From Asanoa iriomotensis (GTDB taxonomy: Bacteria > Actinomycetota > Actinomycetes > Mycobacteriales > Micromonosporaceae): DNA of 64,000 nucleotides. Below, piece after piece: positions 1 to 64,000 of this stretch. The translations under genes were made by a program, and so were the position numbers. The stretch's first letter is position 1; each line of letters starts with the position of its first letter. The DNA lies in assembly GCF_016862515.1 (NCBI RefSeq), contig NZ_BONC01000015.1:1-64000 (forward strand), in the 5' to 3' direction. Under the pieces are notes generated by a model. It did not search any database and was not told the DNA's origin. It saw only the letters and a list, made by a program, of their open reading frames with translations.

Positions 1-14
1 CCTCGAGACAGACC

Positions 15-869
15 CTAGATCCCGCGTACGGCGGGTGCGAGCGTCACGGCCAACGGGGTGGTGGGATGGCCGATCAGCCGGGCGAGCGTGCCCGGGGTGT
101 CGGCCAACCCGCCGGCCGCGATGCCCTCGTCCACCCGCGCGGTGAACTCCGCGTCGGGCTCCGGGACGTCCTGGGCGACCAGGGCGTCCCGGTAGTCGGC
201 CGTGGTCAGGTTCCGGTAGGTCACCGGCTCGCCGGACAGGTCGCTGACCAGATCGGCCAGCTCGGCCTTGGTGAACGCGCTGTCGCCGGCCAGCTCGTAG
301 ACGCTGTTGTCGTGACCGTCGCCGGCCAGCACCGAGGCGGCCGCGGCGGCGTAGTCGGCGCGCGGCGCGGAGGCGATCCGACCGGCACCCGACGCGCCGA
401 GCACCTCGCCGGTCATCGCCGCCCGCCGTGCGACCGGGATGTAGACCTCGCTGTACCAGTTGTTGCGCAGGAAGCCGTACGGCAGCCCGCTCTCGGCGAT
501 GTAGCGCTCGGTCCGCTCGTGGTCGGGCACCGGGATCGGCGTGTCGTCGGCGTGCGCCACGCTGGTGTACGCGATGAACGACGCCCCGGTCGCCCGCGCG
601 GCGTCGACCACGGCCCGGTGCTGGCGCAGCCGGGCGCCCGGCACCGGCCCCGAGATCAGCAGCACCCGGTCGGCGCCGTCGAACGCGTCCCGCAGCGTCA
701 TCGGCCGGTCGTAGTCGGCCGGCCGCACGTCGATGCCGCGGTCGACCAGGTCGTTGAGCTTCTCCGGGCTGCGCGCAGCGGCCACCACCTGCCCGGCGGG
801 CACCCGGAGCAACAGCTCGTCGATCACCATCCGGCCCAGCTCACCCGACGCACCGGTAACGACGATCAT
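15..869 (-). CDS. NmrA/QorB-like NAD(P)-binding oxidoreductase
   Basis: This 284-aa protein is an atypical short-chain dehydrogenase of the NmrA/QorB (NAD(P)H:quinone oxidoreductase type 2) group. The N-terminus has the dinucleotide-binding glycine motif TGASGELG directly after the first beta strand, followed by AARSPEKL, where cofactor phosphate selectivity is usually set. The mid-protein YTSVAHAD and RNNWYSE segments are typical of the family. Length matches known members. It begins at an ATG; the S1 protease gene lies 46 bp upstream on the same strand, so the two may share a transcript, though no functional link is obvious. The substrate cannot be told from sequence; quinone reduction is the family precedent. 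Confidence 0.85.
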   Translation of the reverse strand: MIVVTGASGELGRMVIDELLLRVPAGQVVAAARSPEKLNDLVDRGIDVRPADYDRPMTLRDAFDGADRVLLISGPVPGARLRQHRAVVDAARATGASFIAYTSVAHADDTPIPVPDHERTERYIAESGLPYGFLRNNWYSEVYIPVARRAAMTGEVLGASGAGRIASAPRADYAAAAASVLAGDGHDNSVYELAGDSAFTKAELADLVSDLSGEPVTYRNLTTADYRDALVAQDVPEPDAEFTARVDEGIAAGGLADTPGTLARLIGHPTTPLAVTLAPAVRGI

Positions 870-915
870 GACGTTCCCCCCGTACGGACGTCGTTCCTGA
901 GCCCAACGGTAGCTC

Positions 916-1737
916 TCAGTAAGGTCCGACGCCGTAGCTCGTGCCGGCCACCTGTGCCGAGGCGTAGTAGCTGACCCCGCCGGTGGTGCAGGAGCCGCTG
1001 CCGCCCGAGGTGATGCCGATGCCGGTCGTGCCGGCGAAGAGCGGGCCGCCGCTGTCGCCGGGCTGGCTGCAGATGTTCGTGCGGATCAGCCCGGTCACCG
1101 TGCCGTCGGCGTAGTTGACCGTCACGTTCACCGCGGTGATCGAGCCGGCGCGCAGCCCGTTCGGGCCGCTGCGGTAGACCCGCGAGCCGACGGCGCCCAT
1201 CCCGAACGCGGTGATCGGTTGCAGGCCCGGATACGTGTTGACCGCGCTCGGCTTGACGATCGTGGTGTTGGTGTAGCGGATCAGCGCGGTGTCGCGGCTC
1301 GGTGTCACCGCGCTGACGACACCGAGCGTGACCGTGGCGGCGGCGTCCGCGTAGACGGTGCTGGCGACGGCGCCCACGCAGTGCCGCGACGTGAGGAAGT
1401 AGTAGGTGCTGCCGGCGCGGGCGTTGAACCCGATCAGGCACCGGCCGCCGAACCCGCCGCCCTGGTAGAACGGGTCGGCGCCGGCGATGTGCCGGCGCAG
1501 CGTGCCGTCGTCGCGGACGAGTTGCCCGCGGTTGCGCAGCGCGTCGCGCAGGCCCGCGACCGCGTCCGCGTGGACCGAACCGTCGACCGCGACCATGGTC
1601 TTTCCATTGGCGGTCCACCACGCCGTGCCGGGGAGGCCGGCGAAGCGGGCGAGGCTCGGTGCCGCCGCGGCGGCGGTGGCGGGGAGCAGGACGGCGAGTG
1701 CCGCGACGGCGGCGGCGATGACCCGGGCTGTGCGCAT
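916..1737 (-). CDS. secreted S1 family (alpha-lytic/streptogrisin-like) serine protease
   Basis: A 273-aa secreted chymotrypsin-fold protease. Residues 1-26 form a Sec signal peptide ending in an Ala-rich stretch. The catalytic triad is readable as His119 (LTSRHCVG), Asp149 (PSRDTALI) and Ser229 (PGDSGGPLF). Cysteines at 100/120 flank the His loop and another pair brackets the Ser loop, as in bacterial S1E enzymes. The pro-region between the signal and the catalytic domain is only about 65 residues, short compared with alpha-lytic protease, so folding help may be reduced. Expected role is extracellular protein digestion. It is transcribed away from the large secreted protein at 1965, with a 227-bp divergent spacer between them. 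Confidence 0.9.
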   Translation of the reverse strand: MRTARVIAAAVAALAVLLPATAAAAAPSLARFAGLPGTAWWTANGKTMVAVDGSVHADAVAGLRDALRNRGQLVRDDGTLRRHIAGADPFYQGGGFGGRCLIGFNARAGSTYYFLTSRHCVGAVASTVYADAAATVTLGVVSAVTPSRDTALIRYTNTTIVKPSAVNTYPGLQPITAFGMGAVGSRVYRSGPNGLRAGSITAVNVTVNYADGTVTGLIRTNICSQPGDSGGPLFAGTTGIGITSGGSGSCTTGGVSYYASAQVAGTSYGVGPY

Positions 1738-1964
1738 GACGGCCTCCGGAGGGTAGATATCGATGACTATCCCTGAATGGAGTGACTGTCGGCAACCCTT
1801 TAGTTGGCATCGGTGCTACTTCTGCTCTATTCGACGGAAGTTCTGTCGCATCGACGTTTAGATATGGACAGGTGGCCTGGAAGACCCCTACCGTGTGCGC
1901 AACGCGCTGACGCGCGTCGATCCGTCACATCCTCGCTCCGTCCCTCTCCCGTCCCGGAGGAACA

Positions 1965-4900
1965 ATGAGCACACGGTTACGTCCCCTGTCCTGGTTCGCG
2001 GCCGCCGGCCTGCTGGTCGGCGGCCTGCTCGTCGCCCCGGCCGCCGCCAGTGCCGCCGTGCCGCCCCAGGAACCCGGTGTCACCCTGCGGGTCTTCGACG
2101 TGCAGGTGCCCCTCAACGAGATCTGCGACCTCAAGCCCGGCCAGACGCCCAATGTGGACAAGCTGATGCCGACGATCAACTGGACGACGACCGCCGACTT
2201 CGGCGGGCTCAGCGACAACTTCGTCAGCCAGGTGATCGGCAACATCAACATCGCCACCGCCGGCTCGTACACGTTCCGGCTGACCAGCGACGACGGTTCG
2301 CGGCTGCTGATCGACAACACCGTGGTGATCGACCACGACGGGCTGCACAGCGCGCAGCCGCCCAAGGAGGGCACGATCACCCTCACCACGGGCTACCACT
2401 CGCTGCGGATCGACCACTTCGAGCGCAGCGTCGACCAGCAGATCACCCTGGACTGGCGTACGCCCGGCTCGTCGTCGTTCGTCCTGGTGCCCAACAGCGT
2501 CCTGTCCACGGACGCCGGCGTGGTGCGGGTGACCGCGCCCGGCCGCAAGGAATGCGAGGGCGGCACGGACGCACCCGGCGACGGGCTGCCGCTGACCTCG
2601 GTCAACCCCAACTACACGCTGACCAACCTGCGGCCCACCGGCTTCCAGCCACAGGTGTCCGCGATGGACTGGCTGCCCGACGGCCGGCTCGCGATCACGA
2701 CCTGGGGCGGCACGGACAACGTGCTCGGCGAGGTCTACCTGCTGTCCAATGTGCAGACCGCCACCGCGCCGTCCCAGGTGACCTACCAGCGCATCGCGCA
2801 GGGTCTGCGGGAGCCGATGGGCATCAAGTACGTCGACGGGAAGCTCTACGTGTCGGAGAAGCATCGCCTCGTCGAGCTCAACGACACCAACGGTGACTGG
2901 GTGACCGACAACTACCGGCAGGTGGCCACCTGGCCGTGGGGCGGCAACTTCCACGAGTTCGCCTTCGGCCTGCTCTACCAGGCGCCGTACTTCTACCTGA
3001 ACCTGTCCATCTCCATCAACTACGGCGGCGCGACCACGAACCCGCAGCCGGCACCCAACCGCGGCACGACGATCCGGGTCGACAAGAACACGGGCGCCGT
3101 CCACTATGTCGCGGGCGGCCTGCGTACCCCCGATGGCATCGGTTGGGGTCCGGAGGGCGGCATCTTCGTCACCGACAACCAGGGTGACTGGCTGCCGTCG
3201 TCGAAACTCGTGCACATCAAGCAGGACCGGTTCTTCAACCTCAACATGAACCCGCCCGGCCCGTTCCAGAGCCAGCCGGTCACGCAGCCGGTGCTGTGGA
3301 TGCCGCAGAACGAGATCGCCAACTCGCCGAGCACGCCGGTGATGATCCCGTCAGGGACGTTCGCCGGGCAGATGCTGATCGGTGACGTGACCTACGGCGG
3401 CCTGCAGCGGGCGTTCCTGGAGAAGGTCAACGGCGAGTACCAGGGCGCGCTGTTCCGGCACACCCAGGGCCTGGAGATGGGCGTGCTGCGCACGTCGATC
3501 GGCCCGAACGGCGCCATCTACGTCGGCGGCCTCGGCGCCGGCGGCAACTGGGGCCAGGAGGGCAAGCTGACGTACGGGCTGCAGAAGCTGACGCCCAACG
3601 GCGGCAACGTGTTCGACGTCCTCGCCATGCGGGCGATCGCCGGCGGGTTCGAGCTCGAGTACACGCAACCGATCTCGGCGGCGACGCTCGCCTCACTGGC
3701 CACGAAGTACACCGTCAAGCAGTGGCGGTACGTGCCGACGCAGAACTACGGCGGCCCCAAGGTCGACGAGCAGACGCTGTCGGTCACGTCGGCGGTCGCG
3801 TCCGCCGACGGCCGCAAGGTGACGCTGAAGGTCAACGGCCTGCAGGCGGGGCGCGTCGTGTACGTGCGGTCGCCGCGCCCGTTCACGGCGACCAACGGGC
3901 AGGAGCTGTGGAGCACGGAGGCCTGGTACACCCTCAACGCGCTCGTGGGCGGCCCGCAGCAACCGGGCGTGCTGGAGGCCGAGTCGGCCGCGCTGGCCGG
4001 CGGCGCCGTCGTCGCGACCGGACACCTGAACTACACCGGTTCCGGCTTCGTCGAGGGCTACTGGAACCAGGGCGCCTCCACGACGTTCACCGTGTCCGCG
4101 GCCAGCGCGGGCTCCTACGACGTGAACCTGCGCTACGCCAACGGTCCCAACGGCGGCACGGGCACCAAGACGGTGTCGTTGTACGTCAACGGGACCAAGG
4201 TGCGCCAGGTGCCGTTGCCGTTCACCAACGACTGGGACACGTGGGCGGTGAAGACCGACGCGGTGACGTTGAACGCCGGCACCAACACCATCATGTACCG
4301 CTACGACGCCGGTGACATCGGCAACGTCAACCTGGACAACATCACGCTCACCGGCGGCCCGTCGGCGTCGGTCAACCTGGCGCTGAACAAGCCCACCACA
4401 TCGGACAGTTCCTGCAACGCGAACGAGGGCCCGGCCAAGGCGGTCAACGGCAGCGTGTCGGGCGGCAACACCGACAAGTGGTGCTCGCTCGGGTCCGCCA
4501 AGTGGATGCAGGTCGACCTGGGCGCGGCCACCTCGGTGAGCCGGGTCGTGCTCAAGCACGCCGCCGCCGGTGGCGAGAGCGCGTCGTGGAACACCCGGGA
4601 CTTCAACCTGCAGGTGTCGACGAACGGCACGTCGTGGTCCACAGTGGCCACCGTGACCGCGAACACCGCCGCGACGACGACACACACGTTCGCCGCGGTG
4701 CAGGCCCGCTACGTGCGCCTCAACGTCACGACTCCGACCAGCGACGGCAACGCGGCGGCGCGGGTCTACGAGTTCGAGGTGTACGGCTCCGGCTCCGGCC
4801 CGACCCGCACGGTGCTGTTCGACGGCACCGCCGCGTCGATGACCGCGAACTGGCAGCACACCGACGGCCGCAACCCGACGTGGACGATCACGGGCGGCGG

Positions 4901-5384
4901 CATGCAGGTCAACGGCGGTGACATCCGCACCCGGGCGAGCTTCGGCGACTACAAGCTGCACGTCGAGTTCTGGCTGCCGCTGTACGGCCCGGAAGTGACC
5001 GGCCAGGCCCGCGCCAACAGCGGGGTCTACCAGCAGGACCGCTACGAGCTCCAGGTGCTGGACTCGTTCGGCGACACGTCGCTCGGCAACGACGAAGCGG
5101 CCGCGATCTACCAGAAGAAGGCCGCGGACGTGAACGCGGCGACGGCACCGGAGACGTGGCAGACCTACGAGGTCACGTTCCGCGCGGCCCGCTTCAACGG
5201 CACGACCAAGACCGAGGACGCCCGGATGACCGTGGTCTGGAACGGCGTGACGGTGCACAACAACGTGGCCGTCAACGGCCCGACGGGCGGGGGAGCGGCG
5301 GAGGCCAACACCCCGGGCCCGATCCGCCTCCAGGACCACACGAACCCGGTCCGCTACCGCAACATCTGGATCGAACCGATGTAA
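1965..5384 (+). CDS. large secreted multidomain carbohydrate-active protein (PA14, PQQ-type sugar dehydrogenase-like propeller, CBM, F5/8C, DUF1080)
   Basis: A 1139-aa exported protein with a 28-30 residue signal peptide (LLVAPAAASAA). Domains by rough position: PA14-like at 38-170 (FRLTSDDGSRLLID); a glucose/sorbosone-dehydrogenase-like beta propeller at about 200-560 (LREPMGIKYVDGKLYV, RTPDGIGWGPEGG); a CBM6/35-type module from about 660 (EAESAALAGG); an F5/8 type C module from about 800 (NLALNKPTTSDSSC); and a DUF1080 (3-keto-disaccharide hydrolase/GH16-like) module from about 947 to the end. A strong GGAGG precedes the ATG. This architecture suggests binding and processing of a glycan outside the cell; redox activity of the propeller is inferred only. 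A strong terminator follows. Confidence 0.88.
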   Translation: MSTRLRPLSWFAAAGLLVGGLLVAPAAASAAVPPQEPGVTLRVFDVQVPLNEICDLKPGQTPNVDKLMPTINWTTTADFGGLSDNFVSQVIGNINIATAGSYTFRLTSDDGSRLLIDNTVVIDHDGLHSAQPPKEGTITLTTGYHSLRIDHFERSVDQQITLDWRTPGSSSFVLVPNSVLSTDAGVVRVTAPGRKECEGGTDAPGDGLPLTSVNPNYTLTNLRPTGFQPQVSAMDWLPDGRLAITTWGGTDNVLGEVYLLSNVQTATAPSQVTYQRIAQGLREPMGIKYVDGKLYVSEKHRLVELNDTNGDWVTDNYRQVATWPWGGNFHEFAFGLLYQAPYFYLNLSISINYGGATTNPQPAPNRGTTIRVDKNTGAVHYVAGGLRTPDGIGWGPEGGIFVTDNQGDWLPSSKLVHIKQDRFFNLNMNPPGPFQSQPVTQPVLWMPQNEIANSPSTPVMIPSGTFAGQMLIGDVTYGGLQRAFLEKVNGEYQGALFRHTQGLEMGVLRTSIGPNGAIYVGGLGAGGNWGQEGKLTYGLQKLTPNGGNVFDVLAMRAIAGGFELEYTQPISAATLASLATKYTVKQWRYVPTQNYGGPKVDEQTLSVTSAVASADGRKVTLKVNGLQAGRVVYVRSPRPFTATNGQELWSTEAWYTLNALVGGPQQPGVLEAESAALAGGAVVATGHLNYTGSGFVEGYWNQGASTTFTVSAASAGSYDVNLRYANGPNGGTGTKTVSLYVNGTKVRQVPLPFTNDWDTWAVKTDAVTLNAGTNTIMYRYDAGDIGNVNLDNITLTGGPSASVNLALNKPTTSDSSCNANEGPAKAVNGSVSGGNTDKWCSLGSAKWMQVDLGAATSVSRVVLKHAAAGGESASWNTRDFNLQVSTNGTSWSTVATVTANTAATTTHTFAAVQARYVRLNVTTPTSDGNAAARVYEFEVYGSGSGPTRTVLFDGTAASMTANWQHTDGRNPTWTITGGGMQVNGGDIRTRASFGDYKLHVEFWLPLYGPEVTGQARANSGVYQQDRYELQVLDSFGDTSLGNDEAAAIYQKKAADVNAATAPETWQTYEVTFRAARFNGTTKTEDARMTVVWNGVTVHNNVAVNGPTGGGAAEANTPGPIRLQDHTNPVRYRNIWIEPM

Positions 5385-5391
5385 CCGACGA

Positions 5392-5423
5392 TCGGGCGCC
5401 AGGTCAGCCGGCCTGGCGCCCGA
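5392..5423. terminator. terminator between convergent genes
   Basis: A perfect 12-bp inverted repeat (arm TCGGGCGCCAGG) with an 8-nt loop lies 8 bp after the stop of the large secreted protein and overlaps the last codons of the convergent small gene. There is no T-run, as is common for high-GC actinobacterial terminators. It could serve both strands. Confidence 0.7.
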
Positions 5424-5661
5424 CCTCCAACAGTTGTGCCACCAACGCCTCGGGCACCGCCACCAGGGACTCCTCCGCCGGCACGACGATCCCGAAAGCG
5501 GCGGGGTCCACCGATGGGCCCTGGACCAGGTAGGTGCCGTCGACGGCGCGGTAGATCGTCGGGCACGTTCCCCCGTTGCAGGCCAACGTGGCGATCGTCG
5601 TCACCTCCCGCGGATGTCGGATCTCTGGTTCGGGCACATGTGACTTCGAGTGTTCATCCAT
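5404..5661 (-). CDS. small 'CPTIY' protein A, partner of DUF5753 regulator
   Basis: An 85-aa protein with the core GGTCPTIY, then GTYLVQG, then a Pro-rich segment and a short C-terminal helix (VPEALVAQLLEVG). It has no signal peptide or membrane segment. The chosen ATG gives MDEHSKSH; an upstream in-frame ATG would add 12 residues. It lies 45 bp downstream of the DUF5753 regulator on the same strand and is clearly homologous to the small gene on the regulator's other side (6623-6865). Actinobacterial XRE/DUF5753 regulators are often paired with small proteins (DUF397 is the best-known partner), so a partner or antagonist role is inferred. Biochemical function is unknown. Confidence 0.75.
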   Translation of the reverse strand: MDEHSKSHVPEPEIRHPREVTTIATLACNGGTCPTIYRAVDGTYLVQGPSVDPAAFGIVVPAEESLVAVPEALVAQLLEVGRQAG

Positions 5662-5706
5662 GTTCTGACGGTAAGAGCAGCGGCTCGGGCGGGACAAGTG
5701 TGACGA

Positions 5707-6585
5707 CTACCGGGTCTGTCGCATCGCACGCAGGAAACGGTCCATGTGCCGGTCGAGCAGCGGGTCGATCTCGGTGATCGCCGCTTTGGCGAGTGCGTCG
5801 AAGGCCTGCCGGTACGCCGCGGCATCCAACTTGCCCCGCGTCGAGATCGAGGTGTTGAGCAGGTCGATGATGACGACGGCATCATCGGCCAGCACGAAGC
5901 CGCTCATCGGGAGGGTGGTGACGTCGGAGTCCGTGGGAAGCAGTCCGACGGTGACGTTCTCCTGCTTCGCCACCTCTCGCAGACGTTGAATCTGTGCCGG
6001 CATGTATTCGGGGGCGCAGACCCGGCTCTCCAGGACGGCCTCCATGATCAGGAAATGGAAGCGCCGCGCCGGATCCGCGAGAATCTCCTGACGCGCCATT
6101 CGCGCCGAGACGGCTTCCGCCACCGCCGCGTTGGCGGCCGCGTCGAGAGCCGGTGAAAGGACGCGCTGGTAACTGGTCAGCACCCCCCGCGCGTACTCGC
6201 TGGTCTGTAGCAGCCCCGGGATCACCGTCGGTTGGAAGACCCGCAGTTCGCGGACGCCGCTCTCGATCTCACCGATGTCGTGTTGCCGGCCCGGCAGCGA
6301 CAGTGTCGAGGTGCGCCAGTCGGTCATCATGTTCTGCGCCTGCTCGGCGAGAGCTACGAGCTGGCGCACCAGGTCGTCCGGAGCGTCCAGGGCCCGCGCG
6401 ACGCGCTCGATGTCGGCCGGGTCGGGCAGGCCCACGCCATTCTCCAGCCGGGAGATTTTCGGCTGGCTCATGTCGACGAGCTTGCCCAACTCGCGGCCGG
6501 TCAGGTTCTTCGCGCGGCGCAACCGGGCGAGCGTCGGGCCCAACGAGTCGTCCGGGTCGAAGTGAGCGCCGTGCGTAGGGGACAC
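5707..6585 (-). CDS. XRE-family helix-turn-helix regulator with DUF5753 domain
   Basis: A 292-aa DNA-binding regulator. The N-terminal helix-turn-helix sits at about 16-70 (LGKLVDMSQPKISRLENG) and the DUF5753 domain at about 105-285 (IPGLLQTSEYAR). Proteins of this build, including the BldB/WhiJ-associated regulators of Streptomyces, occur in many copies per genome and are typically encoded beside a small acidic protein. Here two homologous small proteins flank it, one upstream (6623-6865, 37 bp away) and one downstream (5404-5661), all on the same strand. Target genes are unknown; autoregulation of the three-gene unit is the natural first guess. Confidence 0.92.
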   Translation of the reverse strand: MSPTHGAHFDPDDSLGPTLARLRRAKNLTGRELGKLVDMSQPKISRLENGVGLPDPADIERVARALDAPDDLVRQLVALAEQAQNMMTDWRTSTLSLPGRQHDIGEIESGVRELRVFQPTVIPGLLQTSEYARGVLTSYQRVLSPALDAAANAAVAEAVSARMARQEILADPARRFHFLIMEAVLESRVCAPEYMPAQIQRLREVAKQENVTVGLLPTDSDVTTLPMSGFVLADDAVVIIDLLNTSISTRGKLDAAAYRQAFDALAKAAITEIDPLLDRHMDRFLRAMRQTR

Positions 6586-6622
6586 AGGGCGCTCCCTTCT
6601 GCGTGGTGGACGCGATGGTGGT

Positions 6623-6865
6623 TCACGCCATCGCGCGGACGGCGTTCCTCAGGACGTCTACGGGGATCTCGACGAGCTGCTCGCCCGCGGGGACGGCGAC
6701 GCCCGAGCCTTCGGCCGGCACCGTATAACCCTGCACGATGATCGTTCCTCGGCCGCTGTCGTAAATGGTCGGGCAGCTTCCACCCGTGCAACCGGTGGTG
6801 GAAAGGAGGCGGAGGTCAAGTTGGTTCGTGGGCATATTCACCCGCGGAGCTTGATTCATGATCAT
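6623..6865 (-). CDS. small 'CPTIY' protein B, partner of DUF5753 regulator
   Basis: An 80-aa protein homologous to the one at 5404-5661. Shared features in the same order are GG[ST]CPTIY, GT..VQG, VPA.E.LV..P and a short terminal helix. The two Cys (TGCTGGSC) match the pair LACNGGTC in the other copy, so both may bind metal or form a disulfide. ATGs at residues 1, 3 and 11 are all possible starts; none has a strong Shine-Dalgarno. It is the first gene of the apparent unit small-B, regulator, small-A. Function is unknown beyond the association with the DUF5753 regulator. Confidence 0.72.
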   Translation of the reverse strand: MIMNQAPRVNMPTNQLDLRLLSTTGCTGGSCPTIYDSGRGTIIVQGYTVPAEGSGVAVPAGEQLVEIPVDVLRNAVRAMA

Positions 6866-7103
6866 CGGATAGTCAATCGTCCGCGCCGACCGTTTCGCCC
6901 GATCGAGGTCCTATGTGGGCTTGCTGGTGTGGAGACGGCGGTCCGCTACGCCGCCACATGGACGCTACCACTCAGCCATATGGCACTCTAGCCCCGTTTT
7001 GAGCAGTTGAATTCGCGCCTGGTGAATATGTGCATGTGACCTTGAATGTCGATCATGGATAGTGAATTCTCAACGCTCGGCCCGACGGTGTGAGGTGATC
7101 ATC

Positions 7104-7319
7104 GTGAGTCTTGCGGATCTATGGGGGTCGTTGAGCCACTATCCGGAGGCCTATCTGGTCGCTGCCGCGGCAGTGCTGCTGCTGGCGTTGCGAGCGGCAC
7201 GGCAGGCGCTGGTGCCCGTGGAGCCGATCGTGCGGGCATTGGCCGCCGTCGTCGGCGTGGCATTCGCGGCGGGGGTCGCATTCGTGGTCGTGATCGCCGT
7301 CGTCGTGAGTGGAAGCTGA
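7104..7319 (+). CDS. small membrane protein, unknown
   Basis: A 71-aa protein with two hydrophobic helices (about AYLVAAAAVLLLAL and VGVAFAAGVAFVVVIAVVV) separated by a basic and proline-bearing turn. I chose GTG at 7104 because GAGGTG sits 7 nt upstream; the frame is open from a GTG at 7062, but that one has no ribosome-binding site. It is followed directly by a second small membrane protein whose ribosome-binding site overlaps this stop codon, so they are likely co-translated. No family is recognised. Confidence 0.55.
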   Translation: MSLADLWGSLSHYPEAYLVAAAAVLLLALRAARQALVPVEPIVRALAAVVGVAFAAGVAFVVVIAVVVSGS

Positions 7320-7328
7320 GGAGTCGCC

Positions 7329-7601
7329 ATGACGGACATCGCGCTCATCGCCGCGGTGGCAGCGTTCGTCGGTCTCGTCGTGGTGGTGGAGCTGGCCGCA
7401 GCGGTATTGCCGCTGGTGATCATCCTGACCTGCGTGCCGCCCAGCGAGCGGAGGGTGCTGGTCGAGTTGGTCACGGCCACCGGTGGCGGTGGCCGCCTGC
7501 GGGTCGGCCGGGTGCTGCGGCTCATCGGCGCGCTCGACCGGAACGCTCCTTACGCCCACACGCGGGACGCCCGGGCGGGTCGCCGAGAGTCGGGTGGGTG
7601 A
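7329..7601 (+). CDS. small membrane protein, unknown, coupled to preceding gene
   Basis: A 90-aa protein with an N-terminal hydrophobic stretch of about 35 residues (IALIAAVAAFVGLVVVVELA and onward), followed by a basic cytoplasmic tail rich in Arg and Gly. GAGGAG overlaps the stop of the upstream small membrane gene and is well spaced from the ATG, supporting this start and coupling. The tail resembles a short nucleic-acid- or lipid-head-group-binding segment in charge only; no domain is recognised. Confidence 0.55.
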   Translation: MTDIALIAAVAAFVGLVVVVELAAAVLPLVIILTCVPPSERRVLVELVTATGGGGRLRVGRVLRLIGALDRNAPYAHTRDARAGRRESGG

Positions 7602-7644
7602 CGGATGCGAGATCCGTTCACTCGATCGGGGTGTTCGATGGCAA

Positions 7645-8454
7645 ATGCCGGATACTGTTGCCCCCGTGTTGGGGGACCGATGGTCGCAGCGCGACGCGTA
7701 CGACGCCTACATGGGCCGGTGGAGCCGGCGCGTGGCGCCGCTGTTCGTGCGCTGGTTGACCCCGCCGGCGGGCCGGCGCTGGGTCGACGTGGGGTGCGGC
7801 ACCGGGGCGTTGAGCGGCGCGGTGCTCACGGCCGCGGCGCCCACCGAGGTCACCGGGGTCGACAGCTCGGCGGCGTTCGTGACCGCCGCCGCCGACCGGG
7901 TCAGCGACCCGCGGGCCCGGTTCCGGGTCGGTGACGCGGCCGCGCTCCCGCTGCCCGACGACGGGTTCGACGTGGCGGTCAGCGGCCTCGCGCTCAACTT
8001 CGTGGCAGAGCCGCCGCGCGCCGTGGCGGAGATGGCCCGGGTCACGGCGCCGGGCGGCACGGTGGCCGCCTACGTGTGGGACTACTCCGACGGCATGGAG
8101 ATGCTCCGGTATTTCTGGACCGCCGCCGCGACCATCGACCCGACCGCGCCGGACGAGCTGGGCCGCTTCGCCGCCGTCTGCCGGCCCGACCCGCTCCGGA
8201 CGCTGTGGACCGGCGCGGGCCTGACCGGGGTCACCGTCGACGCGGTCTCGATCCCGACCACCTTCACGGGCTTCGACGACTTCTGGACCCCGTTCCTCGG
8301 CGGTCAGGGCCCGGCGCCCGGCTTCGTCGCCCACCTCGAGCCCGGCGACCGCAACCGCCTGCGCGACCTGCTCCGCTCCCGGCTGCCGGTCGCACCCGAC
8401 GGCACGATCCGCCTCACGGCCCGTGCCTGGACCGTCCGCGGGGTTGTGTCCTGA
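7645..8454 (+). CDS. class I SAM-dependent methyltransferase
   Basis: A 269-aa methyltransferase of the UbiE/type-11 group. Motif I is WVDVGCGTGALSG at about 45-57, followed by the acidic GVDSSAAFV and the motif II/III region GDAAALPLPDDGFDVAVSGL. This pattern is typical of small-molecule O-, N- or C-methyltransferases. The frame is open upstream, but the useful sequence starts at the ATG giving MPDTVAPVLGDRW; a GTG seven codons later is a credible alternative. Its C-terminal coding end contains the putative promoter of the DGPF gene. Substrate is unknown. Confidence 0.85.
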   Translation: MPDTVAPVLGDRWSQRDAYDAYMGRWSRRVAPLFVRWLTPPAGRRWVDVGCGTGALSGAVLTAAAPTEVTGVDSSAAFVTAAADRVSDPRARFRVGDAAALPLPDDGFDVAVSGLALNFVAEPPRAVAEMARVTAPGGTVAAYVWDYSDGMEMLRYFWTAAATIDPTAPDELGRFAAVCRPDPLRTLWTGAGLTGVTVDAVSIPTTFTGFDDFWTPFLGGQGPAPGFVAHLEPGDRNRLRDLLRSRLPVAPDGTIRLTARAWTVRGVVS

Positions 8455-8475
8455 ACCGGGCGGCGGCTCCGTCTC
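8447..8475 (+). promoter_or_regulatory. candidate ECF42-type promoter
   Basis: TGTCCT at 8447-8452 and CGTCTC at 8470-8475 are separated by 17 bp, about 33 bp before the DGPF gene start. ECF42 sigma factors are reported to recognise promoters with a TGTCGA-like -35 and a CGTC-like -10 upstream of the linked DGPF genes. The match here is TGTC at -35 and full CGTC at -10. My recall of the consensus is approximate, so this is tentative. Confidence 0.35.
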
Positions 8476-8507
8476 CCCGGCAGAAAGGGAGACCCGAGGA
8501 GGACCGC

Positions 8508-8918
8508 ATGCCCAAGTACCTGCTGATCGTCGACTACGACGGCGGCGACGTGATCGAGCCCATGACCGACTGGACGCCCGACGAGGTCAAGGCGCACATG
8601 GACTACTACGGCGCGCTCCGGGAGGAGCTGCTCGGCACCGGTGAGCTCGTCACGCAGGAGGCGTTGACCGGGCCCGAGCTGGCCAAGGTCGTGCGGGCCG
8701 ACGGGCGGACCGCGCCGGTGGTCACCGACGGGCCGTTCGCCGAGTTCAAGGAGATGCTCGCCGGCTACCAGCTCGTCGACGTCGACTCCGAGGCCCGGGC
8801 GATCGAGATCGCGGCGAAGATCTCGGCCGTGCCCGGGCCGGGCGGGCGGCCGTTGCGGCAACCGATCGGCGTGCGGCGGGTCATGACCGACGCGGACTTC
8901 GACCTGTTGGTGGGATGA
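8508..8918 (+). CDS. DGPF/YCII-domain protein linked to ECF42 sigma factor
   Basis: A 136-aa protein of the YCII-related DGPF group. The namesake VTDGPFAEFKEMLAGYQLV lies at about 74-92. The ATG at 8508 has GAGGAGG 5 nt upstream, which rules out the longer open frame. Its stop overlaps the ATG of the sigma factor (ATGA), showing translational coupling. DGPF proteins are the hallmark neighbours and main targets of ECF42 sigma factors; their biochemical role is unresolved, with a stress or small-molecule-binding function proposed. Confidence 0.9.
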   Translation: MPKYLLIVDYDGGDVIEPMTDWTPDEVKAHMDYYGALREELLGTGELVTQEALTGPELAKVVRADGRTAPVVTDGPFAEFKEMLAGYQLVDVDSEARAIEIAAKISAVPGPGGRPLRQPIGVRRVMTDADFDLLVG

Positions 8919-10093
8919 GACCAGCGCTGACCGACCTGCTGCGCGGCCTCGCGCCGCAGGTCGTCGGCGTGCTCACCCGGCGCGGCGGAGACTTCGCGGG
9001 CGCCGAGGATGCCACGCAGGAGGCCCTGCTCGCCGCGGCGCTGCACTGGCCCGCCGACGGCGTCCCGGACAACCCGCGCGCGTGGCTGATCCGCGCCGGC
9101 GAGCGCAAGCTGGTCGACCAGCTCCGCGGTGACCAGGCCCGGCGCCGCCGGGAGGCGCTGGTCGCGGCCCGCGAGCCGGCCGAACCGCCCACGCCCGCCG
9201 ACCGGGACGACTCGTTGGCCGTACTCCTGATGTGTTGTCATCCGGCACTGCCGCAGGCGTCGGCGATCGCGCTGACCCTGCGCGCCGTCGGCGGCCTGAG
9301 CACCGCGGAGATCGCCGACGCGTTCCTCGTGCCCGAGGCCACGATGGCCCGCCGCATCAGCCGCGCCAAGCAGGCCGTCCGGGACGTCGGCATCGCGGAC
9401 CGCGCCGAGGTCACGCCCGCGGCCCGGCGCGTCCTCTATCTGATCTTCAACGCCGGTCATCTGCGCAACGCGGACCTGTCCGCCGAGGCGATCCGGCTGA
9501 CGCGGATGGTCCACCGGCTGCGGCCGGACGATCCGGAGAGCGCCGGGCTGCTCGCGCTGATGCTGCTCACCGAGGCCCGCCGGCCCGCCCGCACGACCGC
9601 CGGCGGCGACCTCGTGCCCCTGGACGAACAGGACCGCTCCCGCTGGGACCACCTGCTGATCAAGGAGGGCACCGGGCTGGTCGACGACGCCTTCCGACGC
9701 GGCGCGGTGGGGGAGTACCAGATCGAGGCCGCCATCGCCGCCCTGCACGACCGGGCCGGTCGCGCCGCGGAGACCGACTGGCCGCAGATCCGGGCGTTGT
9801 ACGGCGTCCTGGAACGGATGACCGGCAGTCCGGTGGTCACGCTCAACCACGCGGTGGCTGCCGCGATGGTCTCGGGCCCCGCGGAGGGCCTGGCCATGCT
9901 CGCCCCGCTCGACCTGGTGCTGCCGGACCACCAGCGGCTCCACGCGGTGCGCGCCCATCTGCACGAGTTGGCCGGTGACGCGGTCCGGGCGGTGGACCAT
10001 TACCGGGCCGCGGCCGCCCGCGCGACGAGCCCGGCGGAGCAGCGCTATCTCACCCTGCGGGCAGCTCGGTTGGCCCGGCGCGGCGGTGCGTGA
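8915..10093 (+). CDS. ECF42-type RNA polymerase sigma factor with C-terminal extension
   Basis: A 392-aa sigma-70 family protein. Region 2 is at the N-terminus (GAEDATQEALLAAALHWP, then NPRAWLIRAGERKLVDQLR) and region 4 at about 125-160 (LSTAEIADAFLVPEATMARR). The long C-terminal part (about 180-392) is helical and TPR-like (HRLRPDDPESAGLLALMLL). ECF42 members carry such an extension, required for activity in Streptomyces venezuelae, and lack a classical anti-sigma factor. That fits the absence of an anti-sigma gene here. Overlap with the DGPF gene by ATGA supports a functional pair. Confidence 0.92.
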   Translation: MRPALTDLLRGLAPQVVGVLTRRGGDFAGAEDATQEALLAAALHWPADGVPDNPRAWLIRAGERKLVDQLRGDQARRRREALVAAREPAEPPTPADRDDSLAVLLMCCHPALPQASAIALTLRAVGGLSTAEIADAFLVPEATMARRISRAKQAVRDVGIADRAEVTPAARRVLYLIFNAGHLRNADLSAEAIRLTRMVHRLRPDDPESAGLLALMLLTEARRPARTTAGGDLVPLDEQDRSRWDHLLIKEGTGLVDDAFRRGAVGEYQIEAAIAALHDRAGRAAETDWPQIRALYGVLERMTGSPVVTLNHAVAAAMVSGPAEGLAMLAPLDLVLPDHQRLHAVRAHLHELAGDAVRAVDHYRAAAARATSPAEQRYLTLRAARLARRGGA

Positions 10094-10150
10094 CCCGACC
10101 CGGAATCCCCGCAAAATGGAGGCTCGGCGCCAGGGCGGTGAACGGGGGCG

Positions 10151-10363
10151 GTGCGCGTGAACACGAACAACGCGGCGAGCGAGGTCCGCTGGGTCTACCG
10201 CCCACCCCGCAACCGCCGGTCACCCGAGTCCGGTGCCGAGTTCGTCGGTGCGCCGGTGTTCGGAGTCAGCGCCGCCGACGAGGCCGGGCTGGTCGACGTC
10301 ATCCTGACCGACGGCACCCGGATCACCGCCCGCGCCGCGGACGTGGTCGCCGAGCCGATCTGA
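10151..10363 (+). CDS. small hypothetical protein
   Basis: A 70-aa protein beginning at a GTG preceded by the G-rich stretch ACGGGGGCG. The C-terminal half (VFGVSAADEAGLVDVILTD then GTRITARAADVV) reads like a small beta-barrel of the SH3/KOW type. No signal peptide or membrane helix is present. It lies 57 bp after the ECF42 gene and converges with the M48 protease gene, whose stop is 3 bp away. No family is recognised. Confidence 0.5.
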   Translation: MRVNTNNAASEVRWVYRPPRNRRSPESGAEFVGAPVFGVSAADEAGLVDVILTDGTRITARAADVVAEPI

Positions 10364-10365
10364 GG

Positions 10366-11619
10366 TCACATCTCGTACTGTTCGGCGAGTTCGTTGCGCA
10401 GCGTTTCCGCGTACGGGGCCAACTCGCGGACGATCCTCGCCCACTCGTCGTCGCTGACGGTGACGGCCGGCGGCGTGTCCGGCAGCGTCGAGACGAACTG
10501 GTGCCGGCGTCCCGTGGCGGCGTGGCTGCTGAACAGGGACGCCTCCGTGCGCATGGTGAGCTGGCGCAGCACGGCGGTCCGGTCGTCGTTGCGGGCCCGG
10601 TTCTGTGCGACCCGCTGCCGCCACTCGGCCATCGCGTAGCCCTTGCGGGCGATGCCGGTGATCGCGCCGCGGAACAAGGGGAACGCGGCGATCGCGTCGA
10701 ACAGGCCCAGCGTTGCGGCCCGTCCGGCGGCCCGCACGGCGAGCAGGTCAGCCTGCTGCTCGGCCCGCCGGTCGTCGCGTGCCGCCGCCAGGTGGATCGC
10801 GGCGTGCACGGCGAACGACAGCCAGGACAGCAGGCCGCTGATCAGCCGCCACAGCTCGTAGACGATGAGGTACAGGCCGAGCAGCTCACGCTCCACACCG
10901 GACACCCGGTCGGGCCGCAGGCCGCTCGCGATGTGGCCGAAGGTGACCCGTGCCGGCATCGTCACCATCGCGCGGCGGGAGTCCCGGTTCGCGAAGTGGC
11001 CGAGCTCGTGGCCGAGCAACGCGACCAGCTCGGCCCGCTCGACGCTGGCCACCAAGGGGATGCCCAGCGTCAGGATGCGGCGCTGCCGGATGCCGACGAC
11101 GGTCGTCCACGCGCCCCACAGGCCCGGGTCTACGGCGATGACGTCGGGGTGTGGCGCGCCGGTCGCGGCCGCGACGCGTTCGACGAGGGCGTGCAGCGCG
11201 GGCGCGCGTTCGGCGTCGAGCCGGTAGAGCGGTTTGAGGATCTTCTTGACCCGCCCGAGTCGTGGGCGCACCAGGTACGCCACGAGGAGCAGCACGAGGC
11301 CGAGTAGGACCGGCCCGGCGATCAGCAACCAGATGCCGGCCAGCAGCGCCGCCGCGGGCACCGCGAGCAGCACCGCGGAGATCGCCACCAGCAGCATGAA
11401 GGCGCGGTCGCGGCCGGGCCGCACCGGCGTGCCGGTGGCCAGCAGCTTGTCCGCCCGGAATCCGGCGCGATGGTCGCGTGCCCGGATCGTCCGGTAGAAC
11501 CAGGTCGCGTTCTCGATCGGCGCGAGCTTGTCGAGGTTGAACTCGCAGCGCGGGCACCAGGGCGGCTGGTCCTCCTCGACGGCCAGCGGCACGACGCAGG
11601 TGGGACAGGTATCGGTCAC
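10366..11619 (-). CDS. M48-family membrane metalloprotease with N-terminal zinc ribbon
   Basis: A 417-aa predicted membrane protease. A zinc-ribbon-like start (CPTC then WCPRC at residues 5-25) is followed by two transmembrane helices (about 70-120). The catalytic motif HELGHF sits in VALLGHELGHFANRDSRR, with a downstream Glu in the following helices as expected for M48 enzymes. A further hydrophobic pair follows (LYLIVYELWRLISGLLSWL). HtpX/Ste24 relatives degrade or trim membrane proteins. The Cys pairs at the N-terminus are unusual for HtpX and may hold a structural zinc. The gene stands alone. Confidence 0.85.
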   Translation of the reverse strand: MTDTCPTCVVPLAVEEDQPPWCPRCEFNLDKLAPIENATWFYRTIRARDHRAGFRADKLLATGTPVRPGRDRAFMLLVAISAVLLAVPAAALLAGIWLLIAGPVLLGLVLLLVAYLVRPRLGRVKKILKPLYRLDAERAPALHALVERVAAATGAPHPDVIAVDPGLWGAWTTVVGIRQRRILTLGIPLVASVERAELVALLGHELGHFANRDSRRAMVTMPARVTFGHIASGLRPDRVSGVERELLGLYLIVYELWRLISGLLSWLSFAVHAAIHLAAARDDRRAEQQADLLAVRAAGRAATLGLFDAIAAFPLFRGAITGIARKGYAMAEWRQRVAQNRARNDDRTAVLRQLTMRTEASLFSSHAATGRRHQFVSTLPDTPPAVTVSDDEWARIVRELAPYAETLRNELAEQYEM

Positions 11620-11732
11620 CGGCGAATTCTGGGGCGCAGTTGATCATCGGTCAATCGACTGATCGTTCGCCGGTGTAACGATAAGCGTTGATAAGGGATA
11701 CACCATCTGGCCGGGATAACGAGAATCCCGGT

Positions 11733-12770
11733 GTGGTGGTCGCGTTGCCGTGGGAGGTGGCACCGACGCTCGCGGTGGGCGCGCGGTCGTCGGCGCTCGG
11801 CGCCGGCCGGCTTGCGTGGCTCGGGTCGTTCGCGCACCCGGACGAGGCCCTCGCCGGACTGGCCGCGGCGGCGGGTGTCGCACCGGAGCTGGCCGCCGTG
11901 GACCTGCGCCCGGGTGACCCCGCGCACCTGTGGGCGGCGCGCGCCGGCCTGCCGGTGCGGGCGGTGGCCCGGCACCACGCGCTGGTCGCCGCGACGATGG
12001 CCGCACACGGCCTCGGACCCGACGAGCAGGTGATCGGTTTCGCGTTCGACGGCGGCGGCTACGGCCCGGACGGCGCCACCTGGGGTGGCGAGGTGCTCGT
12101 CGCGGGCTACAAGGGATTCCGGCGGGTCGCCCACCTCGGGTACGTGCGGTGCGTCGGCACGGACCGGCCACATCGGATCGCCCTGGCCCACCTCCGCCAC
12201 GCCGGCTTGCCGTGGGACCTCGACCTGGCTCCGGTCCGCGCCTGCTCGACCCGCGAACGCCGGATCCTGGCCGGCCAACTCGACTCAGGCTTCGGCTGCG
12301 CCACCACAACCAGCGTCGGCCTGCTACTGACCACGATCGCCGCCCTGCACGGCCGGGTCACCGCTCCGCCCGGCGCGGGCCACGATGTGCGCGGGCCGGT
12401 TGCGGCGGTGCCCGGTGCGATCGCCGGCCTGCACGGGTTGGCCGGTGGGCGGGCGGCTGGCGGCGAGCCGTACCCGATGCGGGGTCTCGATCCTGGTGCG
12501 CTGGTTCGTGCGGTGGTCGCGGACGTGCGCGCCGGAGTGCCCGCCCAGGCGATCGACGCCCGAGTGCGGGCGACGCTCGTCGCCCTGGTGGCCGATCAGG
12601 CGCGCCGGTGTGCGCGCGAGACCGGCCTCGACGTCGTCGTCCTGGCCGGCGACGTGTTCGACGACCCGGCACTGACCGTGGAAGCACAGGGAAACCTGCC
12701 GGATCTCACGGTGCTGGCTGGCCGGCCGCCGATGGCGTTGGGACGGTTGCTGTGCGCAGCGGCCGGCTGA
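11733..12770 (+). CDS. orphan HypF C-terminal (Kae1-like) domain protein
   Basis: A 345-aa protein matching only the Kae1-like part of carbamoyltransferase HypF. Recognisable pieces are RHHALVAATM (HypF usually HHHAH), VIGFAFDGGGYG (usually DGTGYG), TWGGEVLVA, TTTSVGLLLTTIAAL (usually TSSxGRLFD) and VVLAGDVF (usually SGGVFQN). The acylphosphatase, zinc-finger and YrdC-like domains are absent, and no hydrogenase or hyp genes are nearby. Several metal and nucleotide residues are altered, so it may be inactive in carbamoyl transfer or repurposed. The start is uncertain: GTG at 11733 is chosen, and a TTG at 11688 also opens the frame. Its 3' end overlaps the convergent MFS gene by 65 bp. Confidence 0.7.
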   Translation: MVVALPWEVAPTLAVGARSSALGAGRLAWLGSFAHPDEALAGLAAAAGVAPELAAVDLRPGDPAHLWAARAGLPVRAVARHHALVAATMAAHGLGPDEQVIGFAFDGGGYGPDGATWGGEVLVAGYKGFRRVAHLGYVRCVGTDRPHRIALAHLRHAGLPWDLDLAPVRACSTRERRILAGQLDSGFGCATTTSVGLLLTTIAALHGRVTAPPGAGHDVRGPVAAVPGAIAGLHGLAGGRAAGGEPYPMRGLDPGALVRAVVADVRAGVPAQAIDARVRATLVALVADQARRCARETGLDVVVLAGDVFDDPALTVEAQGNLPDLTVLAGRPPMALGRLLCAAAG

Positions 12771-13950
12771 ACCCCGCCAGCAACGCGGTGCCCACAAGGC
12801 AGGTCACGCCGCCGACGGCCAGTGCGGCGCTGCCCGTCATGACCGACGCGACCAGGCCCGCCCGCAGGTTGCCCAGCTCCGGGCCCGCTACGCCGACGAC
12901 GTGTTCGAGGGCGGCTACCCGGCCGAGGTAGGCGTCCGGTGTGGACGTCTGCACGACCGTTCCCCGGGCCACCACCGCCCAGGTGTCCGCGGCGCCCGCC
13001 AGCGCGAGGCAGCCGAGCACCGCGGGCAGCGTGTCGACCACGCCTGCCAAGGCCAGCGCGCCTCCCCAGACCGCGCCGCCGGCCAGCAGCACGACGCCCG
13101 GGCGCGTGCGGCGGGTCGATAGTCCGGACAGGACGGACGCGAGCGCACCGCCGACGCCGATCGCGGTCAGGAACAAGCCCAGGCTCGCCGGCGAGCCGCT
13201 GAACTTCTCCTGGTTGACAACCGGGAACAGGGCCACCGGCATCGCCAGCAGCGTGGCGCACAGGTCGGCGAGCAGGGCGCCCGCCACCGGGCGTGTGCGC
13301 ACCGCGAACCGGATGCCCTCGGCCACCGCGCGCGGGCCGGCGCCGCCCGACGACGTGCCGGTCACCCGGGGGAGCCCGGCGATCCCGATTAGGGCCGCGC
13401 CGAACGAGGCCGCGTCGACCACGAAGCAGATCGGGGCGCCGGCGTACGCGGTGAGCACGCCGGCCGCGGCCGGGCCGAGCAGCATCGCGAGCTGGAACGA
13501 GAGGTGGTTGAGGGCCAGCCCGGCGGCCAGCCGGTCGGGTGGCAGCAGGACCGGCGTGTACGCGCGCAGGGCCGGGTAGGCCAGCGCCGACAGCCCGGAG
13601 TGTGCGGCGGCCAGCGCGAACAGCACGCCGACCGGCGAGGCAGTGGCCGCGGTGACCGCCATCAGCAGGCTGGTCGCGACCAGGCCCCAGGTCGCACCGG
13701 TGGCCAGGCGCCGCCGGTCGACGTGGTCGACGAACGCGCTGCCCAGCAGCGCCACCGCGACCAGCGGCAGCGCGGTGGTCAGGCCCAGCAGGCCGACCAG
13801 CGCCGGGTTGTGCGTGCGGTCCCAGACGGAGAAGACGACCGCGAAGCCGCCGAACTGACCGCCGAAGCCGGACAGCGTGCTGCCCAGCCACAGCCGGCGG
13901 AACGTGGCGTGCTCGCGCAGCGGGCGCAGGTCGACCAGGGCGCCCTTCAC
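12706..13950 (-). CDS. MFS transporter
   Basis: A 414-aa integral membrane protein with about 12 hydrophobic helices. The N-terminus (FRRLWLGSTLSGFGGQFGGF) and the loop FVDHVDRRRLATG between helices 2 and 3 are the MFS-3/enterobactin-exporter-like signature. Its GTG start overlaps the stop of the MarR gene (GTGA), so the regulator and transporter are one operon, presumably for drug or metabolite efflux under MarR control. The last 65 bp overlap the antisense 3' end of the HypF-like gene. Confidence 0.9.
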   Translation of the reverse strand: MKGALVDLRPLREHATFRRLWLGSTLSGFGGQFGGFAVVFSVWDRTHNPALVGLLGLTTALPLVAVALLGSAFVDHVDRRRLATGATWGLVATSLLMAVTAATASPVGVLFALAAAHSGLSALAYPALRAYTPVLLPPDRLAAGLALNHLSFQLAMLLGPAAAGVLTAYAGAPICFVVDAASFGAALIGIAGLPRVTGTSSGGAGPRAVAEGIRFAVRTRPVAGALLADLCATLLAMPVALFPVVNQEKFSGSPASLGLFLTAIGVGGALASVLSGLSTRRTRPGVVLLAGGAVWGGALALAGVVDTLPAVLGCLALAGAADTWAVVARGTVVQTSTPDAYLGRVAALEHVVGVAGPELGNLRAGLVASVMTGSAALAVGGVTCLVGTALLAGFSRPLRTATVPTPSAAGQPAP

Positions 13951-14417
13951 AGGGTGAGGTTGGCGCGCAGCCGGTCGGCGAACGAGCGGCGCTCCAGCGC
14001 GCGCCTGATGTCCTCGACGACGGCGGTCAGCGGGTACGGCAGCTCCGCGTCCAGCTCACGGACCGTGGTCTCGGTGGCCCGCCACTCGGCGACCAGGAAC
14101 GGCACCAGCTCGCGGCCGCGGCCGGAGAGCTTGATCCGCCGGGTGCGGCCGTCGACGTTGTCCGCGTCCTCGACCAGCCCGGCCCGCCGCATCGCGGCGA
14201 CGGTCTGGCTCATGGCCGAGTGGGTGACCGAGATCCGGCCGGCGAGCTGCTGGATGGTCATCGGCTCGTGCCGGGAGAGCTGGATCATCGGCCCGACGAA
14301 CCGGGTGCGCACGTCGCCGATGCCGGCCTCGTCGTAGAGGGCCGCGATGTCGCGATCCAGGCCGTGCAGGAGCGCCCAGACCGGCCCCCAGTGACTGCTG
14401 TCGAGAAGATCTGCCAC
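13947..14417 (-). CDS. MarR-family transcriptional regulator
   Basis: A 156-aa winged-helix repressor. The recognition region reads MTIQQLAGRISVTHSAMSQT, followed by the wing with DNVDGRTRRIKLSGRG. The GTG at 14417 gives a usual MarR length; the frame remains open upstream through the palindrome, but those residues are unlikely to be translated. A TTGACA element on the minus strand (14450-14455) sits such that transcription would begin at or next to this GTG, suggesting a leaderless mRNA. The 22-bp palindrome just upstream is the probable operator, giving autorepression of the marR-MFS operon. Confidence 0.9.
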   Translation of the reverse strand: MADLLDSSHWGPVWALLHGLDRDIAALYDEAGIGDVRTRFVGPMIQLSRHEPMTIQQLAGRISVTHSAMSQTVAAMRRAGLVEDADNVDGRTRRIKLSGRGRELVPFLVAEWRATETTVRELDAELPYPLTAVVEDIRRALERRSFADRLRANLTL

Positions 14418-14430
14418 GGCGTACGATGTA

Positions 14431-14452
14431 ACAGCACTTATATAAGTGCTGT
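14431..14452. promoter_or_regulatory. perfect 22-bp palindromic operator of the MarR-MFS operon
   Basis: A perfect palindrome with half-site ACAGCACTTAT lies between the divergent MarR and ArfB genes, 14 bp from the MarR start. On the minus strand a TTGACA -35 box overlaps its outer end and the palindrome fills the -35/-10 spacer. A bound dimer would therefore block RNA polymerase. It lies 19 bp before the ArfB start, so it could influence that gene too. Confidence 0.8.
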
Positions 14453-14470
14453 CAAGTCTATCCTGACGGC

Positions 14471-14896
14471 ATGGCACCCCTGACCGTCCGCCCCGGCGTG
14501 GAGATCCCCGAGGCCGAGCTTCACTGGCGGTTCTCCCGCTCCTCCGGCCCCGGCGGTCAGGGCGTCAACACCGCCGACTCGCGCGTCGAGCTGAGCTGGG
14601 ACCTCGACGCGACCACCGCGCTCGGGCCGGTGCTGAAGGACCGGGCCCGAGAACGGCTGGCGAACCGCCTGGTCGGGGGCGTGCTCACGGTCGCCGCCTC
14701 CGAGCACCGGGCCCAGCTCCGCAACCGCGAGGCGGCGCTGGCCAGGCTGGCCGCTCTGGTCGCCGGCGCGATCGAGCCGCCACCCCCGCCACGCCGCGCG
14801 ACCCGACCGTCACGAGCCGCCAAGGAACGCCGGATCGCTGCCAAGAAAAGACGCGGAGAGACCAAACGCCTGAGGCGACCGGAGGACGGCAGTTGA
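14471..14896 (+). CDS. arfB: ArfB-type peptidyl-tRNA hydrolase (ribosome rescue)
   Basis: A 141-aa release-factor-like protein. The catalytic GGQ motif is in SSGPGGQGVNTADSRVEL at about 25-40. The C-terminus is a long basic tail (SRAAKERRIAAKKRRGETKR) that in ArfB/YaeJ enters the empty mRNA channel of stalled ribosomes. No codon-recognition domain is present, as expected for ArfB. It hydrolyses peptidyl-tRNA on non-stop complexes in the cytoplasm. It is transcribed divergently from marR and is followed by the ROK gene after 25 bp. Confidence 0.93.
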   Translation: MAPLTVRPGVEIPEAELHWRFSRSSGPGGQGVNTADSRVELSWDLDATTALGPVLKDRARERLANRLVGGVLTVAASEHRAQLRNREAALARLAALVAGAIEPPPPPRRATRPSRAAKERRIAAKKRRGETKRLRRPEDGS

Positions 14897-14921
14897 TCGC
14901 CGCCCGTGCAACGATCGGCAG

Positions 14922-15971
14922 ATGAACAGCGTACGGGCGGTCGAAGGTGACCGGTGGGTGGTCGTCGGCCTCGACAACGGCGGCAATGCCAACAACGCGA
15001 CCGTGCTCGACTCGGCCGGCGACTTTCTGGTCGACGGGCTGCTGGAGAGCCCGAGCCGGGTCAAGGAAGGCCCGGTCGTCGCGGTCCAGGCGCTCGCCGA
15101 GGCGTTCGACAACGTGCTCGACCAGACCGGCGTCCCCCGCGCGGCGGTGCGGTCCGTCGGGCTGGACACCCCGGGCCCGGCCAGCGCCACCGGCGTCATC
15201 TCCGCCAAGGGCTCGACCAACTTCGTCGACCCCGCCTGGCGCGGCTTCGACGTCCGGGGCGCGCTCGAGGAGCGGCTGGGGCTGCCGGTCGTCTACAACA
15301 ACGACGGCAACGCCGCCGCCCTCTACGCGCACCACGTCCACTTCGGACTCGCGGGCAACAGCCGGTCGTCGGTCTCGGCGATCGTCGGCACCGGGCTCGG
15401 CGGCGGCGTGATCGAGGCCGGCCGGATCGTCTCCGGCGCCGCCGGCATGGCCGGTGAGCTGGGGCACGTGCACATTCCGATGCAGGGTCTGCTGGGCGAC
15501 GGCCAGGCGCTGCCGAGCTGCAACTGCGGCTTCGAAGGCGACGCGGAGAGCGTGGCCTCGCTGACCGGCATCGAGCGCAACCTGCTGCCGTACTGGCTGG
15601 CCAGGCATCCCGAGCACCCGCTGGCCGCGGAGCCGTCGCTGGCCACGGCGGCCAAGCTGGTCCGCGGGCTGGGCGAGGCCGGCGACCCGCTGGCGCGCAC
15701 GATCTTCGAGCAGCAGGCGACCGCGATCGGCCGGCTGTTCACGATCGCCGCCAACTTCACCGACCCCGACGCGTACTTCGTCGGCGGCGGCGTGGTCCAG
15801 GCGGGCGCGGAGTTCGGGCAGTGGTTCCTCGACCAGGTCGTGCGCCACACGAGCCTGCGCGACGAGCAGCGCCAGGTGGCGACGTTCGCCCTCGTGCCGG
15901 ACCTCGACATGGCCGGCGCCCGCGGCGCCGCCCTCGCCGCCCGCCAGTCGGTGCCGCGCGGCACCACATAG
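14922..15971 (+). CDS. ROK-family sugar kinase
   Basis: A 349-aa protein of the ROK fold. The N-terminal phosphate loop is VVVGLDNGGNANNATVLD, followed by NNDGNAAALYAH with the catalytic Asp, IVGTGLGGGVIEAG and the ROK zinc-site region GELGHVHIP with CNCGFEGDAES. The zinc cluster has fewer Cys than the CXCGXXGCXE consensus, so metal binding may be weakened. No helix-turn-helix is present, so it is an enzyme rather than a NagC-type repressor. Glucokinase or another hexokinase activity is expected. The neighbours give no hint of substrate. Confidence 0.85.
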   Translation: MNSVRAVEGDRWVVVGLDNGGNANNATVLDSAGDFLVDGLLESPSRVKEGPVVAVQALAEAFDNVLDQTGVPRAAVRSVGLDTPGPASATGVISAKGSTNFVDPAWRGFDVRGALEERLGLPVVYNNDGNAAALYAHHVHFGLAGNSRSSVSAIVGTGLGGGVIEAGRIVSGAAGMAGELGHVHIPMQGLLGDGQALPSCNCGFEGDAESVASLTGIERNLLPYWLARHPEHPLAAEPSLATAAKLVRGLGEAGDPLARTIFEQQATAIGRLFTIAANFTDPDAYFVGGGVVQAGAEFGQWFLDQVVRHTSLRDEQRQVATFALVPDLDMAGARGAALAARQSVPRGTT

Positions 15972-16093
15972 ACGATGGCAGGCCGCCCACCGGCGGTGTA
16001 AGAAAACGATGAATCGACTGTGATCGTTGCCCTCTACCGTCGCCGTCAGTCCAGACATCGGCCTGAACGACGATGCGACGAGAGTGGGGTGAA

Positions 16094-16264
16094 ATGAAGA
16101 CGTTGGAGAATCTCGGCGACCGGCTGCTCAGCCTGTTTGTCCCTAAGACCGACGCGTCGGCCTGCTGGTGCAATACCGGGCCCTGCAGGTTGCCGGATGG
16201 CTCGTCCGGGACAAGGGAGTGCTGCAAGGTTGGTGGCAGGCTCTACTGCGAGCCGTGTTCGTAA
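16094..16264 (+). CDS. cysteine-rich secreted peptide precursor (leader plus 7-Cys core)
   Basis: A 56-aa precursor. Residues 1-23 look like a leader: an amphipathic LENLGDRLLSLFVP helix, then KTDASA, a signal-peptidase-like A-x-A site directly before the first Cys. The 33-residue core has Cys at core positions 1, 3, 8, 20, 21, 29 and 32, with one Trp between the first two (CWC). The leader lacks the basic n-region and long hydrophobic core of a Sec signal. ATG at 16094 is preceded by GAGTGGGG; an ATG at 16073 would add 7 residues but has no ribosome-binding site. Next come redox, export and peptidase genes on the same strand, so this is probably a disulfide-rich bacteriocin- or signal-like peptide. 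Its activity is unknown. Confidence 0.75.
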   Translation: MKTLENLGDRLLSLFVPKTDASACWCNTGPCRLPDGSSGTRECCKVGGRLYCEPCS

Positions 16265-16274
16265 GTTCGGCATG

Positions 16275-16301
16275 GCCGGGCCAGACGGTGTCTGGCCCGG
16301 C
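16275..16301 (+). terminator. hairpin between precursor peptide gene and processing genes
   Basis: A perfect 12-bp inverted repeat (arm GCCGGGCCAGAC) with a 3-nt loop begins 10 bp after the precursor stop and ends 68 bp before the MauE-like gene. There is no T-run. Its position suggests partial termination or 3'-end protection, giving more precursor mRNA than processing-enzyme mRNA. Confidence 0.65.
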
Positions 16302-16369
16302 ACTCGCCGCCCAGGCGACTACTCCGAGGGTTCGTCGATACTGCCCAACGGGTCTTCCTAGGGAGCCAC

Positions 16370-16978
16370 ATGGTTATCGCCCTGGCCGGGCAGGCCTTGC
16401 TGGGCACGGTCTTCGCCGTCTCGGCCGTGGCCAAGCTGCGCGACGGGACCGCGTTTCGGCGGTTCGCCGAGCAGGTGCTCGCGCTTCGCATCCATAACCG
16501 GGCAGCGTTGGTGTGGGCGCACCGTGCGGTCACGCTCGGCACGCTGTCCGGTGAGCTCGCCGTGGCCGTCCTGCTGCTCGCGCCGGTCGTGGTGCCGACG
16601 TTGCCGCGCTGGTCGGTCGGCGCGGGTTACACACTCGCTGTGGTTTTGCTGCTCGCCTTCACCGCCGCGTTGTGGCTTGCCGTTCGCCGCGGCGTACGCG
16701 CCGGATGCGGGTGCTTTGGCCGCGCGGAGACACCGGCCGGAATGTGGCAGGTGGGGCGCAATGCGGTGCTGGTCGCGATCGCTGCGATTGGGCTGCTCAC
16801 AGGATCGGTCAACAGCGTCGCGACGCCGAGAGCCGGAGCCGACGTGGTCGTGGATGTCGTGATCGGGGTCGCGCTGGCCATCGTCGTGATGAGCCTGCAC
16901 GAGCTGACGAGCCTGTTTCGCCCCGGCACACGATCGTCGTCGATGGCGGTGCCGTCCGAACGAAAGGGTTGGAGGTGA
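16370..16978 (+). CDS. MauE/DoxX-like redox-associated membrane protein
   Basis: A 202-aa protein with four to five transmembrane helices. It contains the MauE hallmark AGCGCFGRAE in a membrane-proximal loop at about 113-122. In methylamine-dehydrogenase clusters MauE works with the thioredoxin-like MauD to form the disulfides of the Cys-rich small subunit. Here the next gene is also a membrane-anchored thioredoxin, and the preceding gene is a Cys-rich peptide. It is therefore inferred to shuttle electrons between the membrane and the disulfide-forming protein. ATG at 16370 follows an AGGGAG-type site. Its stop overlaps the ribosome-binding region of the next gene. Confidence 0.85.
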   Translation: MVIALAGQALLGTVFAVSAVAKLRDGTAFRRFAEQVLALRIHNRAALVWAHRAVTLGTLSGELAVAVLLLAPVVVPTLPRWSVGAGYTLAVVLLLAFTAALWLAVRRGVRAGCGCFGRAETPAGMWQVGRNAVLVAIAAIGLLTGSVNSVATPRAGADVVVDVVIGVALAIVVMSLHELTSLFRPGTRSSSMAVPSERKGWR

Positions 16979-16980
16979 AC

Positions 16981-17511
16981 ATGGCCGTCGCGGTCGCCGT
17001 ACTCGGTCTGTTCTGCTTGGCGAATCTGTTGCTTACCGTTGGCGTGGTCCGCCGGCTACGGGACCACAGCGCGATGTTGGAGCTGGTGGGTGGACCCGAG
17101 GTGATCAGTCCTGTCGGTTCCGCGGTCGATGAGTACGCGGCCGTGGCGATCGACGGGGCGAGCGTCCGGCGCGATCTGCTGGTCGGGCTCACGCTGGTCG
17201 GGTTCTTTTCCCCCACGTGCGGGCCGTGTCATGAGCGGCTGCCGTTGTTCGTCACGCGGGCCCGCCTCATGCCGGCCGAGCGCGTGCTCGCCGTCGTGGT
17301 CGGCCAAGGCGACGACGACAGCGACGGTACGCGGGAGATCGTCGGCCGGCTGACCGAAGTCGCGACGGTCGTCGTCGAGCCGCCCAACGGCGTCCTGGCG
17401 CAGGCGTTCGGCGTACGCGGCTTCCCCGCTTTTGCCCTGGTCGACGCGTCCGGCGAGGTGGTGGGTGCTGGCACAGATCCCGCAACCCTTCCGGTCGCGG
17501 TGGCCTGGTAA
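16981..17511 (+). CDS. membrane-anchored TlpA/MauD-like thioredoxin
   Basis: A 176-aa protein with an N-terminal transmembrane anchor (LGLFCLANLLLTVGVV at about 8-23) and an extracellular thioredoxin fold. The active site CGPC is in GFFSPTCGPCHERLPLF at about 78-94. The cis-Pro loop is GVRGFPAFAL. ATG is preceded by GGAGGTGAAC. The CGPC motif is more often reducing or isomerising than strongly oxidising; with the MauE-like partner it could make or correct disulfides in the exported peptide. It is 16 bp from the ABC exporter gene. Confidence 0.9.
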   Translation: MAVAVAVLGLFCLANLLLTVGVVRRLRDHSAMLELVGGPEVISPVGSAVDEYAAVAIDGASVRRDLLVGLTLVGFFSPTCGPCHERLPLFVTRARLMPAERVLAVVVGQGDDDSDGTREIVGRLTEVATVVVEPPNGVLAQAFGVRGFPAFALVDASGEVVGAGTDPATLPVAVAW

Positions 17512-17526
17512 GGGCAGGGGTCGCGC

Positions 17527-19368
17527 GTGAAGGGGAGCGCCCGGTGGCGACGATCGACGGCGGTTGGAGCTCTCGCCCTCGCCTGGCGCGCCGCGCCCTT
17601 CTTGGTTGTCGCCCTGGTCCTGGTGAGCGTGGTCATGGCGGTCGCACCGGTCACCGCCGCGTGGCTGACGAAGGTGGTGCTCGACCGATTGGTTGCCGGT
17701 GGCGGCGATCGGACGGCGCTGCTCGGTCACACGCTGGGCCTTTGTCTGGCCGGACTGGTGAGCGCTGTCGCTCCGCACGTGGCCCGCTACGTCAGAGCGG
17801 AGCAGGGTCGGCGGGTGGGCATTCTCGCCCGCGACGAGTTGTTCACCTCGGTGGAGCGGTTCGTCGGGCTGGCGCCGTTCGAGGATCCGGCCTTCGTCGA
17901 TCGGCTTCGGCTGGCGCAACGGGCCGGAGCCGGCAGCCCCAACGGAGTGCTCGACGGCATCGTGGGCATCGCCGGCAGCGCGCTGGCGGTGGCCGGCTTT
18001 TTCGGCGCGCTGGCGGTGCTCAATCCGGTCATGAGCGGTGTCGTGGTCGCCGCGGCGGTGCCGGCCCTTCTCGCGCAGCTCGCGATCTCACGGCGCCGGG
18101 CGGCCGCGATGTGGGCGATCGGTCGGCCGGAGCGCCTGGAGTTCTTCTATCAGTCGCTGCTGTCCACGGTGGAGGCCGCGAAGGAGATCCGGCTCTTCGG
18201 CACCGGCGCGGTGCTGCGGCAGCGGATGCTCGCGGAGCGGCGGAGCGCGGACACGACCGTGCGCGCGGTGGATCGGCGCGAGTTGCGCAGCCAGGGCCTG
18301 TTGGGTTTGGTCGGGGCGGCGGTCGCCGGCGGGGGCCTGTTCTGGGCCGTGTCGGCCGCCTGGTCGGGGCACATGACCATCGGGGATGTGTCGATGTTCG
18401 TGGTGTCCGTGGCCGGCGTGCAGGCGGCCCTCAGCGCCCTGGTGATCCAGGTGGCTTCGACGCACCAGCATCTGCTCCTGTTCCGACATCACCTGGACGT
18501 GGTCGGGTCGGACCCGGAAATGCCCGTCCGGCGCCCGGCTCTGGTCGCCGCGCCACTGCGGCAGGGCATTGAGGTACGCGACGTCTGGTTCCGCTACTCC
18601 GACGAGCACCCGTGGATCCTGCGCGGCGTGAGCTTCACGATTCCAAGTGGCACCACGGTCGCGCTGGTCGGCCGCAACGGTGCTGGAAAGTCCACTTTGG
18701 TCAAGCTCTTGTGCCGCTTCTACGACCCGGTGCGGGGCAGCATTCTTTGGGACGGGGTCGATATCAGGGATCTCGATCCGCCGACGCTGCGTAGCCGCAT
18801 CGGCGCGGTGTTCCAGGATTTCGCCAGCTACGACCTCTCCGCGGCGGACAACATCGGCCTCGGCGACGTCTCGGCACTCGGCGACCTGCGGCGTATCGAA
18901 TCCGCGGCCCGCACCGCGGGCGTACACGATGTGCTCGCTGCCCTCCCGCACAGGTACGACACGGAGTTGAGCCGCATCTACACCGACGAGAACGACCCGA
19001 GCGCGGGGGTGGTGCTCTCGGGTGGTCAATGGCAGCGGGTCGCGCTGGCCCGGGCGATGGTGCGGGCCCAGTGCGACCTGTTGATCTGCGACGAGCCGAA
19101 CTCCGGGCTCGACGCCGAGGCCGAGTACGAGGTCCACGAGACGCTGAGGCGGCACCGAGACGGCCGGACCAGCATTCTTATCTCGCACCGACTCTCCGCC
19201 TTGCGTGATGCGGACCGCATCGTCGTGCTCGAGGGCGGCGTCGTGGTCGAGGAAGGTCGCCACGACGGCCTGTTGGCCCTGTCCGGGCGGTACGCGGGTC
19301 TGTTCGAGCGCCAGGCCGCGGGATACCGGGAGCAGGCGGCGGAATCCCGGGAAGAGGCGCTGACGTGA
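17527..19368 (+). CDS. ABC exporter (fused permease-ATPase) for the Cys-rich peptide
   Basis: A 613-aa half-transporter. The membrane domain with about six helices spans 1-330. The ATPase has Walker A GRNGAGKST, signature LSGGQ, Walker B LLICDEP with an unusual NSGLDAE D-loop context, and the H-loop ISHRL. It has no N-terminal C39 peptidase, so leader removal must be done by another enzyme, which the overlapping downstream S26 peptidase supplies. The long insert before the signature motif (IYTDENDPSAGVV) occurs in several peptide exporters. The GTG start is chosen at 17527. The stop overlaps the next GTG (GTGA). Confidence 0.9.
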   Translation: MKGSARWRRSTAVGALALAWRAAPFLVVALVLVSVVMAVAPVTAAWLTKVVLDRLVAGGGDRTALLGHTLGLCLAGLVSAVAPHVARYVRAEQGRRVGILARDELFTSVERFVGLAPFEDPAFVDRLRLAQRAGAGSPNGVLDGIVGIAGSALAVAGFFGALAVLNPVMSGVVVAAAVPALLAQLAISRRRAAAMWAIGRPERLEFFYQSLLSTVEAAKEIRLFGTGAVLRQRMLAERRSADTTVRAVDRRELRSQGLLGLVGAAVAGGGLFWAVSAAWSGHMTIGDVSMFVVSVAGVQAALSALVIQVASTHQHLLLFRHHLDVVGSDPEMPVRRPALVAAPLRQGIEVRDVWFRYSDEHPWILRGVSFTIPSGTTVALVGRNGAGKSTLVKLLCRFYDPVRGSILWDGVDIRDLDPPTLRSRIGAVFQDFASYDLSAADNIGLGDVSALGDLRRIESAARTAGVHDVLAALPHRYDTELSRIYTDENDPSAGVVLSGGQWQRVALARAMVRAQCDLLICDEPNSGLDAEAEYEVHETLRRHRDGRTSILISHRLSALRDADRIVVLEGGVVVEEGRHDGLLALSGRYAGLFERQAAGYREQAAESREEALT

Positions 19369-19793
19369 CCTGGCTCGGCATCCTGTGGGCGGTGGCGGTG
19401 TTCGCGGGCTGCGTTCTCTGGTGGGTGACCAACCGGCTGCGAATCGCGACCATCAACGGGTCGAGCATGGCACCGGCACTGTCCGACGGCGACCGGGTCC
19501 TGGTCCGGCGGGTGCGCGCCTCGACCCTGCGCCGGGGCGACGTGGTGATGGTGTCCCTGGTCGCGGACGCCACGCGCCCCGGCGCGAACCCGATCCGTCA
19601 TGTGGTCAAGCGGGTCGCCGCGCTGCCGGGCGAACCCGTCCCGGATGACGTACCTGCCGAAGGCATGCGGGTTGTGCCGCGGGGCATGCTCGTCCTCCTC
19701 GGTGACAACCCGAGCCAAAGCATAGATTCGCGCGATCTCGGCTATTTCCGCTTGAAGAACGTGTTCGGGGTGGTGACTCGACGCCTACGCTGA
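19365..19793 (+). CDS. S26 type I signal peptidase-like leader peptidase
   Basis: A 142-aa membrane serine peptidase with one N-terminal helix (ILWAVAVFAGCVLWWVTN). The catalytic Ser is in NGSSMAPALSDGD and the catalytic Lys in HVVKRVAALPG. Box E is GDNPSQSIDSRDLGYF. It is shorter than housekeeping LepB. It is translationally coupled to the ABC exporter and is likely dedicated to the Cys-rich precursor, whose leader ends in ASA, a classic S26 cleavage site. The last 9 bp overlap the convergent PPC-domain gene. Confidence 0.9.
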   Translation: MTWLGILWAVAVFAGCVLWWVTNRLRIATINGSSMAPALSDGDRVLVRRVRASTLRRGDVVMVSLVADATRPGANPIRHVVKRVAALPGEPVPDDVPAEGMRVVPRGMLVLLGDNPSQSIDSRDLGYFRLKNVFGVVTRRLR

Positions 19794-20183
19794 TGTTCGT
19801 TCGATGGTCAGCTCATCCCACCCGGTCTCCGGGTGACTCGAGCGCGTGAACCGCCAATCGTCGTCGGCGCCGAGGACGACCTCGACCGTGCCGTTCGGCG
19901 AGACCACGCATCCACCGAGCAGGTGTCCACCGAGGATCGTGCCCGACGGATCGGCCACGGCCAGGTGGACATGCATTCCCGTGGCGGACAGGGTGCCGGC
20001 GGCGGAGATGATCTCGTATTCGTCCAGTGCCGTATGGATATCGGCGAGCCGCAGCGTGATCTGACGCAGACTGCCGACGCAGCTCATCACCCAAGCCGCG
20101 GACAGCCTCTCGCGCCGTACGGTGGACTGCAGCGCCTGTTTGAGATCGGTTCCCGGGTCGAGACGGAGCGGAATCACTCTCAT
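19785..20183 (-). CDS. PPC-domain (DUF296) protein
   Basis: A 132-aa stand-alone PPC/DUF296 protein. The fold's metal-binding signature is present as GMHVHLAVADPSGTILGGHL, with three His. Bacterial and archaeal members form trimers; in plants the same domain accompanies AT-hooks, but no AT-hook is present here. It lies between the peptide cluster (convergent, 9-bp overlap) and the SARP gene (same strand, located downstream). A role in the peptide system is not supported by sequence. Confidence 0.85.
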   Translation of the reverse strand: MRVIPLRLDPGTDLKQALQSTVRRERLSAAWVMSCVGSLRQITLRLADIHTALDEYEIISAAGTLSATGMHVHLAVADPSGTILGGHLLGGCVVSPNGTVEVVLGADDDWRFTRSSHPETGWDELTIERTSA

Positions 20184-20219
20184 GCGCGCAGACGCTAACG
20201 CCGCGCGTTCATAGCTTGG

Positions 20220-23024
20220 TCATCGCACGCTCACAGGCGCTTGAGCCAACCTGGCTTTGACCTTCGCCGCGTTGGCGTGCCCGAGATCGTCGAAGACCGC
20301 CACCGCTCGACGCCATGCCTCGCACGCGGGACCGACCTCGCCGGCTGCCTGATAGGCATCGCCGAGATGGACCGATGCCTCGGCCTCGTGGAACCGGTCA
20401 CCCAGCATCTGAAACAAGGCGATCGCTCCCCGATAGCTGGCGATGGCTCGTTTGTGATCTCCGAGGCGATGATGGATGTATCCGAGGCTGTCCCGGGTGT
20501 TCGCCTCGAGCCGGCGATCGCCGACGTCCTGGAGCACCGCCAATGCCTCGGTGCACGAACGCAGCGCCTCGCGATAGTCACCGAGCAGGGCGTGGTACCA
20601 GCCGACCCCGTTGAGCGCCTTGGCCTGGCCCGGCCGGTCGCCTGCGAGCCGAAACAGCTCGAGTCCTCGTGCCGTCAGCCGCAGTGCGTCTGCCGGTCGG
20701 CCCTGGAGTTCGGCGATGCGGCCGAGGCTGTGGTGGGTCCGTGCCTGCCCGCGGTTGTCCGTGAGGTCGGTGAAGAGCACCAGCGCGGCATGGAAGTGGT
20801 CCTGCGCGGCGTCGTATTCGCGAAGCCATTCGTTGACCCGCCCCAGCCACCGGTGGGTAAGCGCGAGCGGGTACGGGTCGTTGAGACGTCGCGCGGACGA
20901 GTGCGCCACCTGCTGGGTCTCCGCCCAGTCCTGCCAGTGACCGCGACGCTCGAAATACCCCGCGAGCGCGCCGGCGATCTGCCAGGCATGCGTATCGAAC
21001 CCGGTGGCCGCGGCGCCACGGATCGCGGCGAGCAGGGCCCGGTACTCGCTGCCGAGCCACCCCAACGCGTCATCGTGGTCCACCGGGCGAGGCAACACCG
21101 CCGCGGGGGACGGTTCCGGGAGATCGAACGAGTCGCGATAGCGGTCGAGGACGTCGGCAGCGGCTACGGCGCCGTGCAGGTAGTGATCGAGCAGGCGACC
21201 GCGGGCCGCCTGCCGGTCGGGCTCGGAATCGAGGCGACCAACGAGTTCGATGGAGTACGCGTGTAACAGGTCGTGACACGTGTACCGACCCGGCACATGC
21301 TCCAAAAGGAGGTGCGCCCGGGTCAGCTCGCGTACGAGTTCAGCGGTCTCGGCTGGTTCGACTCCCAACAGACTCGCCAGCGCCGGCGTGCTCGCATCCG
21401 GTCCGGGGTGGACGCCCAACAGCCGGAACAGCCGGGCGGCGCCGTCGCTGAGTCTGCGGTAGGACCAGGAGAACACGGTACGGATGTCGGCGGACCGGTC
21501 ACCGAGCTCGAACGGGTCGAGGCCGTTGCCGCGACCTCGCAGATCCGCGACCAGCGTCGTCAGCGCGAAGTCCGGGCGCATCGCGGCCTGGGCGGCGATG
21601 ATGGCGAGGGCGAGCGGCAGGCGGGCCGAGATCTCGGTCATGGCCTCGACCGCCGCGGGGTCGGCCGCCACCCGGGCCGCACCGAGCCGTCGCGTCAGCA
21701 GCAATCGCCCCTCCTCGGGCGTGAGAACGTCGAGGGTCATCGCCCGCGCACCCTCCACGGCGACCAGGCCAGCGAGATCGTTACGGCTGGTCACCACCGC
21801 GACGCAGCCCGGCGCTCCGGGCAACAACGGTCGTGCCTGCTCGGCACTGCTCGCGTTGTCCAGCACGACCAGGGTCCTGGTGCCGCCGAGAAGGCTGCGG
21901 TAGAGGTCGATCTGTGCCTGCTGACTGGCTGGGATTCTGGTCGGGCTGACGCTGAGTGCGGCTAGGAAGATCCGGATCGCCTCGGCCGGCGCCATCGGGG
22001 GATGGTCGTCGAAGCCGAGCAGGTTGACGTAGAGCTGGCCGCCCGGAAATCGGTCCCCGACCCGGTGCGCCCAGTGAATCGCCAGTGACGTCTTGCCCAC
22101 GCCCGCCGGGCCGCTGATCGCCGCGATCGGAACGGCCGGCGACTCGGATTCGGCGAGGAGACGGTCCAGTGTGGCGAGATACCTCTCGCGGCCGGTGAAC
22201 CCGGCGACCGCCGGAGGCAGGAGGGCGGGCGCCGACGCCTGCTGTGGAAAGCCTCGTCCGTCCGCGGGCGATGGCAGCGCTCGCGGCTCGGCGACTTCGA
22301 GATCGGCTTCGCCACGCAGGATCGCGATCTCGATTCGCTGGAGTTCGGCGCTGGGATCCAGGCCCAGGTCGTCGGCCAGGTGTTGGCGCGCCTCGCGATA
22401 GATCCGCAACGCGTCGCCCGGGCGGCCGGACCGGTAGAGCGCCAGGACAAGCTGCCCGACCAGCCGTTCTCGGGTCGGATGTGCGGCGACCAGGCTGGTC
22501 AACTCGTCGAGTACGTCGCGATGGTGGCCCAGGCGCAGCCGAGCGTCCGCGCGATCCTCGATGGCGACGAGCCGGCCCTCGTCAAGTCCTCGACAGAGCC
22601 GCTCGCACTGATCCGGTGGTGCCGCGCCGGCCAGCGCAGGTCCGATCCATAGGGCCAGCGCGCGATTGAGGATGTCAACACGGTCGAGGTCGTCCTCGAC
22701 CTCGCGGGCCTGTTCCGTGAGTGCTCGAAACCGGTGAGCGTCGATGGATAGCGGGTCGGTGTGCAGCATGTAGCCGCCTCCCGAGCGCACCAACTCGGCA
22801 CCGGCGAGGACCGAGCGAAGGCGAGACGCGCACACGCGCACCGCATGGACCGCCGTGCGCGGCGGCGATTGCGGCCACATCAGCTCCACGAGGCGATCGA
22901 CCGAAACGACCTGGTTGGCCTCCAATGCCAAGACCGCGAGAACAAATCGCTGCTTACGAGGTCCGAGCGGGATCGGTCGGCCGTGCACGTACGCCTGCAC
23001 CGGTCCTAATAGTCGAATGTCCAT
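20220..23024 (-). CDS. AfsR-type SARP regulator (wHTH-BTAD-NB-ARC-TPR)
   Basis: A 934-aa signal-integrating activator. The N-terminal OmpR-type winged helix spans about 1-95 (LLGPVQAYVHGRPIPLGPRK), then the BTAD region to about 250. An NB-ARC ATPase follows with Walker A GPAGVGKTSLA at about 302 and TLVVLDNASS. TPR-like repeats run from about 690 to the end. The ATG at 23022-23024 has GAGGA upstream; the much longer open frame is chance. Such regulators switch on secondary-metabolite clusters. It starts 246 bp from the divergent GTPase gene. Its closeness to the peptide cluster makes that a possible target. Confidence 0.9.
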   Translation of the reverse strand: MDIRLLGPVQAYVHGRPIPLGPRKQRFVLAVLALEANQVVSVDRLVELMWPQSPPRTAVHAVRVCASRLRSVLAGAELVRSGGGYMLHTDPLSIDAHRFRALTEQAREVEDDLDRVDILNRALALWIGPALAGAAPPDQCERLCRGLDEGRLVAIEDRADARLRLGHHRDVLDELTSLVAAHPTRERLVGQLVLALYRSGRPGDALRIYREARQHLADDLGLDPSAELQRIEIAILRGEADLEVAEPRALPSPADGRGFPQQASAPALLPPAVAGFTGRERYLATLDRLLAESESPAVPIAAISGPAGVGKTSLAIHWAHRVGDRFPGGQLYVNLLGFDDHPPMAPAEAIRIFLAALSVSPTRIPASQQAQIDLYRSLLGGTRTLVVLDNASSAEQARPLLPGAPGCVAVVTSRNDLAGLVAVEGARAMTLDVLTPEEGRLLLTRRLGAARVAADPAAVEAMTEISARLPLALAIIAAQAAMRPDFALTTLVADLRGRGNGLDPFELGDRSADIRTVFSWSYRRLSDGAARLFRLLGVHPGPDASTPALASLLGVEPAETAELVRELTRAHLLLEHVPGRYTCHDLLHAYSIELVGRLDSEPDRQAARGRLLDHYLHGAVAAADVLDRYRDSFDLPEPSPAAVLPRPVDHDDALGWLGSEYRALLAAIRGAAATGFDTHAWQIAGALAGYFERRGHWQDWAETQQVAHSSARRLNDPYPLALTHRWLGRVNEWLREYDAAQDHFHAALVLFTDLTDNRGQARTHHSLGRIAELQGRPADALRLTARGLELFRLAGDRPGQAKALNGVGWYHALLGDYREALRSCTEALAVLQDVGDRRLEANTRDSLGYIHHRLGDHKRAIASYRGAIALFQMLGDRFHEAEASVHLGDAYQAAGEVGPACEAWRRAVAVFDDLGHANAAKVKARLAQAPVSVR

Positions 23025-23270
23025 GTGATCCTCGCTCCCGTCGTCGCCAGGCTCCGGTCCGGCTCTTCCCTGCGGCGAGATCACCATGGCCGAGTCCCCG
23101 TCAGAGCGGATACGGGGAAATCCCCCTATCGCCGCCGTGTTATTCGAAACGCTCGATTGTCGTGGGCCGATGTCTTCGGCGGATCTGGGACCCCCGTCAC
23201 CGGCGGCGTCTGCGATTCGGGCTGCTCTCGGCCTAGGTATCACCGCAGGGATGCGTGCCCTCCGCAGGGT

Positions 23271-24539
23271 ATGGATGTCTTCACCCTGGCACTGCTCGCC
23301 CTCGTCGTCGTGGCGGTCGTCCTGCTGGTGCGGCGCCGCCGGGCGGCCCGGCCCGCGCCGCCACCGCCGCGCGGTGACGACGGTGTGCCCACCTTCCGGG
23401 TCGTCACCCTCGGCCCGCGCGGATCGGGCAAGACGCTGCTGCTGGCCAGCATGTATCACCAGATGCAGACCTGGGGCGGGCGCGGCTACTTCCTCTCCGC
23501 GCCCCGGGAGCAGGTGGCGCTGCTCAACCAGTGGTTCACCGAGGTCGAGGACCCCGGCCGCGACTGGCCGGCCGGCACGGTGACCGCCGACACCCGCGAG
23601 TTCACCTTCGACGTGCGTACGCGTGGCGGTTCCGGCGCCCTGCACACCGTGCTCAAGCTGCGCTACCTCGACTACGCCGGCACCCTGCTCACCCAGCCGC
23701 CCGAGCCCGGCTCGACCTTGTGGAAGGACCTCGACGACCGGATCGAGGGCGCCGACGCGCTGATCGCGGTCATCGACGGGCACCGGGTGCGGCAGTGGCT
23801 CGACGGCCGGCGCGAGGGTCAGATGGGCCTTCAGCACGCGCTGACCGCGATGATCAGCCGGATGCTGGTGGTCGAGAAGCCGGTCACCTTCGTGATCACC
23901 AAGTGGGACCTGCTGCGGGACGTCGACGCCGACGAGGACGGCCGGCTGCGGACCGTACGCAAGCTGTTGATGACGAACCAGGGCTTCCGCGACCTGGTGC
24001 AGGAGCACAGCGCGCGGCGGGTGGTGCGAATCGTGCCGGTCTCCGCGGTCGGGCCGGCGTTCGCCGAGCTGGACGAGACGGGCGCGATGACCAAGCTGCC
24101 CGACGGGCTGCTCGAGCCCACCAATGTGGACGTGCCGCTCGCCGCCGTCGTGCCGGACGTGTTCGAGCAGATCATGCTGCGGCTCGACCAGGCCAAGCTG
24201 GCCGCCGAGTTCAGCCGGTTGCGCCGGCAGACCCGGCGGTCGCCCGGCGAGGCGTTCGCGGAGCTCGGCGCCACCCTGATCCGGTCCGGCAACCGGGTGA
24301 TCGGCGCGCTGAACCCGCTCTACTCCTCGCTGGTCGGGCTGGCCGCCGCCGACCTGATCCGCCGTCAGGACCAGGCGGCGGCCAGCCACGACGCGCACGT
24401 GGCGCGGCTGCTGGACGAGGCCGAGGCGCACATCGAGGAGTTCCAGCTCGCGCAGCGCAAGGTGGTCCGGGAGTTCCGCAGCCGCGTCGACGTGCTGGAG
24501 GGCCGGCTGGCCAGCTCCCGCCTCGGCGGCACGCCGTGA
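23271..24539 (+). CDS. membrane-anchored P-loop GTPase-like protein
   Basis: A 422-aa protein with an N-terminal membrane helix (LALLALVVVAVVLLV). A P-loop follows at about 43-55 (TLGPRGSGKTLLLASMYHQM). Further motifs are YLDYAGTLL in the switch II region and the base-specificity motif ITKWDLL at about 207. The C-terminal third is helical. The layout resembles the double-GTPase and other TRAFAC-type GTPases described in bacterial conflict and signalling systems, but I cannot assign the exact family. ATG at 23271 is preceded by a weak CAGGG. The stop overlaps the next GTG (GTGA), so both genes are coupled. Confidence 0.75.
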   Translation: MDVFTLALLALVVVAVVLLVRRRRAARPAPPPPRGDDGVPTFRVVTLGPRGSGKTLLLASMYHQMQTWGGRGYFLSAPREQVALLNQWFTEVEDPGRDWPAGTVTADTREFTFDVRTRGGSGALHTVLKLRYLDYAGTLLTQPPEPGSTLWKDLDDRIEGADALIAVIDGHRVRQWLDGRREGQMGLQHALTAMISRMLVVEKPVTFVITKWDLLRDVDADEDGRLRTVRKLLMTNQGFRDLVQEHSARRVVRIVPVSAVGPAFAELDETGAMTKLPDGLLEPTNVDVPLAAVVPDVFEQIMLRLDQAKLAAEFSRLRRQTRRSPGEAFAELGATLIRSGNRVIGALNPLYSSLVGLAAADLIRRQDQAAASHDAHVARLLDEAEAHIEEFQLAQRKVVREFRSRVDVLEGRLASSRLGGTP

Positions 24540-25156
24540 ACGGCTGGCCGGTCGCGGTCGCCGCCGGGCGGCGCCGCGACTACAGCACGGTCCTGGCTCC
24601 GGACATCATCGCCACGGAGTACGGCGTGCTGGTCGAGTCGCTCAGCCCAGGCCCGGTCGGCGGCCCGGCCCGGGTGCGGGCGGTGACGACGGCCGGCGGC
24701 ACCCGGCTCACCGTCGCCTACCGCACCCACCCCCTGACCAACGGGGACGGATCCCCGCTGCGGGACGAGCAGGGCAGGCCACTGCTGATGATGTACGGCC
24801 TGGCCCGCACCGGCACGACGACGAACCCGCCGGCCGAGGCCGACCTGGACCACGCCCGCGGCCCGGCGCTCGCCGCCTACCGCGAGTTCCTGGCCGGCGA
24901 GGAGGCGTTCCGCGCGCTGCCGTCGCGGCCGGTCCCGGTCCACTGGGCAGGCGGGTCCGACGCGGCCGGGCGGCGGGACCCGCGCCTGTTCCGGGCCGGG
25001 CTCGCGGCGCTCGCGGTCGTCGTGGTCGTCGCCCTGATCGGGTGGTTCTTCCTGCGCCCGGGCGCCGACCCGGGACCGTGCCTGACCGCCAGGGTCGACG
25101 CGAAGGCGACCTGCCCACCGCCCACACTGGACCCCGCCCGGACGACGGTGCGATGA
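24536..25156 (+). CDS. GTPase partner membrane protein, unknown
   Basis: A 206-aa protein with a soluble N-terminal region of about 155 residues, a single transmembrane helix (AGLAALAVVVVVALIGWFFL) near residue 165, and a short extracellular tail with two Cys (GPCLTARVDAKATCPPP). Its GTG overlaps the GTPase stop, giving a two-gene unit. The cytoplasmic part contains EYGVLVESLSPGPV and repeated strand-like segments, but no known domain. It is probably a membrane partner or effector of the GTPase; function is inferred from coupling only. Confidence 0.6.
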   Translation: MNGWPVAVAAGRRRDYSTVLAPDIIATEYGVLVESLSPGPVGGPARVRAVTTAGGTRLTVAYRTHPLTNGDGSPLRDEQGRPLLMMYGLARTGTTTNPPAEADLDHARGPALAAYREFLAGEEAFRALPSRPVPVHWAGGSDAAGRRDPRLFRAGLAALAVVVVVALIGWFFLRPGADPGPCLTARVDAKATCPPPTLDPARTTVR

Positions 25157-25163
25157 TCGCGGC

Positions 25164-25895
25164 GTGATCAGCGTCGACGAACGCGGCGCCGTCCCGGTCG
25201 TCACGATCGCGAACGGTCCGGTCAACGTGCTCGACCTCGAGACGCTGCGGGAGCTGACGACCGTCCTCGCCGGCCTGGAAACCGCGCCCGCGCTGGTGCT
25301 CACCGGCGAGGGTCGGGCGTTCTCCGCGGGCGTCGACCTCAAGCGGCTGATCGAGGGCGGCGAGGCGTACACCCGGGAGTTCCTGCTCGCTCTCGGCGGT
25401 GTGTTCCAGGCGGTGTTCGACCACCCGCGCCCGGTGGTGGCCGCGGTGAACGGCCACGCGATCGCCGGCGGGTGCGTGATCGCGGCGGGCTGCGACTACC
25501 GCTTCATGTCGGCCGGCACGATCGGCGTGACGGAGCTGCTGGTCGGGGTGCCGTTCCCGGGTGCGGCGCTGGAGGCGATCCGGTTCGTCCTGGGCCCGCG
25601 CACCGCGTCGCTCGTGCTCACCGGCCGCACGCTGAAACCGGCCGAGGCGGCCGCGGTCGGGCTGGTCGACGAGGTGGTCGGCCCGGCGGAGCTGCTGGAC
25701 GCCGCGACGAAGCGGGCCGAGGCGTTCGCGGCCATCCCGGCCGCCAGCTTCACGATGACCAAGCGGGCCCTGCGCGCCGACGCGCGCCGCCTGATGGGTG
25801 ACGGCTCCGTCGACGAGATCATCGCGGCCTGGAACAGCCCGCCGGTGCGGGCCGCCATCCAGGCCTACCTGGAAGGCCTGGCCTCACGAGCCTGA
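25164..25895 (+). CDS. enoyl-CoA hydratase/isomerase family protein
   Basis: A 243-aa crotonase-fold enzyme starting at GTG. The oxyanion-hole segments are GRAFSAGVDLKRL (about 50-62) and NGHAIAGGCVIAAGCDYRFM (about 94-113), followed by TELLVGVPFPGAALEAIR. Crotonases act on acyl-CoA in fatty-acid or amino-acid breakdown. The catalytic acid pair typical of true hydratases is not obvious, so isomerase or another crotonase activity is possible. It lies 7 bp after the GTPase partner gene and overlaps the convergent LigD-type polymerase gene by 12 bp. Confidence 0.88.
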   Translation: MISVDERGAVPVVTIANGPVNVLDLETLRELTTVLAGLETAPALVLTGEGRAFSAGVDLKRLIEGGEAYTREFLLALGGVFQAVFDHPRPVVAAVNGHAIAGGCVIAAGCDYRFMSAGTIGVTELLVGVPFPGAALEAIRFVLGPRTASLVLTGRTLKPAEAAAVGLVDEVVGPAELLDAATKRAEAFAAIPAASFTMTKRALRADARRLMGDGSVDEIIAAWNSPPVRAAIQAYLEGLASRA

Positions 25896-27086
25896 GCCGC
25901 GGGCCCAGGGGTTGTAGTCGACCTCGAGGGGCTCCTGCTCCGGGCGCTCCGCCTCGGGGACGTGCTGGAGGTTGACCCGGATCCGGTACCAGATCGAGCT
26001 GCGCCCGCGCATGCCGTCGACCAGCACGTCGGCCGGCTGCAGGTAGCCGACGATCGCGGCGTGCCGCTGCTTCCACCGGTCGAGCGCCGCCAGCGACTCG
26101 TCCTTGGTCTTCGACCGGGCGATCTCGATCAGCGGCATGGTCTGCTGGCGGCGCCCCTCGCCCTTGGGCGGCTTCTCCGCGGGGCCGAGCCGGCGGGCCA
26201 GGTCGAGCAGCGGCTCCAGCGAGCCGCCCGCGGACTCGATGCCGGCCCACGCGTCGCCGCGCAGCGCCCACCGGTCGAGGACCGTGCTCAGGGTGAAGTC
26301 GGCGGGCCGGCAGTCGGGGACCTCGTCCCAGGTCAGGGGAGTGGAGACGCGGGCGTCGGGCAGCGGGCGCACCGAGTAGGCCGAGGCGACCGTGCGGTCC
26401 TTGGCGTTCTGGTTGAAGTCGACGAAGACGCCTTCGCGCTCCTCCTTCCACCAGCGGGCGGTGGCCAGGTCGGGCACCCGGATCTCGACCTCGCGGGCCA
26501 CGGTCTCCGCGGCCAGCCGCACGTCGCGGTAGCTCCACAGCGGGTCGATCCGGGCGTAGATGTGGAAGCCGCGCGACCCGGAGGTCTTCGGCCAGGCGGT
26601 CAGCCCGTGCTCCTCGAGCACCTCGCGGGCGACCAGCGCCACGTCGACGATCTGGCCCCACTCGACGCCGGGCATCGGGTCGAGGTCGACGCGCAGCTCG
26701 TCGGGATGGTCGAGGTCCTCCGCGCGTACCGGATGCGGGTTGAGGTCTATGCACCCGAGGTTGACCACCCAGGCGAGCCCGGCGGCGTCGCGGACGACGG
26801 TCTCCGCGGCGGAGGTGCCGGAGCGGTACTGCAGCTCGGCGACCTCGATCCAGTCGGGTCGCTTGGCCGGGGCCCGCTTCTGCCAGATGGCCTCCTCGCC
26901 GAGGCCCTTGACGAAGCGTTTGAGCACCATCGGCCGCCCGCCGACGCCGCGCAGCGCGCCCTCGGCCACGGTCAGGTAGTAGCGGACCAGGTCGAGCTTG
27001 GTGTGACCGGCCTCGGGGAACACCACCCGGTCGGGGTTGGTGACCGTCACCTCGCGGCCGGCGACCTCCAGCACTTCAGACGCCAC
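25884..27086 (-). CDS. LigD-type polymerase/primase domain protein (NHEJ)
   Basis: A 400-aa stand-alone archaeo-eukaryotic primase-polymerase domain of the LigD Pol type. The catalytic acidic motif is ELRVDLDPMPG, the nucleotide-binding motif is SGSRGFHIYARI, and the conserved tail DFNQNAKDRTVASAYSVRP follows. In mycobacterial end joining this domain adds nucleotides at double-strand breaks beside Ku and ligase; in many actinomycetes Pol, ligase and nuclease are separate genes, as here. No Ku or ligase gene is in the window. It is a single gene with convergent and divergent neighbours. Confidence 0.92.
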   Translation of the reverse strand: MASEVLEVAGREVTVTNPDRVVFPEAGHTKLDLVRYYLTVAEGALRGVGGRPMVLKRFVKGLGEEAIWQKRAPAKRPDWIEVAELQYRSGTSAAETVVRDAAGLAWVVNLGCIDLNPHPVRAEDLDHPDELRVDLDPMPGVEWGQIVDVALVAREVLEEHGLTAWPKTSGSRGFHIYARIDPLWSYRDVRLAAETVAREVEIRVPDLATARWWKEEREGVFVDFNQNAKDRTVASAYSVRPLPDARVSTPLTWDEVPDCRPADFTLSTVLDRWALRGDAWAGIESAGGSLEPLLDLARRLGPAEKPPKGEGRRQQTMPLIEIARSKTKDESLAALDRWKQRHAAIVGYLQPADVLVDGMRGRSSIWYRIRVNLQHVPEAERPEQEPLEVDYNPWARGSGS

Positions 27087-27099
27087 ATGCCCACCCTAG

Positions 27100-28089
27100 T
27101 CAGGAGATGTCGGGGTCGACGGCGATCAGGACCTTGCCGACCGCGCCGGCCTCGACGGCGTCGTGTGCCGCGGCGGCTTCCGCGAAGGGGAAGACGGTCG
27201 TCGGCGGGGCAGTGAGCAGGCCGGCGGCGAGTGCGGCGGTGATGTCGACGGCGGCCTGCGGGAACGCCTCGTCGGGCATCGTGTAGAGCAGCACGAAACG
27301 CAGCAGCAGGTTGCGGTTCATCAGCTCGCGCACCGTCAGCTCGGCCGGGCGCGGCTCGGCGGCGTAGCAGGCGATCGTCGCGTGCGGGGCGGCGACCGCC
27401 AGGTCGAGGTCGAGGTTGCTGGCCAGCGCCACCTCGATGATCCGGTCGACGCCGTCGGGTGCGAGCGCGCGGATCTCGTCGGCCGCGCCGGGTGCGGTGT
27501 AGGTGACCACGTGCCGGGCGCCGGCCTCGCGGGCCAGGGCGGCCTTGGCCTCGCCGGAGACCGTGCTGATCACGGTGGCGCCGTCGGCCAGCGCGAGCTG
27601 GATCGCGTAGCGGCCGACCGCGCCGGCGCCGCCCGCGACCAGCACCGTGCGGCCCTCGACCGGGCCGTCGGCGAACAGGCAGCGGTGCGCGGTCACCGCC
27701 GGCACGCCCAGGGTCGCGCCGAGGGCCGTCGACGCGTTGGCGGGCAGCGGGACCGCCTGGTCCGAGGGGATCACGGTGTATTGCGCGGCCGAGCCCCACG
27801 GCCGGCGGTAGGCGGCCATGTAGAGCCACACCCGCTCGCCGATGCGGGCGGGGTCGACGCCGGGACCGACCTCGTCGATCACGCCGGCGCCGTCCTGGTT
27901 GGGCACCTGGAAGTGGCTCGCGCGGGGTTGCGGCACCATGCCGGAGCGCGCTTTCCAGTCGGTCGGGTTGACGCCGGAGTACGCGACGCGCACCCGCACT
28001 TCGCCCGGACCGGGGCTCGGCGTCTCGATCTCCTCTATCCGCAGCACATCGGCGGCAGGACCCGGCTCTCGGTAAACGGCAGCGCGCAT
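27100..28089 (-). CDS. quinone oxidoreductase (zinc-independent MDR family)
   Basis: A 329-aa medium-chain reductase of the QOR type. The GroES-like start is VRVAYSGVNPTDWKARSGM. The NADPH-binding motif is VAGGAGAVGRYAIQLAL at about 150-166. Zinc-binding residues of alcohol dehydrogenases are missing, as in quinone reductases. The ATG at 28089 gives MRAAVYREPG, the canonical QOR N-terminus; an ATG ten codons earlier is possible. It is divergent from the chitinase gene, with 166 bp between. Confidence 0.9.
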   Translation of the reverse strand: MRAAVYREPGPAADVLRIEEIETPSPGPGEVRVRVAYSGVNPTDWKARSGMVPQPRASHFQVPNQDGAGVIDEVGPGVDPARIGERVWLYMAAYRRPWGSAAQYTVIPSDQAVPLPANASTALGATLGVPAVTAHRCLFADGPVEGRTVLVAGGAGAVGRYAIQLALADGATVISTVSGEAKAALAREAGARHVVTYTAPGAADEIRALAPDGVDRIIEVALASNLDLDLAVAAPHATIACYAAEPRPAELTVRELMNRNLLLRFVLLYTMPDEAFPQAAVDITAALAAGLLTAPPTTVFPFAEAAAAHDAVEAGAVGKVLIAVDPDIS

Positions 28090-28117
28090 GGTCGACAGCT
28101 TAACGAGGGCGTCAGAC

Positions 28118-28152
28118 ATCCATTGACTTGAATAGTAAAGTTTCCTAAGCTT
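28118..28152 (+). promoter_or_regulatory. candidate promoter/operator of the chitinase gene
   Basis: TTGACT at 28124-28129 is followed after 17 bp by TAAGCT, about 105 bp before the chitinase start. Between them is AGTAAAGTTTCCTAAG, an AT-rich island in a GC-rich background. Similar AAGTTTCCTAA-type elements precede secreted hydrolase genes in actinomycetes as I recall, but this is from memory and not verified here. Confidence 0.35.
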
Positions 28153-28255
28153 TTGGCCACCTCGAGGCCCATCGGCGGGACCACCCCACCTCCCGCCGCA
28201 GACGCGCGTACCTCCGCACCACTCCACGAACAAACGCGCCCTCGAAAGGCCTCAC

Positions 28256-29623
28256 ATGATCAGAAGACTCGCCGCGGCCGCGCTCGCCACCGCGACCGCG
28301 GTCGCCGCCGGCACGCTCGCCGTGCTGGCCGCGCCGGCGCCCGCCCAGGCTGCCGTGCTGCCCAACGGCTTCAAGAGCGTCGGCTACATGCCCTCGTGGG
28401 CCGGCAGCGCCACCGCGATCCAGTACAGCAAGCTCACCCACGTCAACTACGCGTTCGTGCTGCCGACGGGCAGCGGCGGCCTGACCGCCGTGGACAACCC
28501 GAGCAAGCTGCAGCAGATCGTCAGCCTCGGCCACGCCGCCAACACCAAGGTGCTGATCGCCATCGGCGGCTGGAACGACGGCAACGACTCGGCCTTCGAG
28601 CAGATGGCCGGCAACGCGACCGCCCGCAACACCTTCGTCAACAACGTCGTCAACCTGGTCAACCAGTACAACCTGGACGGCGTCGACATCGACTGGGAAT
28701 ACCCTGACCCGGGCACGAGCGGCAACAACTTCACCGCGCTGATGTCGCAGCTGTCGACCGCCATGCACAGCCGCGGCAAGCTGCTCACCGCCGCCGTGGT
28801 CTCCGGTGGCACCACCGCGGGCGGCGTGCAGCCGGCCGTGTTCGGCTACGTCGACTTCCTCAACATCATGACGTACGACGGCGGCTCGCCCCACGCCAAC
28901 TACAACTGGACGATCGACAACATCAACGGGTGGAAGGCGCGCGGGCTGCCGGCGAGCAAGGCGGTCGTCGGTGTGCCGTTCTACAGCCGGCCCGGCGGGA
29001 TTCCGTACAACCAGATCATCGCGCAGAACCCGGCGTACGCGAACCAGGACTGCGCCACGATCAGCGGTGTCCAGCAGTGCTACAACGGCCTGCCGACCGT
29101 GCGCGCCAAGACGCAGTGGGCGATGGCCAACGCCGGCGGGATCATGAACTGGGAGCTGTCCCAGGACCCGAACAACGCCAACTCGCTGGTCAGCGCGATC
29201 TACACGGTCGCGACCGGCGGCAGCAACCCGCCGCCGACCGGCCGCACCGGGCGGATCACGGGTCTGGCCGGCAAGTGCGTCGACGTCGCGGCGGCCAACA
29301 CCGCCAACGGCACCGCCGTGCAGCTCTACACGTGCAACGGCACCAACGCCCAGACGTGGACGGTGGGCACCGACGGCACGATCCGGGCGCTCGGCAAGTG
29401 CATGGACGTCGCCAGCGGGTCGACCGCCAACGGTGCCAACGTGCAGCTGTGGGACTGCAACGGCTCCGGCGCCCAGGTCTGGCAGGCGCAGTCCAACCAG
29501 ACGCTGCGGAACCCGCAGTCCAACAAGTGCCTCGACGTGCGCGACAACAACAGCGCCGACGGCACCCGGCTCCAGATCTGGGACTGCTTCGGCGGCGCCA
29601 ACCAGCGCTGGGTCCTGCCCTAG
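28256..29623 (+). CDS. secreted GH18 chitinase with ricin-type (CBM13) lectin domain
   Basis: A 455-aa exported chitinase. The signal peptide ends near PAPAQA at residue 32. The GH18 catalytic signature LDGVDIDWEYP places the acid Glu at residue 148 with Asp144 and Asp146 before it. The barrel-end GIMNWELSQD lies at about 298. After a short linker (NPPPTG) a ricin-B-like beta trefoil begins, with QxW repeats AQTW, AQVW and NQRW. It cleaves chitin outside the cell, with the lectin anchoring it to glycan. ATG follows a weak AAAGG site. Confidence 0.95.
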   Translation: MIRRLAAAALATATAVAAGTLAVLAAPAPAQAAVLPNGFKSVGYMPSWAGSATAIQYSKLTHVNYAFVLPTGSGGLTAVDNPSKLQQIVSLGHAANTKVLIAIGGWNDGNDSAFEQMAGNATARNTFVNNVVNLVNQYNLDGVDIDWEYPDPGTSGNNFTALMSQLSTAMHSRGKLLTAAVVSGGTTAGGVQPAVFGYVDFLNIMTYDGGSPHANYNWTIDNINGWKARGLPASKAVVGVPFYSRPGGIPYNQIIAQNPAYANQDCATISGVQQCYNGLPTVRAKTQWAMANAGGIMNWELSQDPNNANSLVSAIYTVATGGSNPPPTGRTGRITGLAGKCVDVAAANTANGTAVQLYTCNGTNAQTWTVGTDGTIRALGKCMDVASGSTANGANVQLWDCNGSGAQVWQAQSNQTLRNPQSNKCLDVRDNNSADGTRLQIWDCFGGANQRWVLP

Positions 29624-29645
29624 CGGCCACCCCCGGGAGGGGCTC

Positions 29646-30284
29646 CTAGTAGGGGTCCCTCTCCGGGTGCCGGGCCGTGGCGATCGCCTCCCGGGCGGCG
29701 GCGGCGTCGAGGTTCGCGTTGTAGACCGGGGTGCCGGGTTCCTGGCGCCAGCTCTGGTCGAGCGAGCCGCCGTCGATCGGGTCGAAGCCCAGCGCCTCGA
29801 TCAGGTCGCCGACGACCCGCTTGGCCTCGGCGTCGTCGCCCGCGACCGGCACCGCGATCCGGCCGGGTGTGCCGGCCGGCACGCCGGCCTCGGCGAGCCG
29901 CTGGAAGTTGATGGTGTTGAGCGCCTTGACGACCCGCGCGCCGGGCAGGTGGTCGGCGGTCCACCGGGCCGACGCGGCGCCGCGCTCGATCTCGGCGATC
30001 CGGCCGTCGCGCTGGGGGTAGTAGTTGTCGGTGTCGACGACGATCCGGCCGGCGAACGCGTCCCGCGGCAGGTCACGGACGGCGTGGGTCGGGATCGCGA
30101 GGATCACCAGCGCGTGGTCGGCCGCCTGCTCGACCGTGCCGGCCAGGACCCCGGGCTCCCGCTCGAGCTTGTCGAGGGTCTCCGGGCCGCGCGAGTTGGC
30201 GACGACCACGGTGTGACCGAGGGCGCCGAGCCGGCGGGCCAGCGCGCCCCCGAAGTGCCCGGCACCGATGATTCCGATGTCCAT
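29646..30284 (-). CDS. F420-dependent NADP reductase-like protein
   Basis: A 212-aa protein with the Rossmann motif IGIIGAGHFGGALARRLGAL at the N-terminus and VVVANSRGPETL where the NADP phosphate is bound. It contains VVKALNTINF and NLDAAAAREAIATARHP, and its length fits the COG2085/NADPH-dependent F420 reductase group. It either reduces NADP with F420H2 or is a related nucleotide-binding oxidoreductase. A downstream F420-type gene (37528-37968) suggests the host makes F420. It stands alone between convergent and divergent neighbours. Confidence 0.82.
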   Translation of the reverse strand: MDIGIIGAGHFGGALARRLGALGHTVVVANSRGPETLDKLEREPGVLAGTVEQAADHALVILAIPTHAVRDLPRDAFAGRIVVDTDNYYPQRDGRIAEIERGAASARWTADHLPGARVVKALNTINFQRLAEAGVPAGTPGRIAVPVAGDDAEAKRVVGDLIEALGFDPIDGGSLDQSWRQEPGTPVYNANLDAAAAREAIATARHPERDPY

Positions 30285-30355
30285 ATCCTCTGGAAGATAC
30301 CCGGCGAGCGTGATCTTCCGGGGTTATCCACGCCATCCGGGGGTATGCCGCGGAC

Positions 30356-30955
30356 ATGACGACGGAACCGACCTACCCGCCGATGGAAGAGAGCAACGAG
30401 GCCACGCGCGAGGAACTGCGGGTCGCCCGGGAACAAGGGGACTCGTACGGGCACGCGATCGGCGCGATGGCCGACGAGGACGGCGCCGCGACCGCCCGGG
30501 CCGGCGACTACCTGGTGGCGTTCGTCAACGAGAACGCGGAGGGCATGTACATGCTCGACGACGGCGTGCTGCTGTGGCGCGAGGCGGCGCCGGACGCGAA
30601 CGTGCACCTGGAGGTCGCGGTCGCCGACGCGGGCGACGGCCGGTTCGTGCCGGGGCTGCGGGTGCACGTCGACGTGGAGCGCGACGGCAAGCCGATCCTG
30701 ACCAACGTCGAGCTGCCGTTCCTCTGGCACCCGTTCCTCTACCACTACGGCGGCAACGCGAAGGTGCCCGACGAGGGCCCGTTCGACGTGACGGTGCGGA
30801 TCGCGGCGCCGACGTTCATGCGGCACGACCCGGTCAACGGCAAGCGGTATTCGTCGCGGGTCGACGTGCGGTTCGACCGGGTGGCGTTCGCCAACGGCCG
30901 CAAGGAGAGCCCGGAGGGTTCGCCGCGCGGTGCGGACGCCCCGACGGCGAGCTGA
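30356..30955 (+). CDS. P19/Tp34-like protein (iron-transport-associated family), cytoplasmic variant
   Basis: A 199-aa protein whose C-terminal half resembles the periplasmic P19/Tp34 copper/iron-binding family. The key stretch is FLYHYGGNAKVPDEGPFDVT, comparable to the HYGxN and following strand of P19, and the preceding strand is VHVDVERDGKPI. It has no signal peptide: the first 45 residues are acidic and polar (EESNEATREELRVAREQGDS). The family assignment is moderate and a metal role is inferred. Spacing to neighbours (71 bp, 43 bp) does not suggest an operon. Confidence 0.5.
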   Translation: MTTEPTYPPMEESNEATREELRVAREQGDSYGHAIGAMADEDGAATARAGDYLVAFVNENAEGMYMLDDGVLLWREAAPDANVHLEVAVADAGDGRFVPGLRVHVDVERDGKPILTNVELPFLWHPFLYHYGGNAKVPDEGPFDVTVRIAAPTFMRHDPVNGKRYSSRVDVRFDRVAFANGRKESPEGSPRGADAPTAS

Positions 30956-30998
30956 AATCCGTTTCGGCGTCCGGCGCGCGCCGTCTAGGGTGGCGCAC

Positions 30999-31967
30999 GT
31001 GCGCGAGGTGTCGAGCGAATCCACAATAGACGGCAACGACTGGCACGACCCGGTGTGGCGGGCCGGCGCCGAGGCCTGGATCGTCGAGCGGGTCGGCTCG
31101 CCGGTGACAGGCCCCATCGACCAGACGCGGGTACGGCCGTGGTCGGTGAGCCTGCGGGTGCCGACCGCGCAGGGCGTCTACTGGTTCAAGGCCAACACGT
31201 TCGGCTGCCGCTACGAGGCGGCACTCGCGTCCGCGCTGTCCGGGTGGGCGCCGTCGGCGGTGCTGGTGCCGGTCGCGGTCGACGCCGAGCGGGGCTGGCT
31301 GCTGACCGCCGACGCGGGCCCGATCCTGCGGGAGTCCTCGCCGACCCTTTCCGCGTGGGAGGGTCTCCTGGAGTCATACGCCGACCTGCAGCGGTCATTG
31401 TCGGCGCGGGCCGACGAGATGGTCGCGCTCGGCGTCCCCGACCAGCGGCCGGCGGCGCTGCCCGGCCTGCTCACGTCCCTGCTCGACGACCCGGCGGTCC
31501 GGGCCGACCTCGGCGAGTCGCGGCTGGCGGCGGTCGGCGCGGTCGCGCCAGAGTTCGCGTCGTGGTGCGCGGAGCTGGCCGCGGATGGGTTGGCCGCCTC
31601 GCTGCAGCACGACGACCTGCACGACGGCAACGTCTTCGCCGGCGGCCGGTTCTTCGACTGGGGCGACGCGAGCGTGGCGCACCCGTTCGGAACGCTGCTG
31701 GTCACCCTCTCGTCGGCGGGCTACGCCTTCGACCTCAAGCCGGGCGCCCCGGAACTGCTCCGCCTGCGCGACGCCTACCTGTCGGGCTGGCCGGGCGACC
31801 CGGCGGCCTTGCGGCGGTCCGCGACCCTGGCGTGCCGGGTGACCCGCGTCAGCCGGGCCCTGTCGTGGCGGCGTGCGCTGCACCGCTCGGCCCTGCCGCT
31901 CGACGACGACATCCGCACGGCCCCCGCCGAATGGCTCGCGGAGCTCACGGAACCGGACGTCGTGTGA
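30999..31967 (+). CDS. aminoglycoside phosphotransferase-like kinase
   Basis: A 322-aa protein-kinase-fold small-molecule kinase. The catalytic loop is LQHDDLHDGNVF at about 202-213 and the metal-binding motif is FFDWGDASVAHPF. The N-lobe has VYWFKANTFGC, where the Lys is the probable ATP-binding residue. GTG at 30999 has AGGGTGG 5 nt upstream; another GTG lies three codons earlier. Members of this APH-like group phosphorylate antibiotics or metabolites; nothing here points to resistance specifically. Its 3' end overlaps the convergent deacetylase-glycosyltransferase gene by 23 bp. Confidence 0.82.
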   Translation: MREVSSESTIDGNDWHDPVWRAGAEAWIVERVGSPVTGPIDQTRVRPWSVSLRVPTAQGVYWFKANTFGCRYEAALASALSGWAPSAVLVPVAVDAERGWLLTADAGPILRESSPTLSAWEGLLESYADLQRSLSARADEMVALGVPDQRPAALPGLLTSLLDDPAVRADLGESRLAAVGAVAPEFASWCAELAADGLAASLQHDDLHDGNVFAGGRFFDWGDASVAHPFGTLLVTLSSAGYAFDLKPGAPELLRLRDAYLSGWPGDPAALRRSATLACRVTRVSRALSWRRALHRSALPLDDDIRTAPAEWLAELTEPDVV

Positions 31968-34047
31968 CCGGTTCGCCGACCAGCGCCGCGGCGGCGCCCG
32001 TGCGGGTCATCCGGTGCCAGCGCAGGCGGCTGCCGAGCAGGGCCGTGACCGCGGCCTGGACCACGACCAGGTACATGATCTGGCGGTAGACGATCTGCTG
32101 GAACGGCAGGCTCCACAGCGGTCGCAGTGACTCGCCGTCCAGGCGCAGGGCGTACGCCGCGGTCGCCGCCTGGAGCAGCAGGAGCAGCAGCCAGCCGGCG
32201 GCGAGCTGGGAGGCCGGCAGGAAGAACAGGCCGTAGACGGCGAAGACGTCGACCGCGGGCGCGGCCAGCGGCAGCAGGACCTGGAAGACGGCGAGGTACG
32301 GCAGCGCGCGCCGGCCGAGCCGGCCGCCGGCGGACCGGTGCTTCCACATCGCCTGCATCGTGCCGTAGCCCCAGCGGTAGCGCTGCCGCCACAGCTGGCT
32401 CAACGTCTCCGGCGCCTCGGTCCAGGCGATCGCCCGTTCGGCGTACGCGACCTCCCAGCCGGCGCGGTGCACGGCCATCGTCAGGTCCGTGTCCTCGGCC
32501 AGGGTGTCGCCCGGCACGCCGCCCGCGCTCAGCAGCGCCGCCCGGCGGAACGCGCCGACCGCGCCCGGGATGGTCGGCATGCAGCGCAGCACCGCGTACA
32601 TCCGGCGGTCGAGGTTGAAGCCGATCACGTACTCGAGGTGCTGCCACCGGCCGAGCAGCCGGCCCCGGTTGGCCACCTTGGCGTTGCCGGACACCGCGCC
32701 GACGCGCGGGTCCGCGAACGGCTGCACCAGGCGGTGGATGGTCTCGCGTTCGAAGACGGTGTCGCCGTCGACGAGGACGAGCAGGTCCGATCGGGCGTAC
32801 GCGATGCCGGTGTTGAGCGCCGCGGGTTTGCCGGCGTTGCGTTGCCGCACCACCCGCACGCCCGGCAGGCCGAGCCGCTCGACGATGTCGGCGGTCCCGT
32901 CGCTCGATCCGTCGTCCACGACGATCACCTCGACCGACGGATGGTCTCCGCCGACCAGCGACAGCACGGTCGCCCGGATGTTGGCGGCCTCGTTGAACGC
33001 GGGCACGATGACCGACACCGGCGCCCAGACGCCGCGGCTGGGCGGGCGCCGGCGCCGGGCGTGCCACCACGCGCAGCCGACCTGGAACGCGAGCCGGCCG
33101 GCGCCGAGCACCAGCGCCACCGCCAGCAGCCAGGTCATGAGCGTGGACAGGCCCGCGCCGAGCGACTGGAACCAGCGCAGCGCGATGCCGGAGAGCCGGT
33201 CGCCGTTCGAGGCCGACGGCGCCGGCACGCCGAGTGCCGCCGACACGGTGGTGAACCGGTATCCCTGGCGCTGCAGGTCGGGTATCAACCGGTCGAGGGC
33301 CGCGACCGTCTGCGACCGGTCGCCGCCGCCGTCGTGCAGCAGGATCACCGCGCCCGCCCCGCCGGCCGGCATCGCCGCCCGCGCGATGGCGTCCACGCCG
33401 GGCCGGCGCCAGTCGTTGGTGTCGAGGTCCGCGAGGACCGCGATCTGCCCCTGGTCGGTGGCGTCGCGCAGGGCGGACAGGTCGGCGGCCGTCACGTCGC
33501 CGGGGCCGGACGAGAACGGCGGCCGGAACAGCGGCGCCTGCAGGCCGGTCGCACCCGCGATGGCGGTGCGGGTCAGGCTCAGCTCCAGGTGCCGGCGCCA
33601 GGTCGCGGCGGCGCTGAGATCCGCGTGGGTGAAGGTGTGTGAGGCCACGTCGTGGCCCTCGGCCACGATCCGCCGGGTCAGGGCCGGATCGGCGTTGACC
33701 TTGGAGCCGACCACGAAGAACGTGGCGGGCACGTCGTGGCGACGCAGCACGTCCAGCACCTGCGGCGTCCAGGTCGGGTCCGGGCCGTCGTCGAAGGTGA
33801 GCGCGACGGTCCGGGCGGGCAGGGAACGGGTCGCGAGGCCGCGCGGGTCGGCCCTGACGAACGGCCCGGACAGCGGCGCCGCCGCGGGCGCGGACGCGCC
33901 GGGCCGGCCCGACCCGCCGCCACCGCCCTGGGCGTAGCCGTGGAAGGCGAGCCCGGCGAGCAGGACCACGAGACCGAGCGCGAACAGCACCCAGTGCGCA
34001 CGGGGATCACGCCGCGCGACGTGGCGCGGCCGGTGTCCGGCGGGCAT
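31945..34047 (-). CDS. fused polysaccharide deacetylase - glycosyltransferase family 2
   Basis: A 700-aa membrane enzyme. After an N-terminal helix (about 20-35) comes a NodB-type deacetylase with TFDDGPDP at 84-91, SHTFTH at about 136, and LLHDGGG. A transmembrane helix follows at about 305, then a processive GT2 domain with PAFNEAANI, VDGDTVF (DxD) and QRYRW (QxxRW), and C-terminal membrane helices. This combines the activities of PgaC/IcaA-like synthase and a deacetylase in one chain, so a beta-linked, partially deacetylated amino-sugar polymer is a good guess. It is the last gene of a coupled operon with an ECF sigma factor. Confidence 0.9.
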   Translation of the reverse strand: MPAGHRPRHVARRDPRAHWVLFALGLVVLLAGLAFHGYAQGGGGGSGRPGASAPAAAPLSGPFVRADPRGLATRSLPARTVALTFDDGPDPTWTPQVLDVLRRHDVPATFFVVGSKVNADPALTRRIVAEGHDVASHTFTHADLSAAATWRRHLELSLTRTAIAGATGLQAPLFRPPFSSGPGDVTAADLSALRDATDQGQIAVLADLDTNDWRRPGVDAIARAAMPAGGAGAVILLHDGGGDRSQTVAALDRLIPDLQRQGYRFTTVSAALGVPAPSASNGDRLSGIALRWFQSLGAGLSTLMTWLLAVALVLGAGRLAFQVGCAWWHARRRRPPSRGVWAPVSVIVPAFNEAANIRATVLSLVGGDHPSVEVIVVDDGSSDGTADIVERLGLPGVRVVRQRNAGKPAALNTGIAYARSDLLVLVDGDTVFERETIHRLVQPFADPRVGAVSGNAKVANRGRLLGRWQHLEYVIGFNLDRRMYAVLRCMPTIPGAVGAFRRAALLSAGGVPGDTLAEDTDLTMAVHRAGWEVAYAERAIAWTEAPETLSQLWRQRYRWGYGTMQAMWKHRSAGGRLGRRALPYLAVFQVLLPLAAPAVDVFAVYGLFFLPASQLAAGWLLLLLLQAATAAYALRLDGESLRPLWSLPFQQIVYRQIMYLVVVQAAVTALLGSRLRWHRMTRTGAAAALVGEPVTRRPVP

Positions 34048-34427
34048 CAGCTGCTCTTGGGCTGCGGGTGGTCGGGTCTTTCCGTCGGGCGGTTGTCCCG
34101 GCCGACACCCTTGCCGGGACGGTCGGTGGGGTTGGGTGTCGCGTTCGGTGCGGTCGCCGACCGCGACCCGCTGGTCGGTTCGGCGCCCGGTTTCGTGGTG
34201 GGCGCCGCCGGGGCGGGTGGCGCCGGGCCGATCACGGCGGATTCGGGCTCGGGCGTCGCGCCGCCGTTCCCGACGGTCCAGCCGGTCAACGGCAGTGGCG
34301 ACCCGGCGACCAGGCCGGCGGCGAGCAGTCCGAGGGCGCCGAGGAGGAGCGCGGCCGAGGTGACCGCGACCCAGCCGAGGAGGCGCCGGCGGCGGCCGGT
34401 CCGGTCGACGAAGACGTCCGCGCTCAT
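34047..34427 (-). CDS. single-pass membrane protein in the sigma/EPS operon
   Basis: A 126-aa protein with an Arg-rich cytoplasmic start (RTGRRRRLLGW), one transmembrane helix (VAVTSAALLLGALGLLAAGL) and an extracytoplasmic tail rich in Pro, Ala and Thr. Its ATG overlaps the preceding stop (ATGA) and its stop shares one base with the next ATG. It may be a stalk or regulator for the deacetylase-glycosyltransferase or part of sigma control. No domain is recognised. Confidence 0.6.
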   Translation of the reverse strand: MSADVFVDRTGRRRRLLGWVAVTSAALLLGALGLLAAGLVAGSPLPLTGWTVGNGGATPEPESAVIGPAPPAPAAPTTKPGAEPTSGSRSATAPNATPNPTDRPGKGVGRDNRPTERPDHPQPKSS

Positions 34428-34951
34428 TGCCGCTGACCGTTGGGCGTGTTGGCCGGGTTGGGTGACTTCCTGCCCGGCGTGGGCTGTTCGGTGTTGCGCC
34501 GGGGGTGCGGGGACCGCGCGTGCTCGTTGGGCCCCTTGGGCTTCCTGCTCGGCGACGCGGACGGAGGCGGACCGGGCGTACGCGTGGTGTGCTCGCCGGC
34601 CGGGGCCGGTGGCCGGGCCGGGACCGCCGGCGCCGGCCGCGGCTCCTCGCGGTCCGGGATGGGCAGCGTGCCGGTCGCGCTGGCGACCGCGAGGCCGGAC
34701 CCGGTCAGCAGCGCGCCGGCGATGGCGACCTTGATCGCGAGCAGCCGCGACAGTGTGCGGCGCGCCCGCACCGGCCCGGTGGTCCGGTCGGAGGCCCGGA
34801 ACGCCGCGGTGGCCTCGGGCTCGCCGACGAACTCGTGCGGGCCCGCCGGCCCGCGGGCGGCCGTCAGCACCCGACCGAGCGGGGTGCCGCCGTGCCCGCC
34901 GTCGAGGAGGGCCTCGGCGGCGGCGCGGTCCGGCCACCGCCCGGTGGTCAT
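34424..34951 (-). CDS. anti-sigma-factor-like membrane protein
   Basis: A 175-aa protein. The N-terminal cytoplasmic part (EALLDGGHGGTPLGRVLTAA then EATAAFRAS) is the layout seen next to many actinobacterial SigE-type ECF genes. One transmembrane helix (LLAIKVAIAGALLTGSGLAV) follows at about 70-89, then a disordered Pro/Arg/Ser extracytoplasmic tail. No zinc-binding HxxxCxxC motif is present. It is coupled to both neighbours by ATGA overlaps. Binding to the upstream sigma factor is inferred from position. Confidence 0.7.
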   Translation of the reverse strand: MTTGRWPDRAAAEALLDGGHGGTPLGRVLTAARGPAGPHEFVGEPEATAAFRASDRTTGPVRARRTLSRLLAIKVAIAGALLTGSGLAVASATGTLPIPDREEPRPAPAVPARPPAPAGEHTTRTPGPPPSASPSRKPKGPNEHARSPHPRRNTEQPTPGRKSPNPANTPNGQRQ

Positions 34952-35529
34952 TCCGACTCCTCGGGCATGAGTGCGGACAGCCGCCGCAGGCCCCGGTAGG
35001 CGGCGGTGCGCACCGCGCCGGGCCGCTTGCCGAGGATCCGGCCGACCGTCTCCGCGTCGAGTCCCATCACGACCCGCAGCAGCACGGCTTCGGCCTGTTG
35101 CGCCGGCAGCGTGGCGATGAGCGCGACCGCGGCGCCGGTGGCCACCGCGTCGGCCGCCTCGTGCGCGGTGTCGGCGCCGCTGGCCAGGTCCATCAGCGCC
35201 TCGACGGGCACCGGCACGCTCGGTCGCCGGCGCAGCTTGCGGGCGTGGTCGAGCGCACGGTGCCGGGCGATGGTCACGGCCCAGGCACGGAAGTTCGCGT
35301 AGTCGCCGCTGAACCGCGGCAGGTCGCGGCAGACCTGCAGCCAGGTCTCGGAGGCCACGTCCTCGGCGTCATCGCCGATCAGGCCGCGCAGGTAGCGCAG
35401 CAGGGCCGGCTGGACCGCGCGGAACAGCTCACGGAAGGCAGCCTCGTCGCCCGCCTGCGCGGCGATGACGGCGTCGGAGAGGTCGGCGGGGCCCGCGCTC
35501 ACCGCAGGCTCCGACAGGTCCAGCTTCAC
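34948..35529 (-). CDS. ECF RNA polymerase sigma factor
   Basis: A 193-aa ECF sigma factor. Region 2 is YLRGLIGDDAEDVASETWLQ with RFSGDYANFRAWAVTIARHR. Region 4 reads LPAQQAEAVLLRVVMGLDAE with GILGKRPGAVRTAAYRGLRRL-like spacing. A GTG start at 35529 gives MKLDLSEP; no Shine-Dalgarno is visible, so a leaderless mRNA is possible. It heads a four-gene coupled operon (sigma, anti-sigma-like, membrane protein, polysaccharide enzyme). Control of its own operon in response to envelope signals is the likely scheme. Confidence 0.88.
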   Translation of the reverse strand: MKLDLSEPAVSAGPADLSDAVIAAQAGDEAAFRELFRAVQPALLRYLRGLIGDDAEDVASETWLQVCRDLPRFSGDYANFRAWAVTIARHRALDHARKLRRRPSVPVPVEALMDLASGADTAHEAADAVATGAAVALIATLPAQQAEAVLLRVVMGLDAETVGRILGKRPGAVRTAAYRGLRRLSALMPEESE

Positions 35530-35659
35530 GGGTAGGAGAGCGCCACCGCCTGGCCGCGTGTCACACGCTGCGGAATGTGACGGATCGGCCACGCATCGGC
35601 CGATCTCGACGTGGCACCGGGGCGGCGGCAGAATCGAGGCAGACCGTTGGGAGGCCGGC

Positions 35660-37117
35660 ATGTCCTTCAACCTCAGCGTGATCCTGCGCGAGTCGGCCCG
35701 CCGCGACCCGGCCAAGACCGCCGTCATCCTCGGCGACCGCAGGGTCAGCTACGCCGACCTCGACGCCGCCGCCGACCGGGCCGCCGCCGGTCTGCTGCGG
35801 CACGCGTCTCCCGGCGACCGGGTCGCGTTGATGCTGCCCAACCGGGTCGAGTTCCTCGAGTGCTACTTCGGCATCCTCAAGGCGGGCCTGGTCGCGGTGC
35901 CGATGAACCCGCTGCTCAAGGCGGCCGAGGCGGCGCACATCCTGGCCGACAGCGGCGCTCGCGCGGTGGTCGCCGGCGACCTGTCCGCGGCGGCCGTCGA
36001 AGGCGCCGGCGTGCCCGTGCTCAACCCGGACCGCCCCGACTATCTGGGCGCGCCGGCACCGCTGCCATGGGCGGCGAGCACGAACGCCGACGACACGGCG
36101 GTCATCATCTACACCAGCGGCACGACCGGCCGGCCGAAGGGCGCCGAGCTCAGCCACTTCCAGCTCTACCTGAACTGCTCGCTGTCCGGCGACCGGTTCG
36201 ACACGCGCCCCGACGACGTCTCGCTCGCGGTGTTGCCGTTCTTCCACGTGTACGGGCTGTCAAGCGTCGTCAACGTGGCGATCCGGCTGGGCGGCACGCT
36301 CGTGGCCGTCCCGAGGTTCGACGTCGAGCTGGTCCTCGACGCCCTGCACGACCACCGCGTCAGCGTGCTGGCCGGCGTGCCGACGATGTACCACGCGCTG
36401 CTCCACGCCGACACCGGTGGCCGGGACCTGTCCGCGCTGCGGATCGGCTCGTGCGGCGGCGCGTCGATGCCGGAGGCGGTGCTCAAGGGCGTCGAGGAGA
36501 AGTTCGGCATCACGGTGCTGGAGGGTTACGGCCTGTCCGAGACCGGCAGCACAGCGACGATGAACCCGAGCGTCGACGACCGCCGGATCCGCTCGATCGG
36601 CCGCCCGATCTGGGGCGTCGACGTGCGCGTCGCGGCACCCGACGGCGGCGAGGTGCCGGTCGGTGAGGTCGGCGAGCTGCTGGTCCGCGGCCACGTGGTG
36701 ATGAAGGGCTACCACGCCGACCCGGCGGCCACCGCGGCGGCGATCCAGGACGGCTGGCTGCACACGGGCGACCTCGGCCACCGGGACGCGGACGGCTTCC
36801 TCTACGTCGTCGACCGGATCAAGGACCTGATCATCCGCGGCGGCTTCAACGTCTATCCGCGCGAGGTCGAGGAGGTCCTGTACGGCCACCCGGCCGTCGC
36901 CGAGGCTGCGGTGGTCGGCCGGCCGGACGAGCGCCTGGGCGAGGAGATCGTGGCGGTGGTCGCGCTGCGCGCGGACGTGGACCCGGCGGAGCTGATCGCG
37001 TACTGCCGGGAACACCTGGCCGACTACAAGTGCCCGCGCGAGGTCCGGGTCCTCGACGTGCTGCCCAAGAGCGCGACGGGCAAGCTCCTCAAACGCGAGC
37101 TGCGCGACCGGCTCTAG
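35660..37117 (+). CDS. acyl-CoA synthetase / AMP-dependent ligase
   Basis: A 485-aa ANL-superfamily enzyme. The AMP-binding P-loop is IIYTSGTTGRPKG at about 149-161, followed by GYGLSETG and the hinge and lysine region DLIIRGGFNVYPREVEEVL. The catalytic Lys lies in LPKSATGKLLKREL near the C-terminus. ATG at 35660 has GGGAGG 5 nt upstream. It activates a fatty or aromatic acid to its CoA thioester; chain length is not readable. It is divergent from the ECF operon and followed by a strong terminator. Confidence 0.92.
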   Translation: MSFNLSVILRESARRDPAKTAVILGDRRVSYADLDAAADRAAAGLLRHASPGDRVALMLPNRVEFLECYFGILKAGLVAVPMNPLLKAAEAAHILADSGARAVVAGDLSAAAVEGAGVPVLNPDRPDYLGAPAPLPWAASTNADDTAVIIYTSGTTGRPKGAELSHFQLYLNCSLSGDRFDTRPDDVSLAVLPFFHVYGLSSVVNVAIRLGGTLVAVPRFDVELVLDALHDHRVSVLAGVPTMYHALLHADTGGRDLSALRIGSCGGASMPEAVLKGVEEKFGITVLEGYGLSETGSTATMNPSVDDRRIRSIGRPIWGVDVRVAAPDGGEVPVGEVGELLVRGHVVMKGYHADPAATAAAIQDGWLHTGDLGHRDADGFLYVVDRIKDLIIRGGFNVYPREVEEVLYGHPAVAEAAVVGRPDERLGEEIVAVVALRADVDPAELIAYCREHLADYKCPREVRVLDVLPKSATGKLLKRELRDRL

Positions 37118-37122
37118 GACAG

Positions 37123-37155
37123 CGCGAAGGGCGACCGGAGCGGTCGCCCTTCGCG
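37123..37155. terminator. bidirectional terminator
   Basis: A 14-bp perfect inverted repeat (arm CGCGAAGGGCGACC) with a 5-nt loop lies between the stops of the acyl-CoA ligase and the convergent small secreted protein. Outer GACA/TGTC bases extend the stem with small bulges. The symmetrical position suits termination from both sides. Confidence 0.8.
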
Positions 37156-37160
37156 TCCTG

Positions 37161-37463
37161 TCAGAGTAGGCAGGTGACCTGCACCGAGGCGCGGAACAGA
37201 TGGCCGAAGTACGGGTCGGTCCAGGTCTCGAAGACGGCGGGCGGTTCGACGAGCGTGCACTCGCCGTAGTAGCCCATGGACTGTGCCGAGTTGCGGGCGT
37301 CGTCCAGCGCGCCGTCGATCGCGGTCTGTGCGGTCAGCCCGCGGCTCGCGCCGCAGAAGACCGGGCTCGCCGCCGCCGGTGACGCGGCCAGCGCGACCAT
37401 GGCGATCGCGCCGGCCACGACGGACAGGCCCGCACCGGCATGACGGCCCCGGATCAGCTTCAT
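37161..37463 (-). CDS. small secreted protein, unknown
   Basis: A 100-aa exported protein. The signal peptide (VVAGAIAMVALAASPAAA) ends near residue 33. The mature part of about 67 residues has three Cys (VFCGASRG, GECTLVEP, VTCLL) and a repeated helix-like stretch AIDGALDDARNSAQSMGYYG. It is similar in style to small secreted actinomycete proteins of unknown role. A Shine-Dalgarno-like AAGGAG lies before the ATG. No partner gene is evident. Confidence 0.7.
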   Translation of the reverse strand: MKLIRGRHAGAGLSVVAGAIAMVALAASPAAASPVFCGASRGLTAQTAIDGALDDARNSAQSMGYYGECTLVEPPAVFETWTDPYFGHLFRASVQVTCLL

Positions 37464-37527
37464 CGATCACTCCTTCCCGCGGGGAACGTGCTCTTAGCCG
37501 CGGGCACGGATCGACGAACGCCGTGGT

Positions 37528-37968
37528 TCAGGCGTCTTTCGGCGTCAAGACGAAAACCGGGATGATCCGGTCGGTTTTCGTCTGGTACGAGTCGTAGTCC
37601 GGCCAGGTCGCGGTGGCCCGCTTCCACCAGACCGCGCGCTCCTCGCCGCTGACCTCGCGGGCCGTGTAGTCCTGGCGCACCGCGCCGTCCTGCAGCACGA
37701 CGTGCGGGTTGGCGACCAGGTTGTGGTACCAGAACGGGTTCGTGGGTGCGCCGCCCTGCGAGGCGACGACCGCGTACTCGCCGTCGTGCTCCACCCGCAT
37801 CAGCGGGGTCTTGCGGATCTTGCCGGACTTCGCGCCGACCGAGGTCAGCAGGATGATCGGTCGGCCACGCATCGTATTCGCTTCGGCACCGTCCGTGGCG
37901 TCGAACAGATCGGCCTGCTTGCGGGCCCAGGCGGTCGGGCTGGGGGCGTACTCACCGCTGAGGGGCAC
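37528..37968 (-). CDS. deazaflavin (F420)-dependent nitroreductase family protein
   Basis: A 146-aa split-barrel protein of the DDN/FDOR-A group. Diagnostic segments are [20 protein letters not shown] (phosphate-contacting SGKxR), [18 protein letters not shown] and the C-terminal [13 protein letters not shown] members use reduced F420 to reduce quinones, nitro compounds or other electrophiles. The nearest family context in the window is the F420-type reductase at 29646. It is a single gene with AAGGAGA upstream. Confidence 0.92.
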
Positions 37969-38005
37969 GGTGTCTCCTTAGCTTTGCTATGGGGGTGATG
38001 CGAAG

Positions 38006-39169
38006 CTATCTCGGCTGCGCCGCTTCGACCACGACGGCCAGGCACATCTCGTCGGCGGTGCCCTCGCCCCAGACCACGTAGCGGGGCGGCAGCGTGCGCA
38101 GCGCCGGCAGCTGCCCGCGCAGCCCGGCGTCGTGTGTGCAGGTCACGCGGTACGTGTCGCCGGGGCGCACGGTGACGCCCGCGCCGACCGGGCGGACGGC
38201 CTGGTCGTCGAAGTCGAACGCCGGGACGTCGAGCAGCGTGCGGGCGCCCGGTGTGCCGGGGTTGAGCTCGACCTTGATCGACCGGCCCAGCAGGTGCATG
38301 TGCCCGCCGACGCCGTACACGGTGGCGGGCCTGCTCACCCGGCGGGTGCAGGACTGGGTCGGGCCCGGCGCGGGCGCACCGCAGAACCGGGCGAGCCCGG
38401 CCACCATGTCGCCCGCCCGGGCACCGAACCGGCGCACGACGTCGGCGACCGCGCGGTCCCGGTCGCACAGCTCGCCCCGCTCGCCTGCCGCGCACGGCAG
38501 CTCGACCGGCGCGGGCAGCAGCGTGGTGCGCAGCGGCGTCAGGTCGCCGCCGGCCAGCCGCAGCCGGATGCCGGAGCGGTCGGAGCCGGCCGGCGCCCCG
38601 CCGGTGGCCAGCAGGCTGTAGTGGATCTGCATGACCAGCAGGCTGCCCGGGCGCAGCTCGAAACCGAGGCCCGCGGGGTAGCTGCTCTCCCCGCCGCCCG
38701 GGGCCCAGCTCGCCACCCAGGACGGGTCGTTGCCGATGCCGGCGTCGCCGAAGCACCGCCAGCCGTCGCCGTCGGTGGCCGCGTCGTGTGCGCGTACCCG
38801 GTCGGCGTCCTCAGGCGCGATCCGGAAGAAGATCGCGTGGTGCACGATCGCGGCGTTCTGCGGCCGGAACTGGCTGCCGGTCAGGAACGCGCGCGCGGTC
38901 AGCTTGGGGTCGACCACGAAGCAGCGGTATTCGTCGAAGTCGTCACCGGGCGGATCCGGCGTGTAGGGGCGGTCGAGGCCGGCGTCGACGAACCGCTCCC
39001 CGGCCCGCAGCGGCCCGGCCGGCGGTGGGCTGGTCGCGCCGTGACCGGCGTGCGCCGTGGGCGTTTCCGCGGTCGCCGGTTTCGGCGACGTAGGCTCGGG
39101 CGCACCGCAGGCCGCGAGCCCCAACGCACCGACGGTCAGCACGGCGACGAGCGACAAACGCCGGAACAT
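38006..39169 (-). CDS. lipoprotein copper type II ascorbate-dependent monooxygenase-like (PHM fold)
   Basis: A 387-aa lipoprotein (lipobox LGLAACG, Cys21) resembling the catalytic core of peptidylglycine alpha-hydroxylating and dopamine beta-monooxygenases. All six copper ligands can be matched: His110-His111 and His183 (MQIHYS) for CuH, His290 and His292 (GHMHLLG) and Met375 (ADEMC) for CuM. A linker rich in Pro, His and Ala (AHAGHG) follows the lipobox. Copper-dependent C-H hydroxylation outside the membrane is inferred; the substrate is unknown. It is divergent from a SigE-family sigma gene, separated by 84 bp. Confidence 0.8.
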   Translation of the reverse strand: MFRRLSLVAVLTVGALGLAACGAPEPTSPKPATAETPTAHAGHGATSPPPAGPLRAGERFVDAGLDRPYTPDPPGDDFDEYRCFVVDPKLTARAFLTGSQFRPQNAAIVHHAIFFRIAPEDADRVRAHDAATDGDGWRCFGDAGIGNDPSWVASWAPGGGESSYPAGLGFELRPGSLLVMQIHYSLLATGGAPAGSDRSGIRLRLAGGDLTPLRTTLLPAPVELPCAAGERGELCDRDRAVADVVRRFGARAGDMVAGLARFCGAPAPGPTQSCTRRVSRPATVYGVGGHMHLLGRSIKVELNPGTPGARTLLDVPAFDFDDQAVRPVGAGVTVRPGDTYRVTCTHDAGLRGQLPALRTLPPRYVVWGEGTADEMCLAVVVEAAQPR

Positions 39170-39253
39170 GCATCGCAATGTATCCCGCTCGGGTGCAACC
39201 ACGCTCGCCCGTGCCACGTAAGAGATGCGTACCCGGGGCGAAGGGAGCAGCCG

Positions 39254-39757
39254 GTGCGCGATGCACCAAGTTTCGACGAGTTCTACCGGACCACCGCGAC
39301 AAGGACGCTGCGGTACGCGTTCGCGGTGGTCGGTGATCATGCCGAGGCGCAGGACGCCGTGCAGGAGGCGTACGCCCGTGCCTGGCGGCGGTGGGAGACG
39401 GTGTCCGGGCATCCGGCACCGGAGGCGTGGGTGCGACTGGTGGTGAACCGGCTCGCGACCGACCGCTGGCGGCGGCTCGGCGGCCTGGCGGGTGCGTTGC
39501 GGCGCACCGGTCCGCCGCCGAACGCGCCACCACCGAGCGAGAACACGGTCCTGCTCGTGGCGGCACTGCGGCGGCTGCCCGCCAACCACCGCAGGGCGCT
39601 GGCCCTGCACTACCTCTGCGACCGGTCGGTCGAGCAGATCGCGGAGGAGACCGGAGCGGCGGTCAACACGGTGAAGTCGTGGCTGTCCCGCGGGCGGGAA
39701 CGCCTGGCGGCGCAGTTGGCCGGCGCCGAGATGGACATGGGGGTGCGCGATGCCTGA
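39254..39757 (+). CDS. SigE-family ECF sigma factor
   Basis: A 167-aa sigma factor of the actinobacterial SigE-family type. Region 2 is FDEFYRTTATRTLRYAFAVV and AEAQDAVQEAYARAWRRWE. Region 4 is YLCDRSVEQIAEETGAAVNT with VKSWLSRGRERL. GTG at 39254 is preceded by AAGGGAG. Its stop overlaps the next gene by 8 bp. The partner membrane protein downstream probably controls or responds to it. The divergent PHM-like lipoprotein is a plausible target by position only. Confidence 0.9.
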   Translation: MRDAPSFDEFYRTTATRTLRYAFAVVGDHAEAQDAVQEAYARAWRRWETVSGHPAPEAWVRLVVNRLATDRWRRLGGLAGALRRTGPPPNAPPPSENTVLLVAALRRLPANHRRALALHYLCDRSVEQIAEETGAAVNTVKSWLSRGRERLAAQLAGAEMDMGVRDA

Positions 39758-40598
39758 ACTGGAGAGCTGGTTCACCGAACTGGCCATGGATGTCGACGGC
39801 AGGGGACTGTCCGGAGCGGCCGAGGTGCGCCGGGCGGCGGACCTGCGGGCCCGGCGGCGGGGTGCGTTCACCGCCGGTGCGGCGGCCGTGGCGGCCGCGG
39901 CGGTGGGTGTGGGCGTGGTGACGGTGCCGGCGTCGCAGCCAGGCCCGGTCGACCCGACGCCGACGGTCCCGGCGACGCCCACGCCTACGCCGGTGCCCAC
40001 GACGACGCCGACGTCTCCTGTGGGGGAGAAGCCGGTCACGTCGGTCCCGGACCGGGCGTTCTTCGACCTGCCCGCGGACCGTCGCGGCAACGGCTGGTCC
40101 CGCCAGCCGATCGAGGAGGACGACCTCACGCGGTTCTGCACGGACCCGTTCGCCGACGACGAGAACGTCACGGCCCGCCGCGGCCTCCACACGGCGCATT
40201 TCAAGCCGGGCACGGCCGACCAGGGCTACACGCCGATCGGCACGATCGAGCAGGTGGTCGCCGCCCACCGGCCCGGCGGTGCGGCGGCCGCGATGGACCG
40301 GTTGCGCGCGGAGATCGACGACTGTGCGACGTTCACGGTCGGCTCGACGACGTACGAGCTGGAGGTTCTCGAACCGCCCGCGTACGGCGACGAGGCCGTG
40401 CACGTGGCCGTCAACTTCCAGGGCCGCTACAACCCGGATGCGGATCCCTTCCCGAACACCAACCAGATTCTGGTCGTACGGGTCGGCGACACCGTGACGG
40501 TGCTCCGTGACCGTGCCTGGGAGGGTGGGCAGGCCAAGCCGGCGGAGGTTCGCCTGTTCGGTCAGCTCGCGGTCGACGCGCTCGACGAGTGGCGCTGA
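39750..40598 (+). CDS. membrane-anchored partner of SigE-family sigma factor
   Basis: A 282-aa protein. The cytoplasmic start (about 1-37, ending LRARRRG) precedes one transmembrane helix (AFTAGAAAVAAAAVGVGVVT). A Pro/Thr linker (PTPTVPATPTPTPVPTTTP) leads to an extracellular globular domain with Cys at TRFCTDP and IDDCATF, likely a disulfide. Such proteins encoded by overlap with a SigE-family gene act as sensors or anti-sigma factors. The extracellular part is not recognised. A terminator follows the stop. Confidence 0.68.
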   Translation: MPELESWFTELAMDVDGRGLSGAAEVRRAADLRARRRGAFTAGAAAVAAAAVGVGVVTVPASQPGPVDPTPTVPATPTPTPVPTTTPTSPVGEKPVTSVPDRAFFDLPADRRGNGWSRQPIEEDDLTRFCTDPFADDENVTARRGLHTAHFKPGTADQGYTPIGTIEQVVAAHRPGGAAAAMDRLRAEIDDCATFTVGSTTYELEVLEPPAYGDEAVHVAVNFQGRYNPDADPFPNTNQILVVRVGDTVTVLRDRAWEGGQAKPAEVRLFGQLAVDALDEWR

Positions 40599-40612
40599 CC
40601 GGCGCAAGCGAC

Positions 40613-40641
40613 GGGGGCCCGCGTCGGCGACGCGGGCCTCC
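40613..40641 (+). terminator. terminator after sigma-partner gene
   Basis: A 10-bp perfect inverted repeat (arm GGCCCGCGTC) with a 3-nt loop, extended by further G-C and one G-T pair, starts 15 bp after the partner gene stop and is followed by TTCATCTTT, a weak T-rich tract. The next gene starts 24 bp later. Confidence 0.72.
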
Positions 40642-40665
40642 TTCATCTTTGGCAAGCTGTGCCCC

Positions 40666-41691
40666 GTGTCCGTACGCGTCCTGATCGCCTCATACTTCGA
40701 ACCTGAGCTGGTTGACCGGATCGCCGCCGTCGATCCGCGGGTCGACGTCAGCTACGAGCCGGACCTGCTGCCCGTCCCGCGCTACGTCGCGGACCACACC
40801 GGGTCGCCGCGGCCGCTCAGCCCGGAGCAACAGGACCGCTGGGCCAAGGCGTTGGCGGCCGCGGACGTGTCGCTCGGTTTCGACTGGCAGGCGCCGGCCG
40901 AGCTGCCGTCCCGGGCGCCCGGGCTGCGGTGGGTGCAGGCGACCAGCGCGGGGATCGGCGGTTTCGTGCGCGGCGCCGGCCTCGACCGCACGGACATCAC
41001 GTTCACCACGGCGGCCGGCATCCACGCGGTGCCGCTGGCGGAGTTCGCGGTCCTGGGCGCGCTGCATTTCGTCAAGGGCGTGCCGGAGCTGCGTTCTCGG
41101 CAACGCGCGCACCAGTGGGAACGCTTCACGACCGCGCGACTGGCCGGGCGGACCGTCACAGTGGTCGGGCTGGGCGGGATCGGGCGGCAGGTGGTGACCA
41201 GCTTCGCGGCGCTGGGTTGCCGGGTGCTGGCGGTGGGGCGGCCGGGGCGTGCGTACTACATCGGCGCCGCTACGGGTCTGTACTCCACCGACGACCTCGA
41301 CGAGCTGCTGCCGCGTACCGACGTGTTGGTGGTCTGCACGCCGTTGACGCCCGCGACGCAGGGCCTGATCTCGGCGGCCCGGCTCGCTCTGCTCAAACCC
41401 GAGGCGATCGTCGTCAACGTCGGCCGGGGACCGGTCGTCGACGAGCCCGCGCTGATCGAACGGTTGCGCGGCGGCGCGCTCGCGGGCGCGGCGCTCGACG
41501 TCTTCGAGACAGAGCCGCTGCCGGCGGACTCGCCGTTGTGGGACCTGGACAACGTGCTGGTCTCGCCGCACTCGGCGTCCACGGTGGACACCGAGAACAC
41601 CGCGATCACGGACCTGTTCTGCGACAACCTGCGCCGCTACCTCGACGGGCGCGAGCTGCGAAACGTGTACTCGCGGGAGCTTGGTTACTGA
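40666..41691 (+). CDS. D-2-hydroxyacid dehydrogenase
   Basis: A 341-aa NAD-dependent enzyme of the D-isomer-specific 2-hydroxyacid family. The cofactor motif is VTVVGLGGIGRQVV at about 163-176, with VVNVGRGPVVDEPAL, the catalytic Glu region DVFETEPLP and the catalytic His in VSPHSAS. The central Arg is expected in the VVCTPLT loop context. Start GTG at 40666 lies between the terminator and the reading frame; no clear Shine-Dalgarno is visible. It is probably independently transcribed. Substrate is unknown; glyoxylate or hydroxypyruvate reduction is common for such members. Confidence 0.9.
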   Translation: MSVRVLIASYFEPELVDRIAAVDPRVDVSYEPDLLPVPRYVADHTGSPRPLSPEQQDRWAKALAAADVSLGFDWQAPAELPSRAPGLRWVQATSAGIGGFVRGAGLDRTDITFTTAAGIHAVPLAEFAVLGALHFVKGVPELRSRQRAHQWERFTTARLAGRTVTVVGLGGIGRQVVTSFAALGCRVLAVGRPGRAYYIGAATGLYSTDDLDELLPRTDVLVVCTPLTPATQGLISAARLALLKPEAIVVNVGRGPVVDEPALIERLRGGALAGAALDVFETEPLPADSPLWDLDNVLVSPHSASTVDTENTAITDLFCDNLRRYLDGRELRNVYSRELGY

Positions 41692-41791
41692 ACGCCCCGA
41701 TTTGCCATGTGGGGTGGCGGGCCGTCCGCACGATCATCTATGGTCTGCCGGTTTGATCACAGAGTTTCTTAACCCCTTCATAAGGAACCCC

Positions 41792-43348
41792 ATGTCGATG
41801 AAGACTGCCCGCCGGCTGCTCGCCGGTCTCGCGGTCGCCGGTGCGTTCGTCGCCGCGAGCGCGCTTCCCGCCGCCGCCCAGGCAGCCCCCAACCTGCAAC
41901 TGAGCGCGTACGACGCGCTCGTGGCGCCGGACGCCTTCATCAGCTCGAACGTGTGGCTGGGCACCGATGACGAGTTGGAAGGCCCGGTCTCCCTCACGGT
42001 CGACACGTCGGACCTCAACGGTGCGAGCATCGACTGGTCGGTCAGCGGCTCCGACTGGCTCTGCTCGCCCGAGTCCGCCACGGTGACGCGCTGCGACCGG
42101 CCGGTCGGCCAGGACGAGACGTTCGGCGTGGGCTTCTACTACACCGTCGCGGGCAAGGCGGACGCGGAGGTCGGCACCGAAGGCAGCATCAGCTTCGCCG
42201 TCGAGGTCGACGGCGCCACGGCGACCGCGAAGTCGGCCGTCACCATCGCCGAGGCGAGCGACCTCTCCACCGGCGGGCTCGACGAGAACGGTGAGCCGCC
42301 GACGCTGAACGCCACCGGCGAACCGGGCGGCCTCGCCAAGGCCAACGCCCCCGTCTCCAACGTCGGCAAGTCCACGGTGGAAGGTGCGCGGCTCGTCATC
42401 TCGCCCGACTACCGCACCGCCTACGCGGGCAACTTCTCGAACTGCACGAACTACGAGTTCGCCTTCGCCGTCTGCGAGTTCGACGAGCCGCTGGAGCCGG
42501 GGAAGAACTACCGCCTCTCCGAGGACATCCCGTACTCCATCGACAAGCTCGCCCGCACCGGCGCGGTCTACACCACGTACACGGACTGGTGGGTCGAGGG
42601 CGACTGGAAGCTGGTCGAGAAGTCCTGGATCGAGAACGCCGGTGGTGAGCCCCAGCAGGGCACGGGTGAGCGGCTGCGCCTCGAAGAGGTGGCCAACGCC
42701 CGGCGCGCGCCGCAGACCGACGTCACCCCTTACGACAGCTTCCAGCAGGTCAAGATCACGGTGGGCGGCGACAACCACGTCGACATGGCCGCGGTCGGCG
42801 CCACCGCTTCCGGCGCCGTCGGCGCGACCGTCACGGTGAAGCCGGGCATCGACAACCTCGGCCCGGCCTATCTGGAGTCCCCGGAGGAGATGCCGACGAA
42901 GCCGGCCGTGCGGATCACCGTGCCCGAGGGTGCGACCGTGGTCGAGGCGCCGTGGGACTGCGCCCCCTTCACCGAGGGCGGCACCTGGCCCGCCGACGAG
43001 GACGCGTGGGGCAAGGCGGGCGCGCGCGAGTACGGCTGCCTGGTCTGGGACGTGTTCCCGGGGAACCCGTACGAGTTCGAGTTCAAGCTGAAGATCGACC
43101 AGGTGGTCGAGAACGCGGTCGGCACGATCACCGCCAAGATCGACGGTGACCCGAACGCCGCGAACGACACCGCCGAGATCGTGCTCAACAGCACCGGTGA
43201 CGGCGGCGGCAGCGGTGGCGGCGACGGCGGCGGCCTGCCCGTCACCGGCCCGCAGGCGACGCTGATCGCCGGCGCGGGCGTGCTGCTCGTGGGCGCCGGC
43301 GCGGCCTTCGTGCTGGTCCGACGCCGCCGGACGCGCTTCGTCGCCTGA
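41792..43348 (+). CDS. LPxTG-anchored surface protein A
   Basis: A 518-aa exported wall protein. The signal peptide (LLAGLAVAGAFVAASALPAAA) ends near residue 33. The ectodomain has Ig-like or CARDB-like repeats (VTIAEASDL, PVSNVGKSTVEGARLVI) and six Cys in pairs. After a Gly-rich linker (DGGGSGGGDGGG) comes the sortase signal LPVTG, a membrane helix and the tail RRRRTRFVA. ATG at 41792 follows AAGGAAC. It is a paralogue of the next gene, with the same cysteine pattern and identical tail. A structural or adhesive surface role is inferred. Confidence 0.85.
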   Translation: MSMKTARRLLAGLAVAGAFVAASALPAAAQAAPNLQLSAYDALVAPDAFISSNVWLGTDDELEGPVSLTVDTSDLNGASIDWSVSGSDWLCSPESATVTRCDRPVGQDETFGVGFYYTVAGKADAEVGTEGSISFAVEVDGATATAKSAVTIAEASDLSTGGLDENGEPPTLNATGEPGGLAKANAPVSNVGKSTVEGARLVISPDYRTAYAGNFSNCTNYEFAFAVCEFDEPLEPGKNYRLSEDIPYSIDKLARTGAVYTTYTDWWVEGDWKLVEKSWIENAGGEPQQGTGERLRLEEVANARRAPQTDVTPYDSFQQVKITVGGDNHVDMAAVGATASGAVGATVTVKPGIDNLGPAYLESPEEMPTKPAVRITVPEGATVVEAPWDCAPFTEGGTWPADEDAWGKAGAREYGCLVWDVFPGNPYEFEFKLKIDQVVENAVGTITAKIDGDPNAANDTAEIVLNSTGDGGGSGGGDGGGLPVTGPQATLIAGAGVLLVGAGAAFVLVRRRRTRFVA

Positions 43349-43356
43349 GCCAATCC

Positions 43357-43394
43357 AGATCATGGACCCCGCCGGCCGGCGGGGTCCATGATCT
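43357..43394. terminator. 38-bp perfect palindrome between LPxTG genes
   Basis: A perfect palindrome with arm AGATCATGGACCCCGCCGG and no loop begins 8 bp after the first LPxTG gene stop and ends 17 bp before the second gene's ATG. A GGAGG ribosome-binding site follows it. It may terminate or attenuate, leaving a fraction of read-through to the paralogue, or bind a regulator as DNA. Confidence 0.7.
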
Positions 43395-43411
43395 CTTCAC
43401 GGAGGACACCC

Positions 43412-44923
43412 ATGTCGATGACCACCGCCCGCCGGTTGCTCGCCGGTCTCGCGGCCGCCGGCGCGTTCGTCGCCGCGACCGCCCTTCCCGCCCACGCCGC
43501 GCCGGGCATCGAGATCGACACGGCCGACCTGCTCGTCGCGCCGGATTTCAGCGCCGGAGGCGAGCTGCGCGTCCGCGGCCAGACGGGCGTGACCGGCGAG
43601 ATCTCGGTGGTGATCGACTCCACCGCGCTCGACGTCGCGGACGTCGACGTGAGCGGTTCCGGCTGGGACTGCGACGTGCCGCGGGGCACGATGATCCGCT
43701 GCGTGGTCCAGGCGAACGAGAACACCTACTTCGAGACGCTCCGCTACCAGGTGTACGGCCACCCGGGCGCGGCGCTTGGCAGCACGGGCACGATCGCGTT
43801 GACCGCTTCGAACGATGGCACCACGGTGTCGGGCAACTCGGTCGTCACGATCGCGCAGGCGAGCAACCTCGCCGCCGGTCCGCCGGTCGCGGTGACCGCC
43901 GACCCCGGCGGCGTCGCCACGGCCAACCAGCCGGTGTCCAACGTCGGCGGGTCCACGGTGGAGGGTTCGGTCCTCGTCCTCTCGCCGTTGTCGTCCCGCA
44001 CGCGCTACCGCGGCGACTTCGGCAACTGCGTCAACTACGGCGACTATTTCGTCGTGTGCGCGTTCTCGCAGCCGCTCGAGGCGGGCCGGAACTACGCGCT
44101 GTCCGACGAGCTTCCGTACGCGGTCGACCGGCTCGCCCGCACCGGCGCCGTGTTCCACGTGGCCTCGACGTGGTACACCGAGGCAGACTGGGACCTGATC
44201 AAGGACTCCTGGATCGGCGGCGGCGTACCGGCCACGCCCGGCGCCGGAGCTGCGGTGCGCCTCGAAGAGACGGCCAACGCCCGCCGGGCGCCGCAGACCG
44301 ACACGGACATCAGCGACAACTCGTCGTCCGTCGACATCACGGTCGGCGGAAACCAGCCGGTCGACCTCGCCGCCACGGGCGGCACCATCCCCCAGGACAC
44401 CATCGACCCCGAGGGCATCGCGTTCGACCCGGCCTTCCGCAACCTCGGACCGGCCATCCTGGAGCAGCAGCCCCAGCAGGACGAGCCGATCGTGCGGATC
44501 GTCTTCCCGGAGGGCGTCGTCGGCGGGGCGTCGACGGAGTGCGCGCCGTACTCGTCGGGCGACCCGTGGCCACCGGCGCCGGAGGCCTTCGGCCGCGGCG
44601 GCGCACGCGAGTACGGCTGCCTGGTCTTCGGCGACGTAAACCCGGGCGACACGGTCTTCTACTCGTTCCTGCTCCGAATCGAACGCGTGGTCCCGGGCGC
44701 GAAGGGCATGATCACGGTCAAGGTCGCCGGCGACTCGAACCCGGCCAACGACTCGGCCGAGATCGTCCTGGGCCCGGCACCTGGCGGTGGCGGCGGCGGT
44801 GGTGGCCTGCCGGTCACGGGCCCGGTGGCAACGGTGATCGGCAGCGTCGGCGCCCTCCTGATCGCCGCGGGCGCGACCGGCTTCATCCTGTTCCGCCGCC
44901 GCCGAACGCGCTTCGTCGCCTGA
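43412..44923 (+). CDS. LPxTG-anchored surface protein B (paralogue of A)
   Basis: A 503-aa exported wall protein homologous end-to-end to the preceding gene. The signal peptide is LLAGLAAAGAFVAATALPAH. Matching segments include PVSNVGGSTVEGSVLVLS, the NCVNY and YGCLVF Cys contexts, and EETANARRAPQTD. The end has a Gly linker, LPVTG, a membrane helix and RRRRTRFVA. ATG at 43412 follows GGAGG. The two genes arose by tandem duplication and have diverged widely in the ectodomain, so they may form a pair or be exchanged in response to conditions. A terminator follows. Confidence 0.85.
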   Translation: MSMTTARRLLAGLAAAGAFVAATALPAHAAPGIEIDTADLLVAPDFSAGGELRVRGQTGVTGEISVVIDSTALDVADVDVSGSGWDCDVPRGTMIRCVVQANENTYFETLRYQVYGHPGAALGSTGTIALTASNDGTTVSGNSVVTIAQASNLAAGPPVAVTADPGGVATANQPVSNVGGSTVEGSVLVLSPLSSRTRYRGDFGNCVNYGDYFVVCAFSQPLEAGRNYALSDELPYAVDRLARTGAVFHVASTWYTEADWDLIKDSWIGGGVPATPGAGAAVRLEETANARRAPQTDTDISDNSSSVDITVGGNQPVDLAATGGTIPQDTIDPEGIAFDPAFRNLGPAILEQQPQQDEPIVRIVFPEGVVGGASTECAPYSSGDPWPPAPEAFGRGGAREYGCLVFGDVNPGDTVFYSFLLRIERVVPGAKGMITVKVAGDSNPANDSAEIVLGPAPGGGGGGGGLPVTGPVATVIGSVGALLIAAGATGFILFRRRRTRFVA

Positions 44924-44935
44924 CGTTCTCGAACC

Positions 44936-44971
44936 ACGGAACCCGCCGACCACCCAGCCGGCGGGTTCCGT
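44936..44971 (+). terminator. terminator after LPxTG gene pair
   Basis: A 13-bp perfect inverted repeat (arm ACGGAACCCGCCG) with a 10-nt loop starts 13 bp after the second LPxTG stop and is followed by TCGTTCC. It ends the pair's transcript. Confidence 0.78.
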
Positions 44972-44995
44972 CGTTCCGGCCAGACGACAGTGGCG

Positions 44996-45330
44996 GCGGT
45001 AGCTGCTGGCCAGAAGGCGCGTGCGCGGGTTCGTCGGTTGGCCAGCTCGGTCGTTGGTGAAACAGGTTCGTGGTCTGACCCTTCTGGACCGCGGAGTCGC
45101 CCTCCGTCCGGTCGGCGGTAGCCGCTGGCTACGACGCCGGAGGTCCGTGGGTTAGTCCGTGTCGCTGGTGAACCAGGTTTATCGTCTGACCTTTCCCCGA
45201 CTGCGGGATTTGTCGGTTCGTCAGGACGGGCCGCGGTAGCTGCTGGCTACCAGGCGGAAGCGTGGCGCGTCGGTGGGCCAGTTCGTGTCGTCGGTGAACC
45301 ACGACAGTGCGTAGGCACGGCCTGGTTCGG
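44996..45330. repeat. three ~118-bp degenerate tandem copies of the kinase 3' end
   Basis: The sequence GCGGTAG[CT][TC]GCTGGC recurs at 44996, 45115 and 45233, a period of 119 and 118 bp. It is followed each time by a related stretch that includes GGTGAA.CAGGTT or GGTGAACCACGA. The third copy is the coding 3' end of the protein kinase gene (45221); the first two lie downstream of its stop and are decayed, with in-frame stops. This accounts for most of the 297-bp space after the LPxTG pair. Confidence 0.65.
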
Positions 45331-46657
45331 TTGTGACCGTGATGCGGCGGGCGTGTCTCGGCTGGGCGGCGTTCCAGGTGAACTCCCAGTCGGCGCCGCC
45401 CTCCGCCGCGCGGACCGGGCCGATCCGCAGCCGGGCGTAGCCCGGTAGGGCGCCGGCCGCGGACTCCTGTCCGCGCCACAGATCGGCCGGGTCCGCGGTC
45501 GGGCGTATCGCCGGGTCGACCGCCAGGGTCGCCGTGCCCCGGGGGGCGCGGAAGCAGACCGCGTCGCCGGCGGCGAAGCGGGACCAGCCGACCGGCACCG
45601 CCACCGTGAAGCCCACTTCGTCCGTGTGCCACCGCCAGCCCTGCGGCAGCGCGAACGCCCCGGTCTCCGCGTCGGGTGCGGTCGCGGCTGGGTCGGGCTT
45701 CGCGTCGAGGCAGGCGTGGGCGGAGGGTGGCGGGGCCGGCGGGCTCGACGGCAGGGCGACCGCGGCGGCGGTGCCGGCCGAGGCGAGCGTCAACGCCGCC
45801 GCGCCCACCACGACGGCCCGCCAGTGGCGGCGGTTTCGGCGCGGGATCTCGCCCTCCGCCACGGCCGCCAGCAGCCGGCGGGTCTCGTCGGACCGGGCCC
45901 GGATCGCCGGGTCGCGCTCCAGCAGCCGCAGGATCGCCGGGGCCAGCGGGCCGGCGCGCTTCGTCGGGTCGGGTGGGCCGACCGCCAGGGCCGTCAGGGT
46001 GGCGACCACTGTGGAGCGGTGGAACGGGCCGACGCCTTCGACGAGTGCGTACAAGGTGGCGCCCAGCGACCACAGGTCGCATTCCATCGTGGACAGGCCG
46101 CGCCGCGCGGCCTCCGGGGCCACGAAGTCCGGCGAGCCCAGGACCTGGTCCGGGACCGTGACGCCGCCCTCGGCGACGACTGCCAGGCCGAAGTCGGTGA
46201 GTACCACGCGGCCGTCATCGGCCAGCAGGATGTTCTGTGGCTTGACGTCCCGGTGGATCACGCCGGCCCGGTGTGCGGCGTCGAGGGCGGCGAGGATCTC
46301 CAGGCCCAGCCGGGCGGTCTCGGCCGGGTCGAACGGTCCGCGTTCCACGAGCACGTCGTGCAGCGACCTGGCCGGAACGTACTCCATGATGATCCATGGT
46401 CTGTCCGTGCGGATCACGTCGAGGACGGCGACCACGTTGGGGTGCCGCAGCCGGGACGCCGCCTGTGCCTCACGCAGCGTCGCCCGCCAGCGGTCCTCGG
46501 CCGTGGCGGTCGGCAGCCATGCCGGCGACAGGATCTCCTTGACCGCGACCGGACGGCCGAGGATCCGGTCGTGTCCGCGCCAGACGCGCCCCATGCCGCC
46601 GGTGCCGATGACGTCTTCGAGGACGTACCGGTCGGCGAGTACGGTTTCGGCGGTCAC
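45221..46657 (-). CDS. Ser/Thr protein kinase (PknB-like) with extracellular domain
   Basis: A 478-aa membrane kinase. The glycine loop is VIGTGGMGRVWRG, the ATP Lys is in VAVKEIL, the catalytic loop is HRDVKPQNILL and the activation segment starts DFGLAV. A membrane helix (VVVGAAALTLASAGTAAAVA) follows at about 298, then an extracellular domain of about 155 residues (HTDEVGFTVAVPVGWSRF) instead of PASTA repeats. It is probably a sensor kinase of envelope or solute state. GTG at 46657 is a weak start. It is divergent from the GT39-like gene, and its 3' end is duplicated downstream. Confidence 0.9.
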   Translation of the reverse strand: MTAETVLADRYVLEDVIGTGGMGRVWRGHDRILGRPVAVKEILSPAWLPTATAEDRWRATLREAQAASRLRHPNVVAVLDVIRTDRPWIIMEYVPARSLHDVLVERGPFDPAETARLGLEILAALDAAHRAGVIHRDVKPQNILLADDGRVVLTDFGLAVVAEGGVTVPDQVLGSPDFVAPEAARRGLSTMECDLWSLGATLYALVEGVGPFHRSTVVATLTALAVGPPDPTKRAGPLAPAILRLLERDPAIRARSDETRRLLAAVAEGEIPRRNRRHWRAVVVGAAALTLASAGTAAAVALPSSPPAPPPSAHACLDAKPDPAATAPDAETGAFALPQGWRWHTDEVGFTVAVPVGWSRFAAGDAVCFRAPRGTATLAVDPAIRPTADPADLWRGQESAAGALPGYARLRIGPVRAAEGGADWEFTWNAAQPRHARRITVTTEPGRAYALSWFTDDTNWPTDAPRFRLVASSYRGPS

Positions 46658-46735
46658 AGCTGTGGTTCGGTGCCGCCGCGGGGTCGGATTGGTGGGGGAT
46701 CCCGCCGGGGCCGCCGGACCGCTAGCGTCGTGCAC

Positions 46736-48184
46736 GTGGACGACACGGGGGAGGGCCGGCCACCCGTCGCATGGGGTCCGGTCGGTGGGGTCGCGGTGCT
46801 GCTCGGCGTGCTGGTCGCGGCCACGAGCAACGCCTATGGCTACCACCGGGACGAGCTGTACTTCCGGCTCCTCGGCGAGCATCCGGCCTGGGGCTACGTC
46901 GACCAGCCGCCGCTGACGCCGCTGCTCGCCCGGCTGACGACCGCGGTCTTCGGCGACCACCTGTGGGCGCTGCGCGTCCCGGGCTCGCTGGCGGTCGTCG
47001 CGACCGCGATCCTGACGGCGCTGCTCGCCCGCGAGCTCGGCGGCCGCACCGGTGCGCAGGTGTTGGCGGCGCTCGGCGCGGCGGGCACCTTCCCGTTGGT
47101 CTTCGGCCACGTGCTGTTGACGGCGACGGTCGACCTGGTGGTCGTGGCGGCGGTGCTGCTGTTCGTGGTGCGGGCGCTGCGCGGCGACCCGCGCTGGTGG
47201 CTGGCGGCGGGGCTCGGGGTGGGCATCGGGCTCTACAACAAACACCTGGTGGTGCTGACACTGGTGGCGATCGGCATCGCCCTGGCGGTGGTCGGCCCGC
47301 GCGAGGTGCTGGTCTCGCGGTGGCTCTGGGCTGGTGTCGCGGTGGCGGTCGTCGTCGGCGCGCCGAACATCGTCTACCAGATCGCCCATGACTGGCCGCA
47401 GCTGAAGATGGCGGAGGCGATCCGCGAGGACAAGGGCGCGGATTCCCGGGTGCTGTTCGCGCCCCTCCAACTGGCGGCGATCGGGATGTTCTTCGTGCCG
47501 GTCTGGGTCGCCGGCCTGGTCCGGCTGTGGCGGCTGCGCGGGTTGCGGGCGCTGGCTGTGGCGTACCCGGTCCTCTGTGTCCTGGTGCTCGTCACCGGCG
47601 GCCAGCCTTACTACACGCTGGGTCTGGTGCTGGCGCTGTTCGCGGCGGGCTGCCCGGTGGCGGTGCGCTGGCCTCGACTGTTGGTCGGCGCGGGCGTCGC
47701 CGCCAACGTGGCCGTGTCGGCGGTGTTCGCGCTGCCGCTGCTGCCGGTCGCGGTGCTGGCGCGCACACCGATCGCGGACATCAACCAGGGCACGAGCGAT
47801 CAGATCGGCTGGCCGGTGTACGTGGACCAGATCACCTCCGTCTACGCGGCGCTGCCCCCGTCGGACCAGGAGCACACGGTGATCCTGACGGCCAACTACG
47901 GTGAGGCGGGCGCGCTGTCCCGCTTCGGGGTCGGACTTCCCGCTGTCTATAGTGGACACAACGAGCTGTGGTATCGCGCCCGGCCGCCGGACTCCACTGT
48001 GGTGGTGATCGCGGTCGGCTACGGTGACCCGCTGGGCGCGCTGTTCGGGTCGTGCCAGGTCGCGCGGGACCTCGACAACGGGGTGGACATCCCGAACGAG
48101 GAACAGGACAACGATGTACGCGTCTGCCGCGACCCGATCGCCTCGTGGTCGTCCCTGTGGCCGAGGCTGCAGCACTTCTCCTGA
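46736..48184 (+). CDS. membrane glycosyltransferase, GT39/ArnT-like
   Basis: A 482-aa polytopic protein with about 10-12 helices. The first external loop has the family's acidic motif YHRDELYFRLLGEHPAWGY followed by VDQPPLTPLLARL. This type transfers sugar from a polyprenyl-phosphate donor to a protein or lipid acceptor outside the membrane. The C-terminal extracellular part includes YGEAGALSRFG. The start is GTG at 46736; one at 46730 is equally likely. It is divergent from the kinase, 78 bp apart. Confidence 0.85.
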   Translation: MDDTGEGRPPVAWGPVGGVAVLLGVLVAATSNAYGYHRDELYFRLLGEHPAWGYVDQPPLTPLLARLTTAVFGDHLWALRVPGSLAVVATAILTALLARELGGRTGAQVLAALGAAGTFPLVFGHVLLTATVDLVVVAAVLLFVVRALRGDPRWWLAAGLGVGIGLYNKHLVVLTLVAIGIALAVVGPREVLVSRWLWAGVAVAVVVGAPNIVYQIAHDWPQLKMAEAIREDKGADSRVLFAPLQLAAIGMFFVPVWVAGLVRLWRLRGLRALAVAYPVLCVLVLVTGGQPYYTLGLVLALFAAGCPVAVRWPRLLVGAGVAANVAVSAVFALPLLPVAVLARTPIADINQGTSDQIGWPVYVDQITSVYAALPPSDQEHTVILTANYGEAGALSRFGVGLPAVYSGHNELWYRARPPDSTVVVIAVGYGDPLGALFGSCQVARDLDNGVDIPNEEQDNDVRVCRDPIASWSSLWPRLQHFS

Positions 48185-48243
48185 GGGCCACGCGTGAGGT
48201 TTTGGTCCTCCACCGGGCGCGCCGAGGTCCGTACGTTGGCAGC

Positions 48244-48984
48244 ATGATCATTGCGCACCTGAGCGACATCCACGTCGACGACGGGGAGCGCAGCCGGCGT
48301 CGCGTCGAACAGGTCGTTCGCGAGCTCGGCGGGCTGCGGACGCCGCCGGACGTGGTGCTGGTGACGGGAGACATCGCGGACCACGGCACGGAGGCGGAGT
48401 ACGCGCTGGCCCGTGAGCTGCTCGCGTTGCCCGCTCCGGTGTTGCTGTGCCCGGGCAACCATGACGCCCGCGGTGCGTACCGCAAGGTGATGCTGGACGA
48501 GCCGCCGAGCGACACGCCGATCAACCGCGCCCACCGCATCGGCGGGGCGCTGTTCGCGATGTGCGACTCGAGCATCCCGGGCCGCCACGACGGTGTGCTC
48601 GCCGCGGAGACCCTCGACTGGCTCGACGCGGAGCTGACGGCCGCCGCGGACCTGCCGGCTTTCGTCTGCTTCCACCACCCGCCGACCGTGCTGGGCGTGC
48701 CCTACGTCGACCGCATCCGGCAGTTCGCCACGGAGCGGCTGGCCGAGGTGGTCGGCGCACACCCCAACGTGGTGGCCCTCCTCTGCGGCCACGCCCATAC
48801 GCCTGCCGCCAGCATCTTCGCGGGCCGGCCATTGCTGGTCGCGCCCGGCGTGGTGTCGACGATCAGGCTGCCGTTCGAGCCCGCCGCGGCGCCGATCGAC
48901 GAGGACCTGCCGCCGATGTTGGCCTACCACGTCCTCGACGAGGACCGCCGCCTCGCCACCCACTACCGGGTCGTCCCAACCTAG
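48244..48984 (+). CDS. metallophosphoesterase (CpdA/class III phosphodiesterase-like)
   Basis: A 246-aa calcineurin-like phosphoesterase. Metal-site motifs in order are DIHVDDG, VTGDIADHG, GNHDARG, CFHHPPTV and GHAHTPA. The set is complete. CpdA relatives hydrolyse cyclic AMP or other phosphodiesters in the cytoplasm. ATG at 48244 is 59 bp after the glycosyltransferase stop, so co-transcription is possible. Confidence 0.92.
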   Translation: MIIAHLSDIHVDDGERSRRRVEQVVRELGGLRTPPDVVLVTGDIADHGTEAEYALARELLALPAPVLLCPGNHDARGAYRKVMLDEPPSDTPINRAHRIGGALFAMCDSSIPGRHDGVLAAETLDWLDAELTAAADLPAFVCFHHPPTVLGVPYVDRIRQFATERLAEVVGAHPNVVALLCGHAHTPAASIFAGRPLLVAPGVVSTIRLPFEPAAAPIDEDLPPMLAYHVLDEDRRLATHYRVVPT

Positions 48985-49322
48985 TGTCTCGGGGTTCTCA
49001 GCCGTGCGGCCCGAGGGCCTCGTAGTAGATCCTCGAATTGTCCGGACGCTTCCCCTGGTCGGACCGCTGTCAAGTGGGCGGCAGGGCCCAGGGAGTCCGG
49101 CCACCATGTCGTCGTTGGTTCCGCCGTCGACGGCATCGAGGACGCCACGGCGAGTGATCCGGTCGGCCTGCGTCTGAGGCGTGACCCGCAGGCGGCACAG
49201 GATGTCCGGGGGCGTTCGGGATGGTTGCCGCGTAGCGCTGCCACTGCTGACGCGTCACCACGACCCCGGCTGGCAGGCGAGGTGACCGCTGGCGTGGTCC
49301 CGGCGTGATGTAGACCTTAGGC
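48985..49322. other. 338-bp stretch without a clear gene
   Basis: No intact gene is supported. On the minus strand the three frames contain plausible protein-like pieces that change frame: [15 protein letters not shown] with VVVTRQQWQRYAATIPN, then ILCRLRVTPQTQADRITRRG with GTNDDMVAGLPGP, then HLTAVRPGEASGQFEDLLRG. This may be a small frameshifted remnant or chance high-GC coding bias. The divergent promoter of the next gene must lie at the right end. Confidence 0.4.
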
Positions 49323-50618
49323 GTGGAAACCGAGGGTAGGCGAAAGGGCCCGGACCGGCGCGGATCGGCCGTGTTCGCCGGTGCGATCGGTGCGCTCGCC
49401 GGCGTGGCGCTGACGGCTGGTTGGGGCACCACCGCGATCGTCATCGGCGGGGTGGCCGGCGCCGCGGTGCTCGCGGCCGCCGACGTGGTCGCGCGGACCC
49501 TTCAGAAGCCCGGCGAGATTCCGGCGCTCTGGTCCCGCATCGTCATGAGCGCCGCGCTCGTCGCCCCGCTCGGCTGGGTGGTGGGCCGGCTGACCGGGCT
49601 CGGCCCCGTCGTCGTCGGTGTTCTCGCCGGGGCGCTCGTCGGGCTGTTGGGCATCCGGCCACACAAGGTCGTGCTCGGGCCGCTGCTCGGCGCCGGGGTC
49701 GGTTGGGCGCTGGGTGCGCTCTGGGGCGATGTGCCGGCCGCGGTGGTCGCCGCCGTGACGGTGGTCGTCTTCCGTACCACCTCCGCTTTGATCTTCCGCG
49801 ACGCCCAGGTGAGCCTGCTCGCGGAGGACGTCGATCCGGCGGACCTGCCGTTCGTCGTGCCGCTCGAGGCCCGCAGCCGCTACGTCGGCACCGGCTACGT
49901 GCGCGAGTTGGCGGCGGTCGTGGGCGGCGACTACCACCCCGCCACCCCCGACATCGGTATCGTCGCCAGCCTCGACGACCTGGCCGGCCCCGCGTTCGCT
50001 CCAGGTGGGGTGGATCCGCGGGTGCGGGAGTTCTACGAGCACACGACCCGCTTCGCGCTCGACATCGTGCCGCAGTGGCGACTGTGGGTGCGTCCGGGCT
50101 ACCTGCTCTACCGCACGGTGGTGGCGCGGCCGCTCGGCCAGGCGAACGTGCCGATGAACCAGCGCGAGACCCAGCGCGGCATCCTGAGCCGGATCGACAC
50201 CATCACGCGCCGGGAGGACGCGACGGTCAGCGTCCGGGGTTGGATCCGGTCGTTCGCCGACACCGACGAGCCGATCTACGTCGGCATCTACACCACCTAT
50301 CGACACAAGGACAGCGGGTACGTGAGCGTCGGCTTCCCGCTGCCCCAAGCGAGTTTCACGGCGACGCTGGAACCTCGGACCCGTCCCGACGGCGGGCTGA
50401 CGTTGACCAGCCGCGGACAGGGCGACCAGCCCGGCCACTACCTGACGTACGTCGACGCGGAGACCCGACGGCTGACGGCATTGAGCGTGCACGGTTTCGC
50501 GGAGCGGCTCGATGTCTTCGTCACCGCGGACGGAGACCTGGTCGCGGACCACGCCTTCAGCGTCTTCGGCCTACCGTTCCTAGTCCTCCACTACCGCATG
50601 CACCGCAAACCCGCCTGA
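49323..50618 (+). CDS. conserved membrane protein, unknown function
   Basis: A 431-aa protein. The first 170 residues hold five or six membrane helices ([48 protein letters not shown]). The remaining 260 residues form a soluble domain with [40 protein letters not shown] and [20 protein letters not shown]. The soluble part looks conserved and strand-rich, perhaps lipid- or polyketide-related, but I recognise no named family. GTG start is at 49323. No operon partner is present. Confidence 0.6.
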
Positions 50619-50757
50619 CAGAGCGCGAGGCGGCGGCCCAGGAAGCCGAACCCGCAACAGCCAGGGTCGTTTGTCCTAGGATGCTCTAGGCGACGTGCCG
50701 GCAGTCGCAAGGAGGAGAGCGGCGCCGACGCCGAGACGGGTGTGTTCGGCCGCGGGC

Positions 50758-51501
50758 CTATCGAGGTAGGCGGGGAATGCTCGCGATCAGCCGCTGGGTG
50801 TACGGATCCCGCGGACCGCCGAGCACCTCGCTCGTCGGACCCTGCTCCACCACACGCCCGCGTTCGAGCACGACCGTGTCGTCGCAGAGGCTGGCCACCG
50901 CGGCCAGGTCGTGGGAGACCATGACCAGGGTCAGGCCGCGGGTCGCGCGCAGCTCAGCCAACAGGTCGATGACACGGACCTTGGTGGTCACGTCCAGAGC
51001 GCTCACCGGCTCGTCTGCGAGCAGCACCGTCGGCTCCACGGCGATGGCGCGGGCGATCGCGATCCGCTGGCGCTGACCGCCGGAGAACTCGTGCGGATAG
51101 CGGTCCGCGGTGTCCGCCGGCAGGCCGACCGCGTCCAGAGCCGCCGCCACCCGCGACCCGTGGTCGGTGAAACCCAACGCCCGCAACGGCTCCGCGACGA
51201 TCCGCGAAACCTTCTGCCGAGGGTCCAAGGAGGAGTACGGGTCCTGGAACACCGTCTGCACGTGCCGCCGGAACGGCCGGGCGGCCCGATGACCGGTCGG
51301 CAGCGGCTGACCCTGGAAGAGCACGACGCCCGAGGTCGGGCGGCGCAGCCCGAGCAGCAGGCGCAGCAGCGTGGTCTTCCCGGCCGCCGACTCACCCACC
51401 AGCGCCACACTCCGCCCAGGAGTCACCCCGAACGAGACGCCGCTGAGTACGGGAGCGCCGTCGGCATACCGGAACCCGACGTCACGCGCCTCGAGAATCA
51501 T
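50758..51501 (-). CDS. peptide/nickel ABC importer, ATP-binding protein (DppF-like)
   Basis: A 247-aa ATPase. Walker A is ALVGESAAGKTTL, the signature is FSGGQRQRIAIARAI, Walker B is TVLLADEPVSALD and the H-loop is MVSHDLAAV. It lacks the C-terminal oligopeptide-binding extension (oligo_HPY) seen in full DppF. It is the last gene of a five-gene peptide importer operon and overlaps the preceding ATPase gene by 20 bp. Confidence 0.9.
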   Translation of the reverse strand: MILEARDVGFRYADGAPVLSGVSFGVTPGRSVALVGESAAGKTTLLRLLLGLRRPTSGVVLFQGQPLPTGHRAARPFRRHVQTVFQDPYSSLDPRQKVSRIVAEPLRALGFTDHGSRVAAALDAVGLPADTADRYPHEFSGGQRQRIAIARAIAVEPTVLLADEPVSALDVTTKVRVIDLLAELRATRGLTLVMVSHDLAAVASLCDDTVVLERGRVVEQGPTSEVLGGPRDPYTQRLIASIPRLPR

Positions 51502-52303
51502 CTGACACCTCCGGAGTCAGGTCGAGGGCGGCGTCGAGGCGGCGCGCGCTGGCCACCAGGGAACGGGTGTAGTCGTCGCCCGGGTTGGACAGGACCTCAG
51601 CCAGCGGGCCGGTGCGGACGGCGCGGCCTTGGGACAGGACCAGCACCTCGTCCGTGACCTTGCCGATCACCGCCAGGTCGTGGCTGACGAAGAGCAGGGC
51701 CATGTCGTGGGCCGCTGCCAGGCGGTCCAGCAGGGCGAGCACTTCCGCCTGGACCGTGACGTCCAAGGCCGTCGTCGGTTCGTCGGCGATCAGCAGCTTC
51801 GGGCGGCAGGCCAGGGCCATCGCGATCGCCGCGCGTTGCCGTTGGCCGCCGGAGACCTCGTGCGGGTAGGCGCCTGCGACCCGGGTCGGCAGGGCCACCT
51901 CGTCCAGGGCCGCGGCCACCGCCGATCGCAGGGCCGCGCCGCGCAGTCCGCGGTGGCGGCGCAGCGGTTCGGCGATCTGTTTGCCCAGGCGCATCAGCGG
52001 GTCGAGCGCGGTCGACGGCTCTTGGAAGACGACGGCGGCGGCGTGGCCGCGTACCCGGTCGAGCGTCCGGTCCCGGGCTCCGATGACCTGGGTTCCGTCC
52101 AGCAGCACGCTGCCCGTGGCCCGCAGGCCCGGCGGCAGCAGCCCGGTGACGGCCAGTGTCGTCAGCGACTTCCCCGACCCGGACTCGCCGATGAGGCCTA
52201 ACCGTTGACCTGGTTCCAGGGCGAAAGAGATGCGGTCGACAATGGGCTGACCTTCACCGGATTTCAACAGAATGCTGAGATCCGAAACCGACAGCAGACT
52301 CAT
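51482..52303 (-). CDS. peptide/nickel ABC importer, ATP-binding protein (DppD-like)
   Basis: A 273-aa ATPase. Walker A is LIGESGSGKSLTTLAV, the signature is VSGGQRQRAAIAMAL, Walker B is KLLIADEPTTALD and the H-loop is FVSHDLAVI. ATG at 52303 has GGAGG upstream and overlaps the stop of the DppC-like gene by ATGA, showing tight coupling. It pairs with the DppF-like ATPase. Confidence 0.92.
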   Translation of the reverse strand: MSLLSVSDLSILLKSGEGQPIVDRISFALEPGQRLGLIGESGSGKSLTTLAVTGLLPPGLRATGSVLLDGTQVIGARDRTLDRVRGHAAAVVFQEPSTALDPLMRLGKQIAEPLRRHRGLRGAALRSAVAAALDEVALPTRVAGAYPHEVSGGQRQRAAIAMALACRPKLLIADEPTTALDVTVQAEVLALLDRLAAAHDMALLFVSHDLAVIGKVTDEVLVLSQGRAVRTGPLAEVLSNPGDDYTRSLVASARRLDAALDLTPEVSDDSRGA

Positions 52304-53112
52304 CGGTGCCTCCGCCGGGTCGGGTCGGCGACGTCGCGCAGGCCGTCGGCGAGCAGGTTCACGCCGACCACCAGCACCACCAGCAGCACGCCGGGGGCGA
52401 TCGCGCCCACCGGTGCCGTCAGGACCGTCGACTGCGCCTCCTGGAGCAGCCGGCCCCAGGACGCGTTGGGTGGCGGTGGGCCGAGACCCAGGTACGACAG
52501 GCTGGCCTCGGCCAGCACCGCCAGGCCGAACTGGAGCGCGAGGTTCACGGCCAGCGTCGGCCAGATGTTCGGCAGCACGTGCGCCCACACGATCCGGGGC
52601 CAGCTCACACCGGACGTCCGGGCCGCGGTCACGTAGTCCATCGCCAGCACGCGCTTGGCCAGCACGCGGGTAAGTCGGGCGACGATCGCCGACATCGCGA
52701 GGCCGATCGCCACGATCGCCGACGCCAGGGACGCGCCGCGGGCCGCTACCACCAGCATCGCCAGGAGCAGCGTGGGGAAGGCGATCAGGATGTCCAGCAA
52801 CGCCGCGAGTGAGTCGTCGAGCCAGCGGTTGGCGAACGCGGCGAGCAATCCGGCCGCGCCGCCCAGCAGCGCGCCGAGTGCCACCGCGCCGGCGCCCACG
52901 GCGACCGCGATCCGGGCGCCGATCATCAGCCTGGTGAGCAGGTCGCGGCCGAGCTTGTCGGTGCCGAGGAGGTGGTGGGCGCCGGGGCCTTCGAGCCGGC
53001 CGCCCGTGGTGTCCGCGGCCGGGAACGGCGTCCAGAACAGCGACAGCAGCGCGACCGCCAGCACGACGGCCACCAGCACGATGCCCGTGACGAGGAAGGC
53101 TCGGCGTCTCAT
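52300..53112 (-). CDS. peptide/nickel ABC importer, permease (DppC-like)
   Basis: A 270-aa permease with six helices and the N-terminal DppC pattern HHLLGTDKLGRDLLTRLMIG. The cytoplasmic EAA-type loop follows in AARTSGVSWPRIVWAHVLPN. The ATG overlaps the DppB-like stop (ATGA). It forms the heterodimeric channel with DppB. Confidence 0.93.
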   Translation of the reverse strand: MRRRAFLVTGIVLVAVVLAVALLSLFWTPFPAADTTGGRLEGPGAHHLLGTDKLGRDLLTRLMIGARIAVAVGAGAVALGALLGGAAGLLAAFANRWLDDSLAALLDILIAFPTLLLAMLVVAARGASLASAIVAIGLAMSAIVARLTRVLAKRVLAMDYVTAARTSGVSWPRIVWAHVLPNIWPTLAVNLALQFGLAVLAEASLSYLGLGPPPPNASWGRLLQEAQSTVLTAPVGAIAPGVLLVVLVVGVNLLADGLRDVADPTRRRHR

Positions 53113-54068
53113 CGCCGGGCCACCGCGCCGCGCAGGCGTGGGTCGATCAGCCGCTGCGCCACGTCCGCCAGGAAGCCGACGACCAGCACCGCGAACGTGC
53201 TGACGAACAGCACACCCTGGATCACCGGGTAGTCGTGCTGCGCGATGCCGCGGACCAGCAGGCTGCCGAGCCCGGGCAGCGCGAACACGCTCTCGATGAC
53301 CACCGCGCCCAGGAACGTGGTGGCCAGTTCGATGCCGAGCACCGAGACCACCGGCACGGCCGCGTTGCGTACGCCGTGCCGCCACATCGCGCCCACGAAC
53401 GACGAGCCGAGCGCCCGCGCGGTCCGGATGTGGTCGCTGCCCAGCACGTCGAGGGTCGCCGACCGCACGTACCGGATCAGCGACGCGGCCATCACGACAG
53501 CGACGGTGACCACCGGGAGCACCAGGGCGGTGAGAGCGTCACCGAAGGCGGACCACCCGGCCGGGGGGAACCCGCCGGCCGGGAGGACACGCAGCCGCAG
53601 CGCGAACAGCCAGACCAATAGCAGACCCAGCCAGAACGCGGGTACGGCGATGCCGAGCTGCGACACGACCCCGACGAGCCCGCCGTACCAGGTGTGTGAC
53701 CGGTGCGCGGCGACGAACCCGACCGGCACCGCCACCACCACCGCGAGCACGAACGCGGCCAGCGTCAGCGGCACCGTGACCGCCAGGCGGCTGACGATCT
53801 CCGGGCCGACCGGCAGCGAGCTGACGAACGACGTGCCGAAGTGGAGGGTGGCGAGCTGGGACAGCCAGTGCCCGAACTGTGCCGGCAGCGGCCGGTCGGT
53901 GCCGATCTGGTGGCGGGCGGCGGCGACCTGGTCGGGCGTCGCGCCGACGGACAGCAGCGCGTTGGCCGGGTCGCCGGGCAACAGCCGCAGCAGCACGAAC
54001 AGCACGATGCTGGCCAGGAAGAGCGTGCCGACCAGCAGCGCCGCCCGCCGCACCAGATAGCGGGTCAT
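53109..54068 (-). CDS. peptide/nickel ABC importer, permease (DppB-like)
   Basis: A 319-aa permease. The N-terminus MTRYLVRRAALLVGTLFLAS is the standard DppB opening, and the EAA loop is DHIRTARALGSSFVGAMWRH. Further diagnostic segments are RLLPGDPANALL and FALPGLGSLLVRGI. It overlaps the substrate-binding protein stop by ATGA. Confidence 0.93.
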   Translation of the reverse strand: MTRYLVRRAALLVGTLFLASIVLFVLLRLLPGDPANALLSVGATPDQVAAARHQIGTDRPLPAQFGHWLSQLATLHFGTSFVSSLPVGPEIVSRLAVTVPLTLAAFVLAVVVAVPVGFVAAHRSHTWYGGLVGVVSQLGIAVPAFWLGLLLVWLFALRLRVLPAGGFPPAGWSAFGDALTALVLPVVTVAVVMAASLIRYVRSATLDVLGSDHIRTARALGSSFVGAMWRHGVRNAAVPVVSVLGIELATTFLGAVVIESVFALPGLGSLLVRGIAQHDYPVIQGVLFVSTFAVLVVGFLADVAQRLIDPRLRGAVARR

Positions 54069-55576
54069 CCCTTGCTGATGCCGTATGCGAAGAACTGCGA
54101 GTTGAGCCCGTTGACCGGGTAGCCGGACAGCTTTGTCGACGCGACCACGATCTGCGGGTAGAGGTAGAGCCAGTCGCTCGCGGCGTCCTCGGCGATCTGG
54201 CGGTCGGCCTTCTTGAGCAGCTCGGTCTGGTCGGCCTCCGAGGACGCCTGCTCGGCCTGCTTGATCCAGTCGGTGACCTGCGGGTTGTCGTAACCCCAGT
54301 AGAAGGACGGGTCGCCGTACCAGACGACGTCGCGGTCGTTGACGTGCTCCTGCAGCGTCGCCGTGAAGTCCTTGTTCTGGTAGACCTTCGTGTACCACTG
54401 GTCGGGCGTGATCACGTTGATGTTGACCGTGATGCCGACCTTGGCCAGCTCCGACTTGACGAACGCCGCGACGGTGGGGTGCGGGTCGTAGTTGGGCGTG
54501 TCCAATGTGAACGAGAACCCGCCGGCGTGCCCGGCGTCGGCCAACAGCTTCCGGGCTTCGTCCACGTTGTACGCGTTGACGCCGGTCAGGTCGGTGTGCC
54601 ACGGGTCGCTCGGCGGCACCATCGAGCCGATCAGCGTGCCGTGGTCGCCCCAGATCGACTGCAGCAGCTTCTTGTCGTCGATGGCGGCGCTGACCGCCTT
54701 GCGCACCTTCACGTCGTTGAACGGCGCGACCCGGTCGTTGAACGCGAGGAGCAGCTTGGTGGTCGACTTCCCGTCGTTGACCTTGTAGGCCGGGTTGTCG
54801 GTGAACTGTGCCAGCGCGTCCGGGTTCTGCTCGCTGGTGACGACGTCGACGGCGTTGGTCAGCAGTGCGTTGTCGAGGGCACTGCCGTCAGTGAAATAGT
54901 GGAACACCACGCCGCCGTTGGTGGCCGGCGTGCCCCAGTAGGAGGGGCTCTTCGTCAGCGACAGTGACGAGCCGCGCTTCCAGCTGTCGAGCTTGTAGGG
55001 GCCGGTGCCGTCCTCCTTGGCCTGCAGGTTGCCGGCCTGGTCGTTGACGATCCAGACGTAGCTCAGGTTGTAGACGAACGAGATCGACCGGGTGGCCAGG
55101 GTGATCGTGACGGTCTTCGGGTCCGGCGTGGCGATCTGCTTGATCTCCGGGAAGCTGCTCTTGCGCGCCGACTTGGAGTCGGGAGCGAGCACCTTCTCGA
55201 TGCTGTATTTCACGTCGGCGGAGGTGAGTTGCTTCCCCGAGTGAAAGGTCACACCATCGCGAAGGGTGAACGTATACACGAGGCCGTCGGGGCTGACCGT
55301 GTGCGCGGCGGCCAGCAGCGGCTCGACCTTGCCGTCGTCGGTCAGCCGGAACAGCCCTTCGTAGACGTTGCCGTTGAACGCCTCGGTGATGCCCTGACCG
55401 CCGCCGGCGGTGTTGTCGAGGTTCTGCGGTTCGTAGAGGGAGCCGACCTGGACGACGGCATTGGGGTCGGCGGACGCGCCGGCAGTGGCGGCGCCACCGC
55501 CGGCCGAGCCGCAGGCCGCCAAGGCCACAGCGGTCGCGAGGGCGGCGCCGAGCAGCGCGATTCGTTGCTTCTTCAC
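54065..55576 (-). CDS. peptide ABC importer substrate-binding lipoprotein
   Basis: A 503-aa SBP_bac_5 family lipoprotein with lipobox VALAACG and Cys near residue 21. It has the family segments LVYTFTLRDGVTFHSGKQLT and AVSAAIDDKKLLQSIWGDHG. GTG at 55576 has CGGAG upstream; an ATG seven codons earlier is less likely. It leads the importer operon. Its ligand is unknown; oligopeptides or nickel chelates are typical. Confidence 0.92.
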   Translation of the reverse strand: MKKQRIALLGAALATAVALAACGSAGGGAATAGASADPNAVVQVGSLYEPQNLDNTAGGGQGITEAFNGNVYEGLFRLTDDGKVEPLLAAAHTVSPDGLVYTFTLRDGVTFHSGKQLTSADVKYSIEKVLAPDSKSARKSSFPEIKQIATPDPKTVTITLATRSISFVYNLSYVWIVNDQAGNLQAKEDGTGPYKLDSWKRGSSLSLTKSPSYWGTPATNGGVVFHYFTDGSALDNALLTNAVDVVTSEQNPDALAQFTDNPAYKVNDGKSTTKLLLAFNDRVAPFNDVKVRKAVSAAIDDKKLLQSIWGDHGTLIGSMVPPSDPWHTDLTGVNAYNVDEARKLLADAGHAGGFSFTLDTPNYDPHPTVAAFVKSELAKVGITVNINVITPDQWYTKVYQNKDFTATLQEHVNDRDVVWYGDPSFYWGYDNPQVTDWIKQAEQASSEADQTELLKKADRQIAEDAASDWLYLYPQIVVASTKLSGYPVNGLNSQFFAYGISKG

Positions 55577-55613
55577 GTGTTTGTCTCCGGCATGCAAAAA
55601 AGAAATGGGGGGT

Positions 55614-56336
55614 TCAGTGCGCCTGGAAGCCGCCGCGGAAAAGTGGCAGCTTCTCGCCGGCGGTGACCGGCCGGCGGAAGCGGTTCTGCCGCGGCGGCAT
55701 GGGACAGTTGTATTGCCCGGAGAAACCGCACGGCGGCACGTAGGCCTGGTTGAAGTCGAGCACGACCCGGTCGGCGCCGGGAGCGCGCGGCACGATCAGG
55801 AACCGGCCCGCGCCGTACGAGGTGACGCCGTTGGTCTCGTCGCCGAAGACCAGCAGCAGCGTCCCGTCGTCGTCGAACGCGTCGAGGGCGTAGTCGACGC
55901 CGTCGAGCGTGAAGAGGATGTCGCCGGGCACGGCGAGGTCCCGGGTCAGGCCGTTGTCACGCAGGTGCTCGAACGCGACCTGTCGCGGCAGATCCTGGGG
56001 CACGAACCGCGCCTCGACGACCCAGGCCGGGTCGAACGGGTAGGCGTCGATGCCCGCGAAGTGCCGGTTGGCCGGCGAGTCGGCGTCGAAGCGCCGCACA
56101 CCGTGCTCGACCCCGCCGGTGACCAGGTCGCGCCGCTGGATCGGCACGCTGCCGGGGTGGTCCTCGACGCGGGCGCCCCAGATGGTCTCGACGAGCGCGA
56201 GGTTGCCCTCGGGCCCGGTGACCCGCGCGATCCGGGCGTCGCGCCACGCCGGCCAGCCGGCACGGGCGCGGTCGACCGCCGCGGTGGGGGCGTGGAGCGT
56301 GGGCACGGGCGGCTCGTCTTTCCGATCGGGGTGCAT
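55614..56336 (-). CDS. DUF1684 protein
   Basis: A 240-aa DUF1684 protein. The signature DFNQAYVPPCGFSGQYNCPM near the C-terminus and the later PPRQNR are diagnostic, with FGDETNGVTSYGAGRFL before it. There is no signal peptide. Its function is unknown in general. It lies upstream of the peptide importer operon, with 37 bp to the substrate-binding gene, so it may belong to the same transcript. Confidence 0.88.
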   Translation of the reverse strand: MHPDRKDEPPVPTLHAPTAAVDRARAGWPAWRDARIARVTGPEGNLALVETIWGARVEDHPGSVPIQRRDLVTGGVEHGVRRFDADSPANRHFAGIDAYPFDPAWVVEARFVPQDLPRQVAFEHLRDNGLTRDLAVPGDILFTLDGVDYALDAFDDDGTLLLVFGDETNGVTSYGAGRFLIVPRAPGADRVVLDFNQAYVPPCGFSGQYNCPMPPRQNRFRRPVTAGEKLPLFRGGFQAH

Positions 56337-56437
56337 AACTCGGCTTAACCTACTGCCTTGGTGGGTTAATCCGTCCAGTGCCCTTGATCACAAGGGCGGG
56401 ACGGCCTGCCGAGGAGATCATTCGTACAGTGGCCCGC

Positions 56438-57403
56438 ATGGATGAGCTGCTCACGGCCGCCGAACGGGAGGCGTACCGGCTGCTGGTCCGGCTCGGTCAG
56501 GCCGACACGGCGGAGCTCGCGGCGGCCCTGCCGGCCGGCGACGCCGCGGCACTGCTGGCCGCGTTAAGGGCAAAAGGCCTGGTCAGCGCGGGCACGGTGG
56601 CCCGGCCGCTGGCACCCGACGTGGCGCTCGGCGACGCGCTGCTGCGCCGCCAGGAGATGCTCGACGACGCCCGGCGCACGGTCGCGGCGCTCAGCGAGGA
56701 CTACCGCCGCCACAGCCGCCGCCGCGACGCGGACCACCTGGTCGAGGTCATCGTCGGCCGCGACGCGCTGCGGGGCCGGCTGCGGGAGATGCAGGACGGC
56801 GCCCGCACGGAGATCCTCTGGTTCTGCCGCGCGAACCCGCTCGCGATGGCGGGCCCGGACAACACCGAGGAGGACTCGGCGCTGGCCCGCGGGGTCCGGT
56901 ACCGGGCGATCTACGAGCGGGAACTGCTGGAGAAGCCGGGGGAGCTGCCCAGCATCCTGGCGTCGATGGCGGCCGGCGAGCACGCCCGGACCCTGCCGGC
57001 ACTGCCGGTGCGGCTCGCGATCGCCGACCGTGAGCTGGCCATCTGCCCGCTCGTGCCCGACGAGGCGCGGGATCTGGGCGAGCCGACCGCGGCGCTGATC
57101 CGCTCCAGCGAGCTGCTCGACGCGCTCGTGGCGCTCTTCGAGAGCTTCTGGGAGCGGGCGACCCCGCTGCGCGCCGACGGCTCCGCGGCCGACGACCTGA
57201 GCGAGGCCGAGGTGCTGCTGCTGTCGCTGGTCGTCTCGGGCCTGCCCGACAAGTCCATCGCCACGCACCTGGGCGTGAGCAAACGGACGGTGCAGCGCCG
57301 CCTGGACCGCCTGATGGGCCTGGCGGGCGTCGACACCCGCACAGGCCTGGCGTTCCAGGCAGCCCGCCGAGGCTGGTTGACCGCCCCGGCGGGCCGTTCC
57401 TGA
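56438..57403 (+). CDS. LuxR-type helix-turn-helix regulator with TrmB-like N-terminus
   Basis: A 321-aa regulator. The N-terminal winged region (EREAYRLLVRLGQADTAELA) resembles TrmB-type sensors. The C-terminal LuxR helix-turn-helix is LSEAEVLLLSLVVSGLPDKS with ATHLGVSKRTVQRRLDRLM at about 270-305. The middle domain (GARTEILWFCRANPLAMAG) is the ligand-binding-like region. It is divergent from DUF1684 and the importer operon, so it is a natural candidate controller of those genes. The ATG at 56438 is preferred. Confidence 0.88.
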   Translation: MDELLTAAEREAYRLLVRLGQADTAELAAALPAGDAAALLAALRAKGLVSAGTVARPLAPDVALGDALLRRQEMLDDARRTVAALSEDYRRHSRRRDADHLVEVIVGRDALRGRLREMQDGARTEILWFCRANPLAMAGPDNTEEDSALARGVRYRAIYERELLEKPGELPSILASMAAGEHARTLPALPVRLAIADRELAICPLVPDEARDLGEPTAALIRSSELLDALVALFESFWERATPLRADGSAADDLSEAEVLLLSLVVSGLPDKSIATHLGVSKRTVQRRLDRLMGLAGVDTRTGLAFQAARRGWLTAPAGRS

Positions 57404-57407
57404 AGCG

Positions 57408-60400
57408 TCAGGCGCGGGGATACGCGCGGATGACGGTCTGGTCGATGCTGTTCCCGGCCCGGTCGGTGGCCCGCACCCGCAGCGACACCGGGGTGTCACC
57501 AGAAGGCACGACCACGGTGCCGTCCCGCACCGACGCCGACTTCCACCGTGCACCGTCGTCAGTGGACACCTCGACACGCAGGTCCCGCAGCTTCGCGTTG
57601 AAGGCCAGGGCGACACCATCGCGGCGTACGGAATAGTCCACAGTCAACAGAGGCAGATCCCCGGCCGCACCGGAGCGGAACGTCCACTCCGTCGAGGTGC
57701 GGATGCCCACCGTCCAGTCGTCGCCGCCGTGTGCCGTGGTGACCCGCAACCGGTAGGCCGCGTCACCCGGCGTCGTGTCGACGTTCTGCCAACCGTCGGG
57801 CAGCTCGGCGAGCACCGTCCCGTCGCGCCACAGGGTCGCGCTCGCCTCCGGGATGTGCTCGTAATGGCCTTCGCTGTCGACCAGGCCCGGCACCCGCAGC
57901 CGCAGCACGTCGCCCACCCGGCTCGAACCGAGGTCCGTCGGCCGGACGACCGGCGCACCCCAGCTCTCCTGCGAGCGCCCCGGCTTGACCGACTTCGGCT
58001 GGTCGCGGAAGCCCGTCATCAGCGGACCCCAGCCCCACGGGTAGCCGTCGGACACGTAGTGCTGCCACAGCGAGTCGCCGGCAGACACCCACTCCTCCCG
58101 GACCGAGGGCGTGCGGGCGTCGCGGGACGTGTCGTTCCACGCGTACTCCTGCCACGGCCGCCAGCCGAACCGCTGCTCGCGTACCCAGTCGAAACCGCCG
58201 TTGTCCGCGTAGCGGGTCGTGACCCGCTGGCTGTTGGCCGGCGTCACCTTGTGCACCACCTGGGCGGGGATGCGCCCGGGGGAGACCTGGATGACGTCGT
58301 AGAGGTACGGGCTCGACGTGGTCAGCTTGAGCTCCAACGTGGACCGTCGCGTCAGTGCCGCGGCGGTGGGCTCGTCGAGCACCAGCGAGACGACCGGCAG
58401 GCGTTCGCCGTCCGGCGTCCAGCTCGTCCACGTGGAGAAGTCCGGTGGCCGCACGAGCAGGGCGACCGCCGCCCCGGCCCGGGCCGCCGCGTCGATGCGG
58501 GCCAGCTCGTCCTGCTCGTCCGCCGGGATCAGCACGGCCTTGCCGCGCACGTCCCGGTCGCCCCAGTTGGCCAGGGCGAAGCGGCGGGTGCCGGCGTAGG
58601 CGGGGGAGTTGCCCATCAGGTTGAGGTCCACCGGGCCCTTGACGCCCGGCACCCGCGCCTCGACCATCGGAGCCACCAGTTGCCAGCGGGACGAGAACTC
58701 GAAGCTGCCCGCCCGTACCCGATCGGTCGGCACGGTGTTGACCTGCTCCACGTTGCTGAAGTGCATGACGCCGTGGGCGATCGACCGGCCGGTGCCCGTC
58801 ACCCGGTGCGCGTAGTAGCTGAGCACCGTCTGCTGCTCGGCCGGCTTCGGGGTCTCGATCCGGATCGGGCGGCCCTTGCGGGCGTCGACGACCACCTCGA
58901 TGTCGCGGTCGACCGTCAGCTCCGGGATGAGGGTCACGTTGGCCTGCTCGTCGTTGCGGGCGCCGTCCTCGAACACCGCCTGCAGGATGAACGTCCCCTC
59001 TCGGACCTCGAACGTCGAACCGCCCTCGCCGGCCCAGGCGAGGATGTCGGAGCGGGCGTCGTCGCCGAAGAGGGTCACCACCGGGACCATGGTCGGCTGG
59101 CCCGTGCGGTCCAGGGCGCGGACCGTGACGTGGTGGACCGGGCCGTCCTTGACGGCGCCGACGGCGGTGGTGACCCGCACGCCGGTGGCGGTCGCGGTGA
59201 TCCAGCCGCTGAGGGTGCCGACTGGGAGGGTGCCGAAGTCGACGGTCGCGTCGACGGTGGCGGTGCCGTCGGCGGGGACGGTGACGGTGGTGGCGCTGAG
59301 CGTGACCGCGGCCGGGCCCGTCAGCGCGAGGGTCACGGGGGTGCTGCCGCTGTTGGCGTACGTGATGGTGCGTCTGCCGTCGGTCGGTGGCTCGCCGACG
59401 GTGTGCAGGCCGAAGTCGGCGATGCCCGTGCCCGTGACGGCCTGTGCGCTCGCGCGGGCCACGTCGACGCGGCCGGCGCCCTGCGCGTACACCGGCTGAT
59501 CCGGCGCGGTTGCCGCTGTGCTGACCAGCGCGTCCTTGATCTTCGTGCCGGTCCAGTCCGGGTGCTGCTGGGCCAGGATCGCGGCGGCGCCGGCGACGTG
59601 CGGGGTCGCCATCGAGGTCCCGGACGCGGCCGTGTAGCGGGCGTCGACCGGCGTGCCCATGGTCGTGCCGGCGGCGCGGGCGGCGACGATGTCGACACCG
59701 GGCGCGGTGATCTCGGGCTTGAGGCCCTGGTCGCCGACGCGGGGGCCGCGGCTGGAGAAGCTGGCTAGCTTGTCCTGGCGGTCGACGGCGCCGACGGTCA
59801 GCGCGCTGCGGGCCGCGCCCGGTGCGCCGACGGTGCCGGCACCGCCCGCGTTGCCGGCCGCGATCACGAACAGGGCGCCGCTGCGCTCGCTCAACTCGTC
59901 GACGGCGAGGCTCATCGGGTCCAGCCCGTCGGTCGGTTCGCCGCCGAGGCTCATGCTGACGACCTTGGCGCCGCTGTCGACGGCCCACTGCATGCCCTCG
60001 ATGATCTGCGACTCGTACCCGGATCCGCTGTCGTCGAGGACCTTGCCGACGAGCAGGTTCGCGCCGTACGCGATGCCCTTGCGGCGCCCGTCCGACGCGG
60101 CGCCGGTGCCGGCGATGGTGGACGCGACGTGCGTACCGTGGCCGTGGTGGTCGACCGCGTCTGCGCTGAGGCTGAAGTTGCGGGCCTGCGCGACCTTGCC
60201 GACCAGGTCGGGGTGGGTGGCGTCGACGCCGGTGTCGAGCACGGCGACGGTGACGCCGCGCCCGTCGAGGCCGCGCTGCCACGCTTGCGGCGCGCCGATC
60301 TGTGCGGCGCTCTGGTCGAGGGCGGCGCGGACCTTGCCGTCGAGCCAGATGGTGCCCTGCGCCGTCCGGGCGGCGGGGTTGGTCTGGGCCCGCCAGAAGT

Positions 60401-60866
60401 CGGCGAGGGTGTCCTTGGCCGGTGCGATCGCGCTCGCGCCGATGCTCGGGAGGTTCGGTGCGGTGCGCTGGTTGACGCCGCCGCGGACGATCAGCGGCAG
60501 GGTCCTGGTGGCCGCGTCGCCGTAGCCGTCCGCGATGAGCCGGCGCACGTCGAAGAGGTCGACGTCGAGACGCTTCGCTTCGATCAGGGGCACGGCGTCG
60601 CTGGGCACGACCCGCAGCCCGCCGTCGACCTCCAGGGTGTGGAACGTGATGCGCTCGCGGCCCTCGGCCGGCTGCACGGTGGCGGCGTAGCGGCCGTCGG
60701 CGGCCTGGACGAGGCTGACGGTGTCGCCGGTGACGAGGGTGATCTGGGCGCCGGTCGGTTTGGCGGCGGGGGTGGCCGCGGTCCCGGGTGGGGATCCGTG
60801 GGCCACCGCGGCTCCGGGCAGGACCGCCACACCGACGGCGAGGCCGGCGAGCAGACGACTGAACAT
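57408..60866 (-). CDS. secreted subtilisin-family (S8) serine protease, large
   Basis: A 1152-aa exported protease. The signal peptide ends near VAHG at residue 24. After a propeptide, the catalytic domain has Asp211 (VLDTGVDATHPD), His243 (HGHGTHVAST) and Ser418 (SGTSMATPHVAG), with oxyanion Asn in AAGNAGGAG. The C-terminal 650 residues carry Ig-like strands (TVPADGTATVDATVDFGTLP) and a beta-rich end with RVRATDRAGNSIDQ. The ATG at 60866 has AAGGAG upstream. It probably degrades extracellular protein. Confidence 0.93.
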   Translation of the reverse strand: MFSRLLAGLAVGVAVLPGAAVAHGSPPGTAATPAAKPTGAQITLVTGDTVSLVQAADGRYAATVQPAEGRERITFHTLEVDGGLRVVPSDAVPLIEAKRLDVDLFDVRRLIADGYGDAATRTLPLIVRGGVNQRTAPNLPSIGASAIAPAKDTLADFWRAQTNPAARTAQGTIWLDGKVRAALDQSAAQIGAPQAWQRGLDGRGVTVAVLDTGVDATHPDLVGKVAQARNFSLSADAVDHHGHGTHVASTIAGTGAASDGRRKGIAYGANLLVGKVLDDSGSGYESQIIEGMQWAVDSGAKVVSMSLGGEPTDGLDPMSLAVDELSERSGALFVIAAGNAGGAGTVGAPGAARSALTVGAVDRQDKLASFSSRGPRVGDQGLKPEITAPGVDIVAARAAGTTMGTPVDARYTAASGTSMATPHVAGAAAILAQQHPDWTGTKIKDALVSTAATAPDQPVYAQGAGRVDVARASAQAVTGTGIADFGLHTVGEPPTDGRRTITYANSGSTPVTLALTGPAAVTLSATTVTVPADGTATVDATVDFGTLPVGTLSGWITATATGVRVTTAVGAVKDGPVHHVTVRALDRTGQPTMVPVVTLFGDDARSDILAWAGEGGSTFEVREGTFILQAVFEDGARNDEQANVTLIPELTVDRDIEVVVDARKGRPIRIETPKPAEQQTVLSYYAHRVTGTGRSIAHGVMHFSNVEQVNTVPTDRVRAGSFEFSSRWQLVAPMVEARVPGVKGPVDLNLMGNSPAYAGTRRFALANWGDRDVRGKAVLIPADEQDELARIDAAARAGAAVALLVRPPDFSTWTSWTPDGERLPVVSLVLDEPTAAALTRRSTLELKLTTSSPYLYDVIQVSPGRIPAQVVHKVTPANSQRVTTRYADNGGFDWVREQRFGWRPWQEYAWNDTSRDARTPSVREEWVSAGDSLWQHYVSDGYPWGWGPLMTGFRDQPKSVKPGRSQESWGAPVVRPTDLGSSRVGDVLRLRVPGLVDSEGHYEHIPEASATLWRDGTVLAELPDGWQNVDTTPGDAAYRLRVTTAHGGDDWTVGIRTSTEWTFRSGAAGDLPLLTVDYSVRRDGVALAFNAKLRDLRVEVSTDDGARWKSASVRDGTVVVPSGDTPVSLRVRATDRAGNSIDQTVIRAYPRA

Positions 60867-61002
60867 GGGGGACTCCTTCGCGCGGTGGTTCGCTGCTCGC
60901 ATCCTGGAGTCTCGATATTCATGTTCGTGTTACCTGAGCCTGCCGCAGTGCGGACATGGCGCGATGTGGACACATTTGCCGGCGTCTTGACATGATGCGG
61001 CA

Positions 61003-61704
61003 ATGACCGATGATCCACTGCTGACCCGGGCCCGCCGGCTCTGGTGTCTGCTGGCCGGGTCACCGGTGGTTTTCGGGGGTACGGGCATCGACATGGCTGT
61101 CGCACCGCGCTCGGCGCTGTGCCCGCCGGGGTGGGTGGGGGTGGTCGCTCTGGGTGAGGTGGCCATCGCGACGGTCCCGGACACGCCGACGATGCGGACG
61201 CTGGCCTGTCTGCCGCGGGAGTCGTGGCTGTCGGCCGGTGCGGTGCTCGCCGGGCTGCCGGTGGTCGAGGAGGTCGGGCCGGCCCGACTGTCGTACCTCG
61301 CGCCTGAGTCGTTCCGGCCCGCGGCGGCCGGGTGCGATGCGGTCGCCGCGGACGATCCGGGGGTGAAGGCGCTGCTCGCCTCGGTGCCCGCCACCGACGA
61401 GTCCGGCCTGGCGGAGATCACGTCGCCGGCGTTCGTGGTCCGCGAGGAGGCGCGGGTGGTCGCGGCGGCCGGCTATCGCCGCTGGCCGGGCGGCACCGCG
61501 CACCTGTCCGTGCTGACCGATCCGGCCGAGCGTGGTCGCGGCCTGGGCCGTTGCGTGGCGTCGGCGGCGGTGTCGGACGCGCTGGCGGAGGGCCTGCTGC
61601 CACAGTGGCGGGCGCGGGAGGAAGCATCGTGCCGGGTGGCGGCGGCGCTGGGGTTCCGGGACCTGGGCTGGCACCTGAGCCTGCGCCTGGCCGAGGAGTC
61701 CTGA
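61003..61704 (+). CDS. GNAT-family N-acetyltransferase
   Basis: A 233-aa protein with the acetyl-CoA motif RGRGLGRCVASAAVSDALAE at about 177 and the preceding strand HLSVLTDPAE. The N-terminal half (residues 1-110) is a separate region and may hold substrate residues or a degenerate second GNAT fold. Substrate is unknown. The start of the SARP-like regulator gene follows 4 bp after its stop, so they are likely one transcript. Confidence 0.82.
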   Translation: MTDDPLLTRARRLWCLLAGSPVVFGGTGIDMAVAPRSALCPPGWVGVVALGEVAIATVPDTPTMRTLACLPRESWLSAGAVLAGLPVVEEVGPARLSYLAPESFRPAAAGCDAVAADDPGVKALLASVPATDESGLAEITSPAFVVREEARVVAAAGYRRWPGGTAHLSVLTDPAERGRGLGRCVASAAVSDALAEGLLPQWRAREEASCRVAAALGFRDLGWHLSLRLAEES

Positions 61705-61708
61705 CCGC

Positions 61709-64000
61709 GTGGCCTTGCCAGTTCATCCGGTCCAGCCGGACGACGATGGCGTTGGTGTGCGCCTACAGGTCCTCGGCCCGTTGCGGGCGTGGCGGGACGG
61801 TGTCGAGCTGGAGATCGGCCCCCGGCAGCAGGCGTACCTGCTGGCCCTGCTGCTGGCTCGGGCGGGCAGGCCGGTCAGCGCCAGCGAGTTGATCGATCTG
61901 ATCTGGGACGACGACGCACCCAGCAGCGCGCTCAACGTCGTCCAGAAGTACGTCGGTGCGTTGCGGCGGCTGCTCGAACCCGCGCTCCCTTCCCGGACTA
62001 CCGGCTCGTACCTGCACCGCCGCGGCAACGCCTACCTGTTGACGGCTCCGTCCGGCATGTTGGACCTGGTGGCCTTCCGGGGGCTCGTCGAGGCGGCGGA
62101 GGAGGCCCTCGCGGGGCATCGTCACGAAACGGCGCTCGATCGCTACATCGAAGCGCTCGGCCTGTGGCAGGGCCGTGCGGGCGAGGGATTCACGCATGGG
62201 CCGACGGCGTTGCCGATCTTCGCGGCCCTCGACGACGAGTTCCACACCGCATGCGCGGCGGCGGCCGAACTGGCGATCTCGCTGGGCCGGCCGGAGCTCC
62301 TGCTGCCGGCCTTGCGGCTGGCCGCATCGACGGCGCCGTTCCATGAATCGGTGCAGGCCAGCCTCATTGCCGTCCTCGGGGCCGCCGGACGCCGTGCGGA
62401 GGCGCTGTCGACGTTCCGGGCGGTCAGCGCCTGCCTTGCCGACGAGCTCGGTGTCGACCCCGGCCCGGCGCTGCAAGCGGCATATCTGCGGGTACTGGCG
62501 CAGCCTCCGACGTCTCCGGTCGTGTCGGGTGCGGACGTCGCGGGTGACGGCCCGTCGGCGCCAGCGGCGGCCGGGCTGGTCGGCCGGGCCGAGGAGCTCG
62601 CCATCCTGCGGCACGCCGTCGAGAAGGCACTCACCGGCCACTCGGCGCTCGCCGTCGTCGAAGGCGAACCGGGCGTGGGCAAGACCCGCCTGCTGCAGGA
62701 GGCCGCCGCCGAAGCGAGCCGGCTCGGCGCGTTCGTGGTCTGGGGTTCCTGCCTGGAAGGTGATGGAACGCCGTCGATGTGGCCGTGGGAGCAGGTGCTC
62801 CGCCCGATCCTCGACAGCCTGCCGGCGCCGTTGCGGGAGCACTGGCTCGCCGGTGAGCTCGGCGGCCTCCTCGAACCGCGAACGGACACGGCGGTCGCGC
62901 CCGCGGTGCCGGACAGCGGCGCCCAGTTCCGCCTGCTCGAACAGGTCGTCACCGTCGTCGGGCAGGCCTCGGCGCAACGGCCCACGCTGCTGATCGTCGA
63001 TGATCTTCAATGGGCGGACATCGCCTCGCTCCGGCTGTTCGGCCACCTCGCGGCCCGGCTACCCGCCGGCACGGTGATCATCGGCGCGTTCCGTGACCGG
63101 GCACCCGTGCCCGGCTCTGAATTGTCGCGGGTCCTGGCCGCGGCCAGTCGGCTGCCGGACCACCGCAGGATCCGGCTCGGCCCGCTCGGCCTGACCGAGG
63201 TCACCGAGCTCATCCGCCGCGAAACCGGCCAGGAACCGGACGCTGACGTCGCCCGCGGCATCCATGCGCGTACGGCTGGCAACCCGTTCTTCGTGCGCGA
63301 GCTGTCCCGGCTCCTGAACGACGGCGGCTCGCTGCGCGACGGCGAGGCGGCCGGGGTGCCCGCCACCGTACGAGACGTGGTCCGCGACCGGCTGACCGGT
63401 CTCGACGACACCGCTCGCGACCTGCTGCAGGTCGCCGCGCTCATCGGCCGCGACGTGGACCTCGCCCTGCTCGCCGGCGCGGCCGGCGTCGAGGTCGCGG
63501 ACTGCCTCGAACGCCTCGAACCGCTTCACGCGCTCGGTCTGCTGGAAACCAGGCCGGAAAGCCCGCACTCGCTCCGGTTCGCGCACGACCTCGTCCGCGA
63601 GTCGGTCACCGAGACCACCACGCGGCAGCAGGCCGTCCGGCTGCATCTGCGCGTTGCCGACGCCCTCGAACGCACCCACGTGGACGACGAGTCTGTCGCC
63701 GAACGCCTCGCGTACCACCTGTGGGCCGCCGGCCCGCTCGCCGACCCGGCTCGCACCGCGAAGGCACTGGCCCGCGCCGGCCGCCGCGCGGCGGCCAAGC
63801 TCGCGTTCGCGGCCGCGGCTCGGCACCTGGAGTCGGCCGCCCAGATCGCGCGCACGGCCGGCCTGCGGGACCTGGAGCTGTCGGTCCTGTCACTGCTCAC
63901 CCTGGTCGCCAGGCGGCACGCGGGATACGGCGGCTCGACGTTCGACCTGCTGGAGCGGGCCGAGTACCTGGCCCGCACGCTCGGCCACGAGACGCAGGCC
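61709..64000 (+). CDS. SARP-AAA ATPase regulator, 3' truncated by window edge
   Basis: At least 764 residues are visible; the gene runs off the right edge. The N-terminal winged helix (VRLQVLGPLRAWRDGVELEI then ASELIDLIWDDDAPSSAL) and BTAD region (to about 260) are followed by an AAA_16-type ATPase with Walker A VEGEPGVGKTRLLQ at about 322 and Walker B LLIVDDLQWAD. Beyond it are helical repeats. A C-terminal LuxR or TPR domain may lie outside the window. GTG at 61709 is chosen with GAGGAG upstream; another GTG at 61757 is possible. It probably activates a metabolite or stress programme. Confidence 0.88.
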   Translation, partial: MALPVHPVQPDDDGVGVRLQVLGPLRAWRDGVELEIGPRQQAYLLALLLARAGRPVSASELIDLIWDDDAPSSALNVVQKYVGALRRLLEPALPSRTTGSYLHRRGNAYLLTAPSGMLDLVAFRGLVEAAEEALAGHRHETALDRYIEALGLWQGRAGEGFTHGPTALPIFAALDDEFHTACAAAAELAISLGRPELLLPALRLAASTAPFHESVQASLIAVLGAAGRRAEALSTFRAVSACLADELGVDPGPALQAAYLRVLAQPPTSPVVSGADVAGDGPSAPAAAGLVGRAEELAILRHAVEKALTGHSALAVVEGEPGVGKTRLLQEAAAEASRLGAFVVWGSCLEGDGTPSMWPWEQVLRPILDSLPAPLREHWLAGELGGLLEPRTDTAVAPAVPDSGAQFRLLEQVVTVVGQASAQRPTLLIVDDLQWADIASLRLFGHLAARLPAGTVIIGAFRDRAPVPGSELSRVLAAASRLPDHRRIRLGPLGLTEVTELIRRETGQEPDADVARGIHARTAGNPFFVRELSRLLNDGGSLRDGEAAGVPATVRDVVRDRLTGLDDTARDLLQVAALIGRDVDLALLAGAAGVEVADCLERLEPLHALGLLETRPESPHSLRFAHDLVRESVTETTTRQQAVRLHLRVADALERTHVDDESVAERLAYHLWAAGPLADPARTAKALARAGRRAAAKLAFAAAARHLESAAQIARTAGLRDLELSVLSLLTLVARRHAGYGGSTFDLLERAEYLARTLGHETQA

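Follow-up and report, generated by a model that had tools for sequence, protein, structure and literature searches.

The window analysed here, a stretch of 64,000 nucleotides from the soil actinomycete Asanoa iriomotensis, probably carries a dedicated pathway by which a small cysteine-rich peptide is secreted and oxidatively folded. The peptide would belong to a large family spread among actinomycetes. A first-pass annotation had suggested a dedicated pathway for a disulfide-rich secreted peptide, and this is supported by gene co-occurrence, conserved leaders, and invariant cysteines. The features that can be read from the sequence are the gene content, the leader/core split of the precursor, an A-x-A motif at the leader end, the catalytic residues, co-occurrence of the genes, and the invariance and even number of the cysteines.

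As a working model, a SARP-type regulator would switch the locus on, and a non-Sec leader, with the signature GDRLLxxxVPxxxAxA found across the family, would direct the precursor to the ABC exporter. A membrane-bound S26 peptidase would cut behind A-x-A during or after export, freeing the core, and a membrane-anchored thioredoxin-like protein (Trx), recharged by a MauE-family protein, would make the disulfides on the outer face.

Gene content of the locus

The five genes of the first-pass annotation all lie on the forward strand at 16094-19793, where that annotation had placed them (Table 1). The set is real but larger than was claimed, since it also includes a SARP regulator and, in the window's branch, a PCC-domain gene. 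The earlier annotation had missed the regulator, the dispersed precursors described below, and the odd cysteine count of the window peptide.

Table 1. Features of the locus in Asanoa iriomotensis, in window positions
Feature	Position	Strand	Evidence or prediction
Precursor peptide gene, 56 aa (MKTLENLGDRLLSLFVPKTDASA / CWCNTGPCRLPDGSSGTRECCKVGGRLYCEPCS)	16094..16264	+	family model A1, leader HMM
Leader, residues 1-23, A-S-A at end	16094..16162	+	S26 predicted to cut behind residue 23
Core, 33 residues, 7 Cys	16163..16261	+	predicted three-stranded beta fold
MauE-family membrane protein, CGCFG loop	16370..16978	+	PF07291
Membrane-anchored thioredoxin/TlpA-like protein (Trx), CGPC	16981..17511	+	
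ABC half transporter (exporter), no C39 peptidase domain	17527..19368	+	PF00005
S26 signal peptidase-like protein and probable leader peptidase, with intact Ser34 and Lys82	19365..19793	+	PF10502, TIGR02227
PCC-domain protein, convergent with S26 gene	19785..20183	-	PF03479, E 1.6e-24
SARP-type regulator, 934 aa, BTAD + NB-ARC + TPR	20220..23024	-	probable pathway activator

The 56-aa precursor with a 7-Cys core was correctly recognised, every cysteine lying beyond residue 23. An alternative start at 16073 is possible; in two relatives, L042 and L043, the start methionine lines up with position 16094.

Profile searches bear out the identities given to the four partner proteins. The MauE-like protein with its CGCFG loop matches PF07291 at E 8e-19 (68.6 bits against a gathering score of 27), and K22, E62, C113, C115, F116, G117, R130, and L134 are invariant among 21 aligned sequences. 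The membrane thioredoxin with CGPC has a single N-terminal hydrophobic segment and matches the Redoxin and Thioredoxin profiles slightly under their cut-offs; among 18 aligned sequences C80 is invariant and C83 almost so, and the active site itself varies (CGPC, CSSC, CPAC, CTPC, and others). No relatives of this protein were found in phage records. The exporter matches PF00005 at E 6e-29 and, as the annotation held, lacks a C39 peptidase domain among matches inspected at E up to 1. The small S26 peptidase is coupled to the exporter by a 4-nt gene overlap and matches PF10502 (E 1e-19) and TIGR02227 (75.8 bits, cut-off 47); the Ser/Lys dyad, S34 and K82, is invariant in 21/21 aligned sequences. 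Against the profile of the NiSOD maturation protease SodX (TIGR02754) the window protein scores 38.5 bits, below the cut-off of 63.25; all 21 aligned S26 proteins match this profile at E<=1e-5 (best 6.4e-17), as judged by E-values and not by cut-off scores.

The regulator matches PF03704 (BTAD) with 130 bits and PF00486 (Trans_reg_C) with 28.2 bits against a cut-off of 26.2. A homologue is present in 44 of the 74 loci that have precursor, Trx, and ABC genes, at a median distance of 325 bp from the precursor; for comparison, the 8.57 Mb genome of this organism contains 35 BTAD matches. A scan of 15900-16450 for consensus promoters and terminators found none, and no repeat near the precursor and SARP starts was usable as a SARP operator. 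The 35 largest neighbour families around the loci were inspected by eye, with a single representative per family; apart from the four partners the commonest were SARPs (53 loci), an ABC-type ATPase (11), response regulators (9), and an ORF that is perhaps spurious (9). In the stretches scanned, the PCC-domain gene occurs only in the three 7-Cys loci (that of the window, L042, and L043).

Leader, cleavage, and co-occurrence of the partners

The A1 alignment has the layout of a RiPP precursor, with a conserved leader and a variable core, and R10, P17, A21, and A23 of the leader are invariant in 21 aligned precursors. In 78 pairs picked by core identity pN/pS was 0.59 for the leader and 0.62 for the core, without contrast; because a core-based choice favours similar cores, the comparison was redone with 27 close pairs picked by leader similarity, giving a pN of 0.05 for the leader and 0.17 for the core. 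Mean pairwise identities (leader 0.47, core 0.37) were obtained with a permissive aligner and are given no weight here. None of the 21 precursors matched NCBIfam and only one matched Pfam, marginally (FWWh, E 0.097).

Of 97 rows, 91 have a match extending to the end of the leader, and alanine stands at both -1 and -3 in all 91, a count partly conditioned by the search model itself, and the predicted 33-residue product of the earlier annotation agrees with this motif. Leaders ending in A-x-A, together with an adjacent S26 protein whose Ser/Lys dyad is intact, make the clustered S26 the likely leader peptidase. A-x-A is also the motif of housekeeping signal peptidase I, which tolerates valine at -3, and a few precursor rows of the leader HMM set have valine there. 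The leader might be removed by the housekeeping enzyme and the peptide exported by a general route, while other cargo is handled by the clustered S26 and ABC proteins, an arrangement compatible with disulfides. Precursors without nearby S26 or ABC genes would fit such a route, as would two of the many-copy genomes (G007 and G026), in which the Trx loci examined have no exporter gene of this type next to them. It nevertheless seems unlikely: the leader in the window lacks a hydrophobic core of the Sec type (its top 12-residue Kyte-Doolittle mean is 0.74), and 43 of 45 class-wide precursor loci have S26 and 42 of 45 have ABC.

These 45 loci were found by the precursor alone, and MauE, Trx, ABC, and S26 are all present in 41 of them. 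Among 394 genomes of the class the precursor model matched 25 and the Trx model the same 25 plus one more, so that Trx occurs in 25/25 precursor genomes and the precursor in 25/26 Trx genomes, with an A2 Trx model that included rows from 7 genomes of this sample; without these and the organism's own genome, 8 genomes feeding either model in all (386 left), the figures are 17/17 and 17/18. At the thresholds used, no precursor match occurs in the 368 class genomes without Trx. Within the organism's own family 119/354 genomes have at least one precursor match.

The reverse search gave a similar association. Trx-anchored loci unreached by the precursor search contain a precursor in 3/7 cases at uniform threshold, or 5/7 if two weak precursors are counted, and both such loci on Embleya plasmids contain one; overall, 5 of the 9 Trx-anchored loci have a precursor at uniform threshold, 2 more have a weak one, and L128 and L131 have none recognisable. 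Five loci (L108, L128, L130, L131, and L133) were scored as leaderless in the survey that gave the 105 precursor loci; of the five, L108, L130, and L133 have weak leaders. The check proposed with the first-pass annotation, a search for conserved precursors beside homologous MauE/Trx/ABC/S26 sets, was positive in both directions (41/45 and 5/9).

The leader HMM finds 96 ORFs with tails of 20-90 aa in 90 stretches (1.30 Mb, with the window part included) and none in one order-3 Markov resample of that DNA. Tails of <20 or >90 aa were left out of the leader HMM set and of the 105-locus survey, and tails with <2 Cys from that survey onward, the lowest count in the unfiltered leader HMM set being 2. 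L038, which shares a contig with L046, was left out. A spurious second match in L069 (7311) was removed from the even-cysteine and 27-pair analyses and is still contained in the 105-locus, CC-motif, and 78-pair counts and perhaps in the A-x-A rows. An ABC homologue is found in 74 of the 105 precursor loci, 13 of the 76 loci having Trx show no MauE close to the precursor, and 28 of the 105 lack all four partners nearby, 20 of these having been chosen because their genomes hold many copies.

In some genomes the dispersed precursors number from 8 to at least 17. A common leader joined to hypervariable cores is also seen in the prochlorosins, lanthipeptides whose many precursors are processed by a single LanM; the present family would resemble them in this economy, with disulfides as the predicted cross-links. 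Service in trans by one complete machine may occur, with G004 and G066 as the clearest cases. Ten Trx stretches of many-copy genomes were examined, and only three have the full set; the other seven have no ABC homologue of this kind and mostly no MauE, even at looser thresholds, and the idea of an in-trans arsenal is weakened because these seven lack the exporter.

Cysteines and predicted fold of the cores

The cores are hypervariable, but the number of cysteines is even in 118 of 121 unique cores. The first-pass annotation had named unconstrained cysteine positions as evidence against its proposal; in the 27 close pairs, which like many of the loci lack independence, being drawn from related genomes, 0/172 cysteine columns are changed against 257/832 other core columns. 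This lack of change, together with the even counts, suggests that the cores are fully paired by disulfides. The window's branch is an exception, with seven cysteines, the additional one at position 1 of the mature peptide; another odd core, in L199, has five. With an odd count the cysteines cannot all pair inside one chain, and the 7-Cys branch may form three intramolecular disulfides, with the remaining cysteine (probably that at mature position 1) free or in a covalent dimer. The calculated monoisotopic mass of the 33-residue product (CWCNTGPCRLPDGSSGTRECCKVGGRLYCEPCS) is 3536.464 in reduced form, 3530.417 if it contains three disulfides, and 7058.819 for a dimer in which all 14 cysteines are paired.

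The same regularities might be explained if the cores bound a metal (Zn, Cu, or Fe-S) and Trx and MauE kept the cysteines reduced or aided loading, the even counts reflecting paired ligands in two- or four-cysteine sites. CC motifs are indeed frequent (51/95 non-redundant cores), but cysteine spacings vary widely among subfamilies, no metal transporter or chaperone was seen among the 35 largest neighbour families, and a membrane Trx and an exported peptide would suit oxidation better; we regard metal binding as quite improbable.

The redox proteins could also act in the opposite sense. Trx/TlpA proteins can serve as reductants, as do ResA and CcmG, and the varied active site of the Trx would fit a reductase or isomerase, or a protein readying cysteines for thioether, lanthionine, or thiazole formation by enzymes encoded elsewhere. 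The prospect of such a role is slight: no LanB/LanM, radical-SAM, or YcaO enzyme was recognised among the 35 largest neighbour families, no LanB/C/M/KC/L or radical-SAM enzyme is among the seven scanned proteins of 14922-20183, and none of the core's Ser/Thr positions is conserved in the 21 aligned precursors. Oxidative folding remains the preferred reading. For the core, AlphaFold gave block means of pLDDT of 93, 85, and 88 over residues 31-56, and the MauE model is helical with a mean pLDDT of 87; neither the core fold nor the MauE model matched a PDB structure at E<=0.001, and sequence profiles matched no PDB chain. Because no solved structure matches either model, the redox direction and the fold are predictions without structural support.

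Relation to known systems and implications

MauD is the thioredoxin-fold partner of MauE, as Trx would be here. In the maturation of methylamine dehydrogenase, MauD/MauE likewise combine a MauE-family protein with a cysteine-rich substrate (PMC7794033); the window set differs in its short, hypervariable substrate with a cleavable leader and in its ABC and S26 genes. Membership in the MauE family and this precedent would allow the small protein to be a subunit of a larger enzyme, like MauA, and the set its maturation system. This is very improbable, as the recurrent neighbour families include no recognisable dehydrogenase, and precursors that are hypervariable and amplified to at least 17 per genome are unlike a constant subunit.

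The sublancin 168 operon (sunA-sunT-bdbA-sunS-bdbB; two disulfides formed with BdbB) also groups a thiol oxidoreductase with a precursor and an ABC exporter in a single operon, but SunT itself removes the leader and SunS adds a sugar (PMC6391423). The window set has instead an ABC without C39 and a separate S26, and no glycosyltransferase is present in the scanned window proteins or recognised among the 35 largest neighbour families. The first-pass annotation had drawn the parallels with sublancin and with MauD/MauE and had noted that the parts differ from both. TMcins are disulfide-containing peptides matured at the membrane, where a dedicated membrane protease removes the leader, but they have a transmembrane helix in precursor and product and an S2P-type zinc protease (PMC13252029); the window leader is not hydrophobic, the core is predicted to be beta, and DUF3267 is not among the profile matches of the scanned window proteins.

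The closest description is that of decRiPPter (2020), in which three candidate RiPP families of Streptomyces contain MauE and have precursors with 8 or more Cys; MauE (and in one case MauD too) stands beside a cysteine-rich precursor on which it was proposed to act, and other mau genes are absent (PMC7794033). Compared by description and not by sequence, we found in that account no leader definition and no count beyond Streptomyces, and its main text does not mention 'signal peptidase', 'S26', or 'SARP' (PMC7794033). The earlier annotation recognised no named class for this set in actinomycetes, a statement that these MauE-linked candidates qualify. We found no description of the leader/S26 logic in the open-licence literature. 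Chances are about even that the family represents a class of actinomycete peptides not described before and recognisable by its leader, S26 removal, ABC export, MauE-Trx folding, and SARP control, together with in-trans arsenals and a 7-Cys dimer.

The peptides may have an antagonistic or signalling role. If the proposed pathway is correct, they would form a widespread and almost unstudied natural-product family that can be mined by a simple signature, and would provide scaffolds that evolved naturally and are stabilised by disulfides, along with a portable machine for their export and folding. The pathway would also give MauE a testable role beyond methylamine metabolism and would be a case in which leader removal falls to an S26 signal peptidase working with a C39-less ABC exporter. 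The even-cysteine rule and its 7-Cys exception lead to sharp chemical predictions for these peptides.

The gene set of the window and its neighbours

The five ORFs placed by the first-pass annotation were all found where it had put them, and its identification of a MauE-like protein, an ABC exporter without a C39 peptidase, and an S26 signal peptidase-like protein is backed by Pfam and NCBIfam. The membrane-anchored thioredoxin-like protein (Trx) carries the CGPC motif claimed for it and matches Redoxin/Thioredoxin weakly. No Pfam or NCBIfam match was obtained for the window precursor or, bar one marginal Pfam match, for 20 of its relatives. The MFS, MarR-type, RF-1, and ROK genes belong to no gene family common to peptide loci.

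Features of the window, with two sites elsewhere
Feature	Position	Strand
MFS exporter adjoining MarR-type regulator	12706-14477	-
RF-1 domain protein	14471-14896	+
ROK kinase	14922-15971	+
Precursor (56 aa, 7 Cys)	16094-16264	+
MauE-like protein	16370-16978	+
Trx	16981-17511	+
ABC exporter	17527-19368	+
S26, predicted leader peptidase	19365-19793	+
PCC-domain gene	19785-20183	-
SARP regulator	20220-23024	-
Second SARP homologue	61757-62839	+
Leader-like ORF, own genome	G000:C23:48419-48541 (L041:6917-7078)	
Trx with CGPT, second active-site Cys absent	L096:7877-8404	

A SARP homologue occurs in 25 of 45 class-wide loci. Of 74 loci that combine precursor, Trx, and ABC, 44 have one; in these 44 its median distance from the precursor is 325 bp (less than 1 kb in 28/44), and it is on the opposite strand in 31/44. 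The 8.57-Mb own genome has 35 BTAD matches, so that a chance SARP would be expected in roughly 6% of 14-kb stretches. No precursor was found near the second SARP homologue of the window.

Association of precursor and machinery

The search for relatives began with 300 genomes of the same family, and recovered short ORFs with a common leader adjoining Trx, ABC, and S26 genes; one relative's precursor is also present in Plantactinospora alkalitolerans (NZ_JADPUN010000093.1). A model of 21 precursors (A1), all from the own family, matched at least 25 of 394 class genomes at E<=0.001, own included, and a Trx model matched at least 26 at E<=1e-20 (the same 25 and G620); these counts are lower bounds, because only 15 (A1) and 8 (Trx) candidates were scored per genome. 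With the own and seven Trx-model genomes removed, 17 genomes have both, none the precursor only, one Trx only, and 368 neither (Fisher p ~1e-28, relatedness ignored).

The first-pass reading of a dedicated pathway had turned on a conserved precursor beside homologous machinery, and this arrangement recurs: in 45 stretches around all precursor matches outside the own genome, MauE, Trx, and S26 are each present in 43 and ABC in 42, with all four in 41. Longimycelium tulufanense and Streptomyces sp. TRM64462 are among the relatives with the four genes near the precursor. Leader matches numbered 96 in real DNA versus 0 in resampled DNA.

In the reverse test, three of seven Trx loci that the precursor search had not reached (L127, L129, L132) hold a Cys-rich core and leader at the uniform threshold, two (L130, with 4 Cys, and L133) hold a weak leader and core, and L128 and L131 show no visible precursor. 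Two Embleya plasmids, found via Trx alone, both carry ABC, S26, and a 6-Cys precursor. At L096 and L100 the precursor is flanked by two Trx homologues.

Leader, core, and cysteine pattern

The A1 alignment has invariant R10, P17, A21, and A23, all within the leader (the N-terminal part ending A-x-A), and nearly invariant D9, L12, and three Cys. In the window, the leader is short and does not resemble a Sec signal. All 91 rows matched to the leader end (97 rows) have A at -1 and -3 and P at -7, a figure partly conditioned because the model favours these residues; in L088, L089, L102, and L113 position -3 is V, a residue that signal peptidase I tolerates. Ser34 and Lys82 are kept throughout 21 aligned S26 proteins, all of which match the signal peptidase I model. 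In many peptide exporters such leaders are removed by the C39 peptidase that the window ABC lacks; the simplest reading of these sequences is that S26 would remove the leader.

Cys counts are even in 118 of 121 unique cores (2 Cys in 1, 4 in 1, 6 in 57, 8 in 50, 10 in 8, and 12 in 1), the three odd cores having 7 each, and in 92 of 95 cores at 60% non-redundancy (one spurious even row included). Outside this set, counts are even in five of six precursors beside further Trx loci and in all of nine further short loci (L142-L145, L147, L172, L180, L189, L191); the sole odd count seen outside the 7-Cys branch is the 5-Cys core at L199:6833-, beside Trx, S26, and SARP. The L090 and L104 cores, unlike others inspected, are extended at the C-terminus by a long segment rich in Gly, Pro, and Tyr (GGMGPYGPxTYGP...) with Cys at the end.

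Constraint on Cys positions, implied by the first-pass reading, is evident in 27 close pairs (leader DNA >=85% identical), in which 0 of 172 Cys columns changed versus 257 of 832 other core columns. In these pairs pN and pS are 0.047 and 0.162 for the leader and 0.170 and 0.281 for the core; from both comparisons, the core diversifies and its Cys do not. Pairs picked by core identity gave no leader/core difference. AlphaFold predicts, with high pLDDT, a three-stranded beta fold for the window core, for which no PDB relative was found.

The window precursor, L042, and L043 have 7 Cys each, the extra Cys lying at mature position 1 relative to 6-Cys L044. A model of these three, run on 354 family genomes, recovered them at E<=1.4e-27, as its construction ensures, whereas the next family genome scored 3e-10; among the weaker matches, no sequence inspected has 7 Cys. 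This type was not found in five other own-genus genomes, two of which hold other family members. Among stretches scanned, only the three 7-Cys loci have the PCC-domain gene abutting the S26 end on the opposite strand.

Dispersed precursors and placement of the system

Precursors were found in 119 of 354 own-family genomes, with at least 17 each in G007, G026, G083, and G075. G004 and G066 have 12 and 8 precursors, respectively, and one Trx each; the 15-kb stretch fetched for each of these Trx loci includes MauE, ABC, and S26 but contains no precursor. Trx, S26, and MauE are in 0/20 stretches around further precursors of G007, G083, G026, and G004; L171 has a weak ABC match (E 1e-20). From the lone-Trx genomes and machinery-free stretches we infer that dispersed precursors are processed in trans. 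Against this, G075, with 17 Trx matches, is no example of few machines, and the full set is present in only three (L192, L193, L194) of the ten Trx stretches taken from G004, G066, G083, G007, G026, and G040. In L195-L201 this type of ABC is missing, as is MauE in most of them; the Trx loci fetched from G007 and G026 have no such exporter alongside. Tandem precursor copies occur (three in L171) in the many-precursor genomes (G007, G026, G083, G075, G004, G066; loci L152-L171, L192-L199).

The sole other leader-like ORF accepted in the own genome begins RRIASLGDRLLDSLVPNAKATA and has a 30-aa tail with 2 Cys; SARP is nearby, and Trx, ABC, and S26 are absent there. It is perhaps a decayed or different precursor.

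In published work, decRiPPter (PMC7794033) had picked out candidate RiPP clusters in Streptomyces that contain MauE and have Cys-rich precursors. The sublancin operon (PMC6391423) follows the same logic as the window set with other parts, and TMcins (PMC13252029) are matured at the membrane but different in kind. Titles and abstract openings in the open-licence literature yielded no description of this leader, of a step performed by S26, or of dispersed precursor families. Because the decRiPPter and sublancin precedents are known and such a description was not found, we place the system among predicted RiPP-like disulfide peptides; there is a fair chance that a separate class is warranted.
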